Shown: positions 1-32,418 of the stretch, one piece after another
Numbering within the stretch: the stretch's first letter is position 1
Layout of the letters: each line of letters opens with the position of its first letter
Assembly: GCA_024697705.1 (NCBI GenBank)
Contig: JAILFF010000151.1
Location: forward strand, 1 to 32,418
DNA: 32,418 bases
Reading direction: 5' to 3'
Source of the DNA: Ruminococcus sp.
GTDB taxonomy: Bacteria > Bacillota > Clostridia > Oscillospirales > Ruminococcaceae
Program-made: the position numbers and the translations under genes
The notes under the pieces: generated by a model
Database searches by the model: none
What the model saw: only the letters and a program-made list of their open reading frames with translations
What the model was told of the DNA's origin: nothing

Positions 1-120
1 CATAAAAAGAGCCTAAATATTCATATATTTATGTAGATTTTTTGTCCGTTTTATGCTATAATTGTTTTCATAGGGATTTTTCCCGAATGATATGCAAATA
101 ACTCTCGGAGGAGGTTCTTT

Positions 121-1023
121 ATGGGAACTAAGGACACTAACTATGTAATAATTTCCGATGCGTCTGCCGACGTTGATCTTGAGACCGCAAGAGTCGGCGG
201 AATAAAAATAATACCGATGGGATACAGTCTTGGCGACGAAATGAAAACTTTTTCGGGATTTCTTTCATCCTCCGACTATTTGGACTTCTATTACAGCCAA
301 AGACAGGGCGACCTCACCAAGACCACGGAGATATCTCAGGAGGAGTACGAAAAATATTTCCGCTCCTACGCCAAACAGGGGATATCCGTCCTCTACATCT
401 CGCTTTCGAGCGGTCTTTCGGTGTCCTACGATGCTGCTATGAACGCCAGACGACAGATAATGACAGAATATCCCGATGTACAGATCTGCGTGGTGGATTC
501 TCTCTGCGCCACGGGCGGAATGGGCGTATATATAGAAACTGCTTTGCGCAAAAAGGCGGAAGGTCTGACACTGGAGGAGAACTGCCAATATCTGAATATG
601 CTTCACGGTCATGTTCACATCTGGTTCTTCGTTCAGGATCTTGACTACCTAAAACGCGGCGGAAGGATCAGCGGGCTTAAATCGCTCTTCGGCAAGATGA
701 TGAAGGTCAAGCCGATCCTGATGCTCGATGAAATGGGTCAGATCGTTTCCTACAAGAACGCCCGCGGGCTTGATAACGCCAAGGATATGATCTTCGAGCT
801 TTTCAAGATGCATTACGACAACAGCGACGACCCTATCTATATTGTCGATGGCGACAACGAATCAGACGCCGCCGACGTAGCGGAGATGATAAGCCGCTTC
901 AATCCGAGAGGCGAGATACGCCGCAGAACGCTTACTCCGATAATCGGAGCGCACACGGGTCCCGGCATGATAGCGATCTGCCACAGCGGCAAAAAATTGC
1001 AGGTCAAAGCGAACAAGAAGTAA
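121..1023 (+). CDS. DegV family fatty-acid-binding protein
   Basis: ORF with strong RBS (ggaggagg) upstream; DegV-like N-term 'YVIISDASADVDLE' and 'YLKRGGRISG' motif. Confidence 0.9.
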   Translation: MGTKDTNYVIISDASADVDLETARVGGIKIIPMGYSLGDEMKTFSGFLSSSDYLDFYYSQRQGDLTKTTEISQEEYEKYFRSYAKQGISVLYISLSSGLSVSYDAAMNARRQIMTEYPDVQICVVDSLCATGGMGVYIETALRKKAEGLTLEENCQYLNMLHGHVHIWFFVQDLDYLKRGGRISGLKSLFGKMMKVKPILMLDEMGQIVSYKNARGLDNAKDMIFELFKMHYDNSDDPIYIVDGDNESDAADVAEMISRFNPRGEIRRRTLTPIIGAHTGPGMIAICHSGKKLQVKANKK

Positions 1024-1051
1024 AGGCGTTTCTTTATCCCCGAATATGATA

Positions 1052-1088
1052 AAAGGTCTGTACCCGCGTGGGAACAGACCTTTTTCTT
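1052..1088 (+). terminator. Rho-independent terminator after degV-like gene
   Basis: aaaggtctgtaccc-gcgt-gggaacagacctttttc: GC stem followed by T-run. Confidence 0.85.
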
Positions 1089-1119
1089 TTTTAAAAATGG
1101 CGAACAAGTGAAAGCTCAC

Positions 1120-1148
1120 TTGATTTAATTCACGCCTTGTGGTATAAT
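1120..1148 (+). promoter_or_regulatory. Sigma70/A-type promoter of moxR-like gene
   Basis: TTGATT (1120-1125) - 17 nt - TATAAT (1143-1148). Confidence 0.75.
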
Positions 1149-1206
1149 GATAACAGGATCACAGACCTTTTACCATTCTCAAACGTCTTATAAGGAGAAC
1201 CAACAG

Positions 1207-2127
1207 ATGATAGCCAAGCTTAAAAAACACATAGCCGAATACTTTGTCGGCAAGGAAGAAACGATAGACAATCTGCTGATATGCCTTTTTGCGGGCGGAC
1301 ACATACTTCTTGAAGGTATCCCCGGCGTAGGAAAGACTACGCTTGCCTCCGTTCTCGCAAGGTCGGTCAGATGCGACTTCGGCAGGATCCAGTTCACGCC
1401 CGATACTCTGCCCACCGATGTTACGGGCACAGAGATATTCAACATGAAAACAGGCGAGTTTGAATACCGCGAGGGCGCCGTCATGCATCAGATAGTCCTT
1501 GCTGACGAGATAAACCGCACCTCCCCGAAAACGCAGGCAAGCCTTCTCGAAGCGATGGCGGAGCAGCAGACCACCGTAAACGGCGTGATACACCCTCTGC
1601 CGCAGCCGTTCATGGTCATAGCGACGCAGAACCCCGCTTCGTTCATGGGTACATATCCGCTCCCCGAAGCGCAGATAGACAGATTCATGATGAAGATAAC
1701 GCTTGATTATCCCGACGAATCGGAAGAGCTGCGCATGACGAAAAATATGCTCGGCGGCAAGACCGTCGAAACGATCGAAAGCGTGATGACCGCGGAGGAC
1801 ATTATTACGCTGAAAGAGCAGTCGGAAAAGGTCGCCGTCAAGGACAATGTGATACTGTATGCGCGGAACATTGCCGAAATGACAAGAACCGAAAAGCGGT
1901 TCGTGCTGGGGGCAAGCCCGAGAGCGGTGACGCAGCTTGTGATGGCTTCCCGTGCGAGAGCGTTTATCGAAGGGCGTGATTTTGTCAAGCCCGACGATGT
2001 AAAGGCAACAGCGCCGTTCGTTCTCGGACACAGGCTTACTCTGACCTCGGAAGCAAAGATAGCCAAGGAGAATAAGGACGAGATACTCATGAAGCTTGTA
2101 AACAAGGCGAAAGTGCCGCTCGAATAA
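1207..2127 (+). CDS. MoxR family AAA+ ATPase (orphan copy)
   Basis: Walker A 'GIPGVGKTTLA', 'LADEINRTSPKTQASLLEAM', 'VIATQNP'; start moved to ATG 1207 because the 1147 ATG overlaps the -10 box and 1207 follows 'aaggagaacc'. Confidence 0.9.
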   Translation: MIAKLKKHIAEYFVGKEETIDNLLICLFAGGHILLEGIPGVGKTTLASVLARSVRCDFGRIQFTPDTLPTDVTGTEIFNMKTGEFEYREGAVMHQIVLADEINRTSPKTQASLLEAMAEQQTTVNGVIHPLPQPFMVIATQNPASFMGTYPLPEAQIDRFMMKITLDYPDESEELRMTKNMLGGKTVETIESVMTAEDIITLKEQSEKVAVKDNVILYARNIAEMTRTEKRFVLGASPRAVTQLVMASRARAFIEGRDFVKPDDVKATAPFVLGHRLTLTSEAKIAKENKDEILMKLVNKAKVPLE

Positions 2128-2133
2128 GATCAG

Positions 2134-2832
2134 CTATACAAAAAACTTCTTCTGCAATGAAGCTCTCAGCTTCGGACTAACCGCGATTATCAAAAGCAGC
2201 AAGCCGATAAGGATCGCCGCCGCAAACGGATATATCGACCAAACAAGCTTATTGTGCAGCCCGAAGGTCTGATTCAGCAGCCATTCCATCACGAGGACGC
2301 TTATCCCCGAAAGGATCGTCGCTCCCCCGAAAATGAACAGATACCCCCGCCGCAGATACCTGCACAGCGTTATCACAGCCGTTGTGATAACGCACACCAT
2401 TCCCACCGTCGGCAGCGCGAATTTAAGGAACCAGTTCCCACCCGTGCAGAGATTCAGATAGAACAGGAACAGCCCGCAGGCGGCAAAGTCTATCGGCACG
2501 AACACCACGGGATTCGGCGACTTGAACCAGAACGGCAGCACCGTTATGACATACGCAAGCCCTATCGCTCCCATTACCACACCCGACCATGTCACTCCGC
2601 CGTTCATGCTCAGGTCGCAGATAAGCGGCATGGTAAGCCCCAGCAAAAACAGCGAGGTCAGTATGAAAAGTCCGCCCCACCTCGTCACGGTGTAATGCGG
2701 CTCGGGCGGATTATCGGGAAACAGCGGCTCCGCATTCGGTTTTTCTATATCTGGGTGATAAACCGTTGTTCCGCACAGGGGACATCTGTCCTCGCTGTCG
2801 GCAAGCTCCACCCCGCATTTGATACAATACAT
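2134..2832 (-). CDS. Membrane protein with N-terminal zinc ribbon (DUF6320-like)
   Basis: 'MYCIKCGVELADSEDRCPLCGTTVYHP' zinc ribbon followed by several hydrophobic helices. Confidence 0.75.
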   Translation of the reverse strand: MYCIKCGVELADSEDRCPLCGTTVYHPDIEKPNAEPLFPDNPPEPHYTVTRWGGLFILTSLFLLGLTMPLICDLSMNGGVTWSGVVMGAIGLAYVITVLPFWFKSPNPVVFVPIDFAACGLFLFYLNLCTGGNWFLKFALPTVGMVCVITTAVITLCRYLRRGYLFIFGGATILSGISVLVMEWLLNQTFGLHNKLVWSIYPFAAAILIGLLLLIIAVSPKLRASLQKKFFV

Positions 2833-2859
2833 ATTTTCACTTCCTTACACCTGATAAAA

Positions 2860-3064
2860 GTTAATAGTTAATAGTGAATAGTTAATAGTTAAGGTGCGCC
2901 TGCGGCGCATATTATGCGGAGGCGTCGCCCCGCACTAATGATAGTTGTCGCTCAACTGTGAAAATCGAGTGCAGAGCTTCACGAACTTGTTCGTGCCTGC
3001 TTCTGCATATTATGCCGCGAAGCGGCTCCTTAACTGTTCACTGTTCACTATTCACTGTTCACTT
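2860..3064. repeat. Heptamer-flanked intergenic element, family A copy 1
   Basis: gttaata/gtgaata heptamers on the left, inverted ttcacta/ttcactg heptamers on the right, GC-rich hairpin core; related copy at 26821-27006. Confidence 0.8.
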
Positions 3065-4349
3065 CTTGGTCGTGGCTGTAATTGGATTCCACCTTGATAT
3101 GCAGACCCATATCCCGCAGTTTAAGCAGGAACTTCTGTTCGAGAACAGGCTCCTTTATACTGCGTATCATCTCGATATAGAGCTTTCCGCCGTAGGAGAT
3201 CATGCCGCAGTTGTTGGGCGAGGTGTGCTGAACTCCGAGAGTAAAGCCGAAGCGCTCGATATGCGGCTCCATTTCGTCGGGGACCTTCACCACTCCGAGA
3301 TTCGACATCGTTATGCAGGATTTCTTCTCGCCCGTAAGATCGTAGACGAGCTTCATAAAGAAATTCTTGATGAAAAGCGGCAGTATGCGCACGACCTTCA
3401 TCTGCTCCATTTTGACGTTGGCATATATGCGCGAAGCCATTTTTTTCGCCGAAATATCAAGCGACATCTGATAGTGCGTTTCCTTGATTATCTCGTCAAG
3501 CTCGTATTTGCCGAGCTGCGGATCGACTCCCGGCATACAGTAAAGCACGAAATTGCGAAGCGTCACGCTCGGGAACAGCCGCCGCAGATTCACGGGCACA
3601 AGCACCTTGACGGGACGGCGGCGGCTCTCGGGCACGCGCTCCTCCTGCAATTCAAGAAACGACGAGATCATCACCGCCACCATGAATTCGGTCAGCGTTG
3701 CCCCGTGCGAACGCGCCAGCGCCAGCACCTCGCCCGCGTCGATCTCGGCGATCAGCAGATTGCGGAAGCTGTTTTCCTCGGGTGTGCCTTTCAGCTGAAA
3801 CGAAGTCTCCTCGCTGCGGCTCTTCTTGACACGCCCCGAAAACTTCGGGAAATCATCGGCAAGCTCCTCCTCGCGGGGCGGCTCGGTTATGTCGAACACC
3901 CCCTGAGTGCAGGGTATCTCGATATGGCTGCTTAAGCGGAGATATTCCGCCGCAAGTGTTTTTAAGAATATTATCCCGCTGTTGCCGTCGGCTATCGCGT
4001 GGAAGAACTCGACGGCTATCCTGTTTTTATAGTAAAGCACCCTGAACGCGCACTGCAAGATATCATCAAACGGCATATGCGTCAGCGGGTAGCTGTGATC
4101 GGGGATAACGACGGGGGCGCGGGGTATCTCTTCAAGATAATACCAGAACATCGCCCGTCTGACCCTTACCGCTATCGACGGAAAGCGCGGTATCACGCTG
4201 TCGAGAGCGGCTTGCAGCAGCGGCGGGCGTATCTCCTCGTCGAGCGTCACCGAAAGCCGAAAGATATTGCTCCAGTCGCGGCGTTTGGCAGCGGGGTAGA
4301 GCTTTGCGGCGTTATCAAGCTTCATCCAGCGAAGCTGTCTTTTTTTCAT
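3048..4349 (-). CDS. Alcohol-acetyltransferase / condensation-domain-like acyltransferase
   Basis: Full-length ORF; 'EFFHAIADGNSG' is an HHxxxDG-like motif as in CoA-dependent acyltransferase folds; adjacent to the zinc-ribbon membrane gene. Confidence 0.6.
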   Translation of the reverse strand: MKKRQLRWMKLDNAAKLYPAAKRRDWSNIFRLSVTLDEEIRPPLLQAALDSVIPRFPSIAVRVRRAMFWYYLEEIPRAPVVIPDHSYPLTHMPFDDILQCAFRVLYYKNRIAVEFFHAIADGNSGIIFLKTLAAEYLRLSSHIEIPCTQGVFDITEPPREEELADDFPKFSGRVKKSRSEETSFQLKGTPEENSFRNLLIAEIDAGEVLALARSHGATLTEFMVAVMISSFLELQEERVPESRRRPVKVLVPVNLRRLFPSVTLRNFVLYCMPGVDPQLGKYELDEIIKETHYQMSLDISAKKMASRIYANVKMEQMKVVRILPLFIKNFFMKLVYDLTGEKKSCITMSNLGVVKVPDEMEPHIERFGFTLGVQHTSPNNCGMISYGGKLYIEMIRSIKEPVLEQKFLLKLRDMGLHIKVESNYSHDQEVNSE

Positions 4350-4477
4350 AAGTAATTATCCTTTGTATAATATAAATGAACTTTTACTGCAAATTGCACA
4401 AAATATCGTTTTGCTTCGGTCGGATTCTGCTGACCGTCGCGCAGTCGTTGCACGGAAATCGCTTCGCTCTTCCGCGC

Positions 4478-4574
4478 AAATAAAATCGGCAATTTGCTTG
4501 TTTACGCTCAATTTTGCTGATTTTATCACTTTGTTTGTTTTTGTTAGAATTTCTTGAAATTGCCGATTTTATTT
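4478..4574. repeat. MITE-like inverted repeat (18-bp perfect arms)
   Basis: AAATAAAATCGGCAATTT (4478-4495) and AAATTGCCGATTTTATTT (4557-4574). Confidence 0.65.
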
Positions 4575-4628
4575 TTTGAGCTATCTGCTTTGCTTTTTAC
4601 CGTTAGCTTGCAAGCGCCGCCGGCTTTT

Positions 4629-4665
4629 GTGGGGGAACCCCTTCTGAAGAAGGGTTCTCCCCCAC
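4629..4665. repeat. Strong GC-rich hairpin downstream of hflX
   Basis: GTGGGGG-AACCCcTTC-TGAA-GAAGGGTT-CT-CCCCCAC. Confidence 0.6.
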
Positions 4666-4722
4666 ACCCCTTTCCTAAGATTTTTGGTTTTGCCTTTACT
4701 TGCGATGTTTTTTCTTTTTCTT

Positions 4723-5964
4723 TTAACTACGTATAATCTGTGCGGCTCCTTCGAGCAGGCGCAGGTATTTTCTGTCAAGAGTGATATCCGCTTCGATGCC
4801 GCCTTCCGTGTGCTTGACGTCGGTCACTCTGCCGAGCTCGTAGATCTGCGAGAGAAGACTTCCCTCCCCGTATGGGAAAAGATATCTGCCGCTTATCGAG
4901 TTATCGGGCAGCGCTTCGGCGACGGCTTTCAGCATTTCGTTAAGACCTCTGCCGTGCTTAGCCGAGATCATGCACACGCCCGGAAAATCGGTCACGTTGA
5001 TGCGGTCGCACTTGTTGAAGACGGTCACGGTGGGTATGCCCTCGCAGCCAAGCTCACGGAGCAGACGTTCGGCGACCTGCGTTTTCTGACGACATTCCGG
5101 GTCGGCGGCGTCGATAACGTGCAGAATAACATCGGCATTCGCCGCCTCTTCGAGCGTGGATTTGAACGCTTCGACAAGCTCGTGCGGCAGGCGGCTGATA
5201 AGTCCCACGGTGTCGGTCATGAGTATCCGCCGTCCGTCGGGCAGGATAACTCGGCGCGAGGTGATGTCGAGCGTGGCGAAAAGCTTGTCCTCCGCCATAA
5301 CTCCCGCATCGGTTAGGGCGTTTAGCAGCGTGGATTTTCCCGCGTTGGTGTAGCCCACAATCGCGCAGGTGAGAACGTCGTCCTTTTTGCGGCGGGTGCG
5401 GACGCGGCTGCGGCGCTCGCCTATCGACCGAAGCTCTTCTTCAAGAGCACGGATTCGGCTGCGGATATGGCGCTTGTCGGTCTCAAGCTTAGTCTCGCCG
5501 GGTCCCCTCGTGCCGATGCCGCCGCCCAGTCTCGAAAGCTGAACGCCCATTCCCGCAAGCCGCGGCAGACGGTACTTATACTGCGCCAGCTCGACCTGCA
5601 AGCGCCCCTCGCGTGTCATAGCCCTCTGCGCGAAAATATCGAGGATCAGCGTGGTGCGGTCGATGGTGTGGGTGTCGGTCGCTTTTTCTATATTCCTAAC
5701 CTGCGAGGCGGTAAGCTCGCAGTCGAAGATGACCATATCGGCGTTTTCGTTTTTGCACAATTCCGCCAGCTCTTCGAGCCTTCCCGAACCGAGAATGGCT
5801 GCGTTATCGACGGCGGGACGCTTTTGTATCAGGCGTGCGACTGTCTCGGCGCCCGCGGTATCGGCGAGCTGTTCAAGCTCGTCCATCGAGACCTCCGCGT
5901 CGTATTCGCCCGTATCGACGGCAGCGAGTATCACACGCGGTTTTCCGGTCTTGTTTTCATACAT
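4723..5964 (-). CDS. hflX: GTPase HflX
   Basis: 'RLGGGIGTRGPGETKLETDKR', 'VGYTNAGKSTLLNAL', 'DTVGLISRLPHELVEAFKSTLEEA', 'NKCD'; start set at MYENKTG (5964). Confidence 0.93.
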   Translation of the reverse strand: MYENKTGKPRVILAAVDTGEYDAEVSMDELEQLADTAGAETVARLIQKRPAVDNAAILGSGRLEELAELCKNENADMVIFDCELTASQVRNIEKATDTHTIDRTTLILDIFAQRAMTREGRLQVELAQYKYRLPRLAGMGVQLSRLGGGIGTRGPGETKLETDKRHIRSRIRALEEELRSIGERRSRVRTRRKKDDVLTCAIVGYTNAGKSTLLNALTDAGVMAEDKLFATLDITSRRVILPDGRRILMTDTVGLISRLPHELVEAFKSTLEEAANADVILHVIDAADPECRQKTQVAERLLRELGCEGIPTVTVFNKCDRINVTDFPGVCMISAKHGRGLNEMLKAVAEALPDNSISGRYLFPYGEGSLLSQIYELGRVTDVKHTEGGIEADITLDRKYLRLLEGAAQIIRS

Positions 5965-6007
5965 AAAAGAAAGTCCTCCAAATTTGACGTATATGATGTA
6001 TATATTT

Positions 6008-6036
6008 ATTATACACCGAATTGCCCCGCTTGTCAA
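6008..6036 (-). promoter_or_regulatory. Consensus promoter for hflX
   Basis: Minus strand TTGACA - 17 nt - TATAAT. Confidence 0.8.
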
Positions 6037-6073
6037 CGTACCGAAGATATTTTGCGCCGTTACAGTTTCGGAC

Positions 6074-6102
6074 AAAAAAAGGCTGTGTCCGAAAACACAG
6101 CC
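6074..6102 (-). terminator. Rho-independent terminator of the aldolase gene
   Basis: Minus strand GGCTGTGT-TTTCGG-ACACAGCC-TTTTTTT. Confidence 0.85.
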
Positions 6103-6141
6103 AAAAAACAAATCACGAATGGGGGTGATATTTCTATCGGT

Positions 6142-6786
6142 TTAGTGCTTGGCGTTCTCCCAGTCCTTGAGGAAACGCTCGATGCCGATGTCGGTAAGCG
6201 GATGCTTAATCATCTGCTTGATAACGCTCATCGGAATGGTGGCGATGTCACAGCCTGCTCTTGCAGCCTCGGTAACATGGATAGGATTCCTGATGGAAGC
6301 CGCGATGATCTCGGTCTTTATGCCCTGGATCTGGAAGATATCAGCGATCTCCTCGATAAGATCCATACCTCTCGAACCTACGTCGTCAAGTCTGCCGAGG
6401 AACGGGGAAACATAGGTAGCGCCCGCGTTCGCAGCAAGAAGAGCCTGAGCCGCCGAGAAAACAAGCGTAACATTGGTCTTGATGCCCATAGCAGTAAGCT
6501 TTTTGCAAGCCTTAAGACCCTCCGCGCACATGGGGAGCTTGATTACGATATTCTTGTGGATCTTGGAAAGCGGGATAGCTTCCTCGACCATCTTGTCAGC
6601 TTCAAGAGAAATAACCTCTGCGGAGATAGGTCCGTCAACGATCTCGGTGATCTCCTTGACAACCTCTTCAAAAACTCTGCCTTCCTTTGCGATAAGCGAA
6701 GGATTTGTGGTAACGCCGCAGATAACGCCTAAGTCGTTGGCTTCTCTGATGTCGGCGGTGTTCGCGGTATCAATAAAGAATTTCAT
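6142..6786 (-). CDS. fsa: Fructose-6-phosphate aldolase / small transaldolase
   Basis: '[36 protein letters not shown]', '[15 protein letters not shown]', '[32 protein letters not shown]'. Confidence 0.93.
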
Positions 6787-6948
6787 GGGCTTTGAACTTC
6801 CTTTCAAATAATAAGTATGTATATATTATACCGCTCAGCCCACGTATTTGCTCCACAATTATTGCGGACATTTCAATAATAATTGCTCAATTGTCATATC
6901 ATATTTCTTAAAACCGACCGTACAACTCCGCTATTTCCCTGCGGCGGA

Positions 6949-8433
<1,485 letters not shown>

Positions 8434-8494
8434 GATAAAGCTCCTTTCGGAAAATTATTTAAATTAACAGCAAAGCGAAGGCAAACCAAAAGTC

Positions 8495-8598
8495 TTATAG
8501 TAAACGACATTAGAAATTGCACTTTGAGAACGAGTAAAAGTCCGATTTATGCTTTTGCGAAGTTCGCAAAGTAGCAATTTCAATGTCGTTTACTATAA
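8495..8598. mobile_element. MITE-like element with ~25-bp terminal inverted repeats
   Basis: TTATAGTAAACGACATTAGAAATTGC (8495-8520) and GCAATTTCAATGTCGTTTACTATAA (8574-8598), inverted with one indel; 104 bp total. Confidence 0.7.
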
Positions 8599-8609
8599 TT
8601 GCAGACTGC

Positions 8610-9788
8610 TTACCAAATCCTGTATCTTCCCGCAAGCGCCAAAAACGCGAAAATATACAGACAATTATCATAATACCGCCTGTCACCCTTGCGCAGCGGC
8701 TCGTTCCACAAACGTTCAGCCCACTCAGCCGCAAGCCTTACAGCATCGTCTTCCGAATCGAGCGAAAGCGGAGCCTTCACCGCAAGCGACCCCTGCGCCG
8801 TCGTCGCAAGCATACCCACGGGGTGAAGCGCGGGCTTCTCGATGCGCGTGCCGTCAACCTCGTAGATTACAAACGGGTCGTCCTTGTTCACAACACCCAG
8901 CGTGTACTGCAAGCGCTCAGCCGCCGCACGCTGACCCACGTCGATGCCGTCCCACTCGTAGGCAAGCCCGATATTCGCGGCAGTGCGGTAGGCGTCGCTG
9001 TAAAACCAATCGTGCCTGTCCACAGACCACGTCATGGGCTTGGAATAGGGAGAGCCGTCAAACTCGGCGTATTCCGCGTTCATTCCGCTGACGGGGTGAC
9101 ACGCCTTCGCAAGGTATTCATAGCTTGCCTTTGCCGCCTGCGCGAAGAACTCCCTGTCCTCCTCGTAAGCCCACTCCGCAAACAGGCGATAGAAATGCGG
9201 CAGATGATACGAGGGGTCGGTGAAGTCCGAGCCGGGGATAAACAATATCTGCTTGTTGTCATGATCCCACATCGGAGCGCCCTCGCCGCTTTCGCCGTTG
9301 TGGATACAGGCGCGGAGTATCTCCTTAGCCTCGCGTGAATAGTTGAAAATACCCTCGCCGTCGCCCCAGCGGTGCGAAGCAAAGAACAGCGCCATAGCGA
9401 AAAACTCCTCGCCGTCGGGCGCGGGACCGTAGGCGTTCTTGCTGCCGTCCACCCCGCACGACCACGCGAAATAGCCCTTGTGAACGCCGCTGTCCATATA
9501 CATATAGGTCTTAGCCCATTTCCATATCCTGTCAAATTGTTCTTTCATATCGAGCTGAACGCACATCATCATGCCGTAGCTCATGCCCTCCGTGCGGGCG
9601 TCGTGATTTCCCGTGTCCTCAAGATAGCCCATATCCTCGCCGAAATCGTGATATATCCTGTCCTCCGAGAAGAAAAACTCCTCCACTATCTCCGCCAAAC
9701 GGGCGTCGATGTCGCTTTCGGTCTTTCCTATCTCCGCGAAAATGTTTCGGTATTCTTTTTTTATCCCTTTATTATCCATGTCATTCAC
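8610..9788 (-). CDS. GH8 family reducing-end xylose-releasing exo-oligoxylanase-like enzyme
   Basis: 'ARTEGMSYGMMMCVQLDMKEQFDRIWKWAKTYMY', 'GYFAWSC', 'APDGEEFFAMALFFASHRWG'; start may be ATG at 9779. Confidence 0.85.
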   Translation of the reverse strand: MNDMDNKGIKKEYRNIFAEIGKTESDIDARLAEIVEEFFFSEDRIYHDFGEDMGYLEDTGNHDARTEGMSYGMMMCVQLDMKEQFDRIWKWAKTYMYMDSGVHKGYFAWSCGVDGSKNAYGPAPDGEEFFAMALFFASHRWGDGEGIFNYSREAKEILRACIHNGESGEGAPMWDHDNKQILFIPGSDFTDPSYHLPHFYRLFAEWAYEEDREFFAQAAKASYEYLAKACHPVSGMNAEYAEFDGSPYSKPMTWSVDRHDWFYSDAYRTAANIGLAYEWDGIDVGQRAAAERLQYTLGVVNKDDPFVIYEVDGTRIEKPALHPVGMLATTAQGSLAVKAPLSLDSEDDAVRLAAEWAERLWNEPLRKGDRRYYDNCLYIFAFLALAGRYRIW

Positions 9789-9798
9789 CCGTTTCGTG

Positions 9799-12066
9799 TT
9801 AATTAAGTTTGACCTTCCACCCGCTGATGTACTTTTGAAGCAGCGTCAGATCGGCGACCTCAAAGGCTCCGTTGCCGTCGGTATCTGCCGTTTCGCTGTA
9901 AACCGCCTCCAGCTTCCAGCCCGCTATGAGCCGCTGCATTATCACCAGATCGTCAACGTTTACCGTTCCGCTGCCGTCAAGATCGCCCCTTGCGCAAAGC
10001 AGGACATCTGTCAGACCCGAAACTCCGTATTTTATCCTGAAAGAGCATCTTCTCTTCGCGCAGCCCGACAGGCCGAGCTCTATAAAATATTTGCCGTCAA
10101 TGAGCTTTTCGGAACCGTATACCGCACCGTTAGCGTCTGTCTGCGCATCAAACAGCTTCGTGCCGTCGCTGCTGTACACCGTTGCCTTGACAGCTTTAAG
10201 GTCTGCCGCAGCGGGCAGAGCGGCTTTTACATTCGCAAGCAGAAATCCGCCCAAAGGAGCGGTAAAGCTGTCGGCAGTCATTATACCGCAGACCGAGCAG
10301 GTATGCTCCGTATAACCTCCCGACTGCTTCGTCGGAGGAACGACCCTGTCAGTAAAGCTGTGACCTTTTGCGGGCACGCTGCTGTCAATATACTTATCTC
10401 CGCATCTTACACAGGTATGCTCGGTATATCCCGCTTCCGTGCAGGTCGGAGAAACAGTTTTTGAAGAATAAGTGTGACCCTTCGCCTTTTCCGTGTTCTC
10501 CATTACCGAATAGCCGCAGACCATGCACTTTTTCAGTGTACCGCCGTCTTCGGTGCAGGTGGCTGAGACCTTCTCCGAGGCAAATTTGTGTCCCGTCGCC
10601 TTGACGGTCTTGGTCTTCTTAGAATCCCCGCAGACAGAGCAGACCTGAAGCGTATAGCCGTCCTCCGTGCAGGTGGGCGCTATCGTTTTTGTGGTATACT
10701 GATGCCCCGTGGCATCGGAGAGCTTCTCGGTATACTTGAAGCCGCAGACAGAGCATACTCCAAAAAACATTCCCGAAGTCGTACAGTCTGCGGATATTAT
10801 TTTGCCTTTGAAAGAATGTCCCGTCGCGCAGACAGCCCTTGTCTGAACGTAATTGCAGGAGCAGATCCTTTGTTCGGTGCCGTCTTCGGTACAGTTGGGC
10901 TTTTTCGTCATCTTCCATTCGCCGAAGGAATGAGTATGGTTACGCGCTATCTGCTTTGACTGCTCATAATTATGCCATGCGATATTGTATGGCAGACCGT
11001 ACAGGAACTGTCTGTCGCTGCTCCAGCCCGAGTTAAGCGGCTTATGATCCGAAAGAAACGTATCTGTTCCTTTAGCAAAATACTTTCTTTTGTCGCTGCC
11101 TTCGTCCCATGTGGCGTCGAAGCAGTAGTAATAGCCGTCGTCCAGCTTAATGAGATTCCAGACATGGTTTCCCGTTCTGCCGCTTTCGTCGGTCCCCTTT
11201 CCGACAACATAAATGCTGTCAAGTCCGCAGTAACCGTTTACGATCTGATACAGCTTGGCATAGCTTTCGCAGACGCCCTTTCCGTATATCAAAGCGCCGA
11301 TGATATTATGCGGCGAATGGTAATAATTGTCGTAAAGGGCATTACCCGAAACGCTGCTGTAAGTGATGGTGTCAAGTATCTTGTCATGCAGTCTCATTGC
11401 ATTATTAAATGCCGAATCGGAAGCTTTGTAAAGCCCCGCTGCCTGCTTGACATATTTTTCTATCTCCGACTGATATTTGGCGCGGGCAGAGGCGCTCATA
11501 TATTCCTTATACGTACATAATACCACATAGTCCTTGTATTTGCCGTTGCTGTCTTTATAAGCGCCCGTACCGTATTTTTTTGAAATATAATAAAAGATCG
11601 GGTTGTCGTAAAGGAAAGAATTAAAGGTCTCCTTCGCCTCCTCACGGGTAAGCCCGATATCGGAGAACGGGATATATGCCAGCTCGTAGTTATAATTATC
11701 GTCTTCGCTTTTTACAAGATTCAAATTGTCGGTGCGGTTCCATATTTTCACCATCTCATCGAGCATACGGTCGTAAAGCTGCTGACGCTTTGCGCCGTTG
11801 CTGCGCTGCGCCAACTCGTTATAGCCCCATCGTGAGCCCGCGCATTTTACAAAAAAGTCCTTTGAGAGCGACTGATTCGCCGCGTTTAAGACCTCGGAAC
11901 AGCTTACCGCGCCGAACTCTTCTTCGCCGATCTGTACCTCGCCAATATATATCTCGGGCTCGGCTTCTTCACGATCGGTCTCGTAAGCAATCGCCGTCAG
12001 GGAAACGGTACAGCCTATCAGCAAAGCGGCAAAGAACCCTCCAAGCTTTTTGAACGCTTTTATCAT
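9799..12066 (-). CDS. Secreted transglutaminase-domain protein with six Cys/His repeats and C-terminal type I dockerin
   Basis: Signal peptide; 'GKGVCESYAKLYQ...GNHVWNLIKLDDGYYYCFDATWD' transglutaminase core; ~38-aa repeats 'CTEDGYTLQVCSVCG..GH'; C-term 'GDLDGSGTVNVDDLVIMQRLIAG...ADTDGNGAFEVADLTLLQKYISG' dockerin. Confidence 0.88.
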   Translation of the reverse strand: MIKAFKKLGGFFAALLIGCTVSLTAIAYETDREEAEPEIYIGEVQIGEEEFGAVSCSEVLNAANQSLSKDFFVKCAGSRWGYNELAQRSNGAKRQQLYDRMLDEMVKIWNRTDNLNLVKSEDDNYNYELAYIPFSDIGLTREEAKETFNSFLYDNPIFYYISKKYGTGAYKDSNGKYKDYVVLCTYKEYMSASARAKYQSEIEKYVKQAAGLYKASDSAFNNAMRLHDKILDTITYSSVSGNALYDNYYHSPHNIIGALIYGKGVCESYAKLYQIVNGYCGLDSIYVVGKGTDESGRTGNHVWNLIKLDDGYYYCFDATWDEGSDKRKYFAKGTDTFLSDHKPLNSGWSSDRQFLYGLPYNIAWHNYEQSKQIARNHTHSFGEWKMTKKPNCTEDGTEQRICSCNYVQTRAVCATGHSFKGKIISADCTTSGMFFGVCSVCGFKYTEKLSDATGHQYTTKTIAPTCTEDGYTLQVCSVCGDSKKTKTVKATGHKFASEKVSATCTEDGGTLKKCMVCGYSVMENTEKAKGHTYSSKTVSPTCTEAGYTEHTCVRCGDKYIDSSVPAKGHSFTDRVVPPTKQSGGYTEHTCSVCGIMTADSFTAPLGGFLLANVKAALPAAADLKAVKATVYSSDGTKLFDAQTDANGAVYGSEKLIDGKYFIELGLSGCAKRRCSFRIKYGVSGLTDVLLCARGDLDGSGTVNVDDLVIMQRLIAGWKLEAVYSETADTDGNGAFEVADLTLLQKYISGWKVKLN

Positions 12067-12181
12067 TAAGCAAAATCACCTTTCTTAAAAGATCTACACA
12101 ATAATATTATACCTTTATTAAAGGAAAAAGTCAATAGCATTTTCGGCTCCGTCTCAAAAATACAGCGTCCGATAAAACAAA

Positions 12182-12219
12182 AAAGCTTTGAAACCATACG
12201 GAACAGTTTCAAAGCTTTC
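12182..12219 (-). terminator. tRNA-Thr copy 1 terminator
   Basis: Minus strand AAAGCTTTGAAAC..GTTTCAAAGCTTTTTTGTTT. Confidence 0.8.
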
Positions 12220-12223
12220 GGGA

Positions 12224-12296
12224 AGCTGATACCCGGATTCGAACCGGGGACCTCATCCTTACCAAGGATGTGCTCTACCGACTGAGCCATATCAGC
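12224..12296 (-). tRNA. tRNA-Thr (anticodon GGT)
   Basis: Minus strand cloverleaf: GCTGATA acceptor/TATCAGC, anticodon stem CATCC-TTGGTAA-GGATG, T arm CCCGG-TTCGAAT-CCGGG. Confidence 0.95.
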
Positions 12297-12365
12297 ACCT
12301 CAACATAATTGTTAAGCGCCGGTCTTTGTTTTCATCTTTTCGATGTCTTTCAACCGACGAATACT

Positions 12366-12394
12366 ATTATACACTATAATCATGCTTTTGTCAA
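12366..12394 (-). promoter_or_regulatory. Consensus promoter for tRNA-Thr copy 1
   Basis: TTGACA - 17 nt - TATAAT on minus strand. Confidence 0.85.
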
Positions 12395-12448
12395 TAAGAA
12401 ATCTGAAATTTTTTATTAAATAAAAAAGACAGCGTCAACGGAAACAAA

Positions 12449-12485
12449 AAAGCTTTGAAACCGTCTGCAACAGTTTCAAAGCTTT
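12449..12485 (-). terminator. tRNA-Thr copy 2 terminator
   Basis: Minus strand AAAGCTTTGAAACTG..GGTTTCAAAGCTTTTTTGTTT. Confidence 0.8.
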
Positions 12486-12491
12486 CCGAGA

Positions 12492-12564
12492 AGCTGATAC
12501 CCGGATTCGAACCGGGGACCTCATCCTTACCAAGGATGTGCTCTACCGACTGAGCCATATCAGC
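12492..12564 (-). tRNA. tRNA-Thr (anticodon GGT), second copy
   Basis: 73-nt sequence identical to copy 1. Confidence 0.95.
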
Positions 12565-12632
12565 ACCCTAACAATAATTGTTAAGCGTCAGCTTTGTTTC
12601 ATCTTTTCGATCACTCTCAACTGACAGATTCT

Positions 12633-12661
12633 ATTATACACTAAAAAGCAGTTCCTGTCAA
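12633..12661 (-). promoter_or_regulatory. Consensus promoter for tRNA-Thr copy 2
   Basis: TTGACA - 17 nt - TATAAT on minus strand. Confidence 0.85.
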
Positions 12662-12809
12662 TAGAAAATCGGAATTTTATTATTAAATAATCGTAAACAA
12701 TCAGCAGAGGTTATTTTAACAAGACAACACCGGCGATTTTCCGCGAATAAGCGCACTATTTAAAGACAGATTTAAAGACAGACCAAAGCCGTTCCGATAG
12801 CCGTAACAT

Positions 12810-12849
12810 AAAAAAGCGGGCGGCGCTTCCGTTACGAAACACCGTCCGC
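12810..12849 (-). terminator. Terminator of sugar ABC transporter operon
   Basis: Minus strand GCGGACGGTGTTTC..GGAAGCGCCGCCCGC followed by TTTTTT. Confidence 0.8.
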
Positions 12850-12880
12850 AGTTATCAATTACAGCATATTGGTACCGATA

Positions 12881-13795
12881 TCAGCCCTTTACAGCGCCCG
12901 AGGTAAGACCGTCTACGATCTGGTTGGAGAACGCGCAGTATACTATAATAGTAGGAATGATCGCGATTATGATAGCCGCAAACATCTGCGAATAGTTCGT
13001 GTTGTAGGGACCTACGAACTTCGACAGCGAAACAGGCAGAGTTTTCTTGGCGTCATCGGAGATGAATACCATTGCAAGCAGCAGCTCGTTCCAGTTGCCG
13101 ATGAAGGTCATAAGACCCGTTACGAACAGACCCGTTCTGCCGAGCGGCAGACAGATGATATAGAATATCTGGAAGATATTCGCACCCTCCATGCAGGCGC
13201 ACTCGATAAGCTCGTTAGGCATACTCTCAAAGAAGCCCGTCATTATAAATATGGTTATCGGAAGCGCGAAGGTAAGATAAGGAAGGATAAGTCCCGCGAT
13301 GGAGTTTGAAAGACCTATCTTTGCAAATCTCGTGAAAAGAGGGATAAGCACGCAGTGTACGGGGATCATCATGCCCGTCAGGAAATATGTCAGGGCAAGC
13401 TTTGCGCCCTTCCAGCGCATACGCGCGATTCCGAACGCCGCCATCGAACCGATCACCATGCTGAGTATCAGCGTGATAACGCACACAAGGAACGAATTGA
13501 GCGTCGCTATTCCGAGACGGCCCGCCGTCCACGCAAACGAATAGTTCTCGAATGTGATGTTCTCGGGAAGCGCAAAAGGCGAGGTGAAGATCTCCTTGTT
13601 GGTCTTGAACGATACATTGAATACCCACAGAAGCGGGGCGATATACGTTACGGAAATAACCACCAGAAACGCATAGATCAGTTTCTGTATCGGTGTAAGG
13701 GGTTTCTTCGGAACAGCCTCAAATGATTCCGTCTTCTTTTTCTTCTTCGAGGAGGCGGTTATCGGCTCGGCTGCCGATGTTTGTGAAGTTGTCAT
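12881..13795 (-). CDS. Carbohydrate ABC transporter permease (MalG/UgpE type)
   Basis: Six TM pattern; 'NELIECACMEGANIFQIFYIICLPLGRTGLF' EAA-type loop. Confidence 0.9.
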   Translation of the reverse strand: MTTSQTSAAEPITASSKKKKKTESFEAVPKKPLTPIQKLIYAFLVVISVTYIAPLLWVFNVSFKTNKEIFTSPFALPENITFENYSFAWTAGRLGIATLNSFLVCVITLILSMVIGSMAAFGIARMRWKGAKLALTYFLTGMMIPVHCVLIPLFTRFAKIGLSNSIAGLILPYLTFALPITIFIMTGFFESMPNELIECACMEGANIFQIFYIICLPLGRTGLFVTGLMTFIGNWNELLLAMVFISDDAKKTLPVSLSKFVGPYNTNYSQMFAAIIIAIIPTIIVYCAFSNQIVDGLTSGAVKG

Positions 13796-13811
13796 TTTTA
13801 AGCGTACCTCC

Positions 13812-14699
13812 TTACATCTCGTACTGCTCGGTCTTTACGAGCTTGTTGATAAACAGTGTTACAAGCAGGCAGAGTATAAGCAGTACCACGCCTATCGCAC
13901 TTGCATAGCCGTATTTGAAATACTTGAAGCCCTGCTGATAGAGGTGAGTTGCGAGAACCTCTGTCTTGTGGTTGGGACCGCCCTCCGTCATGTTGAAGAT
14001 AAGATCGAAGAATTTCAGCGAACCTATCGCGTTAAGCGACATAGCGGTAGCTACCATCGGTCTTATCAGCGGAAGAGTAATGTGTCTGAACGTCATAGCC
14101 TTAGTGCAGCCATCGATATAGCTTGCCTCAAAAAGCGACTTGCTTATACCCGAGATCTGAGCCATGTAGAGCATCATCGACTGTCCGACATACTGCCACA
14201 GGGAAACAAAAGCGATGACCCACATCGGCAGGATTATGGTTCCCTTGGTATCCATCAGCCAAAGGGGAGGATTCTCAACGCCCCATTTTTCAAGGAGCTG
14301 GCTGATACCGAGCTTCGGGCTGAATATGAACATCCACAGCAGACCGAGAGCCGCAGAAGAAAGAACGCAGGGAAGATAGATTATGTTCTTGAATGCGTTT
14401 CGTCCTTTTTGGATATTTGTCAGCAGTGCAGCATAGAAAAGACCGATAATAAGCTGCGACACGCACGAGAAAATAAGGAAGAAGAACGAGTTCTTTAAAG
14501 CAATACCAAACGTTTTATCGGATAAAAGGTTCTTGTAATTATCAAGCCCGATGAAAACGGGGGCAGTTATGCCTTTGTAATCGCAGAACGAATAGTACAC
14601 CGACTGAACGATCGGTATAAAAAGCACCAGTGTGAACAAAATAAAGGCAGGAAGCATGAAAAAAGCGATGGCTTTTTTGTTCCTAAGCAATTTGTCCAA
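13812..14699 (-). CDS. Carbohydrate ABC transporter permease (MalF/UgpA type)
   Basis: 'SLFEASYIDGCTKAMTFRHITLPLIRPM' EAA loop; probable TTG start at 14699 preceded by 'gaaaggagttggttcagg'. Confidence 0.88.
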   Translation of the reverse strand: MDKLLRNKKAIAFFMLPAFILFTLVLFIPIVQSVYYSFCDYKGITAPVFIGLDNYKNLLSDKTFGIALKNSFFFLIFSCVSQLIIGLFYAALLTNIQKGRNAFKNIIYLPCVLSSAALGLLWMFIFSPKLGISQLLEKWGVENPPLWLMDTKGTIILPMWVIAFVSLWQYVGQSMMLYMAQISGISKSLFEASYIDGCTKAMTFRHITLPLIRPMVATAMSLNAIGSLKFFDLIFNMTEGGPNHKTEVLATHLYQQGFKYFKYGYASAIGVVLLILCLLVTLFINKLVKTEQYEM

Positions 14700-14830
14700 C
14701 CTGAACCAACTCCTTTCAAAGAATAGGAAAAAATAATACGCAATCAGTAAATGCGGGAAGCAAAAAGAACGATATTCCGCACTATTGCAAACCCGTTCCA
14801 TGCATTATACCCGCATGAGGGAAAAACAAA

Positions 14831-14851
14831 AGGGGCGTAGGGGACGCCCCT
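14831..14851 (-). terminator. Intraoperonic hairpin (attenuator or mRNA stabiliser) between solute-binding-protein and permease genes
   Basis: AGGGGCGT-AGGGG-ACGCCCCT, T-rich on the minus-strand 3' side. Confidence 0.7.
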
Positions 14852-14893
14852 ATTTGTTCTTTTATTAGAGAGGGTTAGAAAGCTTAGTTAATA

Positions 14894-16228
14894 TTATTTT
14901 CTGCAATTAGCCTTGTAATACTCTTCCATGTCCTTGGCAGCGTCCGCGGGAGTCATATCCTTGAGGAATACGGCAACCATGGTGTCGTCGAAGTGAGCGC
15001 CTGCCTCAGTGGTAGGCAGAGACTCGTTGTAGAAGCCGAAGGTACCCTTTGCATTGCTGAAGATATTCATAACGTCTCCGAGCTGCTTGGGAGCTGCAGA
15101 AGCGTCATACTGAACCTTCGTTACAGGGATCTTACCGCCTTTTTCGGCAGTATACTTCTGAGCGGTGTCGTCGGTGAAATACTTGATAAAAGCAGCGGAG
15201 CCTTCGGGGCACTTGGTGGTAGAGCTCATGCAGAGCGAATCGGACTTGGCGATGATCCTATCAACGCCGGGGAACTGGAATACGCCGCACTTTTCCTCGA
15301 AGTCGGGGCTCTGACCGTTGATCTGACCGATAGCCCACGAACCCTGGATAAGCATAGCAGCTTCGCCGTTGTAGAAGTTAGCAGTCGCTACATCGTTGGT
15401 GTCGCCGGCAGCGGTTCTCTGGAAATACTCGGAGAATTTCAGCAGCTTGTTGCAGGCACTTTCGAGCTTGCCGTCTTCCCAGGAAGCGGAACCGTCGGCG
15501 AGCTTGGCGAGATCAACGCCCTCTGCCTCGCAGAGATAGCCAGCTACCATTGACAGGCACCATGCGGTACCGGCAGAAATGGTAACTGGAGTATATCCGG
15601 CAGCCTGGAGCTTATCGCAGGCAGCGATCATCTCATCCCAGTTGGTAGGAACGGAAGCGCCGGCAGCCTCGAACATTTCCTTATTGTAGAAGCAGCAGGC
15701 AGCGGCGGTGTTCAGCGGAACGGCGTAGATCTTGCCGTCGTAGGTCTGCTGTGTGAATACCGCGTCGCTGGTGAAGGTATCCTTCCAGCCGTCCTTGTTG
15801 AGGTATTCATCAAGGGGAGCGGCATAGCCGGGAGCAACGTAGTCGGTCAGCTGAGGACCGGGGCTTACGATGAATACGTCGGGAGTCTCACCCGCTGCAA
15901 CGAGAGCGTTGAGCTTGTTGTAGTATTCTTCAAGGTTCGTGGTGATGGGAGTAACATGGTACTTGCCCTCATAGTCCTTGTTGAATCTCTCGATAGTGTC
16001 CTTGTAGCCGAGGGAGATAAGGTCTTCGGTCGCGTTGAGGTCGTCCCAGAACATCCAGGAGATCTCCTGAACCCCTTCGGAGCCGCCGCCGCTCGCCTCG
16101 GAACCGCCGCTTGAACCGCCCGTGCTTCCGCCGCCGGATTCACCGCCGGAAGTGCCGCCGCAGCCTACAAGTGAAGTTGCGAGCATAGCCGCTGACAGGA
16201 TCGTTGCTAAGAGTCTTCTTTTTTTCAT
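14894..16228 (-). CDS. Sugar ABC transporter substrate-binding lipoprotein
   Basis: 'MKKRRLLATILSAAMLATSLVGCGG' lipobox, Gly/Ser linker, family 1 extracellular binding protein features; RBS caggaggtagt. Confidence 0.92.
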   Translation of the reverse strand: MKKRRLLATILSAAMLATSLVGCGGTSGGESGGGSTGGSSGGSEASGGGSEGVQEISWMFWDDLNATEDLISLGYKDTIERFNKDYEGKYHVTPITTNLEEYYNKLNALVAAGETPDVFIVSPGPQLTDYVAPGYAAPLDEYLNKDGWKDTFTSDAVFTQQTYDGKIYAVPLNTAAACCFYNKEMFEAAGASVPTNWDEMIAACDKLQAAGYTPVTISAGTAWCLSMVAGYLCEAEGVDLAKLADGSASWEDGKLESACNKLLKFSEYFQRTAAGDTNDVATANFYNGEAAMLIQGSWAIGQINGQSPDFEEKCGVFQFPGVDRIIAKSDSLCMSSTTKCPEGSAAFIKYFTDDTAQKYTAEKGGKIPVTKVQYDASAAPKQLGDVMNIFSNAKGTFGFYNESLPTTEAGAHFDDTMVAVFLKDMTPADAAKDMEEYYKANCRK

Positions 16229-16354
16229 ATTACTACCTCCTGTAAAAGTACCGCTCGGCATATGCTTCCTTAAACCGTATATCCATATACCTCACGGCAA
16301 GCTTTTTATTGTTTTGCATTATTTGAAACAGCGCCCTTTTCGCTGTCTGTGTAA

Positions 16355-16383
16355 ATCTTACCATATCAACATCGAGTTGTCAA
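16355..16383 (-). promoter_or_regulatory. Promoter of sugar ABC operon
   Basis: Minus strand TTGACA - 17 nt - TAAGAT. Confidence 0.75.
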
Positions 16384-16618
16384 GAATTATAAGCAAAAAG
16401 CACAAAAATTGATAAAGACAATTCCATTTCGCACGATTTCATAGCAAAAAATGATTAGGTGAAACGAGCAGCGGCTTCCGTATAACAGCAGATCGCTTAC
16501 AAAGCCCCCCTATCGGGCTTGTCGTTATTTGTATATTATGCGCAGACCCCTTCGGTCGTTCGATCATGTCGCGGGATACGAACGCTGCGGCGCTTTTGCG
16601 AATAATCGTTCCGTCCGA

Positions 16619-16647
16619 TTGACAACCGCGGGCTATTGTGATATAAT
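16619..16647 (+). promoter_or_regulatory. Promoter driving the riboswitch-led operon
   Basis: TTGACA (16619-16624) - 17 nt - TATAAT (16642-16647). Confidence 0.85.
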
Positions 16648-16668
16648 ATCTATTATCAGGTATAGATT

Positions 16669-16869
16669 CGCCGCGGTTTGAAAGGCGCAATTGTCAGCCG
16701 AGTAGATCAAATGGGAAGTCGGTACAAATCCGACGCAACCGCCATTACCGTGATTGACCTCAATACCCTGCCATGTCCCGCAGCGGACGGTCATTGTTCC
16801 GACACGGAACGAGAAGGCGGCAGGATAAGCATCTCATGCGGGTCATAAGCCGGGAGAACTGCCGCGGCG
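16669..16869 (+). ncRNA. Cobalamin (B12) riboswitch aptamer
   Basis: P1 arms CGCCGCGG (16669-16676)/CCGCGGCG (16862-16869); core 'GGGAAGTCGGTACAAATCCGACGCAACCGCCATTACCGTGA'; B12-box-like 'ATAAGCCGGGAGAACTGCC'. Confidence 0.87.
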
Positions 16870-17035
16870 TGACGGACTGTCTCCGTCGGAACCGTTTTAA
16901 GCCTTGGGCAAGAGGAAGGCATACGGTCGGTTTGTGGCTGCGGTATATCATTGCTGTTACGGCGCGTTCCGCAAAAGATCAAGGCGGTACGGGCTTTTTG
17001 AGGTATGCCGCAAAGCTCTCTCCGAGCAGCTCTCC

Positions 17036-17058
17036 CCCGCCCCCGAGCGGGATTTTTT
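17036..17058 (+). terminator. Intrinsic terminator of riboswitch expression platform
   Basis: CCCGC-CCCCGA-GCGGG-ATTTTTT between aptamer and first gene. Confidence 0.8.
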
Positions 17059-17090
17059 ATGCCTGAAAAATACTTAAGGAGGGTCTTTTT

Positions 17091-19445
17091 ATGATGAAAG
17101 GACTGTTCAAAAAAGCGTCTGCGGCAGCCGCGGCTGTCGTTCTCTCGGTCAGCACCCTTACGACAGGTGTCAGCGCGTTCGGCGGAGTCACTGAGACAGA
17201 CACGCCCACATCGGGCGATTCCGCCGTGCTAAAATGGGTGACCCGCGCAGCTGCTCCCGATGACTGGCAGAACGCTCCCGGTATGCCCGCGATAGCAGGC
17301 GATGAGATCGTCTATATCTGCGGCACCGAGCTTTGCGCTCTCGACAAGAAGACGGGCAAGCTGCTCGGCAAGAAGGGCACTCTCGCCTCCGCCGCGTCCT
17401 ACGGACTTTCGGCTCCCGTTTACGCCGACGGCAAGATCATCGTGGCATTGAGCGGCGGCGTTGTTCAGGCTTTTGACGCCGAAACCTTTGAATCGCTGTG
17501 GGTATACCATGACGAACTCGGCGGTCAGGCTGCCTGCACGGTCGCTTACGACAAAGGCTATGTTTATACGGGCTTCTGGACCAGCGAGGCAGATGAGGCT
17601 AACTTCGTCTGCATACCCACTGCCGATACCGACCCGTCTTCCCCCGACGAGGAACAGGCTGCCGCCTGGACCTATACCGCGAACGGTGGTTATTACTGGT
17701 CGGGCGCCTGCATCACCTCCAATCTTGTCATCTTCGGCACCGATAACGGCGACGCTTCGGGCGACGGCGAGGGCAGCAAGATAGTCGCCGTGAGCAAGGC
17801 TAAAAGTATATCCTCCGGCAAGGCATACGTCAGAGGAACTGCTGAGGGACTTTCGGGCGACCTGCGCTCGGGCATTACCAAAGACCCCGATTCCGACTAC
17901 TATTACGTTACCTCGAAGGCGAAAAAGCTTATCAGATTCAAGACCGACAGCACAGGGAAGATCGGCGACGTTGAAGAGCTTGAGCTTCCCGGAATGTCGA
18001 GCTCCACGCCGATAATCGCAAACGGCAGACTGTATATCGGCTTGTGCGGAAGCTCCGCCTGGTACGAATACACGGGACACAAGATAGCCGTTATCGACAC
18101 CAAATCGTTCAAGATAGCCTATACAGCGGAAACAAACGGCTACTGCCAGTCGAGCGCTCTTATCAGCGAGAGTGGCGGCGAGAACTACGTCTACTTCACC
18201 GCGAACATGATGCCCGGAAATGTTTATGTTCTTCATGACAAGCCCGGCATGACCGCTCCCGACCTTACCGAGACCGTCACTGCCGAAAGCGGCACGGTAA
18301 AAGCCTGCCCCGTGCTTTTCAGCCCAGCGGGCGGTTATTCGCAGTATTGCCTTTCGAGCGTTCTTGCCGACACGGACGGCACGCTGATCTTCAAAAACGA
18401 TTCCAACAGCATTTTCGCCGTAGCGAAGAAGCCCGTTTCGATAAAAGCCGATTTCTTAATGACCATCTACAAAGAGGGCGAGAGATTCAGCACCGACGGA
18501 TTTGAGGCTCGTGCGGTCTATGCCGACGGCACCGAAAAGGACATTACCGCCGACGCAAAAGCGAAAGTACCGACCAAAGCGCTCAAAGCTGGCAGCTACA
18601 AGCTCGAAGTGACATACGAATTCGGTCTCGCTCCCGACGGCACCGCTGCCGAGCCTTTCAAGACCGAAGTGAAATACGATGTTCTCGCCGCCGATGATTT
18701 CGACAATTATCAGGATACGGTAAACCTTATCGAAGAGCTGGGCGAGATCACCGAAGACAGCCGCGCCGACGTCGAAAGGGCAAGAAAGCTCTACGATTCG
18801 CTTTCCGATACGGCTAAGAAGCTCGTTTACAATTACGACGACCTCACAAGAGCGGAATGGGTCCTTGCAAGACTGGCGGAGTCAAAAAAGATCACGTTCT
18901 ATGACTGCGAGTTCGGAACGGATAACTCCGTAAAGCTGAGCTGGAGACCCGTAAGCGGAGCTTCTTCCTATCAGCTGTTCATGTACGATAACAACGGCGG
19001 CATGAAAAAGCTTGCCGATCTGAGAACACCTGTCGTAAAGCTCACGGGTCTTAAAGCAGGCAAGGAATACAGGTTCTGCGTAAAAGCCGCAGGCACCGAC
19101 GGCAGCGGCAAGACCGCGATCATCGCCGAATCCGATACGGAGCTCATAACTGCAAAGCTCGGTCAGACAAAGATAACCGACGGTAAGCTCGCTAATAACG
19201 GTCTGCTGCTCACCTATACCCCGTCAGAGGGCGCGGACGGTTACATGATACAGTATTACAGCACGGCGGCGAATGAATGGAAAACGCTTTCCACCGTCGG
19301 CGCGGAGCATACCAAGGTCAAACTGATAGGGATCAGAAGCGGCAAAACTTACAGATTCCGCGTTGTACCCGTGAAGAACACCGGCACGAATATGATAGTC
19401 GGAGACCCCTCCAACGAATTCGAGACAGGGTCATCCGATAAGTAA
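17091..19445 (+). CDS. Secreted PQQ-like beta-propeller protein with Ig-like and fibronectin type III domains
   Basis: Signal peptide; propeller-like blades ('YICGTELCALDKKTGKLLGKKG', 'IIVALSGGVVQAFDAETFESLW', 'IAVIDTKSFKIAYTAET'); FnIII-like 'SVKLSWRPVSGASSYQLFMYD..LTGLKAGKEYRFCVKA'; RBS aaggaggg. Confidence 0.8.
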   Translation: MMKGLFKKASAAAAAVVLSVSTLTTGVSAFGGVTETDTPTSGDSAVLKWVTRAAAPDDWQNAPGMPAIAGDEIVYICGTELCALDKKTGKLLGKKGTLASAASYGLSAPVYADGKIIVALSGGVVQAFDAETFESLWVYHDELGGQAACTVAYDKGYVYTGFWTSEADEANFVCIPTADTDPSSPDEEQAAAWTYTANGGYYWSGACITSNLVIFGTDNGDASGDGEGSKIVAVSKAKSISSGKAYVRGTAEGLSGDLRSGITKDPDSDYYYVTSKAKKLIRFKTDSTGKIGDVEELELPGMSSSTPIIANGRLYIGLCGSSAWYEYTGHKIAVIDTKSFKIAYTAETNGYCQSSALISESGGENYVYFTANMMPGNVYVLHDKPGMTAPDLTETVTAESGTVKACPVLFSPAGGYSQYCLSSVLADTDGTLIFKNDSNSIFAVAKKPVSIKADFLMTIYKEGERFSTDGFEARAVYADGTEKDITADAKAKVPTKALKAGSYKLEVTYEFGLAPDGTAAEPFKTEVKYDVLAADDFDNYQDTVNLIEELGEITEDSRADVERARKLYDSLSDTAKKLVYNYDDLTRAEWVLARLAESKKITFYDCEFGTDNSVKLSWRPVSGASSYQLFMYDNNGGMKKLADLRTPVVKLTGLKAGKEYRFCVKAAGTDGSGKTAIIAESDTELITAKLGQTKITDGKLANNGLLLTYTPSEGADGYMIQYYSTAANEWKTLSTVGAEHTKVKLIGIRSGKTYRFRVVPVKNTGTNMIVGDPSNEFETGSSDK

Positions 19446-19472
19446 CAGCAATGAACCAGGGAGCGTGAGAGC

Positions 19473-21452
19473 ATGAAAGCGGGCAGGATAATCATCAGAG
19501 CGGCAGCCGTGCTTACTTCGGCAGCAGCCGCGCTTTCGGCAGCCGTTTTAAAGCCTATCGACGCCGAAATATCCGAAGAGAACACGCCCGCCCGCTTTTC
19601 TCACGCCGTCACCGCCGCCGCTTTTTCAGCCGACACGAAGGACAGCTCCTCCGCAGAAGGAGAAACGGACGCAGGCGATAATTCAACCGAAAACATCACA
19701 GGAGAGGAGGAGCTTTTCACGGAAGAAAGCTCCTCCGTGCTCCCGCGGCTGCCCGATGAAAGCAGCAGTTCGGAAGGCGAAAGTCTGTCCGAAGCCGCGC
19801 ACGAGGAAAACATGAGCCTCGCGGACAGCGGCGGGAACACGGAGACCTCACATCAGACGGATAATACCGACAAGGAAGAGATTTCCAAGCAGACCGAAAG
19901 CGCTCCCGAAACGATCGGCGGAACACCTTCGGCTTCGGAAAGCGGCAGCGACGTTCCGAGTACATCTGCCCGGGAAAATACCGAAAATTCAGCCGTTCAG
20001 CCCGATCAGCCGACCGCCGATGACAGCTCGGACAGCGAAGAGGAACAGACCGTCATCACCGACGACGGCGAAAGCTCCGGCGAGCCGGGCAAGGACACCT
20101 ACCCCGAAGGCGGCATTAACAAAGTTAATGCTGCCGACAAGGTCTATTTCTCCACAGACATCACCGACGGAAAGCACTACGACCAGCCCGAGCTTAAATT
20201 CACCATCACCCACAACTGCCCCGAGCTGAAGATCGGACAGATCGAAGTCAAGCTGGACGGCATGAAACAGCCCTTCGGCGACCGCGTAACTCTTGCGGAG
20301 GGCAAAAACGAGATATACATCTCGGTCTCGTACACCGATAAGGACGGAAAGGTCATCACCGCCTGCCGCGAATATACCGTGTGGCTCGACAAGGCAGAGT
20401 CCGAAAAGACCCCGCCCGTGTTCGTTACAGACCTGTGCGACACAAGCACCGGGAACGCCGAATTTGCTTTCAAGGCGTATTTCGATGGCGGCACAGATGA
20501 TGCGGAAGGACTTTCTCTCGTTGTAAAGCTCGGCGGCAGAACGCTCGAAGGCGCGGGCGGCTGCTATGTCTGCACCCTTTCGCGGGGAGAGAACATCATC
20601 ACCGTGACGGGCGGCTACGATTTTGACGGCAGGCATACCGAGATAAACGAAAGCTATGTCATCACGCTCGAAGCCGATTCCGAAGCGCCGTTTCTCGAAT
20701 ACATAAACGTCCCCGAAAGCACGCGCAGCAGGATATTCACCCTCGACCTTATCGCAAGGGACAGCGGCGGCGGCAGGCTTTACAAGGGCAATATCTGCGT
20801 AAGGCTTAACGGTGCGGAGATAAAGTCCTCATGGAGCGAGACTACCTACACCACCTACGCGCTGAAGCTCGCCCCGGGCGACAATACGCTCGATATCCGC
20901 GTTACGGACAGCGACGGGTTGTTTTCCGACTACTCCTACGTAATAGGCTGCACGGCGGGCGCTGACGGCGAGGTCATCGGAAGTGCGGCTCTTACCGTTG
21001 ACTGCGGCGTACTGGGGCTCGGCAGTATATGCGACAGCGCGGACATCGACATAATTCAGGGGCAGTCAGCCGCCGAAGCCGTGACAAAGGCTCTCGAAGC
21101 GATGGGCTTCACGGTGGGCTATCGCGGCGAATTTGAAGGCGGGTTCTATCTGTACGGGCTTTACAAGGAGAACATAGCGGCGGGCGCCGAGATACCCGCA
21201 GACCTGCGCGGCTGCCTTGAAAACGACCCGACGGTAAGGATAAGCGACAGGACAGACCCCGACAGGCTTTGCGAATACGACTTCACAAGCGGCTCGGGCT
21301 GGATGGTCACGGTGAACGGGCATTTCACGACCTACGGCTTCAGCGACATTCATCTTCAGGACGGAAATTCCCTTGTGCTGAAATTCACGCTTGCGGGCGG
21401 CAGAGACATTGGAGATAAAGGCAGCGGAGCGCTTTATGACGTACAATATTGA
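19473..21452 (+). CDS. Secreted stalked protein with C-terminal DUF4430 (transcobalamin C-domain-like)
   Basis: N-terminal signal region, Ser/Thr/Glu-rich stretch, Ig-like modules, C-term 'GQSAAEAVTKALEAMGFTVGYRG...SGWMVTVNGHFTTYGFSDIHLQDGNSLVLKF' DUF4430-like. Confidence 0.75.
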   Translation: MKAGRIIIRAAAVLTSAAAALSAAVLKPIDAEISEENTPARFSHAVTAAAFSADTKDSSSAEGETDAGDNSTENITGEEELFTEESSSVLPRLPDESSSSEGESLSEAAHEENMSLADSGGNTETSHQTDNTDKEEISKQTESAPETIGGTPSASESGSDVPSTSARENTENSAVQPDQPTADDSSDSEEEQTVITDDGESSGEPGKDTYPEGGINKVNAADKVYFSTDITDGKHYDQPELKFTITHNCPELKIGQIEVKLDGMKQPFGDRVTLAEGKNEIYISVSYTDKDGKVITACREYTVWLDKAESEKTPPVFVTDLCDTSTGNAEFAFKAYFDGGTDDAEGLSLVVKLGGRTLEGAGGCYVCTLSRGENIITVTGGYDFDGRHTEINESYVITLEADSEAPFLEYINVPESTRSRIFTLDLIARDSGGGRLYKGNICVRLNGAEIKSSWSETTYTTYALKLAPGDNTLDIRVTDSDGLFSDYSYVIGCTAGADGEVIGSAALTVDCGVLGLGSICDSADIDIIQGQSAAEAVTKALEAMGFTVGYRGEFEGGFYLYGLYKENIAAGAEIPADLRGCLENDPTVRISDRTDPDRLCEYDFTSGSGWMVTVNGHFTTYGFSDIHLQDGNSLVLKFTLAGGRDIGDKGSGALYDVQY

Positions 21453-22773
21453 TACTCCCACGGCGGCATACGAAAGATATACTCTCACCGACGATAAATA
21501 TATAAAGCTCGTCGAAAACGCCCTCGATTGGGAACGCCGCCGCCTGAAAAAAGATTCGCTCGCGGAGGGCTTTGCCGAAAGCGGTGCAGCGGGCAGTCCC
21601 GAGGGCGACTGGTTCATGATAGCCGAAAAAGCGCTGGGTACAGAGGACGATTACGCCGCCTACATCAAAGCCTGCGAACAGCCCGAAGACCCCTCCCCCA
21701 CAGAAGCGGCGCGGCGGGCGATAACCGAAAGGCTGCTCACGGGCGGCGGAGACTACACGAACTTGTTCGCGCCAATGCCCGAATACGAGCTTAATGAGCT
21801 TGCGGTCAACGAGATAATTTGGGTCGGAACGGCGGAAAGGCTCTGCGGCGAGAGTTACACAGCTTATCTTGACGAGCTTATCGAACGGCAGAATCCCGAC
21901 GGCAGCTTCGGCATGAGGGGCGACAGCGACCCCGACCTCACCGCCATGTCGCTGATACTTCTCCCGAAAGAGAGCGAACAGGCGGTAAAGGCGCTGGGCT
22001 GTCTTTCCGAGATGTGGCAGAGCGGAAAGATCGCTAACTGCGAAGCCGCCGCCTGGTGCATAATAGGCTGCTGTTCACAGGATATCCGCCCGAACGACAC
22101 CGCCGATTTCCCCGCAGGAATTGACGGCAGAAGACCCATCGACCTGTTGGCGCTTGACTGCCTTTGCCGCGACGGAGGGTTCTCGCACCTTCCCGACGGT
22201 GATGATTCGGCGGCGCTCCCGACCGAACAGGCGCTTCTTGCGCTTGCGGCGCTTGCCGAATCGAACGCGAACGGCAACGGTCTTTTCGATGAAATAACGG
22301 TCGATACGGATATTTACAGTCAGCGAAAAATCAGCGGCGAGAGCTTTGACGAATTTGACGAAGCCGCCGCACGCGAACTTTCGCCAAGCACCGCGAATAA
22401 AGAAGCTCTTTGGGCGCTGCATGAACGGGCGAACTACTGCGGCGCGACCGATGAACAAAAGGCGCTTGCAGATGGAAAAATAACGGAGATACGCGAAAAG
22501 CTGCGCGTAATAAGCGAGCTTAATCTTGAAACGACCGTAAATCTTTACCCGCCGGAGGAAGTCGGTTTTACAAAGCTCGGGCAGCTGACCGAGCATAACC
22601 GCCGCGCCGCCGAAATCGCGGACGAGGACAAAGCTCTGCTGCTGGCGGGGGAAGAGCTTATCAAGAGGGAAAAACGGCTCAAAGCCGAGTGCGCCGCGGG
22701 AATCGCGGGGCTTGCCGTAACGACAGCGGGAGCAGTAATTTTATTTGTAAGGAAAAGGAAAAAGAGAAAATGA
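21436..22773 (+). CDS. Prenyltransferase/squalene-oxidase-repeat-like alpha/alpha-toroid protein with C-terminal TM anchor
   Basis: 'YLDELIERQNPDGSFGMRGDSDPDLTAMSLILL', 'PIDLLALDCLCRDGGFSHLPDGDDSAALPTEQALLALAAL'; C-term 'AGIAGLAVTTAGAVILFVRKRKKRK'; overlaps the previous ORF by 17 nt. Confidence 0.75.
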   Translation: MTYNIDTPTAAYERYTLTDDKYIKLVENALDWERRRLKKDSLAEGFAESGAAGSPEGDWFMIAEKALGTEDDYAAYIKACEQPEDPSPTEAARRAITERLLTGGGDYTNLFAPMPEYELNELAVNEIIWVGTAERLCGESYTAYLDELIERQNPDGSFGMRGDSDPDLTAMSLILLPKESEQAVKALGCLSEMWQSGKIANCEAAAWCIIGCCSQDIRPNDTADFPAGIDGRRPIDLLALDCLCRDGGFSHLPDGDDSAALPTEQALLALAALAESNANGNGLFDEITVDTDIYSQRKISGESFDEFDEAAARELSPSTANKEALWALHERANYCGATDEQKALADGKITEIREKLRVISELNLETTVNLYPPEEVGFTKLGQLTEHNRRAAEIADEDKALLLAGEELIKREKRLKAECAAGIAGLAVTTAGAVILFVRKRKKRK

Positions 22774-23702
22774 TGAGTGAGATAAAACCGCTTTTCGATG
22801 AAATAAACAAGGCGCTTATCGGGCGCGGAGATACCGTGCTGAAATGCCTTACCGCGCTTGTTGCGGGCGGTCATGTGCTGCTCGAAGACAGCCCGGGCGT
22901 CGGAAAGACCACGCTTTCAAAGGCGGTCGCGGCGGCGGCGGGGCTTAAGACAAAGCGCGTGCAGTTCACGCCCGACACCCAGCCCTCCGACATAACGGGC
23001 TTTACGATGTGGGACGCGGAGCAGAAGAAATTCCGCTTTCACGAGGGCGCTGTACAGACGCACGTACTGCTTGCCGACGAGATAAACCGCACCTCGCCGC
23101 GCACCCAGTCGGCGCTTTTGCAGGCGATGGAGGAAGGCGCGGTCAGCGAGGAGGGTATCACCACCGAGCTCGAAAAGCCGTTCATGGTGATTGCCACGCA
23201 GAACCCCTTCGGCGCGGCGGGGACGATGCAGCTGCCCCATTCGCAGCTCGACCGCTTTATGATGAAGCTCTCTCTCGGCAGACCGACCGCCGATGAGCTT
23301 AAAGAGATGATACTCACACGCGGAACGGGAGCGCCCGAGATTCGCTCTGTCGGCAGCCGCGAGGAGATACTTTCCTTTCGAGAAAAGGCGGCTCGGGTCA
23401 AAATATCCGACGCGGCTTCGGAATGGATAGCCCGCCTTACCGAGCTTACCCACTCAAACGAGAATATCGCTCAGGGCGCAAGTCCCCGTGCGGCGCTTTC
23501 GCTTGCGGCGGCGGCACGGGCGGCGGCTTTCATCGACGGGCGCGACTACGTTCTTCCCGAAGATATCGCGGCGCTTTTCGCCGACTGCTTCGCCCACAGA
23601 CTTGTGCTTTCTTCCGCAGCAGGAATGGAAAGCGGTGCGGCGCGTGCCGTCTGCGGCGAGATACTCAAAAGCTGCCCTCCGCCGCACATACTTAAAAGAT
23701 AA
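22770..23702 (+). CDS. MoxR family AAA+ ATPase (operon copy)
   Basis: 'DSPGVGKTTLSKAV', 'LLADEINRTSPRTQSALLQAMEE', 'VIATQNPFG'; ATGA overlap with preceding gene. Confidence 0.92.
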   Translation: MMSEIKPLFDEINKALIGRGDTVLKCLTALVAGGHVLLEDSPGVGKTTLSKAVAAAAGLKTKRVQFTPDTQPSDITGFTMWDAEQKKFRFHEGAVQTHVLLADEINRTSPRTQSALLQAMEEGAVSEEGITTELEKPFMVIATQNPFGAAGTMQLPHSQLDRFMMKLSLGRPTADELKEMILTRGTGAPEIRSVGSREEILSFREKAARVKISDAASEWIARLTELTHSNENIAQGASPRAALSLAAAARAAAFIDGRDYVLPEDIAALFADCFAHRLVLSSAAGMESGAARAVCGEILKSCPPPHILKR

Positions 23703-23906
23703 AAGATAAGAGATAAAAGATATACTTTAATCCCCGTGTTTGAAATTTAAACTAATATTTCACTGTTGCGTATTATATCTATTATCTTTAATCTTTTATC
23801 TTAAAGTAAATGCTCATTTATAGTATCTTATATCTTATATCTCATATCTTTTATCTCATATCTTTTATCGCATATCTTTTATCTTATATCTTTTATCTTA
23901 TATCTT
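23694..23906. repeat. Heptamer-flanked element, family B copy 1 (12-unit heptamer array at 23823-23906)
   Basis: AAAAGAT-type heptamers at 23694-23721; 12 consecutive ATATCTT/TTATCTT-type heptamers at 23823-23906. Confidence 0.85.
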
Positions 23907-24757
23907 TCAACAGTGGGGGGCAGATTATTATTACGGTTATTATAGCGGTCGTTATCCCGCTGATGATAACGGCGGCTGTCATGTATGTGCTTGAAAGGCT
24001 CTCGGACAGGCGCGGGGCGAAGCTTTCTTTCTGCAAAGGGAAAATCGAACTGACGGCTGAGGAAAGCAGACTGTTAAAGCATTACAAGGCTGACATAACG
24101 CTTACGAACCTTTTCACGGGCGAGACCGCCGTCATCAAGGGCGTTCGCTTTTCCTCGCAGGATAAGGCTGTTGTACAAACAAAGCTCGTACCTGCGGCGG
24201 AGGGCTGCTCATGCGGTATGCTCCGCGCCGTGGTTTCAGCCGTGAAATGGCGTTACAGCTTCTGTCCCGCGTATGTTAAGGGCGTTCCTCCGAAAGCGGT
24301 CAGCCGTCTGATAATGCCGCAGGCAGCATCGGGCTTCATTCCCGCTGAGCTTCTTTTTCACATCGCGACTTCCTCCGACGGAATTCCCGACGGCGGCACC
24401 TGCGGCGCGAGAACATACCAACGCGGCGAACGAATGAGCGACATTCACATGAAGCTCTCGGCAAAGATGGGTAAGTACATGGTGCGCGAAAGACTGCCCG
24501 AATACGGTCTGCTGACGTTCGCTTTTTTCTACGAAAAAGGATTTGCCGAAAAAAACGCCGCGCTGCTGCTCGGGTGCGTTGGCGAATGTCTTACACGCGG
24601 AATAAAGTGCCGCGTCTTTTTCGGAGAAGAACAGGCGGCTGTCAATTCTTACGAGGAAATCGAACCTTTATTCGCACAGCTGCTTTCGGCTGAAAGACAA
24701 GCGCCCGCCGAAAAAGCGCAGTTCGGAATAACGCACGGGGAGGTCGTATGCAAATGA
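23810..24757 (+). CDS. DUF58-like protein; ORF start lies in the repeat element
   Basis: Position between MoxR and transglutaminase, 'CGARTYQRGERMSDIHMKLSAK' (DUF58-like 'R.Y..GD....IHWK'), N-terminal hydrophobic segments; translation start uncertain. Confidence 0.7.
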   Translation: MLIYSILYLISHIFYLISFIAYLLSYIFYLISFNSGGQIIITVIIAVVIPLMITAAVMYVLERLSDRRGAKLSFCKGKIELTAEESRLLKHYKADITLTNLFTGETAVIKGVRFSSQDKAVVQTKLVPAAEGCSCGMLRAVVSAVKWRYSFCPAYVKGVPPKAVSRLIMPQAASGFIPAELLFHIATSSDGIPDGGTCGARTYQRGERMSDIHMKLSAKMGKYMVRERLPEYGLLTFAFFYEKGFAEKNAALLLGCVGECLTRGIKCRVFFGEEQAAVNSYEEIEPLFAQLLSAERQAPAEKAQFGITHGEVVCK

Positions 24758-26820
24758 ATTTGACCGCACGAACAATGTTTGTGCCGGATCCCGCTTCGGG
24801 AAAGACGGTCTCCGCGGGGGCGCTCTGCCGAGTTCTCTGCGCGTTTGCCGCCGCGTTCTTCTCGCTTATCTTCGCGGGCTTCGGCTTACCCGTTTATGCG
24901 CTTATCGTCGGCTTGGCGGCTGTTTCTGCGGCTTATTTAAGCGACCGTTCCGAAAGAAAACCCGCCTTTCTGCCGCTGATACTGCTTGCCGCTGTCCCCG
25001 CCGCCATTGCGGGAAGAGACATTCCCTCGCAGGCGGGCAGGATATTCAATGTACTTTCGGACAAGTGGCTCGTCAGGCGGGAGACGCTCACTCCGCTGCT
25101 TGATACGGAAAGCCCGTCTGCGGCGGCGATATGCTTTTTCGCGGCGCTTGCGGGAGCGGTGTTCTTCTTTGCCGCCGTTTCGCGGATAAAGGCTGTACGG
25201 CTCGGGCTTGCGGCGGCGGAGGTGCTTTTCGCGGCGCTTTTTGCCGATGACGCCTTGTCCGTGATGTTCGCGGTCTGCTCGGCGCTGCTTGCCTTTTCGG
25301 ACGAACGATTCGGCATTAACTTCGCTAATGCCGCCGAACCTGTTCTGCGGACGGTCGGAATATCTGCTTGTGTCTGGGCGCTTATCGTCACGGGTGCGGC
25401 GGGGAGCGTTTCCGAGCGGCTTGTCTCGTGCTGTTCGGCAGGAAAGATAAGTCAGGCTAACGGCTCGCTCGACAGGGCTTTTTCGGGCGAAACCGATATT
25501 AAGGCGCTCGAAGTGTCTATGAACGTTCCCGAAGCTATGTATCTTCACGGCTTTCTCGGCTGCAAGCTTGTCGGCGACAAATGGCGGGGCTATGAGCTTA
25601 CGGCACGAGGGACTCGCGAAAAAAACAGAACGGCGCACACCGACATGATATATCTCGCCAAAAGCGGCACCGACGCACAGACCGCGCTTTACACGCTTGC
25701 AAAGAACTCGGGCTGCCGAATGAACAGCGTTACCGTTCGGAATATCGGCGCGGACAAGGGGCTTCTTTATCTGCCCGTGACTTCTTCTGACTGCGGGCAT
25801 AAGCAAGCTTATGCAAACTTCCCTGCCGAATTGAATCTTCCCGCGCACGGGCGAAATACCGTTACGGTCGAAACGCCGCTTGCGCTTCACTCGCTGACGG
25901 ACAGGCTCTCGCAGGCGGCGGCTGACCCCGCGCTTTCGGACGAAGGTGCAGTCAACAGACTTGACGCGCTCTACCGCGAGGAATATCTCGACATTCCCGA
26001 CGGGACGGCTCACTTTTTGGAGACACTGTTTCCCCATGCCGAACAGTACGACATAACGGCGGCGGCAAAGGCGGCTTACGAGTTCTGCAAAGGCTGCGAG
26101 CTTGACAATTCCGCCGCCTGTTCGCTTGCCGAATTCATGCAGCAGACGAAAACAGGCAGTGCGGCGCATTTCGCCTCTGCGGCGGTGATGATCTTCCGCT
26201 ATTACGGTATTCCCGCGAGGTACGCGGAGGGCTTCGCGCTGACACGCAGTCTTGCGGCGGGCAAAGTAAGCGGTTCGCCGATAACTCTGACCGACAAGGA
26301 GCTTCACGCATGGGCTGAGTATTATCTTGACGGCGCGGGCTGGCTGCCGTTTGAGACTGTCCCCTATTATCTCGAGGAAATGCCGCAGCCCGAGGGCTTC
26401 TCCGTAGGCAAGGCAATTTCCGGCAGCGGTCAAAAAAACACCGACAAGCCCGTCAGGGAGCTTTCGGGAACGCGCCCCGCCATGCTCATAAGAGAGGAAC
26501 AGCCGAAGGAAGAAAGCCCGCTCATCGTGCCGATAATCGTTGTTTCGGCGGCTGTCTGTCTGCTGACTGCGGCGGCTTGCAGACATTACCTGTATGTAAA
26601 AAAGCTCAAAGCCGACCCGTGCCGTGCGCTTTCGGAATGTGCGGCTGTACTCGGGAAAAGCTGCGACGAAGCGGGGAATTACGACTTCTCGGACTGCGCT
26701 CCCGACCTTAAAGAAGAGCTTGACGGCTTGCAGGCGGATTGTCTGAACATCGTTTATTGCGGCGGCGAAATCTCCTGCAAACCGTACAGCATACTAAAGC
26801 ATTGCAAAAAAAGTGTATAG
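24748..26820 (+). CDS. Membrane transglutaminase-like protein (MoxR/DUF58-associated)
   Basis: Several N-terminal TM segments; 'YGIPARYAEGFAL...HAWAEYYLDGAGWLPFETVP' Cys/His/Asp transglutaminase core region; C-terminal TM. Confidence 0.85.
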   Translation: MQMNLTARTMFVPDPASGKTVSAGALCRVLCAFAAAFFSLIFAGFGLPVYALIVGLAAVSAAYLSDRSERKPAFLPLILLAAVPAAIAGRDIPSQAGRIFNVLSDKWLVRRETLTPLLDTESPSAAAICFFAALAGAVFFFAAVSRIKAVRLGLAAAEVLFAALFADDALSVMFAVCSALLAFSDERFGINFANAAEPVLRTVGISACVWALIVTGAAGSVSERLVSCCSAGKISQANGSLDRAFSGETDIKALEVSMNVPEAMYLHGFLGCKLVGDKWRGYELTARGTREKNRTAHTDMIYLAKSGTDAQTALYTLAKNSGCRMNSVTVRNIGADKGLLYLPVTSSDCGHKQAYANFPAELNLPAHGRNTVTVETPLALHSLTDRLSQAAADPALSDEGAVNRLDALYREEYLDIPDGTAHFLETLFPHAEQYDITAAAKAAYEFCKGCELDNSAACSLAEFMQQTKTGSAAHFASAAVMIFRYYGIPARYAEGFALTRSLAAGKVSGSPITLTDKELHAWAEYYLDGAGWLPFETVPYYLEEMPQPEGFSVGKAISGSGQKNTDKPVRELSGTRPAMLIREEQPKEESPLIVPIIVVSAAVCLLTAAACRHYLYVKKLKADPCRALSECAAVLGKSCDEAGNYDFSDCAPDLKEELDGLQADCLNIVYCGGEISCKPYSILKHCKKSV

Positions 26821-27006
26821 TTGAAAAGTTAGTTAAAGTGAATAGTGAATAGTTAAGGAGCGCCTTACGGCGCGAATTATGCGCAGGCTGCGCCGCGCAC
26901 TGATTATCGTTATTGAACAACAACTTTTTGCGGCGCTTGCGTCCGCATAATATCGTCCGCGAAGCGGACACCACAACTATTCACTATTCACTATTAACTA
27001 TTCACT
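26821..27006. repeat. Heptamer-flanked intergenic element, family A copy 2
   Basis: gtgaatagtgaatagttaaggagcgcc..ggcgc..attatgcgcag core shared with gene-sense orientation of copy 1; right inverted ttcactattcactattaactattcac. Confidence 0.8.
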
Positions 27007-27025
27007 TATTTTGGGGGAGCGTATA

Positions 27026-27553
27026 ATGATGTTAAGAAAGATGATCGGGCTGTTTGCCGCCGTTCTGATAGCTCTCGGCGGGTCGGGGTGTAAGCTTATC
27101 AGCACTGCGCCACCTACGGTGGTGCCGCCGCCGGAGGATTCGCCCCCTGCCGCCGAGCAGTCAGCCGCAGAGATAAGCGTTACGCTCGACATTGATTTTT
27201 CGGCGGTCTATGAAGCGGCAAATTACGAAAAGCTCGACCCCGCACTGAAAAACGCCGCTCTGCCGCAGGACGGCACGTTCGGCAAGGCGGCTGTGCGTTC
27301 GGCGAAGGAGGGCAGCACCGCGCTCGACGTGCTTCGCGGCTACTGCGACGAGAACGGCATCATGCTCGATGTGCGGCACGGAATGGCGGGTATCTCGGAC
27401 TACGTGCGCGGCATAGGAGGGCTTTCGGAGGGCGACTGCACGCGCAATTCGGGCTGGGTCTACGAGATAAACGGCACCCTCCCCGACGTGGGTATGTCGG
27501 ACACCGTGATGAAGGACGGCGAACATCTTTTCGTGCGGTACATTGTGTATTAA
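27026..27553 (+). CDS. DUF4430 lipoprotein (intrinsic-factor/transcobalamin C-domain-like)
   Basis: Lipobox 'LIALGGSGC'; 'STALDVLRGYCDENGI...YVRGIGGLSEGDCTRNSGWVYEINGTLPDVGMSDTVMKDGEHLFVRYIVY'. Confidence 0.85.
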   Translation: MMLRKMIGLFAAVLIALGGSGCKLISTAPPTVVPPPEDSPPAAEQSAAEISVTLDIDFSAVYEAANYEKLDPALKNAALPQDGTFGKAAVRSAKEGSTALDVLRGYCDENGIMLDVRHGMAGISDYVRGIGGLSEGDCTRNSGWVYEINGTLPDVGMSDTVMKDGEHLFVRYIVY

Positions 27554-27624
27554 AAGATGTAAGATAAAAGATAAAAGATATTTATGCAGTTCGGGGCTTT
27601 GCGCAAAAAAATATCTTATATCTT
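27552..27624. repeat. Heptamer-flanked element, family B copy 2
   Basis: aaaagat gtaagat aaaagat aaaagat - ttcggggctttgcgcaaaa - atatctt atatctt. Confidence 0.8.
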
Positions 27625-27931
27625 TTGCGGCTGTCGGACAGCGAACGGAAACGTTCAATACATCACAACACATTACATCGGAATCGGTTTCCGTTGTAAT
27701 GCCCGAAACCCTTGATTTTACGCGGTTTTGAGAGCTTTCATTACAACACTTCATCAAAATAGGCAAACTTTAAAAAATTTACAGAAGAAAAAATATATAA
27801 AGTTTGGGAAAAGTGTTGTAAGTGTTGTGATGCTGTAAGACAAGCTGTAATAGCGTAGGGTTTTAATTTAACTGTCCTAAATTATGTACCGCATTTCATG
27901 AAGTCTGAGGTCGTGCGGTACATTGTGTATT

Positions 27932-28025
27932 AAAAGATAAAAGATGTAAGATAAAAGATATTAATTCGGTTCGGGGCTTTGCGCAAAAAAAATCTTATAT
28001 CTTATATCTTATATCTTTTATCTTA
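27932..28025. repeat. Heptamer-flanked element, family B copy 3
   Basis: aaaagat aaaagat gtaagat aaaagat - ggttcggggctttgcgcaaaa - atatctt/ttatctt heptamers. Confidence 0.8.
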
Positions 28026-28054
28026 CAACTATTAACTTTTTACAGGTGTGGGTC

Positions 28055-28945
28055 ATGAAAGCATTTTCACGGTTGAATCCGTTTGTACTGATGATATTCT
28101 TCGCCGCCGCCATCGGGACGGGCGTGTTCTGCTATGTTCCCGCTATCCGCGCCGTTTCGCTTGCGGGGGCGGTACTTTCGTTACTCGTTTCGGGGATATG
28201 CCGAAAGCCCGTGCGGGAGCTTCTCGGCTATGCGGGGATAATACTTGTCTCGGGCGTGATAAACCCCGTTATCGTGACGCTCGGGAACACCCCGCTGTTC
28301 TGGCTCGTCGGGCGACCCTACACGCTCGAAGCCCTTCTGTACGGGGCGAATAACGGTATGGCGATAGTCTCGGCGCTTTTGTGGTTCAGGCTATTTTCGG
28401 CGGTGATGACTGCGGAAAAACTGAGCTTTCTCATGTCGGGGACGGTGCTTTCGGGCTTCGGCACGGCGTTCACGCTGACCCTGCGGTACGTTCCCGAGCT
28501 GATACGCCGCTTTAAGGAATGTTGCGCTGCACACCGTGCGAACAAGTTCGCACCGGCGGCGGGAGCCGTTTGCGGCAAGGGCTTTCTTTCGAGGGCGGCA
28601 TTTTATCTTAACGTGTTCATGTCGGTGGCTTCTTCGGCGCTTGAATCGTCGGCGCAGACGGCTGACAGCATGAAGGCGCGGGGGTGTCTGCTTTCGCCCA
28701 AATCGCGGCTGACAACGTATTCTTTGCGGGCTGCGGACGTTCTCTGCGCGGCGCTTTCCGTGACCGCCGTCTGTTCGGCAGTTTTCGCTTCGAGGGCGGG
28801 CAGGCTCTGCGCGGCGTTTTATCCGTCGGTAAAGTCGGAATATCCCCCCGTAACAGCTGTAATGTACGGAGCGCTTTGCCTGCTGCCCGTACTGTTTTCG
28901 ATAATGGAGAGTATAAAATGGCACTTTTGCAGACCGAAAACTTAA
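28055..28945 (+). CDS. ECF transporter transmembrane T component
   Basis: Polytopic; EcfT-like 'ADSMKARGCL' (ARG motif) and N-terminal helices; adjacent to ECF ATPase. Confidence 0.85.
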   Translation: MKAFSRLNPFVLMIFFAAAIGTGVFCYVPAIRAVSLAGAVLSLLVSGICRKPVRELLGYAGIILVSGVINPVIVTLGNTPLFWLVGRPYTLEALLYGANNGMAIVSALLWFRLFSAVMTAEKLSFLMSGTVLSGFGTAFTLTLRYVPELIRRFKECCAAHRANKFAPAAGAVCGKGFLSRAAFYLNVFMSVASSALESSAQTADSMKARGCLLSPKSRLTTYSLRAADVLCAALSVTAVCSAVFASRAGRLCAAFYPSVKSEYPPVTAVMYGALCLLPVLFSIMESIKWHFCRPKT

Positions 28946-30597
28946 GCTTTGCGTACCCCGGCGGCGGCAAAGTCCTTGATAACATCGGCTTTTCGGCGGA
29001 GAGAGGCGAGCTTGTGCTTATCTGCGGCAGCTCGGGCTCGGGGAAGACGACTCTGCTTAGGCTTTTAAAGCCCGATATCGCGCCTTTCGGGGAGCGTTCG
29101 GGAAAAATCATTTATGACGGAAGTGACATATCTGCGCTTGACAACCGCCGCTCGGTCGGCGAGATAGGCTATGTCGGGCAAGACCCGAACGCCGCCGCCG
29201 TCACCGACACCGTTTTAGCCGAGCTTGCCTATCTGCCCGAAAACTTAGGGCTGCCGCGGGGGACAATATTGCGCCGTATCGCCGAGCTTTCGGCGTACTT
29301 CGGGCTGGAGCATCTTATCGACAGGAGGATAAGCGAGCTCAGCGCGGGGCAGAAGCAGCTTGTTCAGCTGGCGGCGGTTGCACGAGCATACCTCGTGCCG
29401 TCGGCTTCGCCCTCGCTGCTGCTGCTCGACGAGCCGACGGCGCAGCTCGACCCGCGTTCCGCAGAGGTTTTCCGCAATATCATACTGAAAATCCGTTCGG
29501 AGCTCGGCACGACGGTCATCATCTGCGAACACGATACAAGAGGGCTTTTCGGCAGCTGCGACCGTCTGCTTTATCTCGAAAACGGCAGACAGCGCTTTTT
29601 TGTACAAAATCCGTTTGTGCCGCCGCACGAACAGTGTACAAACTCCGTTTGTACCGCGGCAAGGCTTATCGGCACCGAAGCGGAGGACGCTCTCCCCTGC
29701 TGCTATCGGCTTTCGGCGGCGCTCGGGCTTGATAAGCCGCTCAAAGACGCAGCCGCCGCAAGAAATTATCTGCTTGAAAATAAGCCCTCTGCTTTGCCCG
29801 AGACAAAAGAATATCAGCCCGATAAGGAGATAGCCGTCAGCATAAAGAACATATATTTCAGCTATACGAAGCACGGCAGAGACGTTCTTGCGGGGCTCAC
29901 GCTTTCGATACCGAAGGGCAGTATCACAGCGGTTTTCGGCGCGAACGGCACGGGCAAAAGCACTCTCTTGAAGATAATTTCGGGCGTGTACCGACCGTTC
30001 GAGGGCAGCATTAAGATATTCGGCAAGAGCGTCAAAAGCTGCTGCGGGACAGCCATGCTTCCGCAGGACCCGCATCTGATACTGACCGAGAAGACGCTTC
30101 TTAAGGACATCAAACGCGGCTGCGACCTGCCCGACATCGAAGGCGAAATTGCGCGGCTTTCGGAAACGCTCGGGCTTTCTGCCGAAACACTCGGAAGGTA
30201 TCATTACGACTGCTCGGGCGGCGAGCTTCAGCGGGCGGCGCTCATGAAGCTTCTGATAAAAAAGCCGCGTCTGCTGCTTCTCGACGAGCCCGAAAAGGGG
30301 CTTGACTGCGGGAACAAAAGGCGGCTGACGGGAATACTTAAGCGCTTTGCTGAGGGCGGCGGGACGGTCATATTCGTGACCCACGACGCGGAATTTGCCG
30401 CCGAGACCGCCGACAGCGCCGTTATGATGTTCGGAGGTATCTGCGCCGCTCACGAGCCGATTAACGCCTTTCTTTCGGAGGGCGAGCTTTTCACGACCGA
30501 AGCGGCGCGTATCGCAAGGGGCATTATTCCGGGCTGCGTCACCGCCGAACAGCTGATAGACTGCTGCCGAAGGGGGCTGACGGCTGACGATGAATAA
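28918..30597 (+). CDS. ECF transporter ATPase, tandem duplicated A-A' fusion
   Basis: Two ABC domains: 'GSSGSGKTTLLRLL' with 'LSAGQKQLVQLAAVARA' and 'LLLLDEPTAQLD'; 'GANGTGKSTLLKII' with 'CSGGELQRAALMKLL' and 'LLLLDEPEKGLD'; true start ATG 28918. Confidence 0.93.
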   Translation: MALLQTENLSFAYPGGGKVLDNIGFSAERGELVLICGSSGSGKTTLLRLLKPDIAPFGERSGKIIYDGSDISALDNRRSVGEIGYVGQDPNAAAVTDTVLAELAYLPENLGLPRGTILRRIAELSAYFGLEHLIDRRISELSAGQKQLVQLAAVARAYLVPSASPSLLLLDEPTAQLDPRSAEVFRNIILKIRSELGTTVIICEHDTRGLFGSCDRLLYLENGRQRFFVQNPFVPPHEQCTNSVCTAARLIGTEAEDALPCCYRLSAALGLDKPLKDAAAARNYLLENKPSALPETKEYQPDKEIAVSIKNIYFSYTKHGRDVLAGLTLSIPKGSITAVFGANGTGKSTLLKIISGVYRPFEGSIKIFGKSVKSCCGTAMLPQDPHLILTEKTLLKDIKRGCDLPDIEGEIARLSETLGLSAETLGRYHYDCSGGELQRAALMKLLIKKPRLLLLDEPEKGLDCGNKRRLTGILKRFAEGGGTVIFVTHDAEFAAETADSAVMMFGGICAAHEPINAFLSEGELFTTEAARIARGIIPGCVTAEQLIDCCRRGLTADDE

Positions 30598-31288
30598 CGA
30601 GCATTTTAAAAGAGCGCTGTTCATTCTCTCGGTGCTGACGCTCGGCGCGGCGGCGGGTATGGGTGCTGTTAACAGCGGGAGCGGCAGAAATATGTCTCTT
30701 TCGATAACGGCGGCGGCGGCTTCGGGGCTGCTTGCGATGGCGGCTTTCTCGGGCAGGATAAAGGAGCCGCATTACATAACGCTCGTGTCGGTGCTTTCGG
30801 CGCTTTCGGTCACGGGGAGGATTGTTTTCGCGCCGTTTGCGGGGTTCAAGCCCTGCACGGCGGTGATCATCACGGCGGGAATGTGTCTCGGCTGCGATGC
30901 GGGGTTCATCACGGGGGCGCTGACGGCTTTGGTGTCGAATTTCTACTTCGGGCAGGGCTCATGGACGCTCTATCAGATGCTCGCGTGGGGGATAGTCGGC
31001 ATCGCGGCGGGCTTATCGGGAAAGCTGCTGCAAAAAAGCCGTGCGGCGCTTCTGATCTTCGCGGCGCTTTCGGGCGGGGTGTATTCGCTCATTATGGACG
31101 TTTTCTCGACCTTCTGGGCTGACGGCTACTTCAATATGCTGCGGTTCGCGGCGCTTACGGCAAGCTCTCTGCCGCTGACGATAACCTACGCGGTGTCGAA
31201 CGTGGTCTTTATCGCCGTGCTTTCGGACAGGTTGTGCTTTACCGTTCTGCGGATAAAAAACAAATACGGCATCGGAAGAAAGATATAA
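30590..31288 (+). CDS. ECF transporter substrate-specific S component (CbrT-like, predicted cobalamin)
   Basis: Six-TM S-component pattern 'SVTGRIVFAPFAGFKPCTAVIITAGMCLGCDAGFITGALTALVSNFYFGQGSWTLYQMLAWGIVGI'; overlaps ATPase stop; specificity inferred from riboswitch. Confidence 0.82.
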   Translation: MNNEHFKRALFILSVLTLGAAAGMGAVNSGSGRNMSLSITAAAASGLLAMAAFSGRIKEPHYITLVSVLSALSVTGRIVFAPFAGFKPCTAVIITAGMCLGCDAGFITGALTALVSNFYFGQGSWTLYQMLAWGIVGIAAGLSGKLLQKSRAALLIFAALSGGVYSLIMDVFSTFWADGYFNMLRFAALTASSLPLTITYAVSNVVFIAVLSDRLCFTVLRIKNKYGIGRKI

Positions 31289-31315
31289 GATAAAAGATAT
31301 AGGATAAAAGATAAC
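31281..31315. repeat. Family B heptamer array (one-sided) at end of operon
   Basis: agatata agataaa agatata ggataaa agataac. Confidence 0.7.
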
Positions 31316-31323
31316 AGACTAAG

Positions 31324-31354
31324 GCTCTCCGGAATTTTTCGGGGAGCTTTTTTT
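31324..31354 (+). terminator. Rho-independent terminator of the ECF/cobalamin operon
   Basis: GCTCTCCGGAA-ttt-TTCGGGGAGC-TTTTTTT. Confidence 0.85.
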
Positions 31355-31462
31355 CTGCATAAATGCCTGCTTGTCTGCATACAATTTAACAAGCACTAAA
31401 AAAGATAACCTCGTCCCGCGAAAACCGTAAAAATCACTTTCCCACCGACAAATAAAATTCGT

Positions 31463-31607
31463 TCTCACTACGGTAAAAAGCGTGTAATTACGTGGGGTTT
31501 ACGTAATGAGATCAAAATCTCACTACGGTAAAATAACGGTATATCGTGTTTTCTCCGTAGTGAGATTGAAATTATATATTTAGGGATTTGAATCTCACTA
31601 CGGTAAA
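31463..31607. repeat. Array of alternating-orientation 15-bp repeats (TCTCACTACGGTAAA)
   Basis: Direct copies at 31463, 31518, 31593; inverted copies at ~31498-31511 (degenerate) and 31553-31567. Confidence 0.8.
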
Positions 31608-31646
31608 TCATCGTCTGAGGGTCAGCCCGAAAGAAAGGAAAAAGCC

Positions 31647-32418
31647 ATGAACACCGAAACGTCGTCAAAATTCGCGCAGGCGGTGACGCTTCTTCCCGAG
31701 CCGCTCAAAGCCGCCGCTTTAAGCATAGACCGCTTTCAAGCAGAGCGCGTCCGAGAGCTCAGGCTTCGGCGGGGACGGCGCTTCACGGCGAGCTTGCCCG
31801 ACAGAGAATACTTCATCACGGCGGACGGCGCTCTTTCCGATTCGCCCGAAAACACGCTGACGGTAAGCTCCGCCGACATCGAATATACGTTCAAGACTGC
31901 CTTTCAAGGCTCGGTGTACGCCTTTCCGAAGGAGCTTTCGGAGGGGTTCATCACCTGCGGCGGCAACAGGGTGGGCTTCTGCGGGAGCGCCGTGCTTTCG
32001 GACGGCAAGCTTACGGTGGTCAAGGAGATATCGTCGGTCAATATCCGAATAGCAAGCGAGATCGTCGGCTGTGCGGAGGAGCTTTACGAAAAAGCCTTTG
32101 CGGGAGGGCTGCGTTCGCTCATCATCGCCGCGCCGCCCTGCGGGGGAAAAACGACCGTGCTGCGCGACCTCTGCCGTATTTTAGGCAATACGCGCCGTGT
32201 GACCCTTATCGACGAGCGCGGGGAATTCGCCGCCGCAAGCGGAGGTATCCCTCAGAACGACGTAGGGGCGCACACCGACGTTTTCAGCGGCTACCCGAGA
32301 CACGAGGGCATAATGACCGCCGTTCGCGTGATGTCGCCCGAGGTCATCGTCTGCGACGAGCTAGGCGCTCCCGAAGACCTGAAAGCTCTCGGCTTCGCGG
32401 CTAATTCGGGCGCGGCGC
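31647..32418 (+). CDS. spoIIIAA: Stage III sporulation protein AA (truncated by window edge)
   Basis: Translated by eye: 'SSVNIRIASEIVGC', 'LIIAAPPCGGKTTVLRDLCRI', 'VTLIDERGEFAAASGG', 'VRVMSPEVIVCDELG'; RBS aaaggaaa; absent from ORF track because it is open-ended. Confidence 0.9.
   Translation, partial: MNTETSSKFAQAVTLLPEPLKAAALSIDRFQAERVRELRLRRGRRFTASLPDREYFITADGALSDSPENTLTVSSADIEYTFKTAFQGSVYAFPKELSEGFITCGGNRVGFCGSAVLSDGKLTVVKEISSVNIRIASEIVGCAEELYEKAFAGGLRSLIIAAPPCGGKTTVLRDLCRILGNTRRVTLIDERGEFAAASGGIPQNDVGAHTDVFSGYPRHEGIMTAVRVMSPEVIVCDELGAPEDLKALGFAANSGAA

Follow-up and report, generated by a model that had tools for sequence, protein, structure and literature searches.

Heptanucleotide arrays around the moxR–DUF58-like spacer of a Ruminococcus-like rumen bacterium: a probable non-coding boundary rather than a coding phase switch

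Is the heptanucleotide array that precedes a DUF58-like gene in a Ruminococcus-like rumen bacterium (G000) the translated 5′ end of that gene, or is it non-coding DNA that happens to be open in frame? The array lies between this gene and moxR in the window, the whole stretch of 32,418 nt that was analyzed. The initial annotation regarded it as the 5′ coding end of the gene and as a possible phase-variable switch, with ATG 23810 as one of three candidate starts.

Sequence inspection, Tandem Repeats Finder and a lag-7 test placed the array at positions 23824–23907 (forward strand, on which all features of this locus are given), where it consists of 12 TATCTTW-type heptamers. The twelve consecutive units reported earlier at 23823–23906 correspond to this array with a phase offset of one base. 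In order, the units are TATCTTA, TATCTTA, TATCTCA, TATCTTT, TATCTCA, TATCTTT, TATCGCA, TATCTTT, TATCTTA, TATCTTT, TATCTTA and TATCTTT. Tandem Repeats Finder gave a score of 133 with a 14-nt dimer and 110 with the 7-nt unit. Identity at lag 7 was observed at 60 of 77 positions, which exceeded the best values in resamplings, namely 38 (60 first-order Markov sequences, whole window) and 42 (2000 sequences, local spacer), indicating that the array is not due to chance. The source assembly is a fragmented metagenome-assembled genome (MAG) of 343 contigs, and its assembly may have altered the array length.

The reading frame through the array was examined by translation. The ORF at 23810–24757 (315 aa) is open from ATG 23810 across the array, and the four 7-aa repeats described previously, SILYLIS, HIFYLIS, FIAYLLS and YIFYLIS, were recovered in frame. 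The array sits at the 5′ end of this ORF, and its 12 units make a multiple of three, while the tandem unit itself does not. Tandems of TATCTTA, TATCTTT or TATCTCA are devoid of stop codons in all forward frames, and each frame gives a similar heptapeptide repeat, 7 and 3 being coprime; in the reverse orientation, the same tandems carry stops in all three frames. Therefore, an open frame through the array is automatic and proves little. A control scan of 101 distinct array ends, from loci of the source and related genomes, found 21 with a Shine-Dalgarno (SD)-like sequence and then a start within 60 nt. More than half of these (11/21) were open in frame back across the entire array, a count that is approximate because simple SD and ORF criteria were applied without a gene caller. 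A heptamer array that lacks stops and lies next to a ribosome-binding site thus easily mimics a phase-variable coding repeat, and the frequency of open arrays at genes with ordinary starts offers a simple control.

Codon usage was scored in bits per codon after training on the other genes of the window. The array scored −0.70 and the whole extension −0.44, compared to +0.43 for the gene body. From the first ATT to 23962, the score was approximately zero (−0.06), and it was clearly positive from ATG 23963 (+0.68). Codon usage within the array is that of non-coding DNA.

The start proposed earlier, ATG 23810–23812, lies in the right end of a dispersed repeat, from which it derives, shows no visible SD sequence, and is absent from the sister species G010 (a MAG of uncultured Ruminococcus sp. 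RUG12221). Translation from this ATG, with the array as coding sequence and the gain or loss of one unit turning the gene off as in neuO, is consistent with the 315-aa frame, the multiple of three, the neuO precedent for heptamers (PMC13001214) and the difference in unit number between species. However, this model is unlikely in view of the automatic openness, the non-coding codon usage and the origin of the ATG, and it would leave a good downstream SD sequence without use.

Two arrays in inverted orientation, of TAAAAGA type on the left and TATCTTW type on the right, enclose the moxR–DUF58-like spacer. The left-hand array comprises approximately four TAAAAGA-type heptamers at 23693–23722 and contains the final codons and the stop (TAA 23700–23702) of the moxR-type AAA ATPase gene (22770–23702). 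A second moxR-type AAA ATPase gene is present in the window at 1147–2127. Comparison with other genome copies identified 23714–23823 as a dispersed MITE-like repeat, of which the core and the right end are present in this copy and the left end is missing. The repeat is short, occurs in approximately 25 copies in the source genome, and has the terminal inverted repeats TAAATGAGCATTT... and ...AAATGCTCATTTA. Full-length copies start approximately with TAAATGAGCATTTGTAAATAAGA and finish approximately with AAAGTAAATGCTCATTTATAG, and short heptamer runs are found in both arms. Among the copies, the left arm measured 35/36, 28/29 or 21 nt and the right arm 35, 28 or 21 nt; besides the 1-nt variant of the left end, these lengths step by 7 nt, indicating that units have been gained and lost. 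No consistent target-site duplication around the copies was seen by eye. Source-genome contigs also break at copies of this repeat (L046, L047 and L050, corresponding to C188, C63 and C187). C187 and C188 have a flank in common, and at the start of C63 its own flank is repeated in inverted orientation, all of which are probably assembly artefacts.

In the spacer RNA, the inverted arms can pair (MFE, −51.6 kcal/mol; z, −3.5), and an effect on the transcript is therefore possible. Because the left arm has only approximately four units, the stem is limited to that number, and additional right-hand units cannot extend it. A hairpin sequestering the SD sequence was present in the long fold but was rejected, as the local fold of 23905–23995 was no better than those of shuffled sequences (z, −0.34). 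An Rfam search returned only a sub-threshold chance match, inside moxR. An array acting in the leader or promoter region, its length tuning expression as at hmw1A with an AUU start retained, would agree with this pairing and with the position of array ends near the SD sequences of the DUF58-like and other genes, and it has a precedent with a nearly identical unit (PMC8262952). By analogy with that system such tuning can be envisaged, but it seems improbable at this locus, since the same arrays are also found next to many unrelated genes and the stem could not lengthen with extra right-hand units.

The start of the DUF58-like gene was then sought downstream of the array. The proposed SD sequence, GGGGGG at 23915–23920, is conserved in G010. 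As the initial annotation had stated for the frame of the gene, canonical starts are lacking here, and no ATG, GTG or TTG follows GGGGGG at SD distance in any frame. GTG 23913 was rejected as a start, being out of frame and soon followed by a stop. The in-frame codons past GGGGGG are ATT ATT ATT ACG, with the ATT triplets at 23924–23932, and the next in-frame ATG is at 23963. Of the start options offered previously, the third, a non-canonical ATT, is favored here. In G009 and G003, the array is absent and the gene overlaps moxR at ATGA. A gapless count by hand from the invariant F37 brings the ATG starts of these two homologues to ATT 23927 and the starts of fused homologues in G008 and G006 to ATT 23930; because the MAFFT alignment has a gap of four residues near the N-terminus, this mapping is not unique and serves as an argument, not a proof. 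GGGGGG is located 6 nt before ATT 23927 and 9 nt before ATT 23930, and G-rich SD sequences are common ahead of ATG at other array ends. In a structure model of modest confidence, the predicted N-terminal helix spans residues 2–26 counted from 23921, an extent that would fit a start at the ATT triplets and would be cut by a start at 23963.

AUU is a rare and weak start codon, which speaks against its use here. Conserved AUU/AUA starts with strong SD sequences are known in Firmicutes, where they gave approximately 10% of AUG output in reporters (PMC13009471). Judging from the sequence comparisons, initiation at AUU 23927, possibly at AUU 23930, directed by GGGGGG, is the most likely reading. If so, gene callers would pick ATG 23810 or ATG 23963, and the automatic annotation of both species would be incorrect. 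A start at ATG 23963, with everything upstream untranslated, would be the first canonical in-frame start past the array and would coincide with the rise in codon score, but it is very unlikely, as it has no preceding SD sequence, would remove approximately half of an N-terminal hydrophobic helix that is present in homologues, and follows a stretch that is unchanged in G010. Overall, the heptamer array is probably the non-coding right arm of an inverted pair that bounds a spacer with a truncated MITE-like insert, and the gene behind it most likely starts with AUU.

The gene itself (23927–24757 with the proposed start) sits between moxR and a transglutaminase gene. Its protein had no match at E ≤ 1 in Pfam or NCBIfam, including DUF58 (PF01882). 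It resembles a protein of G044 (E value, 6e-4), which in turn matches DUF58 just below the cut-off. The label is based on synteny and homologues, and hence only the term DUF58-like is used. The quality of the structure model was too low for a fold to be assigned (pLDDT, 66; pTM, 0.44), and no PDB match was found at E ≤ 0.001. A dN/dS of 0.22 against G010 demonstrated purifying selection, indicating that the gene is maintained.

The arrays of the window are intergenic. Inverted arrays around other contents were also found at 27551–27625 and 27931–28025, and a second family, with AGTKAAY units around GC-rich cores, at 2855–3063 and 26837–27006. The 3′ end of gene 27026–27553 and the adjoining TAAAAGA array are duplicated approximately 380 bp downstream (27531–27560 and 27912–27945). 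Other repeats of the window are a 267-bp tandem duplication at 12175–12690, the copies of which are 87% alike and carry two tRNA-Thr (GGT) genes, and a 17-nt repeat, AATCTCACTACGGTAAA, in three copies with inverted partners at 31455–31607, before the gene at 31647. When three consecutive TAWRAGA units were searched for, overlapping matches numbered 162 in the source genome, 139 in G012, 54 in G010 and one in G001, and the nine remaining genomes of the genus had no match. A four-unit search in a draw of 199 genomes of the family, which did not contain G010, matched only the source genome and G012. AGTKAAY arrays gave 75 overlapping matches in the source genome and none in 60 other drawn genomes of the family, and similar arrays occur in G010. 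The literature searched contained no published description of such arrays in Ruminococcus, which is weak evidence of absence.

The sister species G010 is syntenic with window positions 23880–31270 except for the spacers, and the DUF58-like proteins of G010 and the source genome share 76% identity. The last array units, CAACAGTGGGGGGCAG and the codons up to approximately 23992 are identical in DNA, the GGGGGG leader and the first codons of the gene being conserved, and identity drops beyond. At this junction, G010 has approximately four units, a different insert, and neither the MITE-like core nor ATG 23810. The sole start of its upstream open frame is a TTG without an SD sequence, located in unrelated sequence. 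The outer arrays at the moxR/DUF58 junction (right side) and at the gene-27026/ECF junction are retained, and the enclosed DNA is wholly different between the two species; the G010 contig stops before moxR, and the comparison of that spacer covers its right side only. In G010, the DUF58 and ECF junctions share one insert sequence. These comparisons suggest that inverted heptamer arrays, which are specific to the lineage, form the borders of intergenic regions and that the enclosed DNA is replaced from one species to another.

Unit numbers also differed at other orthologous arrays. By our own count, the array before the ECF-type gene has approximately five units in the source genome and four in G010, and the AGTKAAY-family array before gene 27026 has approximately five and 15 units, respectively; these comparisons, like that of 12 with approximately four units at the DUF58 junction, rest on one assembly per species. 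The ECF-type gene and gene 27026 have ordinary SD sequences and ATG starts, so the variation is not tied to coding use. The instability that had been proposed for the array is thus real over evolutionary time, as seen in the orthologous junctions and in the 7-nt steps among repeat copies, and the proposed switching is not supported: the array evolves in unit number, and nothing shows switching.

No nucleotide differs between the two species in the first 23 codons of the DUF58-like gene, so that codon comparison offers no test of coding there. Synonymous changes were found in 0 of 20 degenerate codons among the first 24 and in 57 of 179 in the remainder, a contrast that speaks for the AUU reading, and the synonymous difference was 0.03 for the first 23 codons and 0.48 for the remainder. 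The first codons of five other genes were not low in synonymous difference, and an equally low window occurred once, in the transglutaminase gene. A particular constraint on the nucleotides of these 23 codons was therefore not adopted; the pattern is suggestive, and recent recombination could also explain it.

A history of the locus can be proposed. In the ancestral state, moxR and the second gene would have overlapped at ATGA with shared stop and start bases, as in the array-free relatives. An array-bounded insert may then have entered and separated the two genes, although this order of events is inferred. The left array would have provided moxR with a stop, and the ATG that overlapped the moxR stop would have been lost from the second gene, presumably through the loss of the overlap. 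The DUF58-like gene is now most likely translated from AUU behind GGGGGG, probably at low yield. Unit number would drift via slippage or recombination, altering leader length and not the reading frame. More tentatively, in a few species of one genus, inverted heptamer arrays might serve as exchangeable borders of intergenic cassettes, with the DUF58-like gene having survived spacer capture via AUU. If this were the case, array-to-array recombination would exchange spacers and leave the genes untouched, providing a route for the rapid replacement of intergenic regulatory DNA.

Heptamer arrays and non-canonical starts have been described in other bacteria. In neuO of E. coli K1 phage CUS-3, the coding heptamer AAGACTC was shown to be translated and varies within strains (PMC13001214). 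Both arrays lie beside the 5′ end of an ORF, the frame of which would depend on unit number if the array were translated; repeat translation was demonstrated for neuO, whereas it is not supported here. At hmw1A/hmw2A of Haemophilus influenzae, the length of an ATCTTTC heptamer array was shown to tune expression (PMC8262952). That array is likewise non-coding, nearly the same in sequence, and located upstream of a gene in the leader of one transcript, but the arrays in our study stand at many unrelated genes. For the start codon, conserved AUU/AUA starts with extended SD sequences are exemplified in Firmicutes by cvfC1 of Staphylococcus aureus (PMC13009471). The DUF58-like gene similarly has a G-rich SD sequence at a normal distance from AUU and no canonical start in range, an arrangement kept in two species; the published starts were mapped by experiment, and the AUU start here is proposed from comparison. 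The nearest published analogue in position and behaviour is the TAACTGA heptamer, which forms intergenic direct repeats in Beggiatoaceae, some Cyanobacteria and Bacteroidetes (MacGregor, 2015; PMC4679880). In both systems, a genome contains numerous heptamer arrays between genes, many of them directly 5′ of start codons; both show a scattered distribution and indels in 7-nt steps, between close strains there and between relatives here. They differ in the unit, in stop codons, which forward TAACTGA carries in all frames and TATCTTW in none, and in that the arrays described here form inverted pairs around an insert, with apparently exchanged spacers.
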